The translations under genes and the position numbers were made by a program. Shown here piece after piece: positions 1-64,000 of a stretch of DNA of 64,000 bases. Source of the stretch: Pelagimonas sp. (lineage in GTDB: Bacteria; Pseudomonadota; Alphaproteobacteria; Rhodobacterales; Rhodobacteraceae); assembly GCA_025210265.1 (NCBI GenBank), contig JAOASD010000023.1, positions 310,001 through 374,000 of the forward strand, written 5' to 3'. Under the pieces are notes generated by a model. The model saw only the letters and a list, made by a program, of their open reading frames with translations. It was not told the origin of the DNA and ran no database searches. Position 1 is the first letter of the stretch. Each line of letters begins with the position of its first letter.

Positions 1-118
1 GGACCCCGGCCACAGCGCATATTGGGTGCCTCTGGACAGCGCGTCAGGGCTTTTGGGAAATCCAGGCGATGTGGGACTTCTGCGCAGACATCTGAGTGTG
101 ATCAAACGTCTATCCTAA
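1..118 (+). CDS. C-terminal fragment of an unidentified protein (5' end outside window)
   Basis: Reading from base 2, an open frame enters from the left edge and ends at TAA 116-118, giving 38 residues that finish in ...RRHLSVIKRLS. The composition looks protein-like and the frame converges on the leftward gene that ends at 166. I do not recognise the family. A weak GGGG/CCCC hairpin (130-144) lies between the two convergent stops. It could also be chance reading through non-coding DNA, so confidence is low. Confidence 0.4.
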   Translation, partial: DPGHSAYWVPLDSASGLLGNPGDVGLLRRHLSVIKRLS

Positions 119-165
119 GCCCTAGGAACGGGGTGACTGTCCCCTTGTAGTAAATCTGTCTGATC

Positions 166-1476
166 CTAGTCCTGTCTGATCACATCAAATTCAAACAATG
201 CCGCTGAGACATCGTCGCCCAGGCTCTCTGCGTCTTGCATATTCGCGGTCAGCCGCCAGAACATATCCTCAAGCATTTCAGGGCCGTCACCTCCGCCCTT
301 CATCACTTCAGAGAAAATGTCAGCCAGCCCCTCTTCGCCCAGCATTTCGCCGTTTTTCATCACCGCTTCGGTAAACCCATCAGAGTATAGCAGGAGGCGG
401 TCACCGGTTTTCATAACAAATTCAACCTGATCATAGCTGACCTCATCAACCAGGCCGATTGGAAGGCCGCCATCCCCGACATATTCGACACGCCCATCCT
501 GCCGCATCAAAATGGGGGGCGGATGGCCAGCCTGTACCAGGCGCACCTTTCCGCTTTGGGTGTCGACGGCGACATAGCCCATGGTCAGATATTCCTCGAC
601 CCCAGGATCCGCAGCCAGCCGTTGGTTCAGCAGGCGTGCGGTTTCAGCCGGCTGGCGCATTGCATAATATTTCTCGAACCGCTTTTCCAAAGCAACGTTC
701 TGATCCAGAAACACGCTGGACATGTAGCCCGCGACACGGGCTGTCACCATTGCCGAGGTGATACCGTGGCCGGATACGTCAATGCTATATAGTCCCAGAC
801 GGTCGAATCCTGGGGTGAACATCCCCACCAGATCCCCGCCCACATGGCCACAGGGATGCAACAACAGGCTCACACGAGAGGTTCCAATCTCGCGCACCCG
901 CTCGGGCACAAGAGATTGCTGAATTGTACGCGCCTGGCGCAGATCATTGTCGATCGCGGTGTGGATGACCTGAAGCTGTTCCAGCGCCTCAGAAACCTCA
1001 CGATTTTTTTCGGACAGCTGCCGCTCCATCGAAACGACCCGCGCGCCGGCATTGATTCGCGCGCGCAATTCGTTGAAATCGACCGGCTTGGACAGGAAGT
1101 CATCAGCGCCCGCATCCAGCCCCTGCGCCACCTCGCCCTTTTCACTTTTGGAGGTCAGGAGGATGAAATAGCCATAGCCACTATTGGGCAATTCGCGGAA
1201 GCGACGGCAAAATTCCAACCCGTCCATACCGGGCATCATCCAGTCCGATACAACCAGATCTGGCGGAAATTCCTCACATATTTCAAGAGCTTCTGGACCA
1301 GATAGGGCCTGCATCACCTCAAAACCCCAGCGCGCCAGTTTGGCGCTCACCATTTTTACAAGTGCGCGGCTATCATCAACGACAAGAACCCGGCGCACAG
1401 AACTCAGGTCCCCTTGTCCATCAGTATGTTCAATTTCCAGTCGTTGTGGTTGCACGGTTTTTTCCAAACTCGTCAC
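166..1476 (-). CDS. Response regulator with C-terminal SpoIIE/PP2C-type Ser/Thr phosphatase domain
   Basis: A 436-residue protein. Residues about 29-145 are a receiver domain: acidic pair D34-D35, phospho-acceptor D78 in VVSDWMMPGMDG, and conserved Lys in FLSKPVD. A coiled-coil-like linker (about 150-185) leads to a SpoIIE/RsbU-type PPM phosphatase, with metal-binding signatures CGHVGGDLVG, DVSGHG, AGHPPP and SDGFTEA. Known family role: phosphorylation of the receiver controls dephosphorylation of an anti-sigma-factor antagonist or similar Ser/Thr phosphoprotein. No such partner is visible here. The start is GTG with only a weak ribosome-binding site. The gene is divergent from an Hpt-domain gene at 1630, a likely phosphotransfer partner by position only. 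Confidence 0.9.
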   Translation of the reverse strand: MTSLEKTVQPQRLEIEHTDGQGDLSSVRRVLVVDDSRALVKMVSAKLARWGFEVMQALSGPEALEICEEFPPDLVVSDWMMPGMDGLEFCRRFRELPNSGYGYFILLTSKSEKGEVAQGLDAGADDFLSKPVDFNELRARINAGARVVSMERQLSEKNREVSEALEQLQVIHTAIDNDLRQARTIQQSLVPERVREIGTSRVSLLLHPCGHVGGDLVGMFTPGFDRLGLYSIDVSGHGITSAMVTARVAGYMSSVFLDQNVALEKRFEKYYAMRQPAETARLLNQRLAADPGVEEYLTMGYVAVDTQSGKVRLVQAGHPPPILMRQDGRVEYVGDGGLPIGLVDEVSYDQVEFVMKTGDRLLLYSDGFTEAVMKNGEMLGEEGLADIFSEVMKGGGDGPEMLEDMFWRLTANMQDAESLGDDVSAALFEFDVIRQD

Positions 1477-1629
1477 GATGAGGCAGCAAACTTGGCACTG
1501 TTTAAGCGCACCAACCCTTAATGACCCCTGAAACCTAAAAATCTATCTTTCGCGCCACCAAGGCCGCACAGGCGGAAAGCTCCTGTTCATCAATTCCGTC
1601 TAACTTTGCTGAAAATGCGGAGTAGGATC

Positions 1630-1965
1630 ATGATTGATTGGGAACGTGTCACTGAACTGCGCGAGGAAATCGGCGCTGAGGATTTTGATGAGGTTGCCGA
1701 ACTTTTCCTTGCCGAAGTGGCAGAGGCCATCGACCGGCTTGAGGCCGGGGCCGGCAACGCCAAAATTGTCGAAGAGGAAATGCATTTCCTGAAAGGCGCT
1801 GCGCTGAATCTGGGATTTCAGGCGGTCTCTGCCCTATGCCAAACCGGCGAAAAAGCCGCCGCGCAGGGCGATCCCCACGCCGTGCCAGATGGTGAAGTCC
1901 GCAAGGTTTTCGACGCAAGCCAGACAGAATTTGTTGGCGAACTGCCAAAGCGTTTTGCCGCGTGA
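1630..1965 (+). CDS. Histidine phosphotransfer (Hpt) domain protein
   Basis: A 111-residue all-helical single-domain protein with the Hpt signature MHFLKGAALNLGF, in which H52 would be the phosphorylated histidine. It probably shuttles phosphate between a hybrid histidine kinase and a response regulator in the cytoplasm. I chose the ATG at 1630 because GGAG lies at good spacing just upstream and because an upstream in-frame ATG (1606) would add residues unlike Hpt proteins. It is transcribed away from the response regulator/phosphatase gene, and the shared 150-bp intergenic region probably holds both promoters. No histidine kinase is nearby, so the donor is unknown. Confidence 0.85.
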   Translation: MIDWERVTELREEIGAEDFDEVAELFLAEVAEAIDRLEAGAGNAKIVEEEMHFLKGAALNLGFQAVSALCQTGEKAAAQGDPHAVPDGEVRKVFDASQTEFVGELPKRFAA

Positions 1966-2047
1966 GCCCAACAAGGCACGAACAACATGCTGCGCCAACA
2001 TGGATTAGCGCAGCATCGTAGAAAAACCACAAACAGATGCGACGCCG

Positions 2048-3274
2048 TCAGATCACAAAATTGGACAGGATTTCGTCATCCGTTATGTCCTGATAGGCAA
2101 ATCCCCCCTGATCCAGACGCGCAAAAAGACGTGGAAAATTGGCTGGGTCAGGGGTTTCGATACCAATCAGGACAGACCCGAAATTGCGCGCGGATTTCTT
2201 TAGATATTCAAACCGGGCCACATCATCATCGGGGCCAAGCAGATCCAAAAAACCACGCAATGCACCGGGGCGCTGCGGCAGACGCAGAATGAAATATTTC
2301 TTTAGCCCCGCATAAGTCTGGGCGCGCTCTTTGACTTCTGGCAAGCGCTCAAAATCGAAATTACCGCCCGAAGTGACGCAAACCACCTGCCGACCGCGAA
2401 TCGCCTGGCCCATATCCTTTAGCGCATCCAACGCAAGCGCCCCGGCCGGTTCCAAAACCACACCTTCGACATTCAGCATTTCCAGCATGGTTGTGCATAG
2501 CCGATCTTCGTTGATGGTCAGCGTGCTGGCCAAACCAACATCTTTCAGACGATCAAAAGTGACATCCCCGATTCGCGCCACCGCCGCGCCATCTGCAAAT
2601 GTATTCACATGATCCAGCGCCACCGGGCGACCGGCCTCAAGCGCAGCGCGAAGACAGGCCCCCCCTGCAGGTTCGACAAAACTGTAATGGGTACGCGTGC
2701 TAAAATAGCCAAGCAGACCAGAGGCAAGCCCACCGCCCCCAACAGGCACAACCAGCGCATCGGGAACTCCGCCCAGCTGTTCTTCGATCTCGACACCAAC
2801 GCTGGCCTGCCCCTCGATCACGTCAGGGTCATCAAAAGGTGACAGGAAATGCCCGCCTTCCTCGGCGCAGAAACTCTGCGCGGCGTGCAGGCAATCGTCA
2901 AAATAATCGCCCACCAGGCGGATTTCGATCGCATCGCCGCCAAACATCCGGGTTTTCTGGATCTTTTGCTGTGGCGTGGTCACAGGCATAAAGATCACAC
3001 CGCGCACCCCCATATGCTGACACATATAGGCCACGCCCTGCGCGTGATTGCCCGCACTGGCAGCCACAACCAGCGACAGATCGGCCTGTTTACGCATGGC
3101 GTTAAAGGCCCCGCGCAGCTTGTAACTGCGCACCGGGCCCAGATCTTCGCGTTTCAACCAAATGTCAGCGTCAAACCGCTGAGAGAGATGTGCATTTCGC
3201 TGCAAGGGCGTGGCCGCAAAGACCTCCCTCATGGCCTGCGCCGCATCGCGCGCCTTATCCTGAAAAGTGCTCAT
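2048..3274 (-). CDS. ilvA: Threonine ammonia-lyase (threonine dehydratase), biosynthetic
   Basis: Deaminates L-threonine to 2-oxobutanoate, the first step of isoleucine synthesis. The 408-residue protein has the fold-type II PLP lysine in PVRSYKLRGAFNAM, the substrate loop SAGNHAQGV, the glycine-rich phosphate clamp VPVGGGGLASG, and a C-terminal ACT-like regulatory region (from about YFILRLPQRPGALRGF) expected to bind isoleucine. I used the ATG at 3274 (MSTFQDKARD...), which fits the family start better than a TTG at 3292; neither has a strong ribosome-binding site. It starts 27 bp after the upstream membrane-protein gene ends, so cotranscription is possible. Confidence 0.93.
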   Translation of the reverse strand: MSTFQDKARDAAQAMREVFAATPLQRNAHLSQRFDADIWLKREDLGPVRSYKLRGAFNAMRKQADLSLVVAASAGNHAQGVAYMCQHMGVRGVIFMPVTTPQQKIQKTRMFGGDAIEIRLVGDYFDDCLHAAQSFCAEEGGHFLSPFDDPDVIEGQASVGVEIEEQLGGVPDALVVPVGGGGLASGLLGYFSTRTHYSFVEPAGGACLRAALEAGRPVALDHVNTFADGAAVARIGDVTFDRLKDVGLASTLTINEDRLCTTMLEMLNVEGVVLEPAGALALDALKDMGQAIRGRQVVCVTSGGNFDFERLPEVKERAQTYAGLKKYFILRLPQRPGALRGFLDLLGPDDDVARFEYLKKSARNFGSVLIGIETPDPANFPRLFARLDQGGFAYQDITDDEILSNFVI

Positions 3275-3301
3275 GCATGTTTGGTGACGCAAAGGGCGCA
3301 G

Positions 3302-4054
3302 TCAGTCAATCGGGCGCCCTTCGATATAGTGACCATACAGGGTTGTCAGCAGGCTGACATTGAACATGGCGACCATCGCCGACACCAGCAGCGAAAAAAT
3401 GCTGATACTGTAGTAGGCAACGCTCCCCGACGCCAATCCAATCAGCCAGTTAACGGCGTGGTCAGCCACAAACTGAACTACGGCAGCGCAAACTGTCGCG
3501 GACAGAAACACCCAGAAACTGCCGCGCGTGTCTTCCATGGCCTCGGCAATCGAAATTGGTTTTCCGACAGCCGCTGCGGGCAGGATAAAAGACATCCTCA
3601 AAAACACCGATGCAAGCAGGATGTATACAAGCGGCCACAAAAGAAAAACCACCGCAAACACTCCAGCGATTTGCAACGCCCGCTGCGACAGGAATAGCAA
3701 AGGAAGGGAAACAAGCATGGCAATAATCACGAGCAAAATCAGCCGTCCGATATATGCCAAAATCGCTCGCTGAGGCAGAGACGATATATGTCCGTCAGAT
3801 TCATCCTCGAGCAAAACAAATCGGTGCCACCAGACCACGACGACAACCATAAGGAAGCCCAACACAATGAAAACAAAGAAAAACAGCACGAAGTTGATGC
3901 CGGTTTGCTCGCCCTCTTTGAAAAATTTCGGCAATAGGTAGTAGAGAACAAAGATCGCTGCAGCGATCGGCGCGATCGATACTTTCGAAATTGCTAGCCA
4001 ATTGCGCAGCACCATGCGCACCGCGTACACATACAGTTTAAATCCTTTGATCAT
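3302..4054 (-). CDS. Conserved multi-pass membrane protein, paralog of the adjacent gene
   Basis: A 250-residue integral membrane protein with about six hydrophobic segments (roughly 18-43, 50-78, 95-117, 125-160, 175-195, 210-240). It shares with the next gene upstream the motif WHRFVLL, an LPA motif after a long hydrophobic hairpin, and an almost identical tail [15 protein letters not shown]. This indicates a tandem duplication that has since diverged. ATG 4054 is preceded by GGGAG. I do not recognise a functional family; there are no obvious catalytic or cofactor motifs. It is followed closely by ilvA, which says little about its role. Confidence 0.8.
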   Translation of the reverse strand: MIKGFKLYVYAVRMVLRNWLAISKVSIAPIAAAIFVLYYLLPKFFKEGEQTGINFVLFFFVFIVLGFLMVVVVVWWHRFVLLEDESDGHISSLPQRAILAYIGRLILLVIIAMLVSLPLLFLSQRALQIAGVFAVVFLLWPLVYILLASVFLRMSFILPAAAVGKPISIAEAMEDTRGSFWVFLSATVCAAVVQFVADHAVNWLIGLASGSVAYYSISIFSLLVSAMVAMFNVSLLTTLYGHYIEGRPID

Positions 4055-4135
4055 GAAACGCTCCCTTACAAATCAGACTTGGGATAGCATGCCGCTATTC
4101 AACGTCAATGATTTGATCAGACAGAAAGCGCGCGG

Positions 4136-4852
4136 TCAGTCAATCGGGCGACCTTCGACATAATGGCCATAAAGCGTGGTCAGGGTGGATACCCCGAACA
4201 TCATCAGGAACCAGCCAGTGACCTGTCCGTAGATCAGCGAAATCAGAGATCCGGGGTTGGCACTGACCATCGACGGGATCTGCACGATAACGGCACCCAG
4301 TGCGAGGATCAGAGCCAGCACAACAATCGCGCCATCCTTGTCCTTGGTCGCTTTCCACGCCTCCGACAGCGGCATGTTCTGATCAATCGTCCCGGCGGGC
4401 AGGATGACCCCAAGCCGGAAAAAGAAATACGACCCGGCCAGCACAAGCCCCGGCAGCATGAGAAGGTTCAGCCCCGGAATAACCGCGATGATCACGCTGC
4501 TAATCCCCAGCCCCAAACCAATCAGAATACCAATCAGCAAAGACCGCCCCAGATACCCCATCATGCGGCTACCTTGCCAACCGGGCAACCAGCCGCCGGG
4601 GGTTTCACCCAGCAGAACAAACCGGTGCCAGCTGACCGCGATCCAAAGCGTCCCAATAAAGGACATCAGCCCCAATGCCAAAATCCCCGTGACGGGGGAC
4701 GTATCCCCGGCCAACATCCGATCTGCGCTATTCATGATAAAATACTGGTTCAGCACCTGCGGCAGGTACAGCAACAGCGACACCCGCAGCGCCACGTCCA
4801 GATTGTTCAGCACCAACTGCACCGAATGTTTGAAAATCGTCCAGCCCTTCAT
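4136..4852 (-). CDS. Conserved multi-pass membrane protein, paralog of the downstream gene
   Basis: A 238-residue integral membrane protein with about five or six hydrophobic segments, including [24 protein letters not shown] and a long glycine-rich hydrophobic stretch near residues 100-150. The [19 protein letters not shown] and C-terminal [14 protein letters not shown] motifs match the neighbour at 3302-4054, so the two are tandem paralogs in the same orientation, 81 bp apart. ATG 4852 has AGGAAG upstream. It is divergent from argG. Function is unknown; the conserved WHR and GHYxEGRPID motifs suggest a shared, constrained role, perhaps as a hetero-oligomer (inference). Confidence 0.8.
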
Positions 4853-4978
4853 GGCGATACCTTCCTACTACTTGCCCGCAACAGAAACCGGTCATGCGGT
4901 ATCGTCAATCCCAGATCCTTGCCCATGGCGCGAAAACCAGCTAAGGCCCACGCGATTATCAGAGATAGGAATCCCAGC

Positions 4979-6202
4979 ATGTCCGCGCCCAAGAAAGTCG
5001 TATTGGCCTATTCCGGTGGCCTCGACACCTCGATCATCCTGAAATGGTTGCAGACCGAATATGGTTGCGAGGTTGTGACCTTTACCGCCGATCTTGGCCA
5101 GGGCGAAGAGCTAGAGCCCGCGCGCGCCAAGGCCGAGATGCTGGGGATCAAACCCGAGAACATCTATATCGAAGACATCCGCGAAGAATTTGTGCGCGAC
5201 TATGTTTTCCCCATGTTCCGCGGCAATGCTGTCTATGAGGGCCTGTATCTGCTGGGCACTTCGATCGCCCGCCCGCTGATTTCCAAGCGTCTGGTGGAAA
5301 TCGCCCATGCCACCGGCGCCGATGCTGTGGCGCATGGCGCAACCGGCAAGGGCAACGATCAGGTGCGGTTCGAACTGTCCGTGGCCGCGCTGGACCCCGA
5401 CATCAAATGCATCGCGCCCTGGCGTGAATGGGATCTGAACTCGCGCACCTCGCTGCTGGACTTTGCCGAAAAGAACCAGATCCCGATTGCCAAGGACAAG
5501 CGCGGCGAAGCGCCCTTCTCGGTGGATGCGAACCTGCTGCACACCTCGTCCGAGGGCAAGGTTCTGGAAGACCCGGCCGAAAACGCGCCCGATTATGTCT
5601 ATCAGCGCACCAACCACCCCGAAGACGCGCCCGATCAGGCAGAGATCATCGAAATCACCTTTGAAAAAGGTGATGCGGTGGCGATCAATGGCGAAGCGAT
5701 GAGCGCCGCCACCATCCTGACCAAGCTGAACGAATATGGCCGCGTGCATGGCATTGGCCGTCTGGATTTCGTCGAAAACCGCTTTGTCGGCATGAAGTCC
5801 CGCGGCATCTATGAAACCCCCGGCGGCACCATCCTGCTGGAGGCCCATCGCGGCATCGAACAGATCACTCTGGACAGCGGCGCAGGCCACCTGAAGGATT
5901 CGATCATGCCGCGCTATGCGGAACTGATCTATAATGGTTTCTGGTTCTCGCCCGAGCGTGACATGATCCAGGCCCTGATCGACAAGAGCCAGGAACATGT
6001 GACCGGCACCGTGCGCCTGAAACTATACAAAGGGTCGGTGCGCACCATTGGCCGCTGGTCCGATTATTCGCTGTATTCCGAGGCCCACGTGACCTTTGAA
6101 GACGACGCCGGTGCCTATGATCAGAAAGATGCCGAGGGCTTCATCACCCTGAACGCCCTGCGTCTGCGCTTGCTGGCCGCGCGCGACCGCCGCCTGGGCT
6201 AA
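4979..6202 (+). CDS. argG: Argininosuccinate synthase
   Basis: Condenses citrulline and aspartate with ATP to argininosuccinate in arginine biosynthesis. The 407-residue protein begins [18 protein letters not shown], whose SGGLDTS is the N-type ATP pyrophosphatase P-loop, and carries the family motifs [13 protein letters not shown] and [12 protein letters not shown] near the end. The reading frame stays open far upstream, but the ATG at 4979 gives the family length, is preceded by AGGA, and aligns with the usual N-terminus. A strong terminator follows at 6263-6296. Expressed as a single gene, divergent from the membrane-protein pair. Confidence 0.97.
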
Positions 6203-6262
6203 TCTGACCTGACGTGACGACAAGGGCCAGACCGCCCCGGCGTCACCATTGCCGAACCTTCC

Positions 6263-6296
6263 AAACCCGCCCTAGCTACTGGGCGGGTTTTCTTTT
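6263..6296 (+). terminator. Rho-independent terminator after argG
   Basis: Ten-base arms AAACCCGCCC (6263-6272) and GGGCGGGTTT (6281-6290) flank an 8-base loop and are followed by TCTTTT. This lies 60 bp after the argG stop and just before the ribosome-binding site of the next gene, so it should end the argG transcript. Confidence 0.92.
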
Positions 6297-6312
6297 GCAT
6301 AAGGGGGGAGAA

Positions 6313-6591
6313 ATGCAGGACCTGTTGAACCAAATCCGTGACAATATGAACGGGCGCAGCGTCGATGGATCGCTGAAATTCGATTGCGGCGATGACGGTG
6401 TGATCGTGCTTGAGAACGGCAGTGCAGATGATCAGGATCGCGACACAGATTGCACCCTGCGTCTGTCGCGTAAAAATCTGGAAAAGCTGCTGGCCGGCGA
6501 TCTGAACCCGATGACCGCAACCATGATGGGAAAGCTGAAGGTGTCCGGCGACATTGGCCTGGCCATGAAGTTCGCGCAGCTTTTGAAATAG
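6313..6591 (+). CDS. SCP2 sterol-binding-domain family protein
   Basis: A 92-residue cytosolic-looking protein (MQDLLNQIRDNMNGRSVDGSLKF...). Its TLRLSRKNLEKLLAGDLNPMTATMMGKLKVSGD pattern, given here only in outline, matches the SCP2/UbiJ-like lipid-binding fold: an acidic beta-strand half followed by a DLxPxxAxMxGKLKVxGD-type helix and strand. Such small proteins bind hydrophobic ligands such as acyl chains, isoprenoids or sterol-like lipids; the ligand here is unknown. ATG 6313 follows a strong GGGGGGAG ribosome-binding site directly after the argG terminator. It is followed by msrA on the same strand. Confidence 0.82.
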   Translation: MQDLLNQIRDNMNGRSVDGSLKFDCGDDGVIVLENGSADDQDRDTDCTLRLSRKNLEKLLAGDLNPMTATMMGKLKVSGDIGLAMKFAQLLK

Positions 6592-6684
6592 GTTCACAGC
6601 CCTTCACCATGCGGTGAGACAGCGACTCTGGGCTTGCTCAAATCGCGGACAACACGCAGCTTGCCGGAAAACCGGAGGATTCTG

Positions 6685-7326
6685 ATGCGTAACCTGTCTC
6701 GCCTTTTGCCTGCCCTGCTGATCCTGATCGGCGTGTCTGCCACCGCGCCCCGCGCCCACGCCGATGAAATCATCGTCGCCGGGGGCTGTTTCTGGTGTGT
6801 GGAATCCGATTTTGAATCCGTGCGTGGTGTGCGCGAAGCCGTGTCCGGCTATACCGGCGGTGGCAAAGCCAACCCAACCTATAAGGACGTGACCAAAGGC
6901 GGGTCCGGCCATTACGAGGCGGTCAAAATCGACTTTGACCCGAACAAAGTCAGCACCCGCCAGCTATACGATATGTTTTTCCGCAGCGTGGACCCGACCG
7001 ACGCAGGCGGTCAGTTCTGTGATCGGGGCAACAGCTATCGCACTGCAATCTTTGTGAAAAACGCAGAGCAAAAGAAAGCCGCCGAGGCCGCCAAAGCAGA
7101 TGCGCAGGCTGCACTGGGGCGCAAGATCGTGACGCCAATCCTGCAGGCCAAACCTTTCTACGATGCCGAAGCCTATCACCAGGATTATTACAAAGGCAAA
7201 AAACTGGTCGTGACCCGGTTCGGCCCGCTGCGCCAAAGCAAAGCCTATAAACGCTATCGCGATGCCTGTGGCCGCGACCAGCGCGTTAAACAGCTGTGGG
7301 GCGCTCAGGCCGCCTTTGCGCATTAA
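6685..7326 (+). CDS. msrA: Exported peptide-methionine (S)-S-oxide reductase
   Basis: Repairs methionine-S-sulfoxide in oxidised proteins. The 213-residue protein has the catalytic GGCFWCVE motif (nucleophile C34), [26 protein letters not shown] and the resolving-cysteine region at the C-terminus. Residues 1-26 ([16 protein letters not shown]...[10 protein letters not shown]) form a clear Sec signal peptide with an AHA cleavage site, so this MsrA should act in the periplasm rather than the cytosol. The ATG at 6685 has GGAGG at good spacing. Its stop overlaps by four bases the stop of the convergent PfkB kinase gene. Confidence 0.94.
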
Positions 7327-8186
7327 GCGTGAAAATCCCGGACCTCTTTCAGGTCGGGAATGACATCGGCAGTACCGGGGCGCGTGACCATCAGCGCCCC
7401 GGCCTTTGACGCCAAGCCGATCGCCTGCGCCATCGGCATCCCCTGATCCAGCCCCGCCAAAAGATAGCCGGTAAACGTATCGCCAGCGCCGGTGGTATCC
7501 ACCGGGGTCACAGGCACAGCGGGGTAGCTCTGAACACCCTCAGGGCCATGCCAGCGACAGCCAGCCCCGCCCAGCGTCACCACAACATCGCGTACCGGCA
7601 GATCGTCCAGCGACTGGCCGGTGGCCTGCGTCAGCTGCGCGGCCTCGACCGCGTTCAGGACCAGCAGATCCAGATAGGGCAGCACCGCCCGCACAGCCTG
7701 TGCTTCAAACGGAGCGGCGGCATAGGTGACGCGCAGCCCCTTGCTGCGGGCCATGCGCGCGGCCTCGGCCTGTAGGTTTGTTTCGTTCTGACAGAGAAAA
7801 GTATCGCCGGGCGTGGCTTCGGCCAGTGCAGCCATCACCGCGCTGATCGGGATGTCCTGATTGGCCCCGCCATGCAGCACAATGGCATTTTCACCCGCAT
7901 CATCCACCAGGATCACCGCATGACCCGTAGCGCCCACCCTCTGGATATGTCGTGTGTCAACGCCGTATTCGGTCAAACGGGACACGGTCCAACCGCCATC
8001 CTCGCCCACCGCGCCAATATGCACCGCGCGCGATGCTGCCCGCGCCATGGCCACCGACATATTCGCACCCTTGCCGCCAAGACCACGGTCAAACCCGCCA
8101 GAGGCCAGCGTTTCACCCGGCTGCGGCAGATGCGCGACCCGATAAAACAAATCAATATTGATGGACCCGAGATTGAATATGGTCAT
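7323..8186 (-). CDS. PfkB-family carbohydrate kinase (ribokinase-like)
   Basis: A 287-residue kinase with the N-terminal [11 protein letters not shown] strand, PGETL and [15 protein letters not shown] (sugar-binding signature 1 region), and the C-terminal signature [17 protein letters not shown], in which the second Asp is the catalytic base. This family phosphorylates ribose, fructose, nucleosides and related sugars with ATP. Overall resemblance is to ribokinase, but the substrate cannot be fixed from sequence and no sugar transporter is adjacent. It lies 67 bp downstream of the malic enzyme gene on the same strand, with a possible weak hairpin (8226-8242) between them. Confidence 0.88.
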
Positions 8187-8225
8187 GCACCCCGGATCCT
8201 TCTTCTTGGTCGAAATACTCAGAAA

Positions 8226-8242
8226 CGGCCCGCACCGGGCCG
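8226..8242 (-). terminator. Weak GC hairpin between maeB and the PfkB kinase gene
   Basis: CGGCCC (8226-8231) and GGGCCG (8237-8242) form a six-pair hairpin. On the minus strand it is followed by TTTCTGAG, a poor U-tract. It may attenuate or end the malic enzyme transcript, but the evidence is limited. Confidence 0.35.
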
Positions 8243-8253
8243 CCCCTGGGACA

Positions 8254-10506
8254 TCAGATCTTGCACGCGGCCAGTGCGGCCATGTTCAGAATGTCATTCG
8301 CCGTCGCATTGGTCGAGCAGATCTGGATCGATTCATCCACACCGGCAAGGATCGGGCCAATCACCGTCGCCCCGGCCATTTCCTGCAGCAGCTTGACCGA
8401 GATGCTGGCCGAGTGGCGCGCCGGCACGACAAGAATGTTGGCCGGACCGGTCAGGCGGGTGAAAGGATAGGCCTCTGCCGCCTTGGTGTTCAGCGCCACA
8501 TCGACGGTCATTTCGCCCTCATACTCGAACGAAACACCGCGCTGATCCAGCACACGCGGGGCGATATGCATCTTTTCCGCGCGCTCCGACACCGGATAGC
8601 CAAAAGTCGAGAAGCTGACAAAGGCGACGCGCGGCTCCAGACCCAGATGGCGGGCCACATCGGCGGCGCGTTCGGCAATATCGGCCAGATCATTCTCATC
8701 CGGCCATTCATGCACCAACGTATCGGCGATCAGCACGATCCGGCCTTTGTGCAACAGCGCGGTCACACCCGCCGTGCCGCTGCCCGCATCCGCATCAAAC
8801 ACCTTGTTGATCAGCTCCATCACATGGGCCGATTTGCGAGTCGCGCCAGTGATCAGACCATCGCCATGCCCATGCGCCAGCATCAGCGCCGCAAAGACGT
8901 GACGATCCCGCGCCGCAAGGCGATGCACATCATGCCGGTCAAAGCCGCGACGCTGCAGGCGCTTGTACAGAAAATCTTTGTAAGTGCGCAGATGGCGCGA
9001 ATTGGCAGCATTGACCACTTCGATTTCGCGCACAGCATCGCCCAGACCCGCGGCCTCCAGCTTTTCTTTAACATCCGCTTCGCGCCCAATGACCAAAGCC
9101 TTGCCCAGACCATTGCGCTGATACATCACCGCAGCGCGCAGCACGCGCGGGTCGTCCCCTTCGGCAAAGATCATCCGCGCCTGCGCCGCACGGGCACGGG
9201 CGTTGATGCCGCGCAGAATGCTGGCGGTCGGATCCATGCGCGAGCGCAGGTTGTCCTCGTAAGATTGCATATCCACGATCGGACGCCGCGCCGCGCCGGT
9301 TGCCATCCCGGCACGGGCCACGGCGGGCGGGATGCGGTGGATCAGACGCGGGTCAAACGGGGTCGGGATGATGTAGTCGCGGCCAAAGGTCAGCGCCTTG
9401 CCATAGGCCAGCGCGACCTCATCCGGCACGTCTTCGCGCGCCAGTTCGGCCAGCGCATTGGCGCAGGCGATCTTCATCTCGTCATTGATGGCGCGGGCGT
9501 GGACATCCAGCGCGCCACGGAACAGGTAGGGAAAGCCCAGCACGTTGTTCACCTGGTTCGGGTAATCCGACCGGCCTGTGGCGACGATCGCGTCCGGGCG
9601 GACTTCATGCGCTTCTTCGGGGGTGATTTCGGGATCAGGGTTGGCCATGGCAAAGATCACCGGATCTTCGGCCATATCCATCACCATCTGCTGAGTCACC
9701 GCGCCTTTGGCCGAAACGCCCAGGAACACATCGGCCCCTTTCATTGCGTCCTCAAGCGTGCGCAGCTCGGTGTTCACCGCATGGGCCGATTTCCACTGGT
9801 TCATGCCCTCGGTGCGGCCCTGATAGATCACACCCTTGGTGTCACAGACGATGCAGTTTTCATGCCGCGCGCCCATGCTTTTCAGAAGTTCGATACAGGC
9901 AATGCCCGCAGCACCCGCGCCGTTCAGCACGATTTTCACATCTTCGATCTTTTTGCCCGACAGGTGCAGCGCGTTGATCAGACCGGCGGCGCAGATCACG
10001 GCGGTGCCGTGCTGGTCGTCGTGAAAGACCGGAATGTCCATTTCCTCTTTCAGGCGCTGCTCGATGATAAAGCATTCGGGCGCCTTGATGTCTTCGAGGT
10101 TGATGCCGCCAAAGGTCGGCCCCATCAGGCGCACGGCCTTGCAGAATTCATCCGGGTCTTCGGTGTCCAGTTCGATGTCGATGGAATTCACATCGGCAAA
10201 GCGTTTGAACAGGACGGATTTGCCCTCCATCACCGGTTTGGACCCCAGCGCGCCCAGATTGCCCAGCCCCAGAACCGCTGTCCCGTTCGAGATGACCGCA
10301 ACAAGGTTGCCCTTGTTGGTATAGTCATAGGCCAGCTCCGGGTTTTCGGCGATATCCTCGCAGGGAACCGCCACGCCGGGGCTGTAGGCCAGCGACAGGT
10401 CGCGCTGAGTGGTCATCGGAACGGTGGCCTGAACCTCCCACTTGCCGGGGGTCGGTTCGAGGTGAAAGGCAAGGGCCTCTTCGCGGGTAAACTTAGGTTT
10501 GGGCAT
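8254..10506 (-). CDS. maeB: NADP-type malic enzyme fused to a phosphotransacetylase-like domain
   Basis: Oxidatively decarboxylates malate to pyruvate, yielding reducing power. The 750-residue protein has an N-terminal malic enzyme half (about 1-430) with SLAYSPGVAVPC, NGTAVLGLGNLGALGSKPVMEGK and FHDDQHGTA, and an NAD(P)-binding GAGAAG. The C-terminal half (about 431-750) is a phosphotransacetylase-like domain (ARMIFAEGDDPRVLRAA... and GPANILVVPA...), which in this family is regulatory rather than catalytic and binds acetyl-CoA. ATG 10506 (MPKPKFTREEALAFH) was preferred over an ATG four codons upstream because it has AGGAAG in front. Divergent from mutS. Confidence 0.95.
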   Translation of the reverse strand: MPKPKFTREEALAFHLEPTPGKWEVQATVPMTTQRDLSLAYSPGVAVPCEDIAENPELAYDYTNKGNLVAVISNGTAVLGLGNLGALGSKPVMEGKSVLFKRFADVNSIDIELDTEDPDEFCKAVRLMGPTFGGINLEDIKAPECFIIEQRLKEEMDIPVFHDDQHGTAVICAAGLINALHLSGKKIEDVKIVLNGAGAAGIACIELLKSMGARHENCIVCDTKGVIYQGRTEGMNQWKSAHAVNTELRTLEDAMKGADVFLGVSAKGAVTQQMVMDMAEDPVIFAMANPDPEITPEEAHEVRPDAIVATGRSDYPNQVNNVLGFPYLFRGALDVHARAINDEMKIACANALAELAREDVPDEVALAYGKALTFGRDYIIPTPFDPRLIHRIPPAVARAGMATGAARRPIVDMQSYEDNLRSRMDPTASILRGINARARAAQARMIFAEGDDPRVLRAAVMYQRNGLGKALVIGREADVKEKLEAAGLGDAVREIEVVNAANSRHLRTYKDFLYKRLQRRGFDRHDVHRLAARDRHVFAALMLAHGHGDGLITGATRKSAHVMELINKVFDADAGSGTAGVTALLHKGRIVLIADTLVHEWPDENDLADIAERAADVARHLGLEPRVAFVSFSTFGYPVSERAEKMHIAPRVLDQRGVSFEYEGEMTVDVALNTKAAEAYPFTRLTGPANILVVPARHSASISVKLLQEMAGATVIGPILAGVDESIQICSTNATANDILNMAALAACKI

Positions 10507-10590
10507 GACTTCCTGCATTTCGTCGGATTGCGGGTTTTTCACCGGGATCAGCCGCCTTAATGTCACGCGAAATCCACGGGGGAAAGTGCA

Positions 10591-13254
10591 GTGATCGCTA
10601 ACAAGGGAAATAAAAGTACCGTGACACCCATGATGGCGCAATATTTGGAAATCAAAGCCGGCTATCCCGATGCTTTGCTCTTTTATCGTATGGGGGACTT
10701 CTACGAGCTGTTCTTTGACGACGCCGTGGCCGCGTCCGAGGCGTTGGATATCTCGCTGACCAAGCGCGGAAAACATCTGGGCGAAGACATACCCATGTGC
10801 GGTGTACCCGTCCATGCGGCCGAAGGCTACCTGCTGACACTGATTCGCAAAGGGTTCCGCGTCGCTGTAGGCGAGCAGATGGAAAGCCCGGAAGAGGCGA
10901 AAAAGCGCGGCTCAAAATCGGTGGTCAAACGGGATGTGGTGCGGCTGGTCACCCCCGGCACCCTGACCGAAGAAAGCCTGCTGGAGGCGCGCCGCCACAA
11001 CTACCTCGCCGTGCTGGCCAATGTGCGCGACGATTTTGCGCTGGGTTGGGCGGATATTTCCACCGGCGCGTTTCACGTGATGCCCCTGGCACAAGCGCGG
11101 ATCGGCGCGGAACTCGCCCGGCTGGCGCCCTCGGAACTGCTGCTGTCGGAGAAGCTGGAGGAAACCCTGCGCGAGATGCTGCAGGAACTGGGGCTGGAGG
11201 CCACGGTTCTGGGCGCGGCGTCCTTTGACAGCACCGCTGCGGAAAACCGGCTGTGCACCCTGTTTGGTGTGCAGACCCTTGCGGGGTTTGGATCCTTTGA
11301 CCGGGCGGAACTGTCGGCCATGGGCGCTGTGGTCGATTATCTGGAAATCACGCAAAAAGGCCGCCTGCCCCTGCTGCGCCCGCCCCGGCAGGAAACCGTG
11401 TCGCGGCTGATGCAGATCGACACGGCAACGCGGCGCAATCTGGAACTGACCCACGCCATGAGCGGCGGGCGCGCCGGGTCGCTGCTGGCCTCGATGGATA
11501 TGACCGTGACCGCTGCTGGCGCGCGCCTGCTGGAGCGGCGCATTTCTTCGCCCTCCCGCGATCTTGAGGTGATCCACGAACGGCTGGACGCGGTGGAGTG
11601 GGCGCAAAACCATCGGGGCTCTGACGCGCTGCGCGACGCCCTGCGCCGGGTGCCGGATCTGGACCGCGCGCTGTCGCGGCTGGGGCTGGATCGGGGCGGG
11701 CCGCGCGATCTGGCCGCGGTGCGCAATGCACTGGCGCAGGCGGAAACTCTGCATGTGCATCTGCAACCCGATGCGGTGCCCGACCTGCTGGACCGCGCCC
11801 GCATGACCCTGTCCGGCCAGGATCAGTTGCTGGACCTGCTGGAACAGGGGCTGATCGCCGAGCCCCCGCTGCTGGCACGCGATGGCGGCTATATCGCGCC
11901 CGGCTATGACGAGGCGCTGGATGAGGCCCGCAAGCTGCGCGACGAAGGGCGCAGCGTGATCGCCGGGATGCAGGCGCAATATGCCGAACAGACCGGCGTC
12001 GGCGCGCTGAAGATCAAGCACAACAATGTGCTGGGCTATTTCATCGAAACCACCGCGCTGCACGCCGACAAGATGATGTCGCCGCCGCTGTCCGAAACCT
12101 TCATTCACCGGCAGACCACCGCCAACCAGGTGCGGTTCACGACGGTCGAACTCTCCGAGCTGGAGACCCGGATTCTGAATGCCGGCAACGAGGCGCTGGA
12201 GATCGAAAAGCGGCTCTATACAAGTCTAAAAGACTCTATTCTGGCCGTAGCCCCTGCCCTGTCGGACATGGCGCTGGCACTGGCGGAATTTGATCTGTCC
12301 ATTGCCTTGGCGGAACTGGCGCGCAGTCGTGACTGGTGCCGCCCATTGGTCGATGACAGCCGCGCCTTTGACATTCAGGCCGGGCGTCACCCAGTTGTGG
12401 AGCAGGCTCTGACAAAGGCGGGCGCGCCCTTTGTGGCCAATGATTGCCAGCTGAATGGCGCGGGCGAAGAGGCCGCGCTGAACCTGCTGACCGGCCCCAA
12501 CATGGCCGGTAAATCGACCTATCTGCGCCAGAACGCCCTGATCGCACTACTGGCACAGACCGGGTCTTTTGTTCCTGCAGACAGCGCGCATATCGGGGTG
12601 GTCAGCCAGATCTTCAGCCGCGTCGGGGCCAGTGATGATCTGGCGCGCGGGCGCTCGACCTTCATGGTGGAAATGGTCGAAACCGCCGCGATCCTCAATC
12701 AGGCGGATAGCCGCGCGCTGGTGATCCTGGACGAGATCGGGCGTGGCACGGCGACCTATGACGGGCTGTCCATAGCCTGGGCCACGCTGGAACATCTGCA
12801 CGAGGTGAACCACGTGCGCGGGCTGTTCGCGACCCATTATCACGAGATGACCTCGCTGGCGGCCAAGCTGCCCGGTGTGCGCAACGCGACCGTGGCCGTG
12901 AAGGAATGGGAAGGCGAGGTGATCTTTCTGCACGAGGTGCGCGAAGGCGCGGCGGACCGGTCTTATGGCGTGCAGGTCGCGCAGCTGGCCGGACTGCCCC
13001 CTGCCGTGATCACCCGCGCGCGGGACGTGCTGGACGCGCTGGAAAAAGGCGAGCGCGAGAACACCGCGCCCAAGGCGCATATCGACGATCTGCCGCTGTT
13101 CTCGGCCGCCGCAACCGCGCCGCCGCAACCTGTTGCCGCGCAGGGCCCGTCGGAACTGGAAGAAAAGCTGGATGCGCTGTCGCCAGATGAAATGACCCCA
13201 CGCGAGGCGCTGCAGGCCCTTTATGATCTGAAGGCGTTAAAAGCCGACAGCTGA
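10591..13254 (+). CDS. mutS: DNA mismatch repair protein MutS
   Basis: Recognises mismatches and small loops and starts methyl-independent or MutL-dependent repair. The 887-residue protein has the mismatch-reading Phe-x-Glu motif in [11 protein letters not shown], the lever/clamp region, and the ATPase P-loop GPNMAGKST (635-643) with downstream STFMVEME-like and [12 protein letters not shown] motifs and helix-turn-helix. I used GTG 10591, behind GGGGGAAA, because the conserved [12 protein letters not shown] segment precedes the first ATG (10630). The C-terminus ends in the usual [12 protein letters not shown] segment. Divergent from maeB; convergent with grpE across a strong hairpin. Confidence 0.96.
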
Positions 13255-13260
13255 TCCACA

Positions 13261-13288
13261 AAAGAAAAGGGCGGGGATTTCCCCGCCC
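13261..13288 (-). terminator. Rho-independent terminator for the hrcA-grpE transcript
   Basis: The arms GGGCGGGG (13269-13276) and CCCCGCCC (13281-13288) enclose a four-base loop. Read leftward, the stem is followed by TTTTCTTT, a good U-tract. Read rightward there is no T-run, so it should mainly stop grpE transcription and may slow mutS transcription. Confidence 0.88.
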
Positions 13289-13320
13289 TGACCGTCCGAC
13301 AAATCGTCAAACGTGATGTC

Positions 13321-13878
13321 TTAGCCAGCCATAGAGCTGACACCCACCTGCGCCGGACGCAGCAGGCGGTCATGCAGTTTGAAACCTTCGGCGCTGACCT
13401 GAATGATGTCACCGGCCTTGGTGCCGGGCACGGGCGCCTCGAACATGGCTTCGTGTTCCTGCGGGTCGAACCGGTCGCCGACCTCGGGTGTGATGCGGGT
13501 CACACCGTGTTTGTCGAACACCGACAGCAGTTCCTTGAGCGTCAGTTCAACACCCTCGCGCAGCGCATTTGCGCCTTCGCCTTCGGCATCCTTGGCCGCG
13601 TGCAGGGCGCGGTTCAGGTTGTCATAGACATTGACCAGATCGCGCGCGATGCGGGTGCCGCCATAGGCCTGCGCCTCGCGGCGATCCTTGTCGGCGCGCT
13701 TGCGGGCGTTTTCAGCATCTGCCAGCGCACGCATAAAGCGGTCTTTATACTCGTCGCGCTCTGCCTCAAGCGAGGAAATCACCTCGGCATCGGTGGGCTC
13801 TGCCTCTTCTGCGGCGAGTTCCTCGGCCTCGATGGCCTCGATATCATCCAGAAATTCGGTTTCCTTGGGCTCTGCCAT
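13321..13878 (-). CDS. grpE: Nucleotide exchange factor GrpE for DnaK
   Basis: A 185-residue heat-shock cochaperone that releases ADP from DnaK. The N-terminal 45 residues are very acidic and Glu/Ala-rich, followed by a long coiled-coil helix (about 45-100, EAERDEYKDRFMRALADAEN...) and the C-terminal beta-wing domain with the signature GVELTLKELLSVFDKHGVT and P..GD.FDP..HEAM. It starts 9 bp after the hrcA stop and forms an operon with it. dnaK and dnaJ are not in the window. Confidence 0.96.
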   Translation of the reverse strand: MAEPKETEFLDDIEAIEAEELAAEEAEPTDAEVISSLEAERDEYKDRFMRALADAENARKRADKDRREAQAYGGTRIARDLVNVYDNLNRALHAAKDAEGEGANALREGVELTLKELLSVFDKHGVTRITPEVGDRFDPQEHEAMFEAPVPGTKAGDIIQVSAEGFKLHDRLLRPAQVGVSSMAG

Positions 13879-13887
13879 TCTTCACCT

Positions 13888-14958
13888 CTAACTCCGATCA
13901 GAGATCATTTTGCCGACCAGCTGGGCGGTGTAATCCACAATCGGAACGATACGTCCGTAGTTCAGACGAGTCGGGCCAATCACCCCGACCGCGCCAATAA
14001 TCTTTCGATCCGCGTTCATATATGGAGAGACCACCAAAGAGGAACCCGAAAGCGAAAAAAGTTTATTCTCTGAGCCGATAAAAATGCGCACACCGTCGCC
14101 CTGATCCGCCAGCTCGAGGAAGTCAGCGATATCGCGCTTTCGCTCAAGATCGTCAAACAGTTGGCGGATGCGTTCCAGCTCTTCCTCGGCGGAATCATCA
14201 CCCAGCAGATTGGCGCGCCCCCGCACGATCAACCGTTCTGACGCATCGCTGCCCTCGCCCCAAACCGCGACACCGGCGGCGATCAGCTGGGTCGCCAGCG
14301 AATCAAGCTCTTGCCGGTGCAGGTCAATCTGCTGTTTCATCACGCTCTGCAGTTCGGACAGGGTCCGGCCCTCGGCCATGGCATTCACAAAATTCGCCGC
14401 CTCGCGCAGGGCGCTGGGGGTGATGCCCGGCGGCGGCGTGAACAGGCGGTTTTCCACATGCCCATCAGCGAACACAATCACGACCAGCGCGCGGTCATGG
14501 CCAAGACTGACAAATTCCACATGTTTCAGCGGCGCTTCGTGTTTTGGGGTCAGCACCAGCGACGCGCCCTGCGTCACACCAGATAGGGCCGACCCGACCT
14601 TGTCCAGCAAGCCGCCCACATCGGACCCTTCGGGGCGGCCCATTGTTGCGTCGATCATCTCGCGGTCTGTGTCGTTCAGATCGCGGACCTCTAGCAGCCC
14701 ATCCACAAACATGCGCAGCCCCAACTGCGTCGGGATCCGCCCCGCGCTGACATGGGGGCTGTCCAACAGCCCAAGAAATTCGAGATCCTGCATCACATTG
14801 CGGATCGTCGCGGCAGAGACTTTTTCAGTCAGCGCGCGGGTCAGGGTGCGCGACCCAACCGGATCTCCGGTTTCCAGATAGCTTTCGACCACCCGGCGAA
14901 ACACCTCGCGCGAGCGGTCATTCATCTGGGACAGAACTTCCTGTGTTTCGGTCATCAT
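13888..14958 (-). CDS. hrcA: Heat-inducible transcription repressor HrcA
   Basis: Represses heat-shock genes by binding CIRCE operators and is kept active by GroEL. The 356-residue protein has an N-terminal winged helix (about 10-85, [28 protein letters not shown]), a dimerisation/GAF-like core and an inserted domain, and ends in the conserved [31 protein letters not shown]...Y region (only partly quoted). Two consecutive ATG codons (14958, 14955) are possible starts. It heads the hrcA-grpE operon and diverges from rph. I see no CIRCE inverted repeat in the 113-bp upstream region, so autoregulation is not evident. Confidence 0.95.
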
Positions 14959-15071
14959 TTTCCTCGGACCCGGCAGAGATCATTAAAGACCTCTGCGCCA
15001 TGGCGTCAATCGCACTTGCGCCTTGGGGTCAGCTGTGTATGCCGGGGCCAACCACGCTGGAAAGGAATGAC

Positions 15072-15785
15072 ATGCGACCGTCGGGAAGAGAACTAGACCA
15101 AATGCGCCAGGTTTCGATTGAGACCGGTGTGACCAAACATGCCGAGGGCTCTTGCCTGATCAAAATGGGCGACACCCATGTCCTGTGCACCGCGTCGCTG
15201 GAGGCCCGCGTGCCGCCCTTTATCAAAGGGTCAGGCCTGGGTTGGGTGACAGCGGAATACGGGATGCTGCCGCGCTCAACCTCGTCGCGGATGCGGCGCG
15301 AGGCAACCTCGGGCAAGCAAGGCGGGCGCACAGTTGAAATCCAGCGTCTGATCGGCCGCAGCCTGCGCGCCGGTGTGGACCGTGTTGCCCTGGGTGAACG
15401 CCAGATCACCGTGGACTGCGACGTGATCCAGGCCGATGGCGGCACGCGCTGCGCCTCAATCACCGGCGGTTGGGTTGCGCTGCGTCTGGCGGTGAACAAG
15501 CTGATGAAATCGGGTGAGATCAAAACCGATCCGCTGATTTCCCCGGTCGCTGCGATCTCCTGCGGCATCTATGCCGGTCAGCCGGTGCTGGATCTGGATT
15601 ACCCCGAAGACAGCGAAGCCGGCGTGGACGGGAATTTTATCCTGCGTGGCGACGGCCAGCTGATCGAAGTCCAGATGAGCGCAGAGGGTGCGACCTTCTC
15701 TCGCGACCAAATGAGCCAGCTGATGGATCTGGCGGAAAAAGGCGTGGGCGAACTGGTCGCGCTGCAGCAGGCCGCGGTCGCATGA
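15072..15785 (+). CDS. rph: Ribonuclease PH
   Basis: Phosphorolytic 3'-5' exoribonuclease that trims tRNA 3' ends. The 237-residue protein begins [20 protein letters not shown] and has the RNase PH phosphate-binding and catalytic region ([32 protein letters not shown], in outline) plus [21 protein letters not shown] 15072 is preceded by GAAAGGA; upstream frame extension is rejected on length. Its stop overlaps the rdgB start (ATGA), so rph, rdgB and hemW form one operon. The rph-rdgB pairing is common in proteobacteria. Confidence 0.96.
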
Positions 15786-16393
15786 CCCGCAAATTCGAAG
15801 GCGACCGCCTGCTGGTGGCGACCCATAACAAAGGTAAGTTGGAAGAGATGTCTCATCTCCTCCAGCCCTTTGGCATCTCGGTGGTTGGCGCCGCCGAGAT
15901 GAAGCTGGACGAACCGGAAGAAACCGAAGACACCTTTGTCGGCAACGCCCGGATCAAGGCCCATGCGGCCGCCGAGGCCACCGGCCTGCCCGCCCTGTCC
16001 GATGACAGCGGCATCACCATCGACGCGCTGGATGGCGCGCCCGGTGTCTACACTGCCGATTGGGCCGAAACCGGATCGGGCCGTGATTTCCTGATCGCCA
16101 TGACCCGCGCCCACGAAGAACTGGAAGCCAAAAACGCCCCGCATCCGCGTCTGGCGCAATTCCGCTGCACGCTGGTTCTGGCCTGGCCCGATGGCCATGA
16201 CGAGGTGTTCGAAGGCATCGCCCCCGGACATCTGATCTGGCCCCTGCGCGGTCTGGACGGGTTCGGCTATGACCCCATGTTTGTACCCGATGGCCATGAT
16301 GTGACTTTTGCCGAAATGGATCGCTGGGAAAAGAACAAGATCAGCCACCGCGCCAATGCCGTGGCCAAATTGCTGAGCGGCTGCTTTGAGTGA
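15782..16393 (+). CDS. rdgB: dITP/XTP pyrophosphatase (HAM1 family)
   Basis: Hydrolyses deaminated purine nucleotides (ITP, dITP, XTP) to monophosphates, keeping them out of DNA and RNA. The 203-residue protein has the N-terminal [12 protein letters not shown] (substrate-binding SHNxxK-like motif), the acidic metal-binding [22 protein letters not shown] and the C-terminal FGYDPMFVP and SHRANA motifs. The start ATG overlaps the rph stop by four bases and its own stop overlaps the TTG start of hemW by eight, so translation is likely coupled. Confidence 0.95.
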
Positions 16394-17552
16394 AGACTGG
16401 CAAAATGCCGGTTTTGGGCTGTATGTCCATTGGCCCTTTTGCGAGGCCAAGTGCCCCTATTGTGATTTTAACAGTCACGTCACCAGCGGGATTGATCAGA
16501 CCCGCTGGGCCAATGCCTTGGCCGACGAAGTCCGACGCATCGCAGAAAAGACCCAAACCCGCAGTTTAGGGTCTATTTTCTTTGGCGGCGGCACGCCCTC
16601 TTTGATGCATCCTGAAACCGTGGACACGATTTTGCGCGCCACGCGCGAAACCTGGCACTGGGCCAATGACATCGAAATCACGCTAGAGGCAAACCCAAGA
16701 TCGGTCGAGGCCGGGCGGTTTTCCGGCTATGCTGATGCGGGTGTGAACAGGGTCTCTTTGGGCGTTCAGGCCCTGAATCCTGACGATTTGAAACGGCTGG
16801 GCCGCCTACACGATGTCGACGAGGCCAAACAAGCCCTGGCCACAGCACGGCAGGTTTTTGATCGGGTCAGCTTTGATTTGATCTATGCCCGTCAAGATCA
16901 AACTCTGGACATGTGGGACGCAGAACTGCGCGAGGCGCTGACCTTTAACCCCGATCATATGTCCCTATACCAACTGACCATCGAGCAAGGCACCGCCTTT
17001 TGGAAGCGTGCTGAAAATGGTGGATTAAAGGGCCTGCCAGACGAGGATCTGGGCGCCGATCTTTATGACCTGACCCAAGAGATCTGCAACACAGCTGGCC
17101 TGCCTGCCTACGAAGTGTCGAACCATGCGCGGCCCGGTGCCGAATCCCGACACAATATGATCTATTGGACCTATGGCGATTATGCCGGGGTTGGTCCCGG
17201 TGCGCATGGGCGCGTCACGTTGAATGGACAGAAATTCGCAACCAGCACAGAGCTGCAGCCCGGCAAATGGCTAAAACAGGCCGAAGCCGGAGATGGCGTT
17301 CAGGAATGGCGTACCCTTGATCTGCCAGATCAAGCTGGCGAATACCTTATGATGGGGCTTCGTATCTCTGATGGTCTAGATAAAGGTCGGTTACTCAACA
17401 TGCTGGGGATGGATACCCTCCCCTCGCAATTTGAGGAATTTACCGAGTTTGGGCTTTTGTGGCAAAATGAAACCGCGCTGGGGGTCACCCAACGCGGTCG
17501 TCTGGTTCTGAATGCGCTTGTGGCCGAACTGTTGCCCGACCCGGATCACTGA
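16386..17552 (+). CDS. hemW: HemW-like radical SAM protein (heme chaperone; former oxygen-independent coproporphyrinogen oxidase homolog)
   Basis: A 388-residue radical SAM enzyme-family protein with the HemW-type cluster motif C19-x3-C23-x2-C26 (FCEAKCPYCDFNSH), FFGGGTPSLM (SAM-binding glycines) and YEVSNHARPGAESRHN. HemW proteins bind heme and deliver it to cytochromes; they lack the extra cysteine used by true HemN, as here. The TTG start at 16386 overlaps rdgB; the encoded MSEDW start places the YVHWPFC strand at the usual distance, and no ATG fits. Convergent with parB, with only 7 bp between stops. Confidence 0.9.
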   Translation: MSEDWQNAGFGLYVHWPFCEAKCPYCDFNSHVTSGIDQTRWANALADEVRRIAEKTQTRSLGSIFFGGGTPSLMHPETVDTILRATRETWHWANDIEITLEANPRSVEAGRFSGYADAGVNRVSLGVQALNPDDLKRLGRLHDVDEAKQALATARQVFDRVSFDLIYARQDQTLDMWDAELREALTFNPDHMSLYQLTIEQGTAFWKRAENGGLKGLPDEDLGADLYDLTQEICNTAGLPAYEVSNHARPGAESRHNMIYWTYGDYAGVGPGAHGRVTLNGQKFATSTELQPGKWLKQAEAGDGVQEWRTLDLPDQAGEYLMMGLRISDGLDKGRLLNMLGMDTLPSQFEEFTEFGLLWQNETALGVTQRGRLVLNALVAELLPDPDH

Positions 17553-17559
17553 CCGCCCT

Positions 17560-18465
17560 TCAGCGCCCTGCGCTGAGGATGCCGCACAGCGTATCCAGTT
17601 CTTCCAATGTTTCGTATGAGATTGTGATGGCCCCGGCCTCTTGGCCTGGGCGATGCTGAATGTCCACTTTCATGCGCAACGCCGCGGCCAGATCAGATTC
17701 CAAAGCGCGGGTGTCCGCATCTTTGTCATAGCTCGCCTCGGCCTTTTTGCGGCTACGCGGCGCCGGGGGATTTGCGGCGGTTTTCACCATCTGCTCGACA
17801 GCGCGAACCGACATGCCTTTGGCAACAGCTTTGCGCGCCAGGGTTTCAGGATCCTCTGCAGTAATCAACGCGCGGGCGTGGCCCGCACTCAGATCACCTG
17901 CCACAACAAGATCCCGAACGGGCTCTGGCAGGTTCAACAAACGCAGAAGATTGGCAATGTGACTGCGGCTTTTGCCAAGCGCCTCTGCCATTTTTTCCTG
18001 GGTATGACCAAATTTATCCATCAGCTGACGGTAGCTGGCCGCCTCTTCGATGGCGTTCAGATCAGCACGCTGAATGTTTTCGATAATGGCAACTTCGAGA
18101 ACTTCGATATCATCAAAGTCCCGCACCAACACGGGCAATTCATGCAGCTGCGCCATCTGCGACGCACGCCAGCGACGTTCACCCGCGACGATTTCAAACT
18201 GGTCACTGTTACGCGGATCGGGGCGCACGATCAGCGGCTGAATCACACCTTTGACACGGATCGAATCCGCCAGTTCCTGTAGCTGTTCAGGCGTAAAAGT
18301 ACGACGGGGCTGATCTGGGTTAGGGACGATCTTTTCGATCGGGATAAGACGGTCGGGACGCACTTCTTCGGTCTCTCCGGTTTTGATGATTTGCGGCTCT
18401 ACATCCGCCATCAGAGCCGAAAGACCCCGGCCTAACCCGCGTCTTTGTTCTTTTTTATTGGACAT
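17560..18465 (-). CDS. parB: Chromosome partitioning protein ParB
   Basis: Binds parS sites and spreads as a CTP-dependent clamp to segregate the chromosome. The 301-residue protein has the basic N-terminus RRGLGRGLSALMAD, a CTP-binding domain with GERRWRASQMA (GERRxR motif) and ENIQRADLNAIEEA, a helix-turn-helix DNA-reading domain (about 150-215, KFGHTQEKMAEALGKSRSHIANLLRL) and a C-terminal dimerisation domain. It lies 34 bp downstream of parA. Two perfect 16-bp parS sites lie 1.4 and 3.3 kb upstream of its start in the same gene block, and the candidate origin is 6 kb away. Confidence 0.97.
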   Translation of the reverse strand: MSNKKEQRRGLGRGLSALMADVEPQIIKTGETEEVRPDRLIPIEKIVPNPDQPRRTFTPEQLQELADSIRVKGVIQPLIVRPDPRNSDQFEIVAGERRWRASQMAQLHELPVLVRDFDDIEVLEVAIIENIQRADLNAIEEAASYRQLMDKFGHTQEKMAEALGKSRSHIANLLRLLNLPEPVRDLVVAGDLSAGHARALITAEDPETLARKAVAKGMSVRAVEQMVKTAANPPAPRSRKKAEASYDKDADTRALESDLAAALRMKVDIQHRPGQEAGAITISYETLEELDTLCGILSAGR

Positions 18466-18499
18466 GGTCTGCCTCGATTTTCGTTATACAATCCAGCTG

Positions 18500-19309
18500 T
18501 CAGGCAGCCAGAACAGTGTTCTTGTTCACAATTTCAATTGCGAGGTTGCGATAGGCCGCCGCGCCTTTGGAATTGGTGTCATAGTTGATCACAGGCATCG
18601 CGTAGGACGGTGCCTCGCTTAGGCGTACGTTTCGGGGGATCACAGTCCGAAACACCAGATCACCCAGATTGTCGCGCGCGTCGGCCTCGACCTGCTGCGC
18701 AAGGTTGTTGCGCGCGTCGTACATGGTCAAAACCACACCTTCGATCCGAAGATTAGGATTGGCCGTTTGCCGAACCTCGCGGATTGTCAGCATCAACTGC
18801 GACAGCCCTTCCAATGCAAAAAATTCGCTTTGCAGCGGGACCAGCACAGAATGCGCCGCGACCATGGCATTCACGGTCAAAAGGTTCAGCGAGGGCGGGC
18901 AGTCAATCAAGATGAAATCAAATCCGAAGTCATCCATCGCTGGCTGGCGCAACGCATCGTGCAAAAGAAAGCTGCGTTTTTCATTCGAGATCAGCTCCAT
19001 ATCGGCGGAACTCAGATCAATCGTGGCTGGAACCAGCGACAGGCCCTCTTGGCTTGTATTAGCAATCACCTGACTTAGTGCGATTTCTTCCAGCAGCAGT
19101 TCATAGGTTGTGAACTCCCGGTCATCTGGCTCAATCCCCAGACCGGTAGATGCATTCCCTTGCGGATCCAAATCCACCACAAGAACCCGGTGCCCGCGTT
19201 CCACCAGCGCAGCACCAAGGTTGATTGTGGTCGTCGTTTTACCAACGCCCCCTTTTTGATTGGCAACCGCAATAATTTTAGGCTGAGCAGACCGCGTCGG
19301 ATCAGACAT
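18500..19309 (-). CDS. parA: Chromosome partitioning ATPase ParA (Soj)
   Basis: Walker-type ATPase that forms nucleoid gradients moving ParB-parS complexes to the cell poles. The 269-residue protein has the deviant Walker A KGGVGKTTTTIN, the Walker A' VLVVDLDPQGNASTGLG and Walker B ILIDCPPSLNLLTVNA. ATG 19309 (MSDPTRSAQ) has GGAG nine bases upstream, better than a TTG seven codons earlier. Its start overlaps the end of rsmG by eight bases, consistent with the conserved mnmG-rsmG-parA-parB operon. Confidence 0.97.
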   Translation of the reverse strand: MSDPTRSAQPKIIAVANQKGGVGKTTTTINLGAALVERGHRVLVVDLDPQGNASTGLGIEPDDREFTTYELLLEEIALSQVIANTSQEGLSLVPATIDLSSADMELISNEKRSFLLHDALRQPAMDDFGFDFILIDCPPSLNLLTVNAMVAAHSVLVPLQSEFFALEGLSQLMLTIREVRQTANPNLRIEGVVLTMYDARNNLAQQVEADARDNLGDLVFRTVIPRNVRLSEAPSYAMPVINYDTNSKGAAAYRNLAIEIVNKNTVLAA

Positions 19310-19919
19310 GTTTGAGGGCTCCGATTTCAAGAATGACAGCGTTTGATTGAGTCACGCTTTGATGCGTTTTCGAGGAAAAATCCCACGTCTTTCGCGCCTC
19401 TTCAAGCTCAGATTTCCAGTTTTCACCTTTCGGAAGCAAGGCAACACCATCAGAGGCCATATGATGCGCAACAAAACCAAGGAGTTTGGGTAGCGCAGCC
19501 AAGGCCCGCGCTGAAACCACCTGCCCGTCAAGGCTCGCGGTGGATTCGATCCTGTCTGCGACGACTTTGGTGGTGATATTTGTCTCGCGTATCACGGTTC
19601 GAAGAAAGGATGCCTTTCTCAGGTCGCTTTCAACCAAAGTGAAGCTCAAATCTGGCATGGTCTCAGAGGCAATAATCGCGAGAACAAGCCCAGGGAAGCC
19701 GCCACCACTGCCCAGATCAACCCATTTCCCTGCCCGGACAGGGCTATGTTTGAGTATCTGTGCAGAATCCAGAAAATGTCGTTCCGCGCTGCCTTTCAAG
19801 GTAGACGGCGCAACAAGGTTGATCTTGGGATTCCACTTTTTAAGAAGCTCAAGATAAAGATCGAGCTTGAGCAATGTTTCACGTGAAACATCCAAACCAG
19901 ATTTTGACAGGTCGATCAT
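19302..19919 (-). CDS. rsmG: 16S rRNA (guanine-N7)-methyltransferase RsmG (GidB)
   Basis: Methylates N7 of G527 (E. coli numbering) in 16S rRNA using SAM. The 205-residue protein has the SAM-binding motif [15 protein letters not shown] and the N-terminal [19 protein letters not shown] segment. The start codon overlaps the mnmG stop (ATGA). A perfect parS palindrome (19875-19890) is embedded near its 5' end and encodes the VSRET residues, so part of its N-terminus is fixed by the segregation site. Confidence 0.95.
19875..19890. promoter_or_regulatory. parS centromere-like site inside rsmG
   Basis: A perfect 16-bp palindrome TGTTTCACGTGAAACA, identical to the universal ParB-binding parS consensus. 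It lies inside rsmG about 570 bp upstream of the parA start. It would nucleate ParB loading on the chromosome. Confidence 0.95.
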
Positions 19920-21796
19920 GCTTGTTTAACCCGCTTCGCGCCTTTTCTGAGCGACATAATCAACAATGTCAGCGCAGCAGGTGTCATACCTTCAATGCGG
20001 CTTGCTTGGGCAATGCTTTCTGGACGCACTTTCAGCAGTTTGGTCTTCAATTCGTTTGAAAGACTGGACAGGTTTTCGAAGTCGAAATCCTTGGGGATCC
20101 GCAGATCTTCGTCCTTGCGCAGATTTTGAACGTCTTTTTCCTGCCGCGCAGTGTAATTCGCATACAGGGCTTCTTTACGAATTTGCTCTGCAATGTTCGG
20201 GGCTACGGTATCGAACCGATCATCCAGAGGCGCGAGCGTCTGAATCGTGACATCCTTAAAAGACAAGAGCTGATACGCATTGCGTTTGGTCCCGTCATTG
20301 TTCACGCCGATCCCCACCGACTGAACCTCAACCGGAGTGAAAAGGCGATCTTTAAAAAGCGTCCTGCCCTGCTCTAGCTGTTCGCATTTTTCATCAAAGG
20401 CCTGCTTGCGCGTGTCTGAAATCGCACCAAGATCAATCGCGATCGGAGTCAGACGTTGATCTGCATTATCCGCCCGCAAAGAAAGCCGGAACTCGGCACG
20501 AGATGTAAACATCCGATAGGGTTCTGATACGCCGCGCGTTGTAAGATCGTCAATCATCACGCCAATATAGCTATTCGTGCGCGAAAACTGGATCTCCTCA
20601 CGGCCTAGTGCGTGGGCAGCAGCGTTCAAGCCTGCAACAAGTCCCTGTGCCCCGGCCTCCTCGTAGCCCGTCGTTCCGTTGATTTGCCCAGCGAGATACA
20701 AACCGGGGACATCCCGAAGCGCCAAATGCGCATCCAAACTGCGCGGGTCAACATAATCATATTCAATGGCATAACCGGGCTGCAGAATTTTGACAGATTC
20801 AAGACCCGCAATAGACCGTACATAATCAAGCTGGACGTCTTCGGGCAGAGATGTCGAGATCCCGTTAGGGTACACGGTCGGATCGTCCAGGCCCTCGGGC
20901 TCTAGGAAAATCTGATGTGACTCTTTTTCCGCAAAACGAACAACCTTATCCTCAATAGACGGGCAGTATCGCGGACCAACCCCGTCAATATGGCCCCCAT
21001 ACATGGCAGAACGGTCCAGGTTTTGACGAATAATGTCATGTGTCTGACTATTTGTATGGGTGATCCCACAAGAGATTTGACGCGCTTTGGGCTTGTCGGA
21101 CAAGAATGAAAACAGAGTGGGGATGTCATCTCCGGGTTGTTCGTCCAGGCTGTCCCAATCAATTGTACGTCCATCCAGGCGCGGCGGTGTCCCGGTTTTC
21201 AGGCGTCCCAATGGGAGCCCAAAACTATCCATGCGTTCAGCCAATTTCTGAGACGGCCCAGCCCCCATCCGGCCACCTGCATAACTGACATCGCCAATAT
21301 GAATGAGGCCACGCAGAAATGTACCGCTGGTCAGCACAACTGATTTGGCGGATATTTGGCTTTCATCAGACAGCGTAACGCCAGCCACCTGTGCACCGGA
21401 CATCAGAAAATCCGTAACTTCGCCCTCAATCACGGTCAGATTGTCGATAGCACTGACCAAGTCCTGAATCGCAGAACGGTACAGTTTGCGATCCGCCTGG
21501 GTGCGCGGGCCTTGAACTGCAGGGCCTTTGCGCCGGTTCAAAAGGCGGAATTGGATACCTGCAGCATCCGCAGCCAGCCCCATCAAACCGTCAAGCGCGT
21601 CTATTTCGCGGACAAGATGCCCTTTTCCTAACCCACCAATCGCAGGATTGCATGACATGACGCCAAGGTCGTCCTTACGCATTGTCACAAGGGCCGTGCG
21701 CGCATTCATACGCGCCGCAGCAGCGGCTGCTTCGGTACCTGCATGACCGCCACCCACGACGATTACGTCAAAATCCAAATGTTTCACGTGAAACAC
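19916..21796 (-). CDS. mnmG: tRNA uridine-5-carboxymethylaminomethyl modification enzyme MnmG (GidA)
   Basis: FAD-dependent partner of MnmE that installs the cmnm5 group on wobble U34 of tRNA. The 626-residue protein starts [22 protein letters not shown]: residues 10-22 carry the FAD-binding GxGxxG-type motif. Further signatures are [22 protein letters not shown], in outline, [12 protein letters not shown] and [12 protein letters not shown]. The first six codons coincide with a perfect parS site (21780-21795), which explains the MFHVKH start seen in many alphaproteobacteria. Its stop overlaps the rsmG start and it begins 3 bp after mnmE ends. Confidence 0.97.
21780..21795. promoter_or_regulatory. 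parS centromere-like site over the mnmG start
   Basis: A second perfect TGTTTCACGTGAAACA palindrome, 1.9 kb from the first and about 2.6 kb from the candidate origin. It encodes the FHVKH residues directly after the mnmG start codon. ParB bound here could also affect mnmG expression (inference). Confidence 0.95.
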
Positions 21797-21799
21797 TCC

Positions 21800-23083
21800 T
21801 TACTTTCCGACGCAGAAGGAAGAGAAGATCTCATCCAGAAGATGCTCAACATCTACGAATCCTAACAGCGATTCGAGCGCATAAATCGCGATCCGAATTT
21901 CCTCAGCTGCGATATCATAAAGATCAGGGCCAGACTGCAAAAGTGACAAAGCCTGATCAATATGGCCCCGCCCCTTCTCAAAGGCAATTTTATGCCGCTC
22001 GCGGCTGGCCAATCCAGAAGAAACCACCCGACCCTGCAGAACATGATTGATGTGATCCAACAGATTGGCCACACCCTGCCCCGTCTGACCAGACACGCCG
22101 CCGGCCGCACCTGTATCGTCTTTTCCCAGCAGAACCAAATCATCAGGACCAGCGGCGACCAAAAGCGGATCTTCGGCGTTTGCCCTTAGATGGATTCGCA
22201 AATCAGCGCGCTCGGCACGATCACGGGCGCGCGCGACACCTATGGCTTCGATCCGATCATCAGTATCGCGCAGACCAGCGGTATCCAAAAAAGTCACCGC
22301 AAGCCCATGAACATTCATGCGCAGTTCGATAACATCGCGGGTCGTGCCTGCAATATCCGACGTGATCGCTGCCTCGCGCCCTGCAAGATAATTCAAAAGC
22401 GTGGATTTCCCGGCATTAGGCGGGCCGACAATCGCAACCTCAAATCCAATGCGCACTCTTTCCGCGGCACCAAAACCTGAAATTTGTTGATCAATGCCCT
22501 GTCGTACTTGGGTGATCAGATCTTGGACCTCACCTGTGACATCAACGGGCACCTCTTCATCGGCGAAATCAATCGTCGCCTCCAACAAGGCTGCAGCGCG
22601 AATAATCTGTTTTCGCCAATCCTGGACCAGCTGACCGAGAGCCCCAGAAAACACATCTTGCGCAAGGCGGCGCTGCGATTCTGTTTCCGCTTCGATGAGA
22701 TCCGCGAGCGCCTCGACCTGCGTCAGGTCAAGTTTGCCATTTTCCATGGCTCGCCGGGTAAATTCCCCAGCCTCAGCCCCGCGCAGTCCAGGCATATCGC
22801 CAAGAAGAGACAGCACAGCAGACATAACCGCAATGCTGCCATGTATTTGAAATTCAACAACCTTTTCGCCGGTAAAACTGTGACCTTCTTCAAAGACAAG
22901 CACCAGCGCCTGATCCAGAATCTTCCCCGACCGATCGCGCAAGTTCCGCAAACCGGATTGCCGAGGCGCAGGTAGGTCGCCAGCAATTTTCTGTGCGGCA
23001 TCCAAGGCCTGCGCCCCAGAAATACGAATGACCGCCACGCCAGATTTCCCCGGCGACGTGGCCTGGGCAAAGATCGTGTCCAT
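21800..23083 (-). CDS. mnmE: tRNA modification GTPase MnmE (TrmE)
   Basis: GTP-hydrolysing partner of MnmG in cmnm5U34 formation. The 427-residue protein has the N-terminal tetrahydrofolate-binding domain (about 1-115; MDTIFAQATSPGKSGVAVIRISG), a helical domain, an inserted G domain (from about 210, G1 GPPNAGKST, then TTRD and DTAGLRDT) and the invariant C-terminal C-x-G-K (FCVGK). It is slightly shorter than the E. coli protein, which is normal for this class. It lies 15 bp downstream of rho and immediately precedes mnmG. Confidence 0.96.
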   Translation of the reverse strand: MDTIFAQATSPGKSGVAVIRISGAQALDAAQKIAGDLPAPRQSGLRNLRDRSGKILDQALVLVFEEGHSFTGEKVVEFQIHGSIAVMSAVLSLLGDMPGLRGAEAGEFTRRAMENGKLDLTQVEALADLIEAETESQRRLAQDVFSGALGQLVQDWRKQIIRAAALLEATIDFADEEVPVDVTGEVQDLITQVRQGIDQQISGFGAAERVRIGFEVAIVGPPNAGKSTLLNYLAGREAAITSDIAGTTRDVIELRMNVHGLAVTFLDTAGLRDTDDRIEAIGVARARDRAERADLRIHLRANAEDPLLVAAGPDDLVLLGKDDTGAAGGVSGQTGQGVANLLDHINHVLQGRVVSSGLASRERHKIAFEKGRGHIDQALSLLQSGPDLYDIAAEEIRIAIYALESLLGFVDVEHLLDEIFSSFCVGK

Positions 23084-23098
23084 GGCAGTCTCGCCTTT

Positions 23099-24370
23099 TT
23101 AGCTGTTCATCGAGTCGAAGAATTCGGAGTTTGTTTTGGTCTGCTTCAGCTTCGACAGCAGGAATTCGATCGCATCGGTCGTCCCCATCGGGTTCAGAAT
23201 CCGGCGCAAAACAAATGTTTTTTGCAGGTCGATCTTGTCGGTCAGCAGATCCTCTTTCCGCGTACCGGATTTCAGGATGTCGATCGCCGGGAAGACGCGC
23301 TTATCCGCAACTTTCCGATCCAGAACGATTTCAGAGTTACCGGTACCTTTGAATTCTTCAAAGATCACTTCGTCCATCCGCGACCCAGTGTCGATCAGCG
23401 CGGTTGCGATGATGGTCAGCGAACCACCCTCTTCGATATTCCGCGCCGCACCAAAGAATCGTTTGGGACGTTGAAGCGCATTCGCATCCACACCACCGGT
23501 CAGAACCTTACCCGAAGATGGCACAACAGTGTTGAACGCCCTACCAAGTCTTGTGATCGAATCCAAAAGAATCACAACATCTCGTTTATGTTCAACCAGA
23601 CGCTTGGCTTTTTCAATGACCATTTCAGACACGGCCACGTGACGCTGCGCTGGTTCGTCAAAGGTGGAGGACACGACCTCACCCTTCACAGATCGCTGCA
23701 TATCGGTGACTTCTTCTGGGCGTTCGTCGATCAGAAGCACGATCAGATAGCATTCCGGGTGGTTCTTTTCGATGCTGGTCGCAATATTCTGCAGCAGCAC
23801 GGTTTTACCAGTGCGCGGCGGCGCGACGATCAGGCTCCGCTGACCTTTACCAATCGGAGAAACCAGGTCGATGATCCGGGCCGAGCGATCCTTGATCGTC
23901 GGATCCTCGATTTCCATCTTCAGTCGCTCATCCGGGTAAAGCGGCGTCAGGTTGTCGAACGCAATCTTGTGACGGGCCTTTTCAGGCTCTTCAAAGTTGA
24001 TCTTGGTGACAGAGACCAGAGCGAAATACCGCTCTTCCCCGTCAGGTGCTTTGATTTCACCGTCAATCGTGTCCCCGGTCCGCAGCGAATATTTGCGGAT
24101 CATGTCGGGCGACACGTAAATATCATCAGGACCGGGCAGATAGTTTGCCTCGGGCGAGCGCAGGAACCCAAAACCGTCCTGCAGCACCTCCAGCACACCG
24201 TCGCCGAAAATGTCCCATCCGTCATCTGCGCGTTCACGCAGAATTTGGAACATCATCTCCCCTTTACGCATGGTCGAGGCGTTCTCGATCTCAAGCTCTT
24301 CTGCCATTGCCAGCAGAACCTTGGGGCTTTGGGCCTTTAGGTCAGCAAGGTTCAGTCTTTCTTGGGTCAT
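23099..24370 (-). CDS. rho: Transcription termination factor Rho
   Basis: Hexameric RNA helicase that ends transcription at rut sites. The 423-residue protein has the N-terminal Rho-N helical domain ([21 protein letters not shown]), the cold-shock-like RNA-binding domain ([22 protein letters not shown], in outline), the P-loop [15 protein letters not shown], Walker [14 protein letters not shown], and the R-loop. ATG 24370 follows a GAGGGG ribosome-binding site. It heads the leftward run rho-mnmE-mnmG-rsmG-parA-parB, directly beside the candidate origin. Confidence 0.97.
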
Positions 24371-24483
24371 ACCAAAGCCCCTCGGGCCCGGTGGCCCGCC
24401 TCATGTCTTTTCTAGGGAAAGTGCTCCAGAACAGGAACGAGGGTTTCCTACCCGGTTTAAGCCCGATCCGTCAATGCCCCGGA

Positions 24484-24530
24484 TTTCTCTTATAAAATTA
24501 AGAAAAAAGAAAAGGATTTTGATTTATTAG
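24484..24530. other. AT-rich tract, possible DNA unwinding element
   Basis: Of 47 bases only about 8 are G or C, in a region that is otherwise well over half GC. It sits about 110 bp upstream of rho and within 20 bp of a near-consensus DnaA box. It may also contain the rho promoter; the two readings are not exclusive. Confidence 0.55.
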
Positions 24531-24544
24531 GGAGGCACCCGTTC

Positions 24545-24553
24545 TGTGGATTA
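24545..24553 (-). promoter_or_regulatory. DnaA box, one mismatch
   Basis: TGTGGATTA on the plus strand, that is TAATCCACA on the minus strand, differs from TTATCCACA at one position. It lies next to the AT-rich tract. Confidence 0.55.
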
Positions 24554-24875
24554 TTGCCTTGTTCCCATGCTCATGCACCGCTGGACAAGTTATGCACCGG
24601 TATCGGGATAAGTCAGCGCATCACTCTGCATATCACCCATTAACTAGCTGTAAATAATATAAAAATCTGCAAATCTTTGGTGAATTTTGGCTGTAGGTAG
24701 TCTGCTGATATCTTGCAGATAGGTGGTTTCCTCCACAGGTGCTGTGTTTTCCCTTTCACAGGGTTGGGGAATCTTTTGAGCGATTGAACAAGCGATGAGT
24801 TTTCCCCCGGCTTGCAGAAATGCGGGTTTTTCCTCAAAAACATGCCTAGCCATGACCACAGCCTTCTCCACGTCG

Positions 24876-24884
24876 TTATCCACA
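24876..24884 (+). promoter_or_regulatory. DnaA box, perfect consensus
   Basis: TTATCCACA matches the high-affinity DnaA box exactly. Its last base is the A of the maf start codon, so DnaA bound here could influence maf translation initiation or transcription as well as replication. Confidence 0.65.
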
Positions 24885-25483
24885 TGAATCATGACCTTAC
24901 CCTGGCCTCAGGGTCCAGAATCCGCGCCCAGCTGCTGCAAAACGCTGGCCTGTCCGTTCGAATCGAGTCGCCCAAAGTCGACGAAGAATCGATTCGAGCG
25001 GCACTAGAGGCCGAAGAAGCCCGTCCCCGAGACGTGGCCGACGTGCTTGCCGAATCCAAAGCGCGGAAAATTGCGCTGAAACATCCGGGCGAACGCGTTC
25101 TTGGCTGCGATCAGGTTCTCGAATTTGACGGCATTATCCTTAACAAACCCCCAACAGCCGAGGACGCACGGGCACAATTGTCCATGTTGCGGGGGAAAAC
25201 GCACCGTTTGATGTCTGCTGCAGTGCTGTATGAGGACGCCGCGCCGGTCTGGCGTCATGTAAGCACCGCGCGTCTGAGCATGCGCGATTTCTCTGACGCC
25301 TATCTGGATGACTACATCGCCCGGAACTGGCCCGGCATCGGCGAAAGCGTGGGTGGTTACAAACTGGAAGAAGAAGGTGTGCGCCTGTTTTCCGTGATCC
25401 AGGGTGACCATTTCACCATTCTTGGCCTGCCGCTGCTTGAACTTCTGAACAACCTCTCTTTGCGCAAGGTGATCCCCGCATGA
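24884..25483 (+). CDS. maf: Maf family nucleotide pyrophosphatase
   Basis: Maf proteins hydrolyse non-canonical or modified nucleoside triphosphates and are linked to septum inhibition. The 199-residue protein starts MNHDLTLASGSRIRAQLLQNAG, carrying the Maf phosphate-binding SxSxxRxxLL motif, then ESKARKIALKHPGERVLGCDQV with the catalytic Asp in the GCDQ motif, and GESVGGYKLEEEG. The subgroup (YhdE- or YceF-like) is uncertain. ATG 24884 gives the family length; an in-frame ATG 24 codons upstream is rejected. The start overlaps a perfect DnaA box. The stop overlaps aroE by four bases (ATGA). Confidence 0.92.
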   Translation: MNHDLTLASGSRIRAQLLQNAGLSVRIESPKVDEESIRAALEAEEARPRDVADVLAESKARKIALKHPGERVLGCDQVLEFDGIILNKPPTAEDARAQLSMLRGKTHRLMSAAVLYEDAAPVWRHVSTARLSMRDFSDAYLDDYIARNWPGIGESVGGYKLEEEGVRLFSVIQGDHFTILGLPLLELLNNLSLRKVIPA

Positions 25484-26313
25484 CGCTCCCCCGCATTCCC
25501 CTCGCCGCCGTGATTGGCGCTCCTGTCGCGCATTCGCGCTCGCCGCGCCTGTTTCACCACTGGCTGGGCAAATATGGTCTTAAGGGCCATTACATCCCGA
25601 TGGAGATCGCGCCGGACAGGTTGGAAAGCGCGCTGCGGATGCTGCCCGACCTTGGTTTTGTCGGCGCCAATGTCACCATTCCTTATAAAGAGGATGTGAT
25701 GCGCATCGCCGATCTGGTTTCTGACCGTGCCACGGTGATTGGCGCGGCCAACACGCTGATCTTTCGTGAGGATGGCAAGATCCATGCCGACAACACCGAT
25801 GGCTATGGGTTTATGGAGAACCTGCGCCGGGGTGCGCCGGATTGGGATCCCAGCACAAAACCGGTTGTTGTTCTGGGGGCGGGCGGCGCGGCGCGGGCGG
25901 TTATTGCCTCGCTGCTGGATGTGGGCGTCACGGAACTGCGCCTGACCAACCGTACTCGCGACCGGGCTGAGCAGCTGTGCGAAGAGTTCGGCAACCGCGT
26001 ACAGGTGTATGATTGGGTGCAAGCCGGCAATATCCTTGAGGATGCGGGCGCGGTGATCAACACGACCTCGCTGGGTATGGCGGGCAAGCCCGAACTGCGC
26101 GTGCCGCTGGGGGGCTTGCAGCCCGGCACCGTGGTCAATGACATTGTCTACACGCCGCTCAAAACCCCGCTTCTGGCAGAGGCTGAGCACCGTGGCTGCA
26201 CTGTGGTCGATGGTCTGGGCATGTTGCTGTATCAGGCCGTGCCGGGGTTCGAGAGATGGTTCGGTCAGCGCCCCGAGGTCGACGAAGCCACCCGCCAGGC
26301 TGTCCTGGCATGA
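25480..26313 (+). CDS. aroE: Shikimate dehydrogenase (NADP+)
   Basis: Reduces 3-dehydroshikimate to shikimate in aromatic amino acid synthesis. The 277-residue protein has the substrate-binding GAPVAHSRSPRLFHHWL, catalytic lysine K70 in NVTIPYKEDV, NTDGYGF with the partner Asp, and the NADP-binding GAGGAARAV and NRTRDRAEQL motifs. It is translationally coupled to maf upstream and coaE downstream (both ATGA overlaps), forming the maf-aroE-coaE-dnaQ operon typical of this group. Confidence 0.96.
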   Translation: MTLPRIPLAAVIGAPVAHSRSPRLFHHWLGKYGLKGHYIPMEIAPDRLESALRMLPDLGFVGANVTIPYKEDVMRIADLVSDRATVIGAANTLIFREDGKIHADNTDGYGFMENLRRGAPDWDPSTKPVVVLGAGGAARAVIASLLDVGVTELRLTNRTRDRAEQLCEEFGNRVQVYDWVQAGNILEDAGAVINTTSLGMAGKPELRVPLGGLQPGTVVNDIVYTPLKTPLLAEAEHRGCTVVDGLGMLLYQAVPGFERWFGQRPEVDEATRQAVLA

Positions 26314-26903
26314 GGTATCGTCTGGGGCTGACCGGGTCGATCGGCATGGGCAAATCGACCACGGCGGCGATGTTTGCCGATCTTGGATGTGCGCTTTGGG
26401 ATGCCGATGCCGCGGTGCATCGTTTATATGCGCCTGGTGGTGCCGCGACTGCGCAGATTGGTGCCGCCTTTCCCGATGCTATCCGCGATGGGGCCGTGTC
26501 GCGTGACGCGCTGCGCAGCATCATTGCCAAGGACAAAACCGCCCTGCCCCGGATCGAGGCCATTGTTCATCCGTTGGTGCAACAGGATCGCGCTGATTTC
26601 GCCGCTGCGCATCCCGATGCGATTGGCGTGTTCGACATCCCGCTGTTGTTTGAAACCGGCGGGGATGCGGAAATGGACGGCACCGCCTGCGTGTCGATCC
26701 CGGTCGACATCCAGCGCGCCCGTGTTCTGGCCCGCGGCACCATGAGCGCCGAAGATCTGGACCGTATCCTTGCGCGGCAGATGCCAAATGAGGAAAAATG
26801 CGCCCGCGCGACCTGGGTGATCCAGACCGATACGCTGGATCATGCCCGCGCGCAGGTGCGAACCATTCTTGAGCAGATCAAAGGACAGCTACCCCATGCG
26901 TGA
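26310..26903 (+). CDS. coaE: Dephospho-CoA kinase
   Basis: Phosphorylates dephospho-CoA in the last step of coenzyme A synthesis. The 197-residue protein begins MRYRLGLTGSIGMGKSTTAAMF with the P-loop at residues 8-17, then the DADAAVHRLY and GVFDIPLLFETGG motifs of the CoA-binding and lid regions. The start ATG overlaps the aroE stop. The end overlaps the dnaQ start by eight bases. Confidence 0.95.
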   Translation: MRYRLGLTGSIGMGKSTTAAMFADLGCALWDADAAVHRLYAPGGAATAQIGAAFPDAIRDGAVSRDALRSIIAKDKTALPRIEAIVHPLVQQDRADFAAAHPDAIGVFDIPLLFETGGDAEMDGTACVSIPVDIQRARVLARGTMSAEDLDRILARQMPNEEKCARATWVIQTDTLDHARAQVRTILEQIKGQLPHA

Positions 26904-27624
26904 GATCGTTCTGGATACGGAAACCACCGGGTTCGAACCGGAAAGCGGCGACCGCATTGTCGAAATCGGGGCGCTTGAGCTGTTCAACCACGTGCCCACC
27001 GGACGCACCTATCACCAGTATATCTTTCCTGAACGGGACATGCCGGACGAGGCATTCGGCGTGCATGGCATCGGCCCCGATCTGCTTAGCGTGCCGCGCC
27101 CTGCCCAGCCGGGCGAAGTCACACTGAAAGACAAACCTGTCTTTGCCAAGGTCGGGCAGGCGTTTCTGGATTTTATCGAGGATTCCAAACTGGTCATTCA
27201 CAATGCCAGCTTTGACATGAAATTCCTCAATGCCGAGCTGCGCTGGATGGGACTGCCCCAGATCGCGAATGACCGCGCGGTCGACACGCTGCGCATCGCG
27301 CGGCAGAAATTTCCCGGCTCGCCCGCCTCGCTGGACGCGCTGTGCCGGCGCTTTGGCATTGATAACTCGTCCCGGACGCTGCACGGCGCGCTGTTGGACA
27401 GTGAGATCCTGGCCGAAGTCTATCTGGAATTGATCGGCGGCAAGCAGCCCGATTTTGCGCTGGCCCCGGTGGCCAAACGCAATGCTGCGGGTGGGAATGA
27501 TGCAGACTGGCGCCCTGGCCCGCGCCCAAATCCTTTGCCCGACCGGGTGTCGGAAAAAGAAAAGGCGGCCCACGCCGCCTTTGTCGAGAAACTGGGAGAA
27601 GACGCGATCTGGTTGAAAAACTGA
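26896..27624 (+). CDS. dnaQ: DNA polymerase III epsilon subunit (3'-5' proofreading exonuclease)
   Basis: Proofreading subunit of the replicative polymerase. The 242-residue protein starts MREIVLDTETTGFEP, with metal ligands D7 and E9 of Exo I, then HNASFDMKFLNAEL (Exo II Asp) and the DEDDh-type Exo III HGALLDSE. The C-terminal region is the flexible tail that contacts the polymerase, and its last segment SEKEKAAHAAFVEKLG is typical of alphaproteobacteria. ATG 26896 lies inside the end of coaE. Its place within a few kb of the candidate origin fits a replication neighbourhood. Confidence 0.95.
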   Translation: MREIVLDTETTGFEPESGDRIVEIGALELFNHVPTGRTYHQYIFPERDMPDEAFGVHGIGPDLLSVPRPAQPGEVTLKDKPVFAKVGQAFLDFIEDSKLVIHNASFDMKFLNAELRWMGLPQIANDRAVDTLRIARQKFPGSPASLDALCRRFGIDNSSRTLHGALLDSEILAEVYLELIGGKQPDFALAPVAKRNAAGGNDADWRPGPRPNPLPDRVSEKEKAAHAAFVEKLGEDAIWLKN

Positions 27625-27645
27625 TCGCGCCTTGCACCAAATAAA

Positions 27646-28158
27646 TCAGGCGTTTGCCGGAGCCGGACCCTCTGCCACAGCGGCTTGCTGCTGGCGGCGG
27701 GCGATTTCGTTGCGATACAGCGCCAGGAAATCAATCGTGTCCAGGTTCAGCGGCATGAAACCACCGTCACGGGTCACATCCGACACGATGCGGCGCACAA
27801 ACGGGAACAGCATCCGCGGGCATTCGATCAGCAGGAAGGGGTGCAGCTGGTCTTCGGGGATGTTTTCGATGTGGAACACGCCGACATAATCCAGTTCCAG
27901 CAGGAACAGGTGATCATCGGGGTTTGCCTTGGATTTGGCATCCACTTTCAGCTTCAGCAGCACTTCGAACTGGTGGTCGGCTGTGCGTTTCTTTGCGTCC
28001 AGATTGACCTGCACCTGCACATCGGGCTGAACTTCGCCGGATACACCTTTTTGCGCCAGGATGTTTTCAAAGGACAGGTCGCGCACGAACTGCGCCAGGA
28101 CATTCATTTTCGGGGGCTGGGGGGCCGCGTCAGCCGCACCGTTTTCCGTGTCAGTCAT
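27646..28158 (-). CDS. secB: Protein-export chaperone SecB
   Basis: Cytosolic tetrameric chaperone that keeps preproteins unfolded and hands them to SecA. The 170-residue protein has the SecB core (KMNVLAQFVRDLSFENILAQKG, in outline; HLFLLELDYVGVFHIENIPEDQLHPFLLIECPRMLFPFVR region with the ILxIxxP-type surface), a somewhat long acidic N-terminus and an Ala/Gln-rich tail. Convergent with dnaQ; it lies downstream of fxsA on the same strand with a 61-bp gap. Confidence 0.95.
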   Translation of the reverse strand: MTDTENGAADAAPQPPKMNVLAQFVRDLSFENILAQKGVSGEVQPDVQVQVNLDAKKRTADHQFEVLLKLKVDAKSKANPDDHLFLLELDYVGVFHIENIPEDQLHPFLLIECPRMLFPFVRRIVSDVTRDGGFMPLNLDTIDFLALYRNEIARRQQQAAVAEGPAPANA

Positions 28159-28219
28159 AAACCGAACTCCGCTGGATCAAATATGTTCTGGCACGGCATA
28201 GCAGGGGCTGCGCCTTTGC

Positions 28220-28744
28220 TCAATGCTTGGTCCAGCCAGAGCCGGGATGATTGGGGGACTTCCCCTGCGGCAGTTCGGTGAATTCGCCTTCGATCACGTC
28301 ATCTGGGGCTGGTTCGGTATTGGCTGGACGGTCAGGGGAAAACGGATCACCACCGGGAAAGCCCGCGCCCGGCTGTGGCCCCATCTGGAACTGCGCCACG
28401 GTCACGCGTTTTTTGGCATAGGCCAGAACTGCCGCGCGCACGGGCGGCAGCAGCAGCGAAAAGCCAACCGCATCGGTGAAAAAACCGGGTGTCAGCAGCA
28501 GCGCACCGGCCAGCAGGATCATCGCCCCATGGGCCAGCGGCTCGCTGGGATCGTCCAGACGTTCGAAACTGTTACGCAGATTTCCCAGCGCCATACGCCC
28601 CTGGGCCCGCATCATCGAGGTGCCGATAATCGCCGTCAGGATCACGATTGCGAGGGTCGGCCAAAGCCCGATCAACCCGCCAACCTGGATAAACAGGGCG
28701 ATTTCGATGATCGGAACCGCAATAAAGGCCACAAAGAGCCACAT
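28220..28744 (-). CDS. fxsA: FxsA family membrane protein
   Basis: A 174-residue cytoplasmic-membrane protein beginning MWLFVAFIAVPIIEIALFIQVGG, the FxsA signature, with the ILTAIIGTSMMRAQG segment and a third and fourth hydrophobic stretch (AMILLAGALLLTPGFFTDAVGF). In E. coli FxsA relieves phage T7 exclusion by the F plasmid; its normal role is not established. The C-terminal 50 residues are proline-rich and low in complexity. ATG 28744 has GGAG upstream. It is divergent from the Tim44-like gene. Confidence 0.9.
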   Translation of the reverse strand: MWLFVAFIAVPIIEIALFIQVGGLIGLWPTLAIVILTAIIGTSMMRAQGRMALGNLRNSFERLDDPSEPLAHGAMILLAGALLLTPGFFTDAVGFSLLLPPVRAAVLAYAKKRVTVAQFQMGPQPGAGFPGGDPFSPDRPANTEPAPDDVIEGEFTELPQGKSPNHPGSGWTKH

Positions 28745-28847
28745 GGGGAAACTCCTATTCCTGTCCGGCAGGTGGACTTGCCTGCGCACCTCACCTACAT
28801 AGGAAGCCAAGAACAAAATTGCCATCCACCCCCAGAAAGAGGTGCAG

Positions 28848-29504
28848 ATGAACACCCCTCTCATTGAAATCCTGGTCCTTGCCGGTATTGCCGTTTTCCT
28901 CGTTCTGCGTCTGCGCAACGTGTTGGGCACGCGCGAAGGGTTCGAGAAACCGCCAATGCCCGCCGCCGCGCCTGCGCGTGAACGCCGGGATTTCGAGGTC
29001 ATCGAAGGTGGCCCCGATCTGGACATCACCGATCACGTCCCCGAGGACAGCGCCGCCGCCAAGGCCCTGAGCGCGATGAAACGCGCCGAGCCCAGCTTTG
29101 GCGTTTCTGATTTTCTGTCCGGTGCGCGGGGCGCTTATGAAATGATCCTGATGGGGTTTGAGCGTGGTGAAATCGCGGATCTGCGCCCCTTTCTTGATGA
29201 TGATGTGTATGAGACCTTCGAAACCGTGGTGCAGCAGCGTCAGGAACAGGGTCTGGTGATCGAGGCCGAATTTATCGGCGTGCGCGAACTGACCCTAAGC
29301 GATGCGACCTTTGACGACACCACCGGCCGCGCCGAAGTGACCGTCAAATATGTGGCCGAGCTGACCTCGGTCGTCAAAGACGCCGAAGGCCAGGTTCTGG
29401 AGGGCTCTGCCACCGCGGTGAAGCGCCAGAAAGACACCTGGACCTTTGCCCGCAACATGGGCAGCGATGACCCGAACTGGCAGTTGGTCGCAACGGACGA
29501 ATGA
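28848..29504 (+). CDS. Tim44-like domain membrane-anchored protein
   Basis: A 218-residue protein with an N-terminal transmembrane anchor (MNTPLIEILVLAGIAVFLVL) and a C-terminal Tim44-like domain (about 85-215; FLSGARGAYEMILMGFERGE...LRPFLDDDVYETF). It is similar in arrangement to the TimA/Tim44 proteins of alphaproteobacteria, proposed relatives of the mitochondrial import-motor subunit. Its place between fxsA/secB and mltA/smr suggests an envelope or export role (inference). ATG 28848 is preferred over a GTG two codons earlier. The stop overlaps mltA by four bases. Confidence 0.88.
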   Translation: MNTPLIEILVLAGIAVFLVLRLRNVLGTREGFEKPPMPAAAPARERRDFEVIEGGPDLDITDHVPEDSAAAKALSAMKRAEPSFGVSDFLSGARGAYEMILMGFERGEIADLRPFLDDDVYETFETVVQQRQEQGLVIEAEFIGVRELTLSDATFDDTTGRAEVTVKYVAELTSVVKDAEGQVLEGSATAVKRQKDTWTFARNMGSDDPNWQLVATDE

Positions 29505-30544
29505 AAAGACTGATCGTTGCCGCGCTTTGTCTCATATCTGCCATGACTGGCCCGGCATTGGCACAGCATGAGCCCCGCTATCAGATCCTCTCTTTTGAGG
29601 ATCTTGAGGGCTGGGCTGATGACAGCCACGATCACGCGCTTTCCGTTTTTCTGAACACCTGTCGGGACTTTGACGGCCCCGACTGGAGCGCCCTGTGCAA
29701 GGTTGCGCGCGATACCAAGGACGCCCGACAGTTCTTTGAGCTGTTCTTTCGTCCGATCCAGATCACGGAACCGGGCAAAGAGGCGCTGTTCACCGGCTAT
29801 TTCGAGCCCGAGCTGAACGGATCGCCCTTTCCCACCACGCGCTATCGCTTTCCGGTCTACAAAATGCCGCCCGAGGCGCGCAAAAACCGGCCCTGGCTGT
29901 CGCGCCGCCAGATCCTGACCAGCGGTGTGATGGATGGGCGCGGGCTGGAAATCGCCTGGGTCGATGACCCGGTCGAACTGTTCTTTCTGCAGGTACAGGG
30001 GTCGGGCCGCATCCGTTTCGAAGATGGCCGGATGATCCGTGTTGGTTATCGTGGTGCGAACGGGCATCCCTATCGTTCCATCGGGCAGGAACTGATCCGC
30101 CGGGGCGTTTATAAATCCCATCAGGTGTCGGCGCAGGTGATCCAGAACTGGGTGCGCCGCAATCCGATTGATGGGCAGGAATTGCTGTATCACAATGATT
30201 CCTACGTGTTTTTCCGCGAAGTGAGCGAGGTTCCTTCGGACAAGGGGCCGCTGGGGGCGATGAACCGGTCGATTACGGCGATGCGGTCAATCGCGGTGGA
30301 CCCGGCCTTTACCCCGCTGGGCGCGCCGGTCTGGGTGGAAAAGGATGGCAAAGCGCCGCTGCGTCGGTTGATGATCGCGCAGGACACTGGATCAGCGATC
30401 AAAGGTGCGCAGCGTGCGGATGTGTTCATTGGTACCGGTGACGCCGCAGGCCGCGAAGCCGGCCGCATGAAAGACCCCGGCCGCATGGTCGTGTTGATGC
30501 CGATCCAGCGCGCCTATGCGTTGTTGCCGGAAGCGGTGAAATGA
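29501..30544 (+). CDS. mltA: Membrane-bound lytic murein transglycosylase A
   Basis: Cleaves peptidoglycan glycan strands to 1,6-anhydromuropeptides. The 347-residue protein has a Sec signal peptide (MKRLIVAALCLISAMTGPALA|Q) without a lipobox, unlike the E. coli lipoprotein form. It then has the MltA domain (TGYFEPELNGS, YFQVQGS-like FFLQVQGSGRIRF) and the C-terminal 3D domain with the catalytic Asp region (AQDTGSAIKGAQRADVFIGTG). It starts inside the end of the Tim44-like gene and its stop overlaps the smr gene, so the three are coupled. Confidence 0.94.
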   Translation: MKRLIVAALCLISAMTGPALAQHEPRYQILSFEDLEGWADDSHDHALSVFLNTCRDFDGPDWSALCKVARDTKDARQFFELFFRPIQITEPGKEALFTGYFEPELNGSPFPTTRYRFPVYKMPPEARKNRPWLSRRQILTSGVMDGRGLEIAWVDDPVELFFLQVQGSGRIRFEDGRMIRVGYRGANGHPYRSIGQELIRRGVYKSHQVSAQVIQNWVRRNPIDGQELLYHNDSYVFFREVSEVPSDKGPLGAMNRSITAMRSIAVDPAFTPLGAPVWVEKDGKAPLRRLMIAQDTGSAIKGAQRADVFIGTGDAAGREAGRMKDPGRMVVLMPIQRAYALLPEAVK

Positions 30545-31140
30545 CCCGACGGCGCGTTCGCCCGGAGGAAATGGAGCTATGGCAACAGGTGGCGCAAAGC
30601 GCGGATCCTTTGCCGGGCCGCCCCATGCCCAAAGAGCGCCCCGAGGCCCGCATCGCGCAACCCAAAGAGCCCGCGCAGGAACCGCCCACCCCCTCTGCGC
30701 TGCGGGAGTTCCGCATGGGCGAGCGCGCCGCGCCGAAAACCCAGACCCATTTCTTTCCAAAAACCACGTCGGAGCGGATCAAATCCGATCCTCTCAACAT
30801 GGATGCCAAGGCGTTTTCCCGCCTGAAACGCGGCAAGCTGGTGCCCGAGGCACGGATCGACCTGCATGGTATGACGCTGGATCAGGCGCATCCTGCCCTG
30901 TCTCGCTTTGTCATGATGTCCCATGCGCGGGGGATACGGCTGGTTCTGGTGATCACCGGTAAGGGATCGCGCGAAGACCCCTATGACCCGATGCCCCATC
31001 GCCGAGGCGTTCTGAAACGCCAGGTGCCGATGTGGCTACGTCAGCCGCCTTTGGCGCAGGTTGTGCTGCAAACTGCCGAGGCGCATATCCGCCATGGCGG
31101 CAGCGGCGCCTATTACGTCTATCTGCGCCGCGACCGGTAA
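30541..31140 (+). CDS. Smr (MutS2 C-terminal) domain protein
   Basis: A 199-residue protein with a Pro/Glu/Arg-rich, probably disordered N-terminal half and a C-terminal Smr domain (about 100-198): LHGMTLDQAH, LVLVITGKGSR and the final GGSGAYYVYLRR strand. Stand-alone Smr domains are nucleic-acid nicking nucleases or ribosome-associated factors (SmrB cleaves mRNA at collided ribosomes). The LDxH-type motif is replaced by DLHG here, which is common in the family. It is translationally coupled to mltA. The exact role is not known. Confidence 0.9.
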   Translation: MTRRRVRPEEMELWQQVAQSADPLPGRPMPKERPEARIAQPKEPAQEPPTPSALREFRMGERAAPKTQTHFFPKTTSERIKSDPLNMDAKAFSRLKRGKLVPEARIDLHGMTLDQAHPALSRFVMMSHARGIRLVLVITGKGSREDPYDPMPHRRGVLKRQVPMWLRQPPLAQVVLQTAEAHIRHGGSGAYYVYLRRDR

Positions 31141-31154
31141 GTTGTGACGGTTGA

Positions 31155-31895
31155 TCAGGCGGCAGGCGCCAGCGCCGCGGTCACATAATTCACCGACAGA
31201 TCTCGGTCCGAGATCGACCAGCGCCAGCTGACCGGGTTGAACACGTAGCCCTTGCGGTCCACTGGCTCCAGACCCGCATTGCGCATCAGATCATACAGCT
31301 CATCCGGGGTGATGAACTTGTTCCATTCATGGGTGCCTTTGGGCAGCCAGCGCATGACGTATTCTGCCCCGACAATCGCCACTGCGAAACTCTTGGGATT
31401 GCGGTTGATGGTGGAACACAGATGCAGGCCGCCGGGTTTCAGCAATTGGCGGCAGGCGGTCAGATAGGCCAGCGGGTCGGCCACATGCTCGACCACTTCC
31501 ATATTCAGCACCACATCGAACCGCTCGCCCGAGGCGGCGACATCTTCGGCGGTGGTGTGGCGGTAGTCGATATTCAGGCCGGACTGTTCCGCATGGGTTT
31601 GCGCCACGGGGATATTGCCGCCTGCGGCATCCACCCCGACAATCTCGGCCCCCAGCCGCGCCATGGGTTCGCAAAGCAACCCGCCGCCGCAGCCAATGTC
31701 GATGATTTTCAGCCCGGCAAAAGGCAGCGGGCTGGTCAGGTCGCGGTCATATTCAGCGGCGATCTGTTCGGTGATATAATCCAGCCGCACAGGATTCATC
31801 ATGTGCAGGGGCTTGAACTTGCCGTTCGGATCCCACCACTCTGCCGCCATCGCCTCGAATTTGGCGACTTCGGACGGATCGACTGTAACGCTCAT
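31155..31895 (-). CDS. ubiG: Ubiquinone biosynthesis O-methyltransferase
   Basis: Carries out both O-methylations in ubiquinone synthesis using SAM. The 246-residue protein has the UbiG N-terminus [31 protein letters not shown], in outline, SAM-binding motif [19 protein letters not shown], motif [12 protein letters not shown] and motif [18 protein letters not shown] used ATG 31895 (MSVTVDP), preceded by GGGGAAAG, over an ATG four codons upstream. It converges with the smr gene and diverges from the proline iminopeptidase gene. Confidence 0.95.
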
Positions 31896-31942
31896 GACTT
31901 TCCCCATGGTCTTTGCGGTGCATCACACAATATAGAGGGGTC

Positions 31943-32926
31943 ATGGACAAATTCCCGGCCCAAAAGCGCGCAGTGCATTATCTTTATCCTATGATCGACC
32001 CCTACGATCAGCGCCGTCTGCCGGTGGGCGACGGGCATGTGCTTTATGTCGAACAATGCGGCAATCCGAAAGGTATCCCAGTCATTGTTTTGCATGGCGG
32101 TCCAGGCGGGGGCTGCAGCCCGACCATGCGGCGCTATTTTGACCCCGATATTTATCGCATCATCCTGTTTGATCAGCGCGGCTGTGGTCTGTCGCGCCCT
32201 CATGCGGCGGTCAGCAACAACACGACCTGGCATCTGGTGGCGGATATCGAGAAAATCCGCGAAACGCTGGGCATTGATCAGTTTATCGTGTTTGGCGGCA
32301 GCTGGGGGGCCACCCTGTCGCTGATCTACGCGCTCAGCCACCCTGACCGTGTGCGCCATCTGGTGCTGCGTGGTGTGTTCCTGATGACCCAGTCCGAACT
32401 GGACTGGTTCTATGGCGGCGGTGCCGGGGAATTTTGGCCCGAAACATGGGCGCGTTTCCGGGATATGATCCCGGTCGAGGAACAGGGTGACCTGATCACC
32501 GCCTATCATCAGCGTTTGTTTAGCGGGCAGCATATGGTCGAAACCCGGTATGGGCAGGCCTGGTCTGCCTGGGAAAATGCCCTTGCCTCGGTCGAATCCA
32601 CCGGTTTTGGTGGCGAGGCCCCCGGCGATTACGCCCGCGCCTTTGCCCGGCTTGAAAACCACTATTTCATCAATGGCGGTTTCCTGGAGCAGGATGGCTG
32701 GATCCTAAAGAATATCGACCGCATTGCGCATATTCCCGGCGACATTGTGCAGGGACGGTACGATATGATCTGCCCGCCGCGCTCGGCCTGGGAACTGGCG
32801 CGCGCCTGGCCTGCCAGCCAGCTGCACATGGTGCGCAATGCCGGTCATGCTCTGTCTGAACCGGGCATCACCAGCGAATTGGTGCGGATCATGAATCGTA
32901 TCGGTCTGCGGGCCAGGTCGGCCTAA
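31943..32926 (+). CDS. pip: Prolyl aminopeptidase (proline iminopeptidase)
   Basis: Removes N-terminal proline from peptides. The 327-residue alpha/beta hydrolase of family S33 has the oxyanion-hole HGGPGGGCSP, the DQRGCGLSRPH motif, nucleophile Ser in GGSWGATLSL, and catalytic Asp and His in GRYDMICPP and NAGHALSEPG. ATG 31943 (MDKFPAQKRAVHYLYP) follows GAGGGG and matches the family length; an upstream in-frame ATG is less likely. Single gene; the 136 bp after it precede an ABC transporter operon. Confidence 0.94.
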   Translation: MDKFPAQKRAVHYLYPMIDPYDQRRLPVGDGHVLYVEQCGNPKGIPVIVLHGGPGGGCSPTMRRYFDPDIYRIILFDQRGCGLSRPHAAVSNNTTWHLVADIEKIRETLGIDQFIVFGGSWGATLSLIYALSHPDRVRHLVLRGVFLMTQSELDWFYGGGAGEFWPETWARFRDMIPVEEQGDLITAYHQRLFSGQHMVETRYGQAWSAWENALASVESTGFGGEAPGDYARAFARLENHYFINGGFLEQDGWILKNIDRIAHIPGDIVQGRYDMICPPRSAWELARAWPASQLHMVRNAGHALSEPGITSELVRIMNRIGLRARSA

Positions 32927-33062
32927 ATCGGCGATAGGTCCACAAATCCCGCATTTGTATAGCCAGTTTACAGAGTCTTGTATCTGACCTCTGTCAAGGC
33001 TTTACAGGTCGTTTTCTGCCGTTAACCTGTTCCATAAGCGACAACAAAAAACGACAGGGTAC

Positions 33063-34058
33063 GTGAACTCAGTTCTCTCTATCATATTGCAACGCCTCGC
33101 TTTGGGCGTTCTGACGCTTTTCATCGTGTCCATCGTGATCTTCACCGCAGTGAATATGCTGCCCGGAGACTTTGCCCAGGCCATCCTTGGTCAGGGCGCG
33201 ACACCAGAAGCCGTCGAAGCCATCCGCAAAGACCTGGGATTGGATCAGCCGCCGTTGACGCGCTATCTGTCCTGGCTTGCCGGTGCCGTACAAGGGGATC
33301 TGGGCAACAGCTTTGCCCAGGCCAATTTCGCAAGTTTCGTGGGTGAAAGCAGCGGGGTGCGCACCACGGTCGCGCAGCAGATCGCGCCGCGTTTCGCCAA
33401 TACCATGTTCCTCGCCGGGGTGACGGCCGCCATTGCAGTGCCTTTTGCGGTGCTTTTGGGGGTTCTGGCTGCGCTGTACCGAAATTCGGTCTTTGACAAG
33501 GCGGCAAATATTTCGACGCTGACGTCGATCTCCAGCCCGGAATTCTTTCTGGCCTATGTGCTGATCCTGTTCCTGGCTGTGCTGAACCCGCTGCTGCCAT
33601 CCCTGTCCAATATCTATGAGGGCATGGGCCTGTCCGAGCGTCTGGCCAAGACCCTGCTGCCCGCGTTGACCCTGACGCTGGTGGTGACCGCCCATATGAT
33701 GCGCATGACACGCGCGGCGATCATCAACCTGCTGGCCTCGCCCTATATCGAGATGGCCCGGCTGAAAGGCGTCAAACCCATGCGGGTGATCGTCAAACAC
33801 GCGCTGCCCAACGCGCTGGCGCCGATCATCAACGTGATCGCGCTGAACCTTGCCTATCTGATCACCGGTGTGGTCGTGGTCGAGGTGGTGTTTGTCTATC
33901 CCGGCATCGGCCAGCTGTTCGTCGACAGCGTGAAGATCCGCGATATTCCGGTTGTTCAGGCCTGCTGCCTGATCTTTGCCGGGGCCTATATCCTGTTGAA
34001 CCTGACGGCTGACATCCTGTCCATCGTCTCCAACCCGCGTCTGAGGCATCCGAAATGA
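33063..34058 (+). CDS. Peptide-type ABC transporter permease, DppB/OppB family
   Basis: A 331-residue inner-membrane permease with six predicted transmembrane segments, the N-terminal VLSIILQRLALGVLTLFIVSIVIF helix, GLDQPPLTRYLSWLAGAVQGDLG, and the cytoplasmic EAA loop ARLKGVKPMRVIVKHALPNALAPI that contacts the ATPase. This is the first gene of a four-gene importer. The start is GTG with AGGG upstream. Substrates of the family include oligopeptides, nickel, glutathione and sugars; this one cannot be assigned. The stop overlaps the next permease (ATGA). Confidence 0.93.
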   Translation: MNSVLSIILQRLALGVLTLFIVSIVIFTAVNMLPGDFAQAILGQGATPEAVEAIRKDLGLDQPPLTRYLSWLAGAVQGDLGNSFAQANFASFVGESSGVRTTVAQQIAPRFANTMFLAGVTAAIAVPFAVLLGVLAALYRNSVFDKAANISTLTSISSPEFFLAYVLILFLAVLNPLLPSLSNIYEGMGLSERLAKTLLPALTLTLVVTAHMMRMTRAAIINLLASPYIEMARLKGVKPMRVIVKHALPNALAPIINVIALNLAYLITGVVVVEVVFVYPGIGQLFVDSVKIRDIPVVQACCLIFAGAYILLNLTADILSIVSNPRLRHPK

Positions 34059-35257
34059 GTGGTACGCTGACTTTTGCGCTCGCTCTGGCGGGCATCATTG
34101 GGCTGGGCTGGGTGTTCCGCTTTGCCGGGCAACAGATCACCGGGAACAAACCATTTTTCCGCGATATGCCCTTTGCCGTGGCCTTTGGCTATGTGCTGGG
34201 CGTGGCTGTGGTGCTGTTCGCGGTCTGGTATTACTTTCAGCCGACCCTGACCGAGGCAGGTATCGCAAATGCCGGGGTCATGTTCTTTCGCTGGGCGGTT
34301 CAGGGTTTCCTGATCGCGGCGATTGCGGCCTGGGTCTTTCGCCTTTTGGGGCGGACTGTCGGCACCGCCGGATCGCGCAAGCTGTTCCGCAAAATGCCGC
34401 TGACCGCAGCCTTTGGCATCATGGTGATCGGGTTCTATACGATTATCGCGGTGTTTGCCGGCGTGATCGCGCCCTATGGCCAGGAAGAAGTGTTCAACCA
34501 GGTGAACGCGCTGCCCGGCGGCAACCCCGCAACCGGAGGCAACCCGGATCACATCCTTGGTACCGATCAGATCGGGCGCGACCTGCTGTCCCGCCTGATC
34601 TATGGCGCGCAGAACACCGTCGGCATTGCCTTTGCCACGACACTTCTGGCGTTTTTCCTGGGTGGGACGCTGGGCTTTTTGGCGGCCACCCTGCGCGGCT
34701 GGCTCGATCAGGTTCTGTCGCGCGGCGTTGACGTGTTGATGGCGATCCCCTCGCTGATCTTTGCCCTGCTGCTGATGACCATCGCCAGCGCCTGGGCGGG
34801 CTCAGAAAAATGGCTGCTGACCGTTTACATGGTGCTGATCATCGCGGTGATCGACAGCACGCGGGTGTTTCGACTGGCCCGCGCGGTTGGTATGAACATC
34901 GTGGTCATGGACTATATCGAAGCCGCAAAACTGCGCGGCGAAGGCCTGTCCTACCTGATTTTCCGCGAAATCCTGCCCAATGCCACCGCGCCGCTCCTGG
35001 CCGAGTTCGGGCTGCGTTTCTGCTTTGTGTTCCTGACCATCGCTTCGCTCAGCTTCCTTGGGGTGGGCATCCAGCCGCCGCTGGCGGATTGGGGCACGAT
35101 GGTGCGCGACCTGTCGCAATTCATCAACTTTGCCGCCTTCAGCCCGTTGACCGCGGCGCTGCCTCTGATGGCCGCTGGCGCGATCGCGCTGCTGACCGTC
35201 GCGGTGAACTTTGTGGTCGACTGGATCCTGCATCAAAGCTCGGGGTTGAAAGAATGA
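34055..35257 (+). CDS. Peptide-type ABC transporter permease, DppC/OppC family, with extra N-terminal segments
   Basis: A 400-residue permease, about 100 residues longer than the usual DppC. The C-terminal 290 residues are standard: HILGTDQIGRDLLSRLIYGAQ, and the EAA loop DYIEAAKLRGEGLSYLIFREILPNATAPLL, in outline. The extra N-terminal part (about 1-105) has roughly three hydrophobic segments. Residues 34-45 (FFRDMPFAVAFG) resemble residues 110-121 (LFRKMPLTAAFG), the usual N-terminal entry of the family. This suggests an internal duplication of the first helix. It is coupled by four-base overlaps to both neighbours. Confidence 0.92.
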   Translation: MSGTLTFALALAGIIGLGWVFRFAGQQITGNKPFFRDMPFAVAFGYVLGVAVVLFAVWYYFQPTLTEAGIANAGVMFFRWAVQGFLIAAIAAWVFRLLGRTVGTAGSRKLFRKMPLTAAFGIMVIGFYTIIAVFAGVIAPYGQEEVFNQVNALPGGNPATGGNPDHILGTDQIGRDLLSRLIYGAQNTVGIAFATTLLAFFLGGTLGFLAATLRGWLDQVLSRGVDVLMAIPSLIFALLLMTIASAWAGSEKWLLTVYMVLIIAVIDSTRVFRLARAVGMNIVVMDYIEAAKLRGEGLSYLIFREILPNATAPLLAEFGLRFCFVFLTIASLSFLGVGIQPPLADWGTMVRDLSQFINFAAFSPLTAALPLMAAGAIALLTVAVNFVVDWILHQSSGLKE

Positions 35258-36933
35258 GTAGTTTGGAAAACACGAGCAACCCGGACAGTGACCTGCTGGT
35301 CGAGATGCGCGGCATCTATATGGATGGCCGCACCGACGAAACCTGGAACCCGATCATCAAAGGCGTGGACCTGACCCTGAACAAGGGCGAGGTGCTGGGC
35401 CTGATCGGGGAAAGCGGGGCCGGGAAATCCACCCTTGGCCTTGCCGCCATGGGCTTCACCCGCGACGGCGTGCGGATTTCTCAGGGCTCGGTCATGTTTG
35501 ACGGCATCGACCTGCTCTCTGCCAGCGCCGAGCAAAAGCGCCAGCTGCTGGGCAAGCGCATCGCCTATGTGGCGCAATCCGCCGCGGCCAGCTTTAACCC
35601 GGCGCATCGCCTGATCGACCAGCATAGCGAGGCGCCGATCACCCATGGCGTGATGTCCAAGGCCGACAGTGAACAGGACGGGATGGAGCTGTATCGCAAG
35701 CTGCGCCTGCCCAATCCCGATGAGATCGGGTTCCGCTATCCGCATCAGGTGTCAGGCGGGCAGCTGCAGCGCGCGATGACCGCCATGGCTATGGCCTGTC
35801 GCCCGGATCTGATCATCTTTGACGAACCGACCACGGCGTTGGACGTGACCACGCAGATCGAAGTGCTCGCCTCGATCCGCGAGATTGTCGAGGAGTTCAA
35901 CACCGCCGCGATCTACATCACCCATGACCTTGCGGTTGTGGCGCAGATGGCCGACCGGATCAAAGTGCTGCTGAAAGGGGACGAGGTCGAAGAGGCCGAG
36001 ACCCGCGAAATGCTGTCCAATCCACAGCAGGATTACACCAAAAGCCTGTGGGCCGTGCGCGAATTTCAGCGCCCGCAACAGCCTGCTGTTGCGGTGGACG
36101 CGGTACCGGTTGTCTCGGTCCAGAATGTCACTGCCGCCTATGGCAAGGTTGATGTGCTGAAAGACGTGACCTTTGACATGCACGAAGGGCGCACGGTCGC
36201 CGTGGTGGGCGAATCCGGGTCGGGCAAATCGACCACGGCGCGCTGTATCACCGGGCTTTTGCCGCCCCGCATCGGCCAGATCGAGTTCGACGGCCAACCG
36301 ATGCCGCTGGATTACCGCAAGCGCAACAAAGAACAGCTGCGCCAGGTTCAGATGATCTATCAGATGGCCGATACCGCGTTGAATCCACGCAAGAAAATCG
36401 GCGAAATCATTGGTCGTCCGGTGGAATTCTACATGGGGCTGAAGGGGCGCGAAAAACGCCGCCGCGTCGAAGAGCTGATGGACCAGATCGAACTGCCCGC
36501 AGCGCAGTATTTCGACAGGCTGCCCTCGGAACTCTCCGGCGGTCAGAAACAGCGGATCGGCATTGCGCGGGCGCTGGCGGCCGAACCCCGGTTCATCATC
36601 TGTGACGAGGTCACAAGCGCGCTGGACCAGCTGGTCGCCGAGGGCATTCTGCGCCTGCTGGCGCGGCTGCAGGACGATCTTAAGCTGACATACATGTTTA
36701 TCACCCACGATCTGGCCACGGTGAAATCCATCGCGGATGAGGTTGTGGTGATGAAAGACGGGCGCGTGGTCGAACAAGGGCCCAAGACCGACATGTTCCA
36801 GCCGCCACATCACCCCTATACCGATCTGTTGCTGTCCTCGGTGCCTGAGATGGACCCGGACTGGCTTAGCAACCTGTTGGAACAGCGCGGCGTGGACAAT
36901 ATCGGCGACGCCGCCGTGGGCAAGATGACTTAG
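35254..36933 (+). CDS. Dual-domain ABC transporter ATPase (DppD-DppF fusion type)
   Basis: A 559-residue cytoplasmic ATPase with two complete nucleotide-binding domains. The first has Walker A GESGAGKST, signature VSGGQLQRAMTAMAM and Walker B LIIFDEPTTALD. The second has GESGSGKSTTARC, LSGGQKQRIGIARAL and FIICDEVTSALDQL, with Val in place of the usual Pro after DE. Each is followed by the oligopeptide-transporter C-terminal extension (the second ends HHPYTDLLLSSVPEMDP). It would power the two permeases upstream. ATG 35254 overlaps the permease stop; the much longer open frame upstream is rejected. Confidence 0.94.
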   Translation: MSSLENTSNPDSDLLVEMRGIYMDGRTDETWNPIIKGVDLTLNKGEVLGLIGESGAGKSTLGLAAMGFTRDGVRISQGSVMFDGIDLLSASAEQKRQLLGKRIAYVAQSAAASFNPAHRLIDQHSEAPITHGVMSKADSEQDGMELYRKLRLPNPDEIGFRYPHQVSGGQLQRAMTAMAMACRPDLIIFDEPTTALDVTTQIEVLASIREIVEEFNTAAIYITHDLAVVAQMADRIKVLLKGDEVEEAETREMLSNPQQDYTKSLWAVREFQRPQQPAVAVDAVPVVSVQNVTAAYGKVDVLKDVTFDMHEGRTVAVVGESGSGKSTTARCITGLLPPRIGQIEFDGQPMPLDYRKRNKEQLRQVQMIYQMADTALNPRKKIGEIIGRPVEFYMGLKGREKRRRVEELMDQIELPAAQYFDRLPSELSGGQKQRIGIARALAAEPRFIICDEVTSALDQLVAEGILRLLARLQDDLKLTYMFITHDLATVKSIADEVVVMKDGRVVEQGPKTDMFQPPHHPYTDLLLSSVPEMDPDWLSNLLEQRGVDNIGDAAVGKMT

Positions 36934-37029
36934 CGATAACTTAGATTTGCGCAGGCCGATCACAGGTTTGCGCGTATCATTCAAAACGAATCGCTCGACA
37001 CAGGGCGAGACATGATCAGGGAGAAGAAG

Positions 37030-38571
37030 ATGACAAAAATCAGCAGACGCGGATTGCTTAAGACCGGCGCAGCCGCCGGTGTTCTTGCCGCAACCGGCCT
37101 GCCGGTGCGGGCACAGCAACGCGGCGGGACGCTGCGGCTGGGCCTGAACGGGGCGAATACCTCTGACACTTGGGATTCTCGCACCCATTCTGATGCGTTC
37201 ATGATCAACGCCTGCCATGGCGCCGTGTTCGACACGCTGACCGAGGTCGCGGCCAGCGGCGAACTGGTTGGTGAACTGGCCGAAAGCTGGGAAGCGTCGG
37301 CAGATGCCAAGACCTGGACGTTCAACCTGCGCAAGGGCGTGACCTTCCACAATGGTAAGGCCTTTGGCGCGGATGACGTGATTGCGTCGCTGCAGATGCA
37401 TACCGCCGAGGGCGCGAAATCGGCGGCCAAGCCGATTGTCGAACCGATCGTCGAAATGAAAAAGATGGGCGACCATCAGATCCAGCTGGTTCTGGCGGCG
37501 GGCAATGCGGATTTCCCCTTCCTGCTGTCCGATTATCACCTCTGCATGTATCCTGAGGGCCAGATCGACGAAGCCATCGCCAAAGGCATCGGCACCGGCA
37601 TGTATAAGGTCGAGGCCTTTGATCCCGGCGTGCGCGCGCTGCTTAGCCGTGTCGACAGCCACTACAAGGATGGTCGCGCCGGGTGGTTTGACTCGGTGGA
37701 AATCATCGCGATCAACGATGCCTCTGCCCGGATGAACGCGCTGATGACCGGTCAGGTCGACGCCGTGAACCGCGTTGATTTCAAGACCGAGCCGCTGATG
37801 CGCGCCAACCCGATGGTCAAGATCTTTGAGGTCACCGGCAACCAGCACTTTACCTTCCCGATGCTGACCAACCTGTCGCCCTTTGACAATCTGAAGGTCC
37901 GTCAGGCGCTGAAACATTCGGTCAAGCGTCAGGAAATGGTCGACAAGATCCTGCTGGGTCACGGTGCTGTGGCAAATGACATCCCGATTGGCCCCGCGAA
38001 CCAGTATTTCGCGTCGGATCTGCCGATGAATGACTATGATCCTGAAAAGGCCAAGTTCCTGCTGAAAGAGGCGGGGATGGACGGTCTGTCTGTCGATCTG
38101 TCGGCGTCCAATGCGGCGTTCAACGGCGCTGTGGATGCGGCGCAGCTGCTGCAGGCTTCTGCCAAGGATGCAGGTGTGAACATCAACGTCGTACAGGAAC
38201 CGGCGGATGGCTATTGGTCAAATGTCTGGCTGAAAAAAGCCTGGTGCGCCTGCTACTGGTCCGGCCGCGCGACCGAGGATTGGATGTTCTCGACCGCCTA
38301 TGAAAGCGGTGTGCCGTGGAACGACACCCAGTGGGAAAACGCTCGCTTCCAGGAACTGCTGATCACTGCACGCGCTGAATTGGACACAACCAAGCGCCGC
38401 GATATGTACACCGAAATGCAGATGATCATGTCGGCTGAGGGCGGCACGCTGATCCCGATGTATGCCAACTATGTCGATGCACATTCGACCAAGCTGACCA
38501 ATTCCGGCACCATTGGTAATGCCTTCCAGATGGACAGCTCGCGTATCATCGAACGCTGGTGGTTCGCCTAA
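37030..38571 (+). CDS. ABC transporter substrate-binding protein, family 5, Tat-exported
   Basis: A 513-residue periplasmic solute-binding protein of the peptide/nickel family. The N-terminus MTKISRRGLLKTGAAAGVLAATGLPVRAQ has a twin-arginine motif (SRRGLLK) and an Ala-rich h-region, so it should be exported folded via Tat. The family signature region follows (LAESWEASADAKTWTFNLRKGVTFHNGK in outline, then FGADDVIASL). The ligand is unknown. It lies last in the operon, 96 bp after the ATPase, whereas the binding protein is usually first; a terminator follows. ATG 37030 is preceded by GGGAGAAG. Confidence 0.93.
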   Translation: MTKISRRGLLKTGAAAGVLAATGLPVRAQQRGGTLRLGLNGANTSDTWDSRTHSDAFMINACHGAVFDTLTEVAASGELVGELAESWEASADAKTWTFNLRKGVTFHNGKAFGADDVIASLQMHTAEGAKSAAKPIVEPIVEMKKMGDHQIQLVLAAGNADFPFLLSDYHLCMYPEGQIDEAIAKGIGTGMYKVEAFDPGVRALLSRVDSHYKDGRAGWFDSVEIIAINDASARMNALMTGQVDAVNRVDFKTEPLMRANPMVKIFEVTGNQHFTFPMLTNLSPFDNLKVRQALKHSVKRQEMVDKILLGHGAVANDIPIGPANQYFASDLPMNDYDPEKAKFLLKEAGMDGLSVDLSASNAAFNGAVDAAQLLQASAKDAGVNINVVQEPADGYWSNVWLKKAWCACYWSGRATEDWMFSTAYESGVPWNDTQWENARFQELLITARAELDTTKRRDMYTEMQMIMSAEGGTLIPMYANYVDAHSTKLTNSGTIGNAFQMDSSRIIERWWFA

Positions 38572-38599
38572 GTCTCGGCGACTTGGCTCAGAAACAGGA

Positions 38600-38630
38600 A
38601 ACGCCCCGCAGTGATGCGGGGCGTTTTTCT
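38600..38630 (+). terminator. Rho-independent terminator after the ABC operon (probably bidirectional)
   Basis: Arms AACGCCCCGCA (38600-38610) and TGCGGGGCGTT (38615-38625) with loop GTGA, followed by TTTCT. Read leftward the stem is followed by TTTCCTGTTTC, so it may also serve hslU, whose stop is 21 bp away. Confidence 0.92.
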
Positions 38631-38650
38631 TTGGCCGTATCTGGCGTGGC

Positions 38651-39964
38651 TTACAAAACGTAGCGGCTTAGGTCGCTGGATTTGGTCAGCTCGCCCAGAT
38701 GCTTTTCGACAAATCCCGCATCCACGGTGACGCTGCTGCCCGCCTGATCCGGCGCGTCAAAGCTCAGCTCTTCGAACACCCGTTCCATCACTGTGTACAG
38801 ACGCCGCGCGCCGATATTTTCTACGGTGCCGTTCACTTCGGCCGCGATGCGGGCGAGGGCGGCGATGCCATCTTCGGTAAAGGAAACCGTGACCTCTTCG
38901 GTGGCCATCAGGGCCTTGTATTGCAGGGTCAGGGCGTTGTCGGTTTCGGTCAGGATGCGGACAAAATCCGCCTCGGTCAGATCGCGCAGGTTCACGCGGA
39001 TCGGCAGGCGGCCCTGCAGTTCCGGCAGCAGGTCCGAGGGCTTGGCGATGTGGAACGCGCCCGAGGCGATGAACAGGATATGATCGGTTTTCACCGCGCC
39101 ATGTTTGGTGCTGACAGTCGTGCCCTCGATCAGCGGCAGCAGGTCGCGCTGCACGCCTTCGCGGGACACGTCGCCGCCGCGGGCCTCTTGCCGAGCGGCG
39201 ACCTTGTCGATCTCGTCCAGGAAAACGATGCCGTTCTGTTCCACCGCTTCCAGCGCCTCGGTCTTGACCGCCTCGTCATCCAGCAGCTTGTCGGCCTCTT
39301 CATTGATCAGGATTTCATAGCTGGCGGCGACGGTCATGCGTTTGCGGGCGGTGCGCCCGGCAAAGGCTTTGCCGAACAGATCGCCCAGATTCATCATGCC
39401 AGCGCCGCCGCCCATGCCGGGCTGACCCGGAATGTCCATCATCGGGAAAGGGGAGGCGGTGTCGGCGATCTCCAGCTCGATCTCGGTATCGTCCAGCTCG
39501 CCAGTCTTTAGTTTGCGGCGGAACATCTCGCGGGTTGCTTCGCGGGCATCTGTACCGGCGATGGCCTCGATCACACGGTCCTCGGCGGCTTGATGGGCAC
39601 GGGCTTTTACATCCTCGCGCATATAGTCGCGCACCTGGATGATCGCGGCGTCGACCAGATCGCGAATGATCTGCTCCACATCACGCCCGACATAGCCGAC
39701 CTCGGTGAACTTGGTGGCTTCGACCTTGATAAAGGGCGCGCGGGCGAGTTTCGCCAGACGGCGGGAAATCTCGGTCTTGCCGACGCCGGTGGGGCCGATC
39801 ATCAGGATGTTTTTGGGATAGACCTCGTCGCGCAGATCATCGCCCAGCTGCTTGCGGCGCCAGCGATTGCGCAGCGCCACGGCCACGGCACGTTTTGCGT
39901 CGCTTTGTCCAATGATAAAGCGATCAAGCTCGCTGACGATTTCGCGCGGTGTCAGATCGGTCAT
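38651..39964 (-). CDS. hslU: ATP-dependent protease ATPase subunit HslU (ClpY)
   Basis: AAA+ unfoldase that feeds substrates to HslV. The 437-residue protein has the N-terminal [23 protein letters not shown], Walker [16 protein letters not shown], the pore loop [19 protein letters not shown], in outline, the inserted I domain (about 110-230), Walker [11 protein letters not shown], sensor motifs and the C-terminal DLSRYVL tail that opens HslV. It lies 1.7 kb from hslV rather than directly next to it, with two other genes between. Confidence 0.96.
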
Positions 39965-40147
39965 GAAAGCGGGCCTTTCCCTTTATTTTCGCCACATCAC
40001 GCCAGCGGCGCGCTGTTCAGAGATACCTAAACATGACGGCCCCAAGTGCAAGCGTTCACGGGATATGAGCAGGGCGTGAAGAGCCATTTTTATAGGCATT
40101 TCAGTGCTTACCTAGGCTGCAAGATTGACACAGAGGAGTATGCAATC

Positions 40148-40558
40148 ATGAACCGTCGTCATTTTCTGGGCCGTGTCGGCACCGCTGGGGCCGCTGCCCT
40201 TGTTGCAACGGTCGGCACACAGGCTGTCGCAGGCAGCATGAAGGCCGAGCAGTCCGGCACCTTTGAAGGGCGTTCAAACCACGTCACCACCGGCAGCGTG
40301 TCCATCGTCAAAGAGGGCGATGTGTATTTCGTCGAACTGGGCGAAGACTTCAGCCTGGACAATGGCCCGGACCCGCGTGTCGGTTTTGGCAAGGGTGGCG
40401 AATATCTGGGCGAGGCAGGCTATCTGGGCGCGTTGCAAAGCCTGAAAGGCAAGCAGCGTTTCGCCGTACCGCGCGTCTGGAATGCGCTTGGTTATGACGA
40501 GGTGTTCATCTGGTGCGACGTGGCCAAGGTGCCGCTGGGCGTTGCCAGCCTGAAATAA
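40148..40558 (+). CDS. DM13-domain protein with twin-arginine signal
   Basis: A 136-residue exported protein. The N-terminus MNRRHFLGRVGTAGAAALVATVGTQAVAG, in outline, has the RRxFL twin-arginine motif and an Ala-rich core. The mature part (about 35-136) matches the DM13 domain: GTFEGRSNHVTTGSVSIV, FVELGEDFSLDNGPDP, and the C-terminal VFIWCDVAKVPLGVASL with the domain's single conserved Cys. DM13 domains are proposed to take part in redox or electron transfer. ATG 40148 follows GAGGAG. It lies on the opposite strand between hslU and the hslV operon, with its own terminator. Confidence 0.85.
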   Translation: MNRRHFLGRVGTAGAAALVATVGTQAVAGSMKAEQSGTFEGRSNHVTTGSVSIVKEGDVYFVELGEDFSLDNGPDPRVGFGKGGEYLGEAGYLGALQSLKGKQRFAVPRVWNALGYDEVFIWCDVAKVPLGVASLK

Positions 40559-40579
40559 TTCGCTTTGGTAATGAGTGCA

Positions 40580-40606
40580 GGGCCGGTCGTGACACCGGCC
40601 CTTTTT
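40580..40606 (+). terminator. Rho-independent terminator after the DM13 gene
   Basis: Arms GGGCCGGT (40580-40587) and ACCGGCCC (40594-40601), loop CGTGAC, followed by TTTTT. It lies between convergent genes; the U-tract serves the plus strand. Confidence 0.9.
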
Positions 40607-40615
40607 ACGCCCCGT

Positions 40616-41680
40616 TCAATGGGCCGGTGGCAGTCGATCCAGCGGTAGAAACCCAAAGATCCGCCGCAGCAGAAAGGCCCGGATCTGGGTCCAGAACGCG
40701 CCAAGCGCCACAAGGAACAGCCCCAGCAGCAGCACGGTCAGCGCCGCGCCGTCATTTTCAAACACTGTCATGGCCAGCGACACGATATAGCCGATGGCAG
40801 CAATCAGGAAAGACCGCCGGTCGATCACGATAGCCACCATGGCAAAGCCGATCATCACCGCCAGCAACAGAAATTGACCGGTGCTGTCACCGCGATCCAT
40901 CAGGCTTAGCGCGATGGTGTTGATCAGGGCAGGGGCCGCAACCACATGCAGCCAGAACCCCTGCGCTGAACGCCGCGTGACCCGGTGTGGGTCGCTCATG
41001 TCGAAATACATCGCCAGGGCAAAGACCAGCGCGCCCACCACCAGTGTGATCCAGGCATAGGCGCCCCCGGCCGACAGCAGGAACATTTCCTCGATACTAA
41101 AGGCCTGTCCCGATGTGTTCGCCGCCACCAGCATGGCCAATCCGAACACCCCCAGCGCCATCAGCGCCATGGCAAAGGGCACTTTGAACCGGTACCAGAA
41201 CACCCCCAGCGCTAGGATCGACAGGCCCAGCGGCAGGGGCAGGCTGGACAGGTCGTCTTGTGCCAGCATGAAGGGCTGGGCGAAATGCGCGTTGAACCCG
41301 ACAAAGGCATTGGCCGCAAACAGGATCGACAGGGCAATCGCCGGGGCCACCATGCGGCGGCGGCGAATGAAATATTCCGCGATCAGCCAGACAAACACCG
41401 CGCCCACGGCAGTCGCGCCTGTCGCCTGGGTTTTGTAATTCACGAACTCGGTCGCCACGGTCAGCCCGTTCACGGCAATCCAGCCAGCGGTCAGAATACC
41501 CAGCCCCACAACGATGAAAATCTCGTTGAAGCCTTTGAACAGCTCAAAGGGTTCATCCCCCGGTTCCAGATTTTCGCGCGCGCCAGACCGGCTATGGGCC
41601 AACGCCGTCAGGCGGGCGGCCTGGGATTCACTCAACAGGCCAGAGGCCACGGCGGCGCGAAGATCATGATCTGAAATCAA
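40616..41680 (-). CDS. Multi-pass membrane protein (DUF2157-like), cotranscribed with hslV
   Basis: A 354-residue protein with a short soluble N-terminus ([24 protein letters not shown]..., a helical pair of the kind that precedes DUF2157 membrane domains) followed by about ten hydrophobic segments from residue 55 to the C-terminus. No enzymatic motif is visible. Its ATG overlaps the hslV stop by four bases (ATGA), so it is translated from the hslV message. This suggests a link to protein quality control or stress at the membrane (inference). The family assignment is tentative. Confidence 0.75.
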
Positions 41681-42234
41681 GGGGTTATACTCTCTACTGT
41701 CAATTTACCATTGGTGTAGACACAGATGTCGGCGGCGATGGCCATCGCATCCCGCGCCACGGTTTCCGCGTCTTTGTCGCTGTCCATCATGCCACGGGCC
41801 GCGGCCAGCGCAAAATTCCCGCCCGATCCGATGGCGGCCACATCATGTTCGGGTTCCAGAACATCCCCCGCGCCGGTCACAACCAACAGGTCCGTGCCGT
41901 CGGTGACGATCAGCATCGCTTCCAGCTTTTGCAGATATTTGTCGGTGCGCCAGTCTTTGGCCAGCTCGACACAGGCGCGGGCCAGCTGACCGGGGGTGGC
42001 TTCCAGCTTGGCTTCCAGCCGTTCCAGCAGGGTAAAGGCATCGGCGGTGGACCCGGCAAAGCCACAGATCACATCCTGCCCACCGGGCGACAGGCGGCGC
42101 ACTTTGCGTGCGGTACCTTTGATCACTGTCTGGCCCAGGCTGACCTGCCCGTCCCCGGCTACGACAACTTTGCCACCTTTACGCACACCGATGATGGTTG
42201 TGCCGTGCCAACCGGGAAAGTCTTGGCTATCCAT
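41677..42234 (-). CDS. hslV: ATP-dependent protease subunit HslV (ClpQ)
   Basis: Proteasome-like peptidase core working with HslU. In the 185-residue precursor a short propeptide ([11 protein letters not shown]) precedes the catalytic threonine T12 in [21 protein letters not shown], so removal of 11 residues is needed for activity, as known for this class. Other motifs are [17 protein letters not shown] and [16 protein letters not shown]. It is the first gene of a two-gene unit with the DUF2157-like membrane protein and is divergent from the phosphotransferase gene. Confidence 0.96.
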
Positions 42235-42310
42235 AGAGAAGTCTCCGTTTTGGATCTATTTGTGGATCCTGTCAGGCATTGGCAAGGGATTACAGGGATA
42301 AGGGGCCAAG

Positions 42311-43273
42311 GTGAACGTCAATTCGGAAATCGAGGCGCTGGGGCAAGAGGCATTCGCCCATCTTGCGCCGCAGGCTGGGCTGGGCAGCAGTTTTGTGAAA
42401 ACCCGCAGCTGGGTGAAACGCGACGCGCGGCGGCTGCATATTGTGCAGCGGTTTGATGCAGAGGAGGCTGATCCGGTGATCCTGAAACTGGTGCTGCGCC
42501 CAGAGGATCCGACCGAATTTAACGGCATTCTGGACGCGCATCATCTGGCAGTGCAGGCGCTGAAAGGGCAGGGGGATCTGCACGCGCCCGAAATTCTGGC
42601 CGAGGATCGCGATCTAAAAGCCTGCCTGATGCGGTTCCAACCCGGCGAAACCCTGCGCGACCTGTGCCAGACCCGGTCGGATCACAGTGATGCGCTGCGT
42701 GCCACGGGCCGCTGGTTGTCCGCCTATCACCGCGGCAGTTTTCAGGAAGACCGGGTGTTTCAACCCAAATACATGGCGCGTCACATGTTGCATCTGGTCG
42801 ATCAGATGCAGCGCGGGGATCGCCGCATTCAGGGGCAGAGACGCTTCATCAAACTGGCGCATCAGGTGCAGGAATTGGTGGCCGATCACAGCGACCGCCC
42901 CAGCAAGGTTGCCGCGAAACATGGCGATTTCAATTGCCACAACATCCTGATCGCGCCGGACCGCGTGGCCGGGTTCGATTTCCTGCCGGTCAGTTTTACC
43001 CCGGTGGGTTATGACATCGCGCGCATCCTGCTCAGCTATGCGCTGAATGGCGCGGATCTGGGTGCAATCCCCAAAGGCCATGTCCTGCCGCCTGAGGCGA
43101 TTAGTGCGTTTTTCGAGGGTTATGATCTGGTTGGCCCCGACGATCCCAGCGTCGGGTTCCTGTTGCGCATCCAGATCCTCAGCGACTGGAACCGGATGAG
43201 CGACAAAAAAGGCGTCCAAAACCTGATTGGTTTCGAACGCCTTCGTGTGATTGCGCGCAAGGCTTTCGCCTAG
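42311..43273 (+). CDS. APH-fold phosphotransferase (aminoglycoside/choline kinase-like)
   Basis: A 320-residue protein with an eroded N-lobe (VILKLVLRPEDP with a lysine where ATP is bound) and a clear catalytic loop KHGDFNCHNILI, followed by VAGFDFLPVSFTPVGYDIARILL with the metal-binding Asp. This is the APH/choline-kinase fold. Targets may be sugars, choline, amino sugars or a lipid; there is no sign that it confers antibiotic resistance. The start is GTG with AGGGG upstream. It is convergent with trxA, with only 7 bp between them. The substrate is unknown. Confidence 0.78.
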   Translation: MNVNSEIEALGQEAFAHLAPQAGLGSSFVKTRSWVKRDARRLHIVQRFDAEEADPVILKLVLRPEDPTEFNGILDAHHLAVQALKGQGDLHAPEILAEDRDLKACLMRFQPGETLRDLCQTRSDHSDALRATGRWLSAYHRGSFQEDRVFQPKYMARHMLHLVDQMQRGDRRIQGQRRFIKLAHQVQELVADHSDRPSKVAAKHGDFNCHNILIAPDRVAGFDFLPVSFTPVGYDIARILLSYALNGADLGAIPKGHVLPPEAISAFFEGYDLVGPDDPSVGFLLRIQILSDWNRMSDKKGVQNLIGFERLRVIARKAFA

Positions 43274-43280
43274 GCCCGGA

Positions 43281-43601
43281 TCAGACGCTTTCGTCGATCC
43301 AGCTTTGCAGCGCGGCCTTGGGCGCGGCACCGGCACGGTTGGATACAACTTGACCATCCTTAAAGATGAACAGCGCGGGGATGCCACGCACGCCCATGGC
43401 GGCGGCGGCGTTGGGGTTGCTGTCCACGTCGACCTTGGCGATCTTCACCTTGCCTTCGTATTCTGCGGCCAGCTCTTCCAGAGCGGGGCCAATCTGCTTA
43501 CAGGGGCCGCACCATTCGGCCCAGAAATCCACCACAACGGGGATATCGGAATTCTTCACTTCGGCGTCGAAAGTGGCATCGGTGACGGCAACGGTGGCCA
43601 T
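43281..43601 (-). CDS. trxA: Thioredoxin
   Basis: A 106-residue cytosolic disulfide reductase with the active site WCGPC (C31, C34), the preceding VVVDFWAEW strand, and the cis-proline loop GIPALFIF. It supplies electrons to ribonucleotide reductase, MsrA-type enzymes and others. ATG 43601 follows GGAG. It lies 61 bp downstream of addA on the same strand and may be read from the addBA transcript or from its own promoter in the gap. Confidence 0.96.
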
Positions 43602-43662
43602 GGGACTCTCCTAAAACGGCATATCTGTCAGAGCCGGAACGTATGTAGTGACCGACCCGCCG

Positions 43663-46600
43663 TCAAGGTGAGGGCAGCGAGGCCAGCGCCCGGCTCACCA
43701 GACTGTGTGGCAGGGGCATGTACTGCGTGGTCGCGGTCCAGATCAGCCCGGTCTCGATCTCGCGTCCGGGATAAATTTCCGCAAGCGCGGTCGCATAGGC
43801 CCCCATTTGACGCAGCAGGCCCAGCGGCACCTGATCGGCAGTGGCGGGCACGGTGCGGTTGGATTTGAAATCAATCGCGGTGATCTTATCCGGTGTGATG
43901 ATCAGCCGGTCGATGATCCCATGCATTCGACCCAGTCCAGGTAGATCGGCGGTGACGGGCACCTCGGCCAGCGTGCCGGGGGCGTAAAACGGGACGATGT
44001 CCGGGGCGTTCAACACGGCCAGCACCTCGCGCAGCAAGGCGGGCCCGTCCAGAGCGGGGTCCATCTGGGACAGCAGCGCCGCGCCTGCCTGTTCGCGCAG
44101 CGTGCCGGGCAGTTCCGCCAGATGTTCCAGCAAATGGTGGATCGCCGTGCCGCGCGCCATGGCAAGTTCGCTTTCGTCGCCATTTGCACCGGGCAGTGCC
44201 TTTCCACCCTCAAAACCCGATGGTGACAGCGTTTCTGGGAAGGGGGCGGGCGTTGGCGCAAGCAGGTCGAAATGGGCGGGCAGGTCGGGCTGTGCCTCTT
44301 CCTTGATCTCTTCGCGCTGCATCTCCAGCCCGGTCCAGTCGCCATGGGTCAGGTATTGGCCCTCACCGCTGCCCAGCTCGCCAAATTCATAGGGGCGGGG
44401 CAGGGCGCCGCTGCGCTCCATCCCGCGGCGCACTTGTTCGTACCAACTGTCGCCCTCCTTCCCCAACTCGCCCGAGGCGGTGACAATCAGCCAACGTTCC
44501 GCCCGCGTCATGGCCACATATAGCAGCCTGTCACGCTCCTGCGCATCGGCGCGGCGGGCGGCATCCATGGCGCTGCGCTGGCGGGCGGGCTGATCCTCGG
44601 CGCGCAATTTCCACAACGCGCCCTGTTCATCCTCAAGGATCTGATCGCGCACGTCTTTTTTCGTCTTGCCGCAATCGGGGAGGATCACGATGGGTGCCTC
44701 CAACCCCTTTGCGCCATGCACGGTCATCACCCGCAACATGCGCCCGGCCCCCTCGGCGGCGCGCTTGATTTCCAGATTGTCGGCCTGCGCCCATTGCAGG
44801 AACCCGGTCAGCGATGGAATGTCGGATCGTTCATAAGACAGGGCCTGCGACAGCAGCGCGTTGATGCCTTCTTCGGCCTCGGCGCCCAGCCGCCCGACCA
44901 GCAATTGCCGCCCCTTGTGATGGGTCAGAATGCGGTCGATCAGGTCAAAGGGGCGCAGAAAATCGGTCTTGCCGCGCAGATCATCCAGCACAGCCAGCAC
45001 CTGCGGGAAATCCTCTCGCCGTGCGCGCAGCCCGGCCCAGAGGTATTTTTCCGTGCGCCGATGGGCGAGGTCGAACAGCTGTTGCTCGCTCAGCCCAAAC
45101 AGCGGAGAGCGCAGCGCCGTAGCCAGCGACAGGTCATCCTCGGGCGTGGCGAGAAAGGACAAAAGCGCCACGATATCGCGCACCGCCAGTTCGGCCATGA
45201 CCTTCAGCCGGTCGGCCCCGGCGATGGGCAGACCCTCTTGTTTGCAGGCGCGGATGATTTCGGCAAACAGGCGCGAGCGTGATCGTACAAGGATCAGGAA
45301 ATCCCCGGCATGGACCGGGCGCGCGTGATAGTCGCCGCTATGGCCGATCTCGACGGGCAGGGGCGTTTCATCGTCGATCGCACCCTTGATGAACCGGGCG
45401 ATGCGCTGGGCCAGAACCACGCTGTGATGGCGGCTGCCGACGCGGTCGACGGGATCGTCCCAATCGCCCTCTTCTTCCTTGTCGCCTGGATCAACCACGG
45501 GCCACAGATCGACCCGGCCGGGCATCCCGTCTTTGAACGCTTTGTGTTTCTGTTCGGGCACAAAGCCGCTAGCAATCTCGCCGTCAAAAGTGTTGTCCAC
45601 CAGCCGCAGGATCGGCGCGGCAGAACGGAAGGAATATTCCAGTTCCAGATTGACCAGCGGCGCATCCGTGTCGCGCAGGCGCTGGCCAAATTCCGCACGC
45701 ATCCGGTCAAATTCAGACGGGTCCGCGCCCTGAAAGCTATAGATCGACTGTTTCTTGTCCCCGACCACAAAGATCGTGCGGCGGATGTCGGCGCGCGCGC
45801 CTTCGCCACTGGTAAATTCCTGCGCCAGCCGCTCGATCACGTCCCATTGCACGGGGCTGGTGTCCTGCGCCTCGTCCACAAGGATGTGGTCGATGCCGCC
45901 ATCCAGCCGGTACAGCACCCAGGCGGCAACTTGCGGATCGCTCAGCAGGTCGCGCGCGCGGGTGATCAGATCGTCAAAATCCAGCCAGCCGCGGCGTTCC
46001 TTTTCTGCGTCATAGGCGGTCAGAAAGGCATGGGCAAAGCGGTGCAGGGTGATGTCGCGCGAAGCGGCGGCAAGGGCCAGCCGCTGGTCGCGGGCGCGCT
46101 CTACCCGCCGCATCAGATCCTCTAGCTGGTCCATGACCGGGAGCAGCACGCCCTCGCGCAGTTTCTTGGTCGGGAAACTGCCGATCTTGGCGGAAAACGG
46201 TTCTTTGGAACTGGCGCCGGTCAGAAAGACCCCCTCCATGACGCGCAGGGCGGACAGGCCGGGTTCGCGGATCTGTGCCAGTTTGACACCTGCCTTTTGG
46301 TCGGTGGTGCCCGAGCCCGCAAGCGCGGCACAAACAGTCTCTAACAAAGGGAGTTCAGAGCCTAAAAAGACCTCGGCCAGCAGATCGGCCTCACCAAAAC
46401 CGGGGGTCAGATCATAGGCAGACAGAATGGTGTCAGCCTCAGGACCGGGCAGGAAATGCCGCCGCTGTTTGATCAGATCATAAAGCAGCGCGGTGGTGTC
46501 ATCGCCGGAAATATGCGGCGCAATCGCCCGGAATAGGGTCGAATCCGGCCCCTCGGCCAGTTGTTCCAGAATCTCATTTTGCAACAGCTCTGCGGCGCGG

Positions 46601-47046
46601 TCTTCCATTTCCTGAAACTGGGGCGGCACCCCGGCCTCTAGCGGAAAGCGCCGCAGCAGCGCCGCACAAAAGGAGTGAATGGTCTGGATGCGCAGCCCGC
46701 CCGGTGTTTCGATGGCGCGGGCAAACAGGGTGCGGGCCTCGCGCAGGAAGTCATCGTCCAGACGAGTTTCAACGCCCAGTTCATCCAGCTCGGCGCGCAG
46801 GCCGTCACTGTCGAGCATGGCCCATTTGCCCAACCGCTTGAACAGGCGGTTCTGCATCTCGCTGGCGGCGGCCTTGGTGTAGGTCAGGCACAGGATATGT
46901 TCCGGCAGCACCCCATCCAGCAACAGTCGCGCCACGCGGTCCGTCAGCACGCGGGTCTTGCCGGATCCGGCATTCGCCGCCAGCCAAGTGGAATTGCCGG
47001 GGATCGCGGCCTCGATCTGGCGCTGCGTGGCCTCGTCACGGATCAT
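43663..47046 (-). CDS. addA: Double-strand break repair helicase-nuclease AddA
   Basis: With AddB, resects DNA double-strand ends for RecA-dependent repair. The 1127-residue protein begins MIRDEATQRQIEAAIPGNSTW and has the UvrD-type Walker A AANAGSGKTRVLTDRVA, motif II DHILVDEAQDTSPVQWDV, the later motifs VMTVHGAKGLEAPIVILPD, in outline, and YVAMTRAERWLIVT. A C-terminal PD-(D/E)xK nuclease follows (GIIDRLIITPDKITAIDFKSNR region, Asp and Lys present). ATG 47046 overlaps the addB stop (ATGA). It is the main helicase subunit. Confidence 0.95.
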   Translation of the reverse strand: MIRDEATQRQIEAAIPGNSTWLAANAGSGKTRVLTDRVARLLLDGVLPEHILCLTYTKAAASEMQNRLFKRLGKWAMLDSDGLRAELDELGVETRLDDDFLREARTLFARAIETPGGLRIQTIHSFCAALLRRFPLEAGVPPQFQEMEDRAAELLQNEILEQLAEGPDSTLFRAIAPHISGDDTTALLYDLIKQRRHFLPGPEADTILSAYDLTPGFGEADLLAEVFLGSELPLLETVCAALAGSGTTDQKAGVKLAQIREPGLSALRVMEGVFLTGASSKEPFSAKIGSFPTKKLREGVLLPVMDQLEDLMRRVERARDQRLALAAASRDITLHRFAHAFLTAYDAEKERRGWLDFDDLITRARDLLSDPQVAAWVLYRLDGGIDHILVDEAQDTSPVQWDVIERLAQEFTSGEGARADIRRTIFVVGDKKQSIYSFQGADPSEFDRMRAEFGQRLRDTDAPLVNLELEYSFRSAAPILRLVDNTFDGEIASGFVPEQKHKAFKDGMPGRVDLWPVVDPGDKEEEGDWDDPVDRVGSRHHSVVLAQRIARFIKGAIDDETPLPVEIGHSGDYHARPVHAGDFLILVRSRSRLFAEIIRACKQEGLPIAGADRLKVMAELAVRDIVALLSFLATPEDDLSLATALRSPLFGLSEQQLFDLAHRRTEKYLWAGLRARREDFPQVLAVLDDLRGKTDFLRPFDLIDRILTHHKGRQLLVGRLGAEAEEGINALLSQALSYERSDIPSLTGFLQWAQADNLEIKRAAEGAGRMLRVMTVHGAKGLEAPIVILPDCGKTKKDVRDQILEDEQGALWKLRAEDQPARQRSAMDAARRADAQERDRLLYVAMTRAERWLIVTASGELGKEGDSWYEQVRRGMERSGALPRPYEFGELGSGEGQYLTHGDWTGLEMQREEIKEEAQPDLPAHFDLLAPTPAPFPETLSPSGFEGGKALPGANGDESELAMARGTAIHHLLEHLAELPGTLREQAGAALLSQMDPALDGPALLREVLAVLNAPDIVPFYAPGTLAEVPVTADLPGLGRMHGIIDRLIITPDKITAIDFKSNRTVPATADQVPLGLLRQMGAYATALAEIYPGREIETGLIWTATTQYMPLPHSLVSRALASLPSP

Positions 47047-49985
47047 GTCAGCACCTCGATTTCCGGCAGGTCGGTCACGTCCCATTCGCCCAGTCGCGCC
47101 AGATGGTCATACCAGCCTGTGTCCGTCTCTTTCAGCATGGCGCGGCGCGCGGAATAGCCCTGTTCGCGGGTCTGATAGGCGGCAAGCAGCTTGATCAACC
47201 CGGCCCAGACCTGATCGGGCGGGGCATCTTCAATTGGGGCGGGGACGGATTTCGGCGCGCTGGCCTGAAGCGAGATATATTCCGCGCCCAGCACATGCAT
47301 CGGAGCGAGATTGTCGAAACAGCCGTCCTGCAGCATGGCGATTTCCAGCAGCAGCTGTTTGTCGAACAGCAATTGCTGTGGCTTGGTCGGGGCGGCGCCG
47401 GTCTTGTAATCATACAGCCATGCGCGGCCATGTTCGTCGATATCCACGCGGTCGGCGCGGCAGGTCAGGGTCATGTCCAGATCGGCGATATGCGCCTTGC
47501 CGGGCACCTCGAACTGCGCGGGTCTGGCGCGGGTCTGGCGGCTGTGTTCCTCGTTGATGAACCAGGGGGACACGCCCTCCATCCGGGCCATCCACAGGTC
47601 GCGCATCACCGGAAAGGGCAGCTGCGCCGGGTCGCCCAGAATGGCGGCGCTGTGCTGGCGCAGGGCCTCCAGCGTCAGGTTTTCCGGCGCATCAACCGTG
47701 GATTTGACAAAGCGTTCCAGCACCTCATGCACCAGCGTCCCGCGCAGCAGCGCATCGGGCGCGCGCATCAGCGGATCCAGCGCCTTCAGCCGCAGCACCC
47801 GGCTGGCATAGATCGCATAGGGGTCGCGCACGAGGGTCTTGACCTCGGTCACGCGCAGCTCGCGCGGGCGGGCCTCGACAGGCGGGGCCGGAGAGGGGCG
47901 TTTGGCAGAAGGCGCGCTGATCGGGGTTTCGGCCAGCTTGGCCAGTTCCAGCCAATGCCGCCCTTTGCCGCGCATCTGGTCGATCGCCTCACGTCCCTGT
48001 TTGTCTGGCAGGCCCTCCATCAGGTTCAGCAAGCGGTTCACCCAGCGTGACGGCACAGTCTCTGCATCGTCGGATTTCACAGATCGGGTCAGCCAGACCT
48101 CGCGTGCGCCCGCAGCCTGTTGAAAGTCATGCGCCGACAGGCCGACGCGGCGTTCTGGCAGGCGCAGCCCTGCCTTGGCGCGCATCCGGCGGTTCAACCA
48201 CGGATCGGCGGCGGGCATTTCCGGCCAGCCGCCTTCGTTCAAACCGGCAAGGATCAGTAGATCGGCGCCCATGACGCGGGCCTCTAGTGTGCCCCAAATG
48301 CGGATATTGGGGTGGGGGACATCCGGGTCGCGGACCTCTTCGCGCTGCAGGATACTGCCGAACAGGGCGGTGTAATCGCGGGCGGAAATATCGGGGCCAT
48401 GGGCGGCTTCGTCGCGCAGATTGCACAGGGTGGCATGGATGCGCCGACCGGTATTCTGTTCCCAAAGCGCGCCGCTGCCGGTGCCTTCGGGCCCCTGGGC
48501 AAGGCGTTCTGACAGGGTTTCATGGCGCTGCACCCAATCTGTTAGCGGGGCGATGCCGCTGATCTGTTGATCGCAGAAACAGGAAACCAGCCAGGCGATC
48601 CAGTCATCGCAGCCGGATTTTTCTGCAAACAGGCGCAAATCATCGGCACCAGGAAAGGGCAGGCCCTTGCGGCGCAGATACAGTTCCAGATCGCGGGTAT
48701 GCAGCAAATGCGGCCCGCGATCCGTGCCGCTATGGGTCAGCGGATGCTTCAGCAGGGTCAGCAGCGCCTCAGCCGACAGAGGCGCGCCGAACAGCGCCGC
48801 CACATGGCGCAGGAAACGCCCCGGCGCGGTCAGCTGAGCGGGAATGCCCGCGCTGTCATCCGGGGTGATGCTCCAGCGCCCAAGGGCCGAGGTCACCTGG
48901 CGCGTCAGCATCCGGTCCGGCGTGATCAGCGCGGCATTGGTGCCATCCTCAGCCGCCTGCCTCAGACGCAGCGCGATGGCCATGGCTTCGTCCCGCGGGG
49001 TTGTGGCCTCGACCAATGTGACATCCTGCATGGCAGGCAACAGATCGGGCAGATCTGGCCCGTCGCTCATCCATTGGTGGGTGACAGGCGCAGGGCGCAG
49101 GGCCAGCGACAGAACGCGGTTGCGATCAGGCGCGGGGGCGGGGCGGTCAGACCAGGGGCGTACGGCGCGCGGGTGCAGCTCCATCTCGCGCAGCAGGCGG
49201 GCAAAGCGGAACTGCGGGTGGTCCTCGCCGGTTAGCGGATCGTTCAGCATGGTCCAGACGGACCCCGGCAGATCGTGGTCAAAGCCCGGCAGGATCAGCG
49301 CGCCCTGCGGCAGCCCGGCCACCGCGCGCATAAACCGCGCGGTTGTTCCACGTGAACCAGTGGATCCCGCGACAATCACGGGGTGATCTGGCGGCGCAAT
49401 CTGCCAGCGCGCCAGCCGCGCCTCCAGCGCCAGCCGCGCATGGGCGGCGCTGTCGGGTGCGTCTTCGTCCTCAAAAATCCCCTGAACCGCGCGGAAAAAG
49501 GTCAGTGCGCGCTGCCAATGGCCGGATTCATCGCTGACATCCAGCTGGTCGAGCATATCGGGGGACACGCTCTCTTCGTGCATTTCCTCCATCAGGCTGG
49601 CGAGGCTGTCTGCCAGATCGAACATCGCGGGGCGCGGGGCGATGCCCTCGGCGCTTTCGATCAGGCGGGCGACCATGCCGACCAGTTCCAGCCGACGGCG
49701 CAGGCCGGGGACAGGCGTGGCCAAGCCAGCCAGATCCAGAGGGTCGGCCAGATCGGTGACCAGACGGATGCGCGGCAGCAGGCAGGCAGGCCCCTGATCA
49801 AACAGCGCGCGCAACCGGCGGGCCATGCGTTCCGTTCCAACATAGAGTTCGACCCGCGCCATGGCCTCGGGTGGCTGGCCCTGTAGATGGGCGCGCAGCC
49901 CGTGCAACAGGTCCGCTGCGAAATCCGCGCCGGGCTGCAGGGAAAACACCCGTGCGGGCACGCCCTCGGGCAAGGGGTCAAACAT
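47043..49985 (-). CDS. addB: Double-strand break repair protein AddB
   Basis: A 980-residue partner of AddA. The N-terminal helicase-like domain has lost most motor motifs, as is usual in alphaproteobacterial AddB, while the middle part keeps GADLLILAGLNEGGWPEMPA. The C-terminal nuclease has CRADRVDIDEHGRAWLYDYKTG with the Asp and Lys of PD-(D/E)xK. I see no cysteine set for an iron-sulfur cluster like that of Firmicute AddB. ATG 49985 overlaps the end of murU by eight bases. The gene also contains an imperfect parS-like sequence (49344-49359). Confidence 0.94.
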   Translation of the reverse strand: MFDPLPEGVPARVFSLQPGADFAADLLHGLRAHLQGQPPEAMARVELYVGTERMARRLRALFDQGPACLLPRIRLVTDLADPLDLAGLATPVPGLRRRLELVGMVARLIESAEGIAPRPAMFDLADSLASLMEEMHEESVSPDMLDQLDVSDESGHWQRALTFFRAVQGIFEDEDAPDSAAHARLALEARLARWQIAPPDHPVIVAGSTGSRGTTARFMRAVAGLPQGALILPGFDHDLPGSVWTMLNDPLTGEDHPQFRFARLLREMELHPRAVRPWSDRPAPAPDRNRVLSLALRPAPVTHQWMSDGPDLPDLLPAMQDVTLVEATTPRDEAMAIALRLRQAAEDGTNAALITPDRMLTRQVTSALGRWSITPDDSAGIPAQLTAPGRFLRHVAALFGAPLSAEALLTLLKHPLTHSGTDRGPHLLHTRDLELYLRRKGLPFPGADDLRLFAEKSGCDDWIAWLVSCFCDQQISGIAPLTDWVQRHETLSERLAQGPEGTGSGALWEQNTGRRIHATLCNLRDEAAHGPDISARDYTALFGSILQREEVRDPDVPHPNIRIWGTLEARVMGADLLILAGLNEGGWPEMPAADPWLNRRMRAKAGLRLPERRVGLSAHDFQQAAGAREVWLTRSVKSDDAETVPSRWVNRLLNLMEGLPDKQGREAIDQMRGKGRHWLELAKLAETPISAPSAKRPSPAPPVEARPRELRVTEVKTLVRDPYAIYASRVLRLKALDPLMRAPDALLRGTLVHEVLERFVKSTVDAPENLTLEALRQHSAAILGDPAQLPFPVMRDLWMARMEGVSPWFINEEHSRQTRARPAQFEVPGKAHIADLDMTLTCRADRVDIDEHGRAWLYDYKTGAAPTKPQQLLFDKQLLLEIAMLQDGCFDNLAPMHVLGAEYISLQASAPKSVPAPIEDAPPDQVWAGLIKLLAAYQTREQGYSARRAMLKETDTGWYDHLARLGEWDVTDLPEIEVLT

Positions 49986-50649
49986 CACTCAGCATCCTTT
50001 CGGCCATCCCGATCCCTTCGGGGTGGCCCACATCACACCATTTGCCATCATAGACTGCCCCAAACAGGCGTCCCTCGGCTGCCATCTGGTTCCACAACAC
50101 GTTCAAAGAAAACGTATCCTCCGGGATCTGGGCAAGCCCCCCTGTGTGCAGGATCTGCGCCCCAGTATAGACCAGATCGCCCCCCCGGCGCAGCGTGCCA
50201 TCGGGCAGGCGCGTGAAATCCCCACCGCCCTTGCGCCCCACCGCATTTTCCAGAGGCACACAAAGCAGCAGCGCGCCCATCTGATCGGGATCCCAGTCCT
50301 GTTCCAGCTGCCGCAGCGGGTTCGGCCCGGCCCAGACCGCATCAGTGTTCAGTGTAAATACAGGGTCACTGCCCAGCAGCGGCAGCGCGTGGCGCAGCCC
50401 ACCGCCGGTATCCAGAATGTCCGGTTGTTCGACAGAGACCTCGACCCCACTCCCCTGCAGATGCGCCTGAACCTGATCGGCGTGGTAATGGGCATTCACC
50501 ACTTTGCGCGGCAGATGATCGGCCAGCGCCAATGCGTGATCCAGCAGGGCGCGCCCCGCGACCTGGATCAGCGGTTTGGGACGATCGGCGGTCAGCGCGC
50601 CCATGCGGGTGCCAAACCCGGCGGCGAACAGCATTATGGCGTTGGGCAT
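49978..50649 (-). CDS. murU: N-acetylmuramate alpha-1-phosphate uridylyltransferase-like protein (MurU)
   Basis: A 223-residue nucleotidyltransferase with the N-terminal MLFAAGFGTRMGALTADRPKPLI signature (in outline) of sugar-1-phosphate NTases, LNTDAVW with the metal-binding Asp, and a C-terminal KWCDVGHPEG. It is read directly behind amgK (16-base overlap), matching the AmgK-MurU pair of Pseudomonas, which converts recycled MurNAc to UDP-MurNAc and bypasses fosfomycin-sensitive MurA. ATG 50649 was chosen by the MPNAIMLFAAG start. Assignment rests on this gene pair; a general mannose-1-phosphate-type transferase remains possible. Confidence 0.86.
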   Translation of the reverse strand: MPNAIMLFAAGFGTRMGALTADRPKPLIQVAGRALLDHALALADHLPRKVVNAHYHADQVQAHLQGSGVEVSVEQPDILDTGGGLRHALPLLGSDPVFTLNTDAVWAGPNPLRQLEQDWDPDQMGALLLCVPLENAVGRKGGGDFTRLPDGTLRRGGDLVYTGAQILHTGGLAQIPEDTFSLNVLWNQMAAEGRLFGAVYDGKWCDVGHPEGIGMAERMLSDV

Positions 50650-51590
50650 TGTGCGCGCAGTCCTTCGATGAAGTCCGGTGTGGGCTCTGGCAGGATCGGG
50701 GCCAAAGCGCGGGCCAGATCGGTCAGCGCCGGGTGGCATAGCTCGCGCTGCAATTGCGTCCAGACTTGCGGCAGCAGATCCAGGTAGCGGGGTTTGCTAT
50801 GTTCGGTCGCAAGTCGGGCAAAGACCCCAAGGATGCGCAGATTGCGCTGGGCGCCAAGCAGGTGAAACGCGGTTTCAAACCCGTTCCGATCCAGCCCCGT
50901 GGCGGTGCAATAATGGGTCAGGCAGGTTTCTTGCGTTGCGGGGGACACATTTCGCCGGATGTCATGCAGCAGCGATACCAGATCATAGGCACGATGCCCG
51001 ATCAGCGCGTCCTGAAAATCCAGCAACCCGGCGCGGGCGGGGCCGGTGCGGTCCGGTAGATCCAGAATGTTTTCCGCGTGATAGTCGCGCAGCACCATCA
51101 CATCGGCAGGCAGCGCATGGGCCTGCAGCAGCGGCAGGAACAGGGCGGCGATGTCGTCGTGCAACTCGGGACAATTGGCGTAATGGCGAAAGGCGAGGTC
51201 AGTCATCTGCGCCAGCCGTTCGGGCGTGGCCAAGGGCAGATCGGAAGGCGGTGCGTGGCCGTGCAGTGCGATCAGCGCATCCGTCGCGGTCAGGTACAGC
51301 GCGGTTTCATCCGCCCCTTGATCGCAAAGCCGCGCGATCAGCCCATCGCCCAGATCCTCCAGCAGCAACAGGCCCGGCGCTTCGGCAAGGATCTGAGGCG
51401 CGGACAGGCCGATCCCCATCAGATGCCGGGCCAGACGGGCGAACAGCGCGGTGTCGCCATCAGGATCCTGCATCAGGATGGCGCGGTCTTCGCCTTTGAT
51501 CAGGCGGGTATAGCGGCGGGCGGATGCATCACCGGCAAGCGGCATTTGCGCGGCGTCACCCCATCCGGCTTTGGTCAGAAAATCCTTCAT
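50634..51590 (-). CDS. amgK: N-acetylmuramate/N-acetylglucosamine kinase (AmgK)
   Basis: A 318-residue APH-fold anomeric kinase: GDASARRYTRL at the N-lobe, LLLLEDLGDGLIA hinge, catalytic loop VLRDYHAENIL and LLDFQDALIGHRAYDLVSLL, which is characteristic of AmgK. It phosphorylates MurNAc/GlcNAc at C1 and hands the product to MurU. It is translationally coupled to tsaE (ATGA) and to murU. ATG 51590 (MKDFLTKAGWGDAAQ) is the family start; longer upstream frame is rejected because it lies inside tsaE. Confidence 0.9.
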   Translation of the reverse strand: MKDFLTKAGWGDAAQMPLAGDASARRYTRLIKGEDRAILMQDPDGDTALFARLARHLMGIGLSAPQILAEAPGLLLLEDLGDGLIARLCDQGADETALYLTATDALIALHGHAPPSDLPLATPERLAQMTDLAFRHYANCPELHDDIAALFLPLLQAHALPADVMVLRDYHAENILDLPDRTGPARAGLLDFQDALIGHRAYDLVSLLHDIRRNVSPATQETCLTHYCTATGLDRNGFETAFHLLGAQRNLRILGVFARLATEHSKPRYLDLLPQVWTQLQRELCHPALTDLARALAPILPEPTPDFIEGLRAQCPTP

Positions 51591-52078
51591 GGCAGCACCG
51601 TTTGCAGCATGTCCCAGCGCGCGGTCTGCCATGTCAGGGTCAGTTCCCGTTGGTCCTCTGAATCGGTTGTGGCAAATTCCAAATTCAGCGCGCTGGCGGG
51701 GGTCACATCCTGCAGGCGATCGGGCCATTCGATCAGGCAGATCGCGGTTTCAAACGCATCGGTCAGCCCCAGTTCGATGGCCTCATCCGGGCCTGTCAGA
51801 CGATAGAGGTCGCTGTGCCACAGCTCTCCGACCGCGGTGTCATAGGTCTGAACCAGCGTGAAAGTGGGGGAGGGCACGTCTTCGGGTGTCAGCAGCAGGG
51901 ATTGGATCAGGCTGCGAGCAAAATGAGTTTTCCCAGCGCCGATCCCCCCGGAAAGCAAAAGCACGTCGCCGGGGAGCAATATGGCCCCCAGCTGCTGTGC
52001 CAGATCCGCTGTTTCAGAGGGGCTATCAAGGCGCATACGCCGCGTCTGAGGCGCAGAAATGTCGATGTTGGATGTCAT
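51587..52078 (-). CDS. tsaE: tRNA threonylcarbamoyladenosine biosynthesis ATPase TsaE
   Basis: Small ATPase needed with TsaB/TsaD to make t6A37 in tRNA. The 163-residue protein has the P-loop GGIGAGKTHFARSL (residues 44-51; Ile replaces the more usual Leu), VPSPTFTLVQTY and HSDLYRL with the conserved Asp. ATG 52078 is used; 102 bp separate it from the PAS-domain gene upstream. It opens the compact unit tsaE-amgK-murU-addB-addA, in which all genes overlap. The link of tsaE to amgK is common in alphaproteobacteria. Confidence 0.94.
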   Translation of the reverse strand: MTSNIDISAPQTRRMRLDSPSETADLAQQLGAILLPGDVLLLSGGIGAGKTHFARSLIQSLLLTPEDVPSPTFTLVQTYDTAVGELWHSDLYRLTGPDEAIELGLTDAFETAICLIEWPDRLQDVTPASALNLEFATTDSEDQRELTLTWQTARWDMLQTVLP

Positions 52079-52180
52079 GGGCGAAAGATACTGCCCGCCC
52101 ACAAAGCTGCAAGCCTCTTTGCGCGGTCGGCGGGCTGTTGATCCTTCTGAATTGCTGCCGCAAATTAATGGGTCATGAGC

Positions 52181-53704
52181 CTAGCCAAGCGCCAGTTTGG
52201 CGGTTTGCTCTGGAACGCTTTGCTGTGCCGGGCTCTGGTTGGTAAATCGGACCAGGGTCGCCCCTGCTGCAACCGGCTCAATCATGCATTGCAGATGCCG
52301 CCCGTCGCGCAGTGTCAGCGGGACATCCCAGGGCTGTCGATCCTGCATGGTCAGGACATAATCGCGGAGCTCGCCCCAGACCGGGCTGGGATGGCAGGCA
52401 GTGGTCCATTCTGCGGTGGCGTCGACGATGCTGATTTCGGCAAAGCTGGAATCCGGGTCGCATTCCCACAGCTCTCGGTATGCAGAGTTCGAAAAGGTCA
52501 GAACCCCCAGCCGCGAGAACACCGCCACCGCGTCTGAAAAGCAGTCGATGACAGATTGGGTCAGCTCCAGTTCGGACCGGAAGCGGCGGGTCAGGGAAAT
52601 TTCGGCGCTGATGTCTTCTAGCAGAAAGGCAACGGCACCATCAGGATGCGGGCGACCGGTGATTTTGTAGGTCAGGCCGGACGCCAGATTCCATGTTTCG
52701 CTATAGCGGTCATCGCGCGCGGCCGAGATCACATCGTTCAGCTGTTCACGCCAATTGGCGTAGTTTTTGGGTTCCGGCATCATGCGGTTGTCGCGCATAT
52801 GGTCGAAAAAGCTCATCAGATTGGGGCGGGCTGACAGAAAATCCACCGGCAGGCGGGTCAGGTCCACCAGCGCGGGATTGAACAGCACCAGCCGGCGGTC
52901 ACGATCAAACACCGCAAGCCCGATGGGCAGATGCGCAAAGGTTTTGGTCAGGGTCTGGACAAAATTGCGCTGCGCGACCTCGGCATCAATCAGCGTGTCG
53001 ATGTCGGATGCAAAATGCACCCATCCGTCATCTGTTTTGCGCGATGTGATTTCGAACCAGCGCGCAGAGCCATGGCGCTGTTCGACGCGTGTGCGGGTGT
53101 TATGCGTGCCGGTTTGGTTTGACAGGTCCAGATCAAACGGAGAGGCCCCATCAATGGGGTGCTCTATGGCGCGGCATAGTTTTTCATAGGCGGCGTTCTG
53201 CCAGAAATTGCGCCCGCTTTCATCGGTTTCCCACATGGGAATCGGAGACAGATCAAAGGCGCTGGAAATGCGGTCCAGTTCTTTCAGGCTGGATTGAATG
53301 CGATGCTGTGCGCCAATCCCCAGAACCGGTCCGTTCAGACACAGGCGGATGAAGTGCCCTTCGACGGTGATGGTCAATTCCGTTTCCGAAAAATCATTGG
53401 CCATCAGGGTCAGCGGCGCTGTGGGCAGATCGGCCGGCAGGTCAGGAAAGCGCGGCGACAGGGCCGCGTGCAGATCGTCCCAATTAACGCCATTGACCGA
53501 CGTGCTGCCAAGGATTTCCAGCGCATCTGTGGTGCTGTCGATCACTGCGCCATCGCGCTGGATCAGAAAGGCGGTGTCGATGTGGCCCGCACCCTTTCCC
53601 GGAGCGGGGCGGGTGGATTGGATATAGCGAAACAGCACGATGGTGGCGATGATCATCGCCAGCCCACTGCCGATCCCGATTCCCAAGGCCAGAAAGCTGT
53701 TCAC
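52181..53704 (-). CDS. Membrane-anchored PAS-domain protein without a kinase domain
   Basis: A 507-residue protein with one N-terminal transmembrane segment (about 4-27, ALGIGIGSGLAMIIATIVLF) and three PAS-like regions (about 45-140, 150-240 and 255-365, for example HLPIGLAVFDRDRRLVLFNPALVDLTRLP), followed by a further PAS-like stretch (about 385-480, SVIDCFSDAVAVFSRLGVLTFSNSAY). I find no His-box, HATPase, GGDEF or EAL motif, so it looks like a sensor without an output domain. It begins with GTG behind AGGA. It lies 108 bp downstream of regB on the same strand, so it may feed into Reg signalling (inference). Confidence 0.82.
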   Translation of the reverse strand: MNSFLALGIGIGSGLAMIIATIVLFRYIQSTRPAPGKGAGHIDTAFLIQRDGAVIDSTTDALEILGSTSVNGVNWDDLHAALSPRFPDLPADLPTAPLTLMANDFSETELTITVEGHFIRLCLNGPVLGIGAQHRIQSSLKELDRISSAFDLSPIPMWETDESGRNFWQNAAYEKLCRAIEHPIDGASPFDLDLSNQTGTHNTRTRVEQRHGSARWFEITSRKTDDGWVHFASDIDTLIDAEVAQRNFVQTLTKTFAHLPIGLAVFDRDRRLVLFNPALVDLTRLPVDFLSARPNLMSFFDHMRDNRMMPEPKNYANWREQLNDVISAARDDRYSETWNLASGLTYKITGRPHPDGAVAFLLEDISAEISLTRRFRSELELTQSVIDCFSDAVAVFSRLGVLTFSNSAYRELWECDPDSSFAEISIVDATAEWTTACHPSPVWGELRDYVLTMQDRQPWDVPLTLRDGRHLQCMIEPVAAGATLVRFTNQSPAQQSVPEQTAKLALG

Positions 53705-53812
53705 CTGTCGTCCTCTTTTATCTGTATTTTAACCCTGATCTTACTCGGTGCTACGATAACATTGGTTAATGGCCCGTTAAAAATCGGTGCAGGCCTTTGA
53801 GCGCGCGCGGTT

Positions 53813-55210
53813 TCATGCCTGGATCGGAGGGTTTTCCCCGACAAAGGCATTGGGATGTGTGCTGTCAGGCAGGATCCGGGTCGTAGGCCAGACAACTTCG
53901 ACCACGGCGCCGCGTCTGGGGCGCTGCGTGTCATTGGGCCGATAGGGATCCCCGGCATTGGCAAAGCTGAGCGTCGCCCCCGAGCGTTCCAGCAGGGTTT
54001 TGGCAATGAACAGGCCCAGCCCCATACCTTCGTATTCGGGGCGCGCCTGCCGGTCGGCTTCGGTGCGGCGTTTACGGACAAACGGATCTCCGATGCGACC
54101 GATCATCTGCAGAGGAAAGCCGCGGCCATCGTCAATAATACGCACGGTGATTTCTTCGACGGTCCAGATCGCTTCGACCCAGACCGTGCTGCGGGCGAAA
54201 TCCACCGCATTCTGGATCAGATTGCGCAGCCCGTGGATGACTTCGGGATGGCGCATGATTTGGGGCTGTTGCGGGTTGCCCCCGGCACCGGGGCCTTCTT
54301 CGATGATGATGTCTTTGCCACGGTCCATATGGGGTTCTGCAGCTTCGCGGATGACCTCGACCAGCGGCGCTTTGCGGATATGCAGATCTTTTTTGCCAGC
54401 GCGCCCCATGCTGCGCAGAATATCGCGGCATCGGTCTGCCTGTTCGCGGATCAGCTGGGCGTCTTCTTTTAGTTCCGGCTGGTTCTGCAGATCTTCGATC
54501 AGCTCAGAAGATGTCAGTTTGATCGTCGCCAGAGGTGTGCCCAATTCATGCGCGGCGGCGGCCACAACGCCCCCCAGATCCGACAGCATCTGCGTTCTGG
54601 CAAATGCCATCTGCGTTGCTGATAGCGCATCGGACATGGCGTTCATTTCACGTGAAATTCGGCGCGAATACAGGGAAATAAACACCAGAGCGATGGAAAT
54701 CGCGGTCCATTGCCCAAACACGAACACATCCGGGATGCGCAGCAGGAACCCCTGTTCCGTGCGCAAAGGCAGGTGAAAAAACACCATGCCCGTGATCAGA
54801 ACAAACGCCGTGCCCCCCAGAATCACGGTCGAGCGCAGCGTCAGCACAGAGGCCGACACCGTCACAGGCCCAAGGATCAGCACCGAAAACGGATTGTGCA
54901 GCCCGCCTGTCAGGTACAGCAGAAAACACAGCTGCAAGAGATCAAACATCACCATCAGAAAGTTTTCAGTTTCCGACAGGCGTTTGTTTTCCGGGAACAC
55001 AAAGATCGCCACCAGGTTGCCTGCGACCGACAAGCCAACCGTCAGGTAACACAGCCCCAGCTCTAGCTGCAGGTTATACATGCGCTGGGCCACGGTGATC
55101 GCCACCAGCTGTCCGATGATGGCGACCCAGCGCAGCAGGATCATCGTGCGCAGGCGAATCCAGTTGCTGCGTTGTTCGCCGCCAATCAGGCTGAGATCAC
55201 TTTGTGTCAT
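53813..55210 (-). CDS. regB: Redox-sensing sensor histidine kinase RegB/PrrB
   Basis: A 465-residue membrane kinase controlling RegA in response to aerobic respiration and quinone redox state. It has six hydrophobic segments (about 22-185) containing the quinone-binding GGLHNPF (102-108), the H-box AAAAHELGTPLA with phosphorylated H221, the redox-active Cys C261 in EQADRCRDIL, and N and G boxes (NLIQNAVDFA, DDGRGFP, GMGLGLFIAK). H221/C261 keep the 40-residue spacing of R. capsulatus H225/C265. It is divergent from senC and regA as in photosynthetic relatives. A 14-bp palindrome resembling parS lies inside (54645-54658). Confidence 0.97.
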   Translation of the reverse strand: MTQSDLSLIGGEQRSNWIRLRTMILLRWVAIIGQLVAITVAQRMYNLQLELGLCYLTVGLSVAGNLVAIFVFPENKRLSETENFLMVMFDLLQLCFLLYLTGGLHNPFSVLILGPVTVSASVLTLRSTVILGGTAFVLITGMVFFHLPLRTEQGFLLRIPDVFVFGQWTAISIALVFISLYSRRISREMNAMSDALSATQMAFARTQMLSDLGGVVAAAAHELGTPLATIKLTSSELIEDLQNQPELKEDAQLIREQADRCRDILRSMGRAGKKDLHIRKAPLVEVIREAAEPHMDRGKDIIIEEGPGAGGNPQQPQIMRHPEVIHGLRNLIQNAVDFARSTVWVEAIWTVEEITVRIIDDGRGFPLQMIGRIGDPFVRKRRTEADRQARPEYEGMGLGLFIAKTLLERSGATLSFANAGDPYRPNDTQRPRRGAVVEVVWPTTRILPDSTHPNAFVGENPPIQA

Positions 55211-55334
55211 GTGCGCGCTTTCGCCCTTTGAAATTCCTGATGCGATTGTTACCTCAAACCCGCAGGCTCACAATGCTTTCCGTTCCGGTCTGTCTGCACT
55301 GTCTCATGGCCGGGCTATGTCGGATGAGGACCCC

Positions 55335-55967
55335 ATGTCGAAATCTTTTGCTCTTGTTGCTGCTGGTGCGACCGCGATTTTCCTGTCGGGCAGTTTTGCG
55401 GCCTCTGCCGGGTGGCTGGATGGTTTGCTGGGCAAAGGGGATGACGACCCGTTCGCCGCCTGTCGGCAGGGCGCCGTGGCCGGAGATATCGGCGGACCCT
55501 TCACCCTGCTGAACAAGGATGGCGAGACCGTGACCGATGCGGATGTCATCACGGAACCCTCGCTGGTCTATTTCGGCTATACATTCTGCCCCGATATTTG
55601 CCCGCTGGATACGGTGCGTAATGCCGAAGCCGTGGACGTCCTTGAGGAACAGGGCCATATGGTCACTCCGGTCTTTATCACCGTCGATCCAGCGCGTGAC
55701 ACGCCCGAGGCCGTTGGTGACTTTGCCGCCAATATTCACGAACGGATGATCGGCCTGACGGGCAGCGAGGAACAGGTGCGCGCGGCCTCAAAAGCCTACC
55801 GGACCTATTACAAGAAACAGGAGGGTGACGAAGATTATTACCTCGTCGATCACTCCACCTTTACCTATCTTACCCTACCCGAGCATGGATTCGTCGATTT
55901 CTTTCGCCGGGATCTGACCCCCGAAGACGTGGCCAAGCGCACCGCCTGTTTCATCAATGCCATGTGA
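55335..55967 (+). CDS. senC: SCO1/SenC-family copper chaperone
   Basis: A 210-residue thioredoxin-fold protein that delivers copper to cytochrome c oxidase CuA/CuB and, in this regulon, influences RegB signalling. It has an N-terminal signal or membrane anchor (about 4-25), copper ligands C85 and C89 in TFCPDICPLD, and the distal H173 in DHSTFTYL. ATG 55335 (MSKSFALVAAG) is used; an ATG six codons upstream (MSDEDP) is possible. It lies between divergent regB and the regA gene on the same strand, the standard regB-senC-regA arrangement. Confidence 0.95.
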   Translation: MSKSFALVAAGATAIFLSGSFAASAGWLDGLLGKGDDDPFAACRQGAVAGDIGGPFTLLNKDGETVTDADVITEPSLVYFGYTFCPDICPLDTVRNAEAVDVLEEQGHMVTPVFITVDPARDTPEAVGDFAANIHERMIGLTGSEEQVRAASKAYRTYYKKQEGDEDYYLVDHSTFTYLTLPEHGFVDFFRRDLTPEDVAKRTACFINAM

Positions 55968-56082
55968 TTGCGTCTGATTTAGCCCTAACATCGGTGGTTT
56001 AAACGGGGTCAATCGTTTGACCGCTGAAATATACAGGGCTAATAGTTGTTCTACACGGGCATCTTGCCGGGAGGACGGGTAT

Positions 56083-56637
56083 TTGGCGGAACGTAGCATT
56101 GAGGAACTGGGCGACGACCGCTCGCTTTTGCTGGTCGATGATGATGAACCCTTCCTGAGGCGTCTTGCCAAAGCCATGGAAAAACGCGGTTTCGATGTCG
56201 AGACCGCCGGATCCGTCACCGCGGGCACCGCTGTCGCCACGGCCCGCCCGCCGGCCTATGCTGTGGTCGACCTGCGGCTTGAGGATGGCAATGGGCTGGA
56301 TGTGGTCGAGGTGCTGCGCGAGAAACGCCCTGACAGTCGGGTTGTGGTTCTGACAGGCTATGGTGCCATCGCCACTGCCGTTGCTGCGGTCAAGATCGGC
56401 GCAACCGATTACCTGTCCAAACCCGCCGATGCGACCGACATCACCAACGCGCTGCTGGCCAAGGGTGATGACCTGCCGCCTCCGCCGGAAAACCCCATGA
56501 GCGCAGATCGCGTGCGCTGGGAACATATCCAGCGGGTCTATGAGCTATGCGACCGCAATGTCAGCGAAACGGCGCGGCGTCTGAACATGCATCGCCGCAC
56601 ATTGCAGCGCATTCTGGCAAAACGCAGCCCGCGCTGA
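56083..56637 (+). CDS. regA: Redox response regulator RegA/PrrA (ActR)
   Basis: A 184-residue response regulator, the same length as R. capsulatus RegA. The receiver domain has D19-D21, phospho-acceptor D63 in VVDLRLEDGNGLD, and Lys in DYLSKPAD. A proline linker (DLPPPPENP) precedes a Fis-type helix-turn-helix (CDRNVSETARRLNMHRRTLQRIL, in outline) for DNA binding. I chose the TTG at 56083 because GGGAGG lies at the right distance and it gives the exact family length; upstream ATG 56017 would add unrelated residues. It controls respiration, CO2 and nitrogen fixation genes in relatives. Confidence 0.95.
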   Translation: MAERSIEELGDDRSLLLVDDDEPFLRRLAKAMEKRGFDVETAGSVTAGTAVATARPPAYAVVDLRLEDGNGLDVVEVLREKRPDSRVVVLTGYGAIATAVAAVKIGATDYLSKPADATDITNALLAKGDDLPPPPENPMSADRVRWEHIQRVYELCDRNVSETARRLNMHRRTLQRILAKRSPR

Positions 56638-56675
56638 TCTGACCGTCAGGCACGCGTCACTCAGGCAGTCACGAC

Positions 56676-56710
56676 AAAGCGCCGACCTTATGGGGACGGC
56701 GCTTTCTTTT
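56676..56710 (+). terminator. Rho-independent terminator after regA
   Basis: Nine-base arms AAAGCGCCG (56676-56684) and CGGCGCTTT (56697-56705) with a 12-base loop, followed by CTTTTT. It ends the senC-regA transcript; convergent lipoprotein transcription stops on the other side. Confidence 0.88.
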
Positions 56711-56727
56711 TGTTCTGGCAATTAGGC

Positions 56728-57447
56728 TTACAGCAGGCTGATCTGCGACCGGGCGGACACCGCTTCGGTTTCGATCTTGCGGGTTTGCATCAGGTACCAG
56801 TCCAGCCCGTCCTGACCCTGCATTTTAGCGTCCAGCAGGGCAGCATGGGCATCCCGTGCCTGACTGGCACTTAGACTGAAACTTTTGGCCAGATCGGCAC
56901 GGTAGGCGGCGATTTCTGCACGACGTGCATCCGCCTGCGCAGCGGTCATGCCACCTGTGGCGACACGATCGGGCAGAGCGGTCAGTTCGGCATTCTGGGT
57001 ATTCAGAACCGCGTTCAGATCGCCATCAACCAGGCCCATCTGATCACGCGCTTTGACCACCGAGGGCTTGAGCCGGGACAGCGAGACCAGCTCGACCCGT
57101 TTTTCGGCCTCCTTGCGCCCGGCGGCATGGCCAGTCCACCCGCCAACAGCGCCGCCAACCACCGCTGCCTTGAGGCAGCTGTTCTTACCCGATCCGGTGA
57201 CGACCGCCAGACCGCAACCCGCAATCGCGCCCCCGGCGGCACCGCGCAGAGTTGCGCGCCGCAGCATGTCGCGGGTCATGACATCCAGCGCCTCAGCCTG
57301 GGCGGCCAGCTGCATTTCATCACCGGACCGCAGCGGGGCGGTCATTGCGGGGTCCAGCACGGTGTTGCGTGAGGCGGTTGGCATCTCGGCACAGGCTGCA
57401 AGCAGCGGCAGACTGAGGGCGATCAAGGTCAGGCGGGCACGAAACAA
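56728..57447 (-). CDS. Lipoprotein with glycine-zipper region, unknown function
   Basis: A 239-residue exported lipoprotein: signal peptide LTLIALSLPLLAAC with the lipobox LLAAC, lipidated Cys at about residue 19. Residues about 68-115 are a glycine-zipper-like segment (GAAGGAIAGCGLAVVTG and GGAVGGWTGHAAGRK) able to insert into or associate with membranes. The rest is helical and Ala/Gln/Arg-rich. The start is TTG with GGAG upstream. It is downstream of a second lipoprotein gene (90-bp gap), probably one unit. I do not recognise a functional family. Confidence 0.75.
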   Translation of the reverse strand: MFRARLTLIALSLPLLAACAEMPTASRNTVLDPAMTAPLRSGDEMQLAAQAEALDVMTRDMLRRATLRGAAGGAIAGCGLAVVTGSGKNSCLKAAVVGGAVGGWTGHAAGRKEAEKRVELVSLSRLKPSVVKARDQMGLVDGDLNAVLNTQNAELTALPDRVATGGMTAAQADARRAEIAAYRADLAKSFSLSASQARDAHAALLDAKMQGQDGLDWYLMQTRKIETEAVSARSQISLL

Positions 57448-57537
57448 GGGGATGGCTCCTGCGGGGAAATGGCTTTGGTTTCGGTTATGAATGAAATTCG
57501 GCGTGAGTAAGGCGCTCCGTCGCGTAAACGGAATAAA

Positions 57538-58134
57538 TTAACCTTTATTCTGCGGCAGAGTGTGCATCTGTGCCAGCGTATTCTGCAATTTGGCCAATGT
57601 TTGCTCTAGCGCCGTGATCTGCAGGTTGGTGGTCACAGGCGTATCGGCCAGCTGCTGGCGCGCGGCGGCGGCGCGTTTCTGGCACAGATCCAGCATGTCC
57701 ATCAGCACGGCGCGCTCTTCGTCAGAGACTGTGCTGGGCAGTTGTGCCGCGTTTTGCTGCATGGCGTCCAAAAGGGCAGAGGCGCGGCCCAGCTGTTCGA
57801 CCGTCCAATTTTCATCCCCGCGGCCAGAAGATGCGCCGATGGTGCGCCCTTTCAGTTGGGCTTCGGAGCAGCTGGCCATTGCGGGGTCGGACAGGCGCAG
57901 CCCGTGACAGCCCTGCGCGGAGCCCGGTGCGCGGGTCAGCATGTGCAGGCTGTCTTCTAGCTGGATGGCTTGTTCGCGCAGGGCCAATGGCACATGCGCG
58001 GGGTCGATCCGGTCGGGGCGGTCCAGTAGCGCATGAGCGTTCCGCGTTGCGGTAAAGGCACCATTGGGCGCATCAGAACAGGCCGCCAGCACAAGGACAG
58101 ACAGAAAAAGACCCAAAACCCGAAGACGCCGCAT
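57538..58134 (-). CDS. Small lipoprotein, unknown function
   Basis: A 198-residue exported lipoprotein: MRRLRVLGLFLSVLVLAACSD, with lipobox VLAAC. The mature part is helical and contains two cysteines near residues 85-100 (GCHGLRL, ASCSEAQLKG) plus a C-terminal coiled-coil-like region (LEQTLAKLQNTLAQMH). ATG 58134 is preceded by AGG; an upstream in-frame ATG would put charged residues before the signal peptide. It lies just upstream of the glycine-zipper lipoprotein on the same strand. Function unknown. Confidence 0.72.
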   Translation of the reverse strand: MRRLRVLGLFLSVLVLAACSDAPNGAFTATRNAHALLDRPDRIDPAHVPLALREQAIQLEDSLHMLTRAPGSAQGCHGLRLSDPAMASCSEAQLKGRTIGASSGRGDENWTVEQLGRASALLDAMQQNAAQLPSTVSDEERAVLMDMLDLCQKRAAAARQQLADTPVTTNLQITALEQTLAKLQNTLAQMHTLPQNKG

Positions 58135-58237
58135 GACACACCTGTTGAAAACATTGCTCTTTCTCAAATGGCTAGGAGGGCAATGAGGCGGAAATGCGGC
58201 GAATTGTTTCCAAATTTGAGATAAATGAAGTGAGGCC

Positions 58238-58708
58238 CTAAAGCGGATAGCGTTTGATCACCCGGTCTACCCAGTGGCCATCGGGCCGTTGGTGGTCGTT
58301 TCTGACGATGTCCCAGTCGGCAAATCCGATCCGGCTGTAAAACGCCAGCCCGCCAATATTGTCCGACGTGATCCTGGCCAGAATGGCATCGCCGCCTCTG
58401 GCCCGGCAATCCGCCAGGGTTTTCTGAAACAACGCCTTGCCAGCGCCGCGCACAGGCGACACCCGATCGGTAAAGCTGCCGATTGAATACAACCCGTCGC
58501 CATAGTCAAACGCGGCTTGAAATCCGACGACACGTTTGTTGTGCAGGACCACATTCACAACCGGAGGGCGGTGCAGATATTCCGCTTCGAAGGTTTTGAG
58601 ATCAAAGGGCGTTTCATAGGCAGTAGACCCGCCTTGCGCGATGATGTGATTGACGATGTCAACGCAGGCCGGCAGATCCTGCAGCTGCATGGCGCGTGTT
58701 TCCAGCAT
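58238..58708 (-). CDS. GNAT-family N-acetyltransferase
   Basis: A 156-residue acetyltransferase of the phosphinothricin/methionine-sulfone type: RAMQLQDLPACVDIVNHII, acetyl-CoA-binding V-x-x-x-x-RGxGKAL (SPVRGAGKALFQKTL), and the C-terminal AFYSRIGFADW motif. Its specific substrate is unknown. It starts one base after the HD-domain gene stop on the same strand, so the two are coupled. The ribosome-binding sequence AAGGA lies inside the end of the HD gene. Confidence 0.85.
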   Translation of the reverse strand: MLETRAMQLQDLPACVDIVNHIIAQGGSTAYETPFDLKTFEAEYLHRPPVVNVVLHNKRVVGFQAAFDYGDGLYSIGSFTDRVSPVRGAGKALFQKTLADCRARGGDAILARITSDNIGGLAFYSRIGFADWDIVRNDHQRPDGHWVDRVIKRYPL

Positions 58709-58709
58709 G

Positions 58710-59303
58710 TCATAAATCCTTTAGCAGGGCGGTATGGCGGGCGGTAAAGTCCCGGCGGACCTCGATCGGGGGGCGCAGGTGAATGCCCAGATCGCCGATG
58801 ATGTCGGGATCGGGTTTGCCGAAAAAGCGATCTGCCTCTTCTTTGGAAAAACCGGCGATCTGCACGGCCTCCATCCAGGCGCTCAGCTTGTCTGCCTGTT
58901 TGATCTTTTTCTTCAGGCGGGGTGGTGTGAGTGCGGGCAGGCCGAACCGAATGTGAATGGCCGCACTCAGCCGCGTGTCCAGATCATCATAGCCGGGTCC
59001 GACTGCGGCTTTGACCGGTGAAATCATGTCACCGATGACATATTCCGGTGCGTCATGCAGCAGAGCGGTCAGGCGCTGTGCGGGGGTGGCTTTGGGCATG
59101 ATCCGGCCAAAGATGTCTTCGACCAGCAGGGAATGTTCGGCCACGGAATAGGCATAGTCGCCGCGTGTCTGGCCATTCCAGCGGGCGACAAAGGCCAGCC
59201 CATGCGCGATGTCTTCGATTTCAATATCAACGGGGGTGGGGTCCAGCAAATCCAGACGTCTGCCGGACAGCATTCTTTGCCAGGCTCTGGGTTGTTTCGC
59301 CAT
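58710..59303 (-). CDS. HD-domain phosphohydrolase
   Basis: A 197-residue metal-dependent HD hydrolase: N-terminal IEDIAHGLAFVARWNGQT, the H...HD pattern with AEHSLLVEDI and LLHDAPEYVIGDMISPVK, and a distal Asp in KQADKLSAWMEA. This resembles YfbR/5'-nucleotidase-like or related nucleotide hydrolases; the substrate is not determined. ATG 59303 has GGGAG upstream. It is followed by the GNAT gene with a one-base gap. Confidence 0.87.
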   Translation of the reverse strand: MAKQPRAWQRMLSGRRLDLLDPTPVDIEIEDIAHGLAFVARWNGQTRGDYAYSVAEHSLLVEDIFGRIMPKATPAQRLTALLHDAPEYVIGDMISPVKAAVGPGYDDLDTRLSAAIHIRFGLPALTPPRLKKKIKQADKLSAWMEAVQIAGFSKEEADRFFGKPDPDIIGDLGIHLRPPIEVRRDFTARHTALLKDL

Positions 59304-59453
59304 GTCTGCTCCCTCAGCGAGTCACTGTGTTTTGGTTCATATTAGCGATGCATTGAGCAGATAGGCCAGCGTTCCGCCACATTTGCGCCGCGATCCGGTC
59401 ACCGCTTGTTCGCTAGGTCAAAGCATCACATGCGCCCAATGACGAGAGCACAC

Positions 59454-60653
59454 ATGACACAGACCGATATCACCAAAAGCGATGATTTTCTAAAAGCGAT
59501 CCTGCCTGAAAAGGTCACGCCTGTTGCGGTGTCTGGCGGGGGTGTCGGGGATCGTATCATCGGATCAAAGGATTCCGACGCGCTGGCCGGCACGGCCGGA
59601 GATGATGTTATCATGGCGCGCGATGGTGACGATCTGGTACAGGCCGGTGACGGGAATGATTTCGTGCAGTCAGGGCACGGCGCTGATTACGTGCAGGGCG
59701 ATGATGGCGATGACCGGCTGCGCACCGCGCAGGGCGATGATTATGCGGATGGCGGCCGCGGGGATGACCATCTGGTGCTTGCCAAAGGCAATGATTACGG
59801 CATTGGCGGCGAAGGCAACGATATCGTCAATGGCGGCAAAGGCAATGACACCCTGTTTGGCAATGACGGGGATGATCGCGTCCTGGGCGGTACGGGGGAC
59901 GATTCCATGCATGGCGGGTCCGGCAATGACCGTCTGTTTGGTGGTAATGGCGATGATTCCATGGACGCTGGCTCTGGCAATGACGTGATGTATGGCGGCT
60001 GGGGCGATGACACGGTTTCTGGCGGTGAGGGCAATGATCGCATCGACAGCCGATTTGGCAGCGATGTCATTGACGGAGGTGCCGGGGATGACGTGATCAT
60101 TTCGCGCTCTGATTGGGGCGAGGTTGAAATCGCTCAGAACCCGGATGCGCCTCGATATTTCCCGGACCAGCCCTATGAAAACGCGCATGATGTGCTGACC
60201 GGTGGCGAAGGGGCGGACACGTTCCTGTTCCGCGTCGACATCAACGCAACCGAAGCGGTGGTGCGCGAACACACAATGGCAAACGGTCGGATCCACTGGC
60301 ATGGCGTGGCCGGTGAAAATGGCAATCTTCATGATCATTGGGTGGATGGTATCGGCAATGATACGATCACCGACTTTGATGCCAGCGAGGGCGACGAGCT
60401 GAAACTGATCGGCCACACCGTTGCCATCGGCGAAATCGAACATCAGGACACGAATAATGACGGTGTCATCGACAATACCGTGATCACGGTGATCTCCGAT
60501 CAGGGCGGCAATGGTGGCGCACATGATCAGGATGTGCTGGGCACGATCACTGTATTGAATGCGGAGCTGACGGCGGATGATATTCTGGTCAATGCCAACC
60601 CGGCGTTTGGCGTGACACATACGCTGGATCAATGGCTGGACATGTTCGCCTGA
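59454..60653 (+). CDS. RTX calcium-binding repeat protein, secreted type
   Basis: A 399-residue acidic protein without a signal peptide. Residues 46-216 are 19 uninterrupted nonapeptide RTX repeats of the GGxGxDxUx type (for example GGSGNDRLF, GGAGDDVII), which fold into a calcium-loaded beta-roll. A C-terminal domain with DTFLFRVD, GNDTITDFDASEGDELKL and a hydrophobic end (DQWLDMFA) resembles type I secretion substrates. No toxin, protease or adhesin domain is seen, and no type I exporter genes are nearby. ATG 59454 is used; upstream in-frame ATGs have no ribosome-binding site. Biological role unknown. Confidence 0.88.
   Translation: MTQTDITKSDDFLKAILPEKVTPVAVSGGGVGDRIIGSKDSDALAGTAGDDVIMARDGDDLVQAGDGNDFVQSGHGADYVQGDDGDDRLRTAQGDDYADGGRGDDHLVLAKGNDYGIGGEGNDIVNGGKGNDTLFGNDGDDRVLGGTGDDSMHGGSGNDRLFGGNGDDSMDAGSGNDVMYGGWGDDTVSGGEGNDRIDSRFGSDVIDGGAGDDVIISRSDWGEVEIAQNPDAPRYFPDQPYENAHDVLTGGEGADTFLFRVDINATEAVVREHTMANGRIHWHGVAGENGNLHDHWVDGIGNDTITDFDASEGDELKLIGHTVAIGEIEHQDTNNDGVIDNTVITVISDQGGNGGAHDQDVLGTITVLNAELTADDILVNANPAFGVTHTLDQWLDMFA
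59589..60101 (+). repeat. 27-bp coding repeats encoding 19 RTX nonapeptides
   Basis: Nineteen 27-base units encode the calcium-binding nonapeptides of the RTX protein. Units vary in DNA sequence but keep GGC...GGN-AAT/GAT-GAC positions, so the period is clear at protein level. Confidence 0.9.
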
Positions 60654-60782
60654 CCCGCGCCTGTGGTGAAATTCCTATACAATTGGCAGATCCGGCCCTG
60701 CGTCCCATATATCAGATGCATTGCCGGTTCTGCCTAACAGTGCTAGGGCCACGCGAAACCCAAAATGCTTGGAGATTGGCCC

Positions 60783-62168
60783 ATGGCTCAGGACTATATC
60801 GTTAAGGACATCGCTCTGGCTGAGTTCGGCCGCAAAGAGCTGAACATCGCGGAAACCGAAATGCCGGGGCTGATGGCCCTGCGCGAGGAATTTGGCGAAG
60901 CGCAGCCGCTGAAGGGCGCGCGCATCACCGGGTCGCTGCACATGACGATCCAGACCGCCGTTCTGATCGAAACCCTGACCGCGCTGGGCGCCGATGTGCG
61001 CTGGGCGTCGTGCAACATTTTCTCGACCCAGGATCACGCCGCCGCCGCCATTGCCGAGGCCGGGATCCCGGTTTTCGCGATCAAGGGCCAAAGCCTGGAA
61101 GAGCATTGGGATTACCTCGACAAATCCTTCATGTTTGACGACGGCGCGAACATGATCCTGGATGATGGCGGTGATGCCACCCTGTACATCCTGCTGGGTG
61201 CGCGCGCCGAGGCGGGCGAAGATCTGGGCGTGCCCACGTCGGAAGAAGAAGAGGTGATCCACAAGCAGATCGCCAAGCGCATGGCCGCCAGCCCCGGCTG
61301 GTTCACCAAGACCCGCGAAGCGATCAAAGGTGTCTCCGAGGAAACCACCACCGGCGTGCATCGCCTGTATGATCTGCATAAGAATGGCCAGCTGCCCTTC
61401 CCCGCGATCAACGTGAATGACAGCGTGACCAAGTCGAAATTCGACAACAAATATGGCTGCAAGGAATCGCTGGTTGATGGCATTCGCCGCGCCACCGATG
61501 TGATGATGGCGGGCAAGGTCGCTGTGGTCTGCGGCTATGGCGATGTGGGCAAAGGATCGGCAGCGTCGCTGCGCGGTGCCGGGGCCCGTGTGAAAGTGAC
61601 CGAGGCCGATCCGATCTGCGCCCTGCAGGCCGCCATGGACGGGTTCGAGGTTGTCCTGCTGGAGGACGAGGTCGCCAGCGCCGACATCTTTATCACCACC
61701 ACCGGCAACAAGGACGTGATCCGCATCGAGCACATGCGCGAGATGAAGAACATGGCCATCGTCGGCAATATCGGCCATTTCGACAATGAAATTCAGGTCG
61801 CCAACCTGAAGAACCACAAATGGACCAACATCAAGGACCAGGTGGACATGATCGAAATGCCCTCGGGCAACAGCATCATCCTGCTGTCCGAAGGCCGCCT
61901 GCTGAACCTTGGCAACGCCACCGGCCATCCCTCATTCGTGATGTCGGCCAGCTTCACCAACCAGGTGCTGGCCCAGATCGAGCTGTGGCAGAACGGTGCG
62001 AATTACAGCAACGAGGTCTATATCCTGCCCAAGCATCTGGATGAAAAGGTCGCGCGCCTGCATCTGGGCCGCATCGGTGTGAAACTGACCACGCTCAGCA
62101 GCGAACAGGCCGCCTATATCGGCGTCACCCCCGAAGGCCCGTTCAAGCCGGAACATTATCGCTACTAA
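60783..62168 (+). CDS. ahcY: S-adenosylhomocysteine hydrolase
   Basis: Splits S-adenosylhomocysteine to adenosine and homocysteine in the methyl cycle, using bound NAD. The 461-residue protein begins [20 protein letters not shown] and has [33 protein letters not shown], the NAD-binding [17 protein letters not shown] and the C-terminal [15 protein letters not shown] 60783 has GGAG upstream. The 129-bp leader shows no convincing SAH riboswitch to me. A terminator follows at 62196. Confidence 0.97.
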
Positions 62169-62195
62169 GCGCGGCAATTGCTGCCAAAGACCATC

Positions 62196-62221
62196 GGGCG
62201 TCCCATCGGGGCGCCCTTTTT
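62196..62221 (+). terminator. Rho-independent terminator after ahcY
   Basis: Arms GGGCGTCCC (62196-62204) and GGGGCGCCC (62208-62216) pair over nine bases including one U-G wobble, with a three-base loop, followed by TTTTT. Confidence 0.88.
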
Positions 62222-62275
62222 GGTATGGCCGCGCATGGCGCTGCGTGACAGTCTATGCCAAAAGGAGCGCGCGCC

Positions 62276-62491
62276 ATGAAAACCGTTGATATCGTCAAGT
62301 GGACGGCCACCGTGATCCAGCTGTTTGGCTATGGAATGACGGGGCTGAACATGACGCCATGGAATGTCTATGCGTTTTTTGTAGGGATCTTTCTGTGGTT
62401 CGCAGTTGGTGTGATGTGGAAAGACAAGGCGATCATGGTTGTCCATGTCGGCGCGTTCATTTCCCTTTTGCTGGGGTATTTGAACGCCTGA
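62276..62491 (+). CDS. Small conserved membrane protein (71 aa)
   Basis: A 71-residue protein with two transmembrane segments (about 8-24 and 29-50) and a third hydrophobic stretch (about 55-70): MKTVDIVKWTATVIQ..., WNVYAFFVGIFLWFAVGVMWKDKAIM. ATG 62276 has an excellent AAGGAG ribosome-binding site. The pattern VDIVKW...TPWN.Y.F..G...WF.VG..WKD.AIM looks like a family seen in other roseobacters (DUF6552-like, from memory). No function is known. It lies between ahcY and the convergent queF. Confidence 0.78.
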   Translation: MKTVDIVKWTATVIQLFGYGMTGLNMTPWNVYAFFVGIFLWFAVGVMWKDKAIMVVHVGAFISLLLGYLNA

Positions 62492-62565
62492 GCCCTGACC
62501 TATCCTATCTGATACGCCGCACCGGCGAATCCGCCGATGCGATGCCTTGTATCGGCGATTTGATC

Positions 62566-63027
62566 CTAGCCGCGCCCGCGATATGGCGGGACGCCCTGAT
62601 CCGGGATCCATACACCTTCTGGTATCGCGCCAGTCTGCCAGAACACATCAATCGGGATGCCGCCGCGCGGGTACCAATAGCCCCCAATTCGCAGCCATTG
62701 CGGATCGAGAAACGCGACCAGACGCCGTGCAATCGACACGGTGCAATCTTCGTGAAACGCGCCGTGATTTCGGAACGACCCCAGAAACAGTTTCAGAGAT
62801 TTGCTTTCCACCAGCCACTCGCCGGGGACATAGTCGATCACCAGATGCGCAAAATCCGGTTGCCCCGTCATCGGGCAAAGCGACGTAAACTCGGGCGCTG
62901 TAAAGCGGACATTATAGGCCACATCCTGCGGGTTGCGAACGCGCTCCAGCTCGGCCTCGTCGGGGTGTTGGGGCAATACAGTCGCGCCGCCCAGTTGTTT
63001 GAGATTGCTGTAAATATCTTCGGACAT
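62566..63027 (-). CDS. queF: NADPH-dependent 7-cyano-7-deazaguanine (preQ0) reductase
   Basis: Reduces the nitrile of preQ0 to preQ1 in queuosine synthesis. The 153-residue protein is the short YkvM-type form: catalytic C51 and D58 in [18 protein letters not shown], and the QueF motif [16 protein letters not shown] for NADPH binding, with a downstream HEDC. ATG 63027 ([14 protein letters not shown]) is used. It is the third gene of the leftward queD-queE-queF run, 13 bp after queE. Confidence 0.95.
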
Positions 63028-63040
63028 GGGTGTCTCCTTG

Positions 63041-63748
63041 TCAGACGCCGCGCTTGTTGCCCCAGACCAGCACATGCAGCTGGGGCAGGACGCGTGGGGT
63101 GAACCAGCCATCGCCGGTGACTTTTTCGATCAGCCATAACAGCCGATCCGTGGCCTGTTGCAGATCAACGGGCATCTCGGGATCGACCTCGGGATTGCCG
63201 GGCTGCAGGTAAAGCGGCAGATCGGGATAGTGCTGTGCGGTTTCCTTGGCCCAGCGATAATCCGTATCGTCAAAGACCACGATTTTCAGAGCGATTTGCC
63301 CGCAGCCTCTGGCCTGTTCAAGGCAGGCATCAAATTTGGACCAATCGGTGTCCTGCCCGCTAGACGGAGGTTTGGGGCTAAGGACCAGCGTATCCAGCGC
63401 GGCAAACCAGGGCTTTGCGACGCTGCCCTGCGTTTCCAGGGCAAAGCGATACCCGTGTTTGTGCCCCAATTCGATCAGTGGCCCAAAATCCTGAATGGCG
63501 GGGTTGCCGCCGGAGATCGACACGGTCAAAGGCCGCTTGCCAGACAGCTGTTGGATCTGCGCAAAGATGTCCGCACTGGTCATTTTCGCCCAGTCATGGC
63601 GATGGGCGCTGTCGACCGCGTGCAGGCTGTCGCACCAGAGGCAGCGGTAATCGCAGCCGCCCGCCCGGACAAAGACGGTCGGTTCCCCGATCAGTGCGCC
63701 TTCGCCCTGGATTGTGGGGCCGAAGATCTCGGAAATAGACAGGGTCAT
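63041..63748 (-). CDS. queE: 7-carboxy-7-deazaguanine synthase QueE
   Basis: Radical SAM enzyme that contracts the ring of 6-carboxytetrahydropterin to CDG. The 235-residue protein has [13 protein letters not shown], cluster motif C32-x3-C36-x2-C39 in [14 protein letters not shown] and [19 protein letters not shown] 63748 overlaps the queD stop (ATGA). Cobalamin is not involved; SAM and Mg are expected. The queE-queF spacing and strand indicate one operon for queuosine. Confidence 0.94.
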
Positions 63749-64000
63749 GGGGTGACGACCGGCCGGTATTCGGCCCATGTTTTCGGTGTTTCCGACACTT
63801 TGACCGCAGCGGTTTCGGGCCATCTGGCCCGGCACCAGTCATAAAAATGGCGCGCCATGTTTTCTGCGGTTGAGGGGCCCTCCAGAATGTCATTCAGGTG
63901 GCGGTGGTCGAATGTGCCGTCAATATAGGCCTTAAGCGGGGCCAGTTCGTGGTAATCACGTACAAACCCATCCGCGTTCAGATCCGGTGCGGCCAGTTCG
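63745..64000 (-). CDS. queD: 6-carboxy-5,6,7,8-tetrahydropterin synthase QueD (5' end beyond window)
   Basis: The C-terminal 84 residues, read leftward from base 63999, include [26 protein letters not shown] and [17 protein letters not shown], the conserved zinc/substrate-binding His pair DHRHLND and the PTxEN-like PSTAEN motif of QueD, and end EYRPVVTP. QueD converts dihydroneopterin triphosphate to 6-carboxytetrahydropterin. The stop overlaps the queE start (ATGA). The N-terminus and any upstream queC lie beyond the window. Confidence 0.92.

What the first reader, a model, noticed from the sequence alone, without database searches (positions are those of the whole stretch)
52181..53704. Membrane PAS protein with no output domain beside regB
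Several PAS-like regions and one membrane helix, but no kinase, cyclase or phosphodiesterase motif. It lies directly downstream of the redox kinase gene regB and upstream of tsaE. It may be a degenerate kinase, or a sensor that modulates RegB or another kinase by protein contact.
Basis: partly seen in the sequence, partly recalled or inferred. Interest (0 to 1): 0.5.

Follow-up and report, generated by a model that had tools for sequence, protein, structure and literature searches.

The report
Kinase-less DivL beside regB
This gene encodes the short, kinase-less form of DivL, a membrane-anchored helper protein that tunes the kinase CckA and so the master regulator CtrA; it is a known and ordinary part of this bacterial group, sitting next to regB without good evidence of acting on RegB.

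Summary
In detail: 52181-53704 (-) is a real 507-aa gene with one N-terminal membrane helix and four PAS-type units and no output domain, between regB and tsaE. It is the short DivL of Rhodobacterales, not an orphan sensor. Its PAS region aligns end to end with kinase-bearing DivLs of other alphaproteobacterial families (hhalign probability 100). The profile of these proteins matches the solved DivL kinase module best, and 37 of 40 carry DivL's tyrosine in place of the phospho-histidine. The kinase label changes once on the tree. No DivK orthologue was found in 24 of 24 kinase-less genomes tested, this one included. A perfect CtrA box, the only one in the window, lies between regB and the gene; 72 of 80 named relatives have one there. 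The genome also encodes CckA, ChpT, CtrA and a gene-transfer-agent marker. A published primer pair for R. capsulatus divL lands in an orthologue at the same locus. Most likely role, inferred from that orthologue: contacting CckA and favouring CtrA phosphorylation. Short DivL is in print since 2010, so this is already known. RegB control is unsupported.

The parts
52181..53704 (-). divL, kinase-less (short) form, 507 aa, GTG start
   Evidence: tree
53615..53701 (-). N-terminal membrane helix, residues 2-30
   Evidence: model; hydropathy
53333..53575 (-). PAS-A, residues 44-124 (PAS-like order of strands and helices; weakest assignment of the four, no Pfam hit, hardly covered by the fold search)
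   Evidence: model; aligned to long DivL from residue 48 on; coverage note
53003..53236 (-). PAS-B, residues 157-234
52544..53002 (-). conserved core: helix BC, PAS-C and helix CD, residues 235-387; mean majority-residue fraction 0.79-0.83 against 0.39-0.42 for PAS-A and PAS-B
   Evidence: Pfam PAS_7 at 257-369
52235..52531 (-). PAS-D, residues 392-490; the protein ends 17 residues later, where long DivLs continue into the kinase module
53766..53780 (.). CtrA box TTAATGGCCCGTTAA, 61 bp upstream of the divL start, in the 108-bp regB-divL gap
   Evidence: only match in the window, 0.07 expected; kept in relatives
53813..55210 (-). regB, redox sensor kinase, upstream neighbour
   Evidence: NF045988 775 bits
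51587..52102 (-). tsaE, downstream neighbour; linked to divL also outside the family
   Evidence: PF02367; synteny

Best explanation
The gene is divL in its Rhodobacterales short form. Shown here: it is an orthologue, by sequence, tree and locus, of DivL proteins that carry a tyrosine pseudokinase module; that module is gone; no DivK orthologue was found in this 97%-complete genome; CckA, ChpT and CtrA are present; and a conserved CtrA box stands before the gene. Inferred from work on orthologues: the protein sits in the inner membrane, uses its cytoplasmic PAS domains to contact CckA and favours CckA's kinase state, raising CtrA~P and thereby CtrA~P-dependent functions such as late steps of gene-transfer-agent maturation. 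CtrA in turn raises divL expression, a feedback loop. My own inference: the strongly conserved PAS-C with its two flanking helices is the part that contacts CckA, and the variable PAS-A and PAS-B carry lineage-specific inputs.
For: Homology: hhalign of 30 short forms against 19 long DivLs, probability 100, E 1.6e-48, 451 columns, window residues about 48-495. The kinase part of one long form, L171, matches solved DivL 4q20 best, 174.9 bits against 108.4 for the next chain; the profile of 61 proteins gives 265.8 against 208.9. DivL tyrosine in 37 of 40 class loci. Locus: tsaE downstream on the same strand in 20 of 40 class loci and in 76 of 80 named short ones. Tree of 88 rows: the kinase label changes once, branch support 99. 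DivK at 61% identity or more: 19 of 20 class genomes, 3 of 6 family genomes with a kinase module, 0 of 24 without. CtrA box. Own genome: CtrA 431.9 bits, ChpT 101.6, CckA by its best PDB matches 5idj and 5idm. Orthologue tie: the R. capsulatus divL qPCR primers printed in PMC9143464 match an orthologue between regB and tsaE with a CtrA box, forward 0 and reverse 1 mismatch. Literature, all seen as passages: PMC2877005, PMC9430884, PMC9143464 (DivL promotes CtrA phosphorylation by enhancing CckA kinase activity), PMC6363796, PMC4211667, PMC11500502 (PAS domains of Caulobacter DivL required for CckA binding), PMC4046655 (D. shibae divL expression reduced in ctrA, chpT and cckA mutants, CtrA site in its promoter).
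Against: No binding or activity data exist for this protein. The PAS identity to long DivL is low (23%). The primary R. capsulatus paper (Westbye 2018) is not held; I know it through citing passages and recall. Dysregulation of DivL is reported to raise, not lower, gene-transfer-agent production there (passage), so the effect on that output is not a simple activation. One organism with short DivL and a (probably acquired) DivK is on record, Thalassobius mediterraneum (passage), so the two losses are not strictly tied. 8 of 80 named loci have no exact box. TTAA-N7-TTAA is not enriched genome-wide over the same pattern read backwards (19 against 47); the case rests on position and conservation. 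The box before cckA seen in this genome is not general: with a crude choice of frame, 10 of 30 cckA loci have one at the start.
Confidence: 0.9

Rival explanations
1. It is a dedicated modulator of RegB: the PAS domains sense a redox or heme/flavin signal and act on the neighbouring kinase by contact.
For: Conserved adjacency with regB in the family, also in its kinase-bearing members. RegA loss lowers CtrA-regulon transcripts in R. capsulatus (passages of PMC7232146), so the two systems do talk.
Against: In 40 loci of other families divL is never next to regB, so DivL's role predates the neighbourhood. A CtrA box stands between the genes. Published roles of the orthologue concern CckA-CtrA and gene transfer agents.
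Confidence: 0.04
2. A sensor kinase with a cryptic or degenerate catalytic domain in its last 130 residues.
For: Its relatives and, by the tree, its ancestors had a kinase module.
Against: No Pfam kinase hit; a DivL kinase profile finds nothing at i-E<0.01 in the 80 named relatives and nothing in this one; the model shows residues 392-490 as a PAS unit with block pLDDT of 92 or more.
Confidence: 0.02
3. An unrelated PAS-only sensor that replaced divL at this locus.
For: PAS domains are widespread and identity to long DivL is only 23%.
Against: The kinase-bearing family members L151-L156 stand between the two sets in the tree, five of the six with both regB and tsaE adjacent; the alignment is colinear through the PAS units.
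Confidence: 0.03

Closest known systems
Short DivL of Rhodobacterales (R. capsulatus rcc00042; D. shibae Dshi_3433)
   Same: Membrane PAS protein without kinase module; same locus (primer match); CtrA site in the promoter as reported for D. shibae; no DivK found.
   Different: Nothing that separates them was found; function in this species is untested.
Caulobacter-type DivL pseudokinase
   Same: Homologous PAS region, linkage to tsaE in half of the class loci sampled, CckA-ChpT-CtrA relay present.
   Different: The DHp-CA pseudokinase module that reads DivK~P is absent here, as is a DivK orthologue; the CtrA box is typical of the kinase-less clade (2 of 40 class loci and 0 of 6 kinase-bearing family loci have it before divL).
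Multi-PAS sensors PpsR, FixL, DosP
   Same: Serial PAS folds; among the best structural matches (PpsR Z 11.4, 317 residues, rmsd 21.2; FixL Z 11.3, 221 residues, rmsd 4.5).
   Different: Only the generic PAS fold is shared (9-16% identity); cofactor binding was neither tested nor claimed.

Membership tests
DivL (full-length, Caulobacter type) | N-terminal membrane anchor followed by serial PAS domains | tested here: met
DivL (full-length, Caulobacter type) | Homology to kinase-bearing DivL over the PAS region | tested here: met
   hhalign probability 100, 451 columns; tree
DivL (full-length, Caulobacter type) | Pseudokinase (DHp-CA) module with tyrosine at the phospho-acceptor site | tested here: not met
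   absent; so it is not filed as full-length DivL. Its absence is the mark of the published short form
Short DivL (Rhodobacterales) | PAS-only, kinase module lost | tested here: met
Short DivL (Rhodobacterales) | No DivK in the genome | tested here: met
   best DivK match in this genome is 33% identical, inside a 986-aa frame; assembly 97.09% complete
Short DivL (Rhodobacterales) | CckA-ChpT-CtrA relay present | tested here: met
Short DivL (Rhodobacterales) | CtrA site in the promoter | tested here: met
   sequence only; binding not tested
Short DivL (Rhodobacterales) | Raises CtrA phosphorylation through CckA | not testable with these tools
   reported for the R. capsulatus orthologue (passages)
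Histidine kinase | HisKA and HATPase domains | tested here: not met
RegB accessory protein | Acts on RegB | not tested
   only adjacency is known

The most novel reading that the evidence does not exclude
Three changes fall on or next to one branch of the tree: loss of DivL's DivK-reading kinase module, loss of DivK, and gain of a CtrA box before divL. DivL would thereby have turned from a reader of DivK~P into a CtrA-induced PAS-only co-activator of CckA, with PAS-C and its flanking helices as the minimal CckA-contacting unit and with whatever PAS-A and PAS-B sense as the new input.
Probability: 0.45. Interest if true: 0.4.

Novelty: already known. Interest (0 to 1): 0.2.

Why it matters
It gives a firm name and pathway to a gene that looks like an orphan sensor, and stops a mistaken link to RegB. 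For the field, the conserved CtrA box and the strongly conserved PAS-C core are practical pointers: a natural kinase-free DivL isolates the part that acts on CckA, which in Caulobacter comes together with DivK reading in one protein.

Tried and rejected
Hidden HATPase in the C-terminal part: rejected. The own-genome second match L002 as CckA: rejected; it is a PAS hybrid kinase beside a FIST-like frame, of the NahK type by my reading; CckA is the frame in L211. A PAS-region homologue in the PDB by sequence: phmmer with the window protein found none at E<=1. In the structure searches no DivL chain appeared among the 50 rows shown in each, which excludes nothing. CtrA box before cckA as a general trait: left open; 10 of 30 loci with a crude choice of the longest frame, some of them probably on the wrong strand. 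Heme, flavin or disulfide chemistry: not pursued; cysteines and histidines were only listed. The search for papers with regB, divL and Rhodobacter together gave 3, of which 2 were listed; in the passages of PMC7232146 that I saw the gene neighbourhood is not discussed. Westbye 2018 is not held.

Choices that bear on counts. The 20 family loci L151-L170 were picked by me from the list for unusual frame lengths or short matches, so they are no random sample. The 40 class loci L171-L210 are high scorers outside the family, one per genome; on the way down the list I passed over G201, G272, G229, G283, G276, G159 and G310 and a second match in G151; 118 of 192 genomes in that call had a match. The 50 genomes and the 30 were chosen by me. 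The named loci L071-L150 and the unnamed L003-L031 may share species (L003 and L075 have the same box), so I do not add their counts. L157 (frame running into tsaE, probably a frameshift) and L193 (no tail) were left out of the tree, which is a quick search with SH-aLRT support only and has several long branches. A3 holds 67 of the 80 named loci. One search counted 71 of 80 boxes; one search showed that L075, counted as a miss because its frame opens far upstream, has the box in the regB-divL gap, hence 72.

Full report
What is there. The reading frame 52181-53704 (-) encodes 507 residues from a GTG with a plausible ribosome site. It has one hydrophobic segment at the N-terminus and only PAS matches in Pfam. 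The AlphaFold2 model (68 sequences, mean pLDDT 90.0) shows a membrane helix and four PAS-type units in series; the low pTM (0.49) means that their relative placement is not reliable. The last 130 residues hold the end of a linker helix, a PAS unit and a short tail, not an ATPase.

What it is. Upstream lies regB and downstream tsaE. The second neighbour is the telling one. I took 40 high-scoring loci of other alphaproteobacterial families for a profile of this protein. In 39 of the 40 the protein runs on for 200 residues or more past the phospho-acceptor site of a kinase-like module; the residue at that site is tyrosine in 37, phenylalanine in one, lysine in one, and one protein ends before it. 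Of the 61 proteins in that alignment (these 40, 20 family members and the window's), Pfam finds HisKA in 44 and HATPase_c in 39. Tyrosine there is the published hallmark of DivL (PMC4211667, passages). The kinase part of L171 matches the solved DivL module 4q20 with 174.9 bits, the next chain having 108.4; the profile of all 61 gives 265.8 against 208.9. In 20 of the 40 loci tsaE follows on the same strand within 2 kb; regB is beside none. The window's family of short forms aligns with 19 of these DivLs over 451 columns at probability 100.

How it came to lack a kinase. Six family members that I fetched (L151-L156), five of them with both regB and tsaE adjacent (the contig of L153 begins 312 bp before its frame, too near to show regB), still carry the module, recognised by a DivL kinase profile at 93-163 bits; this protein gives no match, 0 of 80 named relatives match at i-E<0.01, and L157-L170 give nothing significant. 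On a tree of 88 rows the kinase label changes once, with support 99 (quick method, some long branches). With DivK as query in 50 genomes of my choice, an orthologue at 61% identity or more is found in 19 of 20 class genomes (the 20th has a partial match of 55%), in 3 of 6 kinase-bearing family genomes (two more at 45-47%, one with nothing above 33%), and in 0 of 24 kinase-less ones, this genome included (best listed match 38%). This repeats on another sample what Brilli et al. 2010 (PMC2877005), Childers et al. 2014 (PMC4211667) and Vega-Baray et al. 2022 (PMC9430884) state; the last also report one exception, Thalassobius mediterraneum, with short DivL and a DivK that looks acquired.

Regulation. 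TTAATGGCCCGTTAA at 53766-53780 is the only TTAA-N7-TTAA in the window, with 0.07 expected, and lies in the 108-bp gap between regB and this gene. In the first 30 loci, the window's own included, the box is present in 26. Among 80 named Rhodobacteraceae loci one search counted 71, with 60 different spacers; one search adds L075, so 72 of 80, and leaves one occurrence away from divL in about 0.7 Mb of flanking sequence. It is found in 0 of 6 kinase-bearing family loci, 11 of 14 other hand-picked family loci and 2 of 40 class loci. In this genome one of 19 sites is here and another stands 44 bp before the opening of the cckA frame. The pattern is not enriched genome-wide over its backward reading (19 against 47), and a box at cckA was seen in only 10 of 30 loci, so position and conservation at divL carry the argument. 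For D. shibae, CtrA sites before divL and cckA and lower divL expression in ctrA, chpT and cckA mutants are in print (PMC4046655, passages); for R. capsulatus, divL transcripts fall in ctrA knockouts (PMC6363796, passages).

Tie to the tested gene. The forward qPCR primer printed for R. capsulatus divL in PMC9143464 (gene rcc00042) was searched in 394 family genomes: 7 match with at most one mismatch. All 7 loci hold a match to the window protein. In the exact match, L256, the forward primer fits with 0 and the reverse with 1 mismatch, 82 bp apart start to start, inside an orthologue (39% identity) that has regB before it, tsaE after it and a CtrA box between regB and divL. In the other six the reverse primer does not fit within two mismatches. 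The gene tested in R. capsulatus is thus, to all appearance, the orthologue of this one at the same place.

How it most likely works. This genome has CtrA, ChpT, CckA and a gene-transfer-agent marker (PF13547, 503.8 bits). In R. capsulatus DivL is reported to promote CtrA phosphorylation by enhancing CckA kinase activity (passage), while dysregulated DivL goes with more gene-transfer-agent production (passage). In Caulobacter the PAS domains of DivL are required for CckA binding, and the kinase module is the proposed dock for DivK~P (passage of PMC11500502). A DivL reduced to membrane anchor and PAS domains in a cell without DivK therefore most likely keeps the CckA arm and has dropped the DivK arm. 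Conservation fits: helix BC, PAS-C and helix CD have mean majority-residue fractions of 0.80-0.83 in 30 sequences, PAS-D 0.58, PAS-A and PAS-B 0.41-0.42. That PAS-C is the CckA contact is my inference.

RegB. The adjacency is conserved in the family (79 of 80 named loci, the other untestable) but was not seen outside. RegA does affect the CtrA regulon in R. capsulatus (PMC7232146, passages), so cross-talk exists, but nothing I saw shows that DivL acts on RegB. I rate that at 4%.

Verdict. A real gene, correctly seen, whose identity and pathway are already in print. What I add is the single change of the kinase label on a tree, the breadth of the box conservation, and the PAS-C core. Interest is low.

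Noticed in passing
L158-L161 (four family genomes): Kinase-less DivLs of 677-759 aa keep about 140-195 residues after the site of the lost module that match no kinase profile; perhaps decayed kinase modules, halfway to the short form.
   Followed up: partly
L154, L155, L156: Kinase-bearing DivLs of three family genomes with histidine, not tyrosine, at the phospho-acceptor site, in genomes with a diverged DivK (45-47%) or none above 33%.
   Followed up: no
L081, L085, L088, L089 (all titled Puniceibacterium) and L008: No tsaE was found between divL and amgK; where it went was not checked.
   Followed up: no
L157: The divL frame breaks near residue 350 and its open frame runs on into tsaE; probably a frameshift or assembly error.
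   Followed up: no
PMC4046655 and PMC6473078: The literature is not of one mind on D. shibae divL: Dshi_3433 in the 2014 paper, while the 2019 paper names both Dshi_3433 and Dshi_3346, the latter with kinase and receiver domains (passages).
   Followed up: partly
G000:C27:225769-225783: Another TTAA-N7-TTAA lies about 12 kb before the gene-transfer-agent TIM-barrel gene at C27:237576; it may front that cluster.
   Followed up: no
window 55080-56637: On the other strand beyond regB, two frames read as SenC/SCO1-like and RegA-like, the usual regB neighbours (my reading, no family search run).
   Followed up: no
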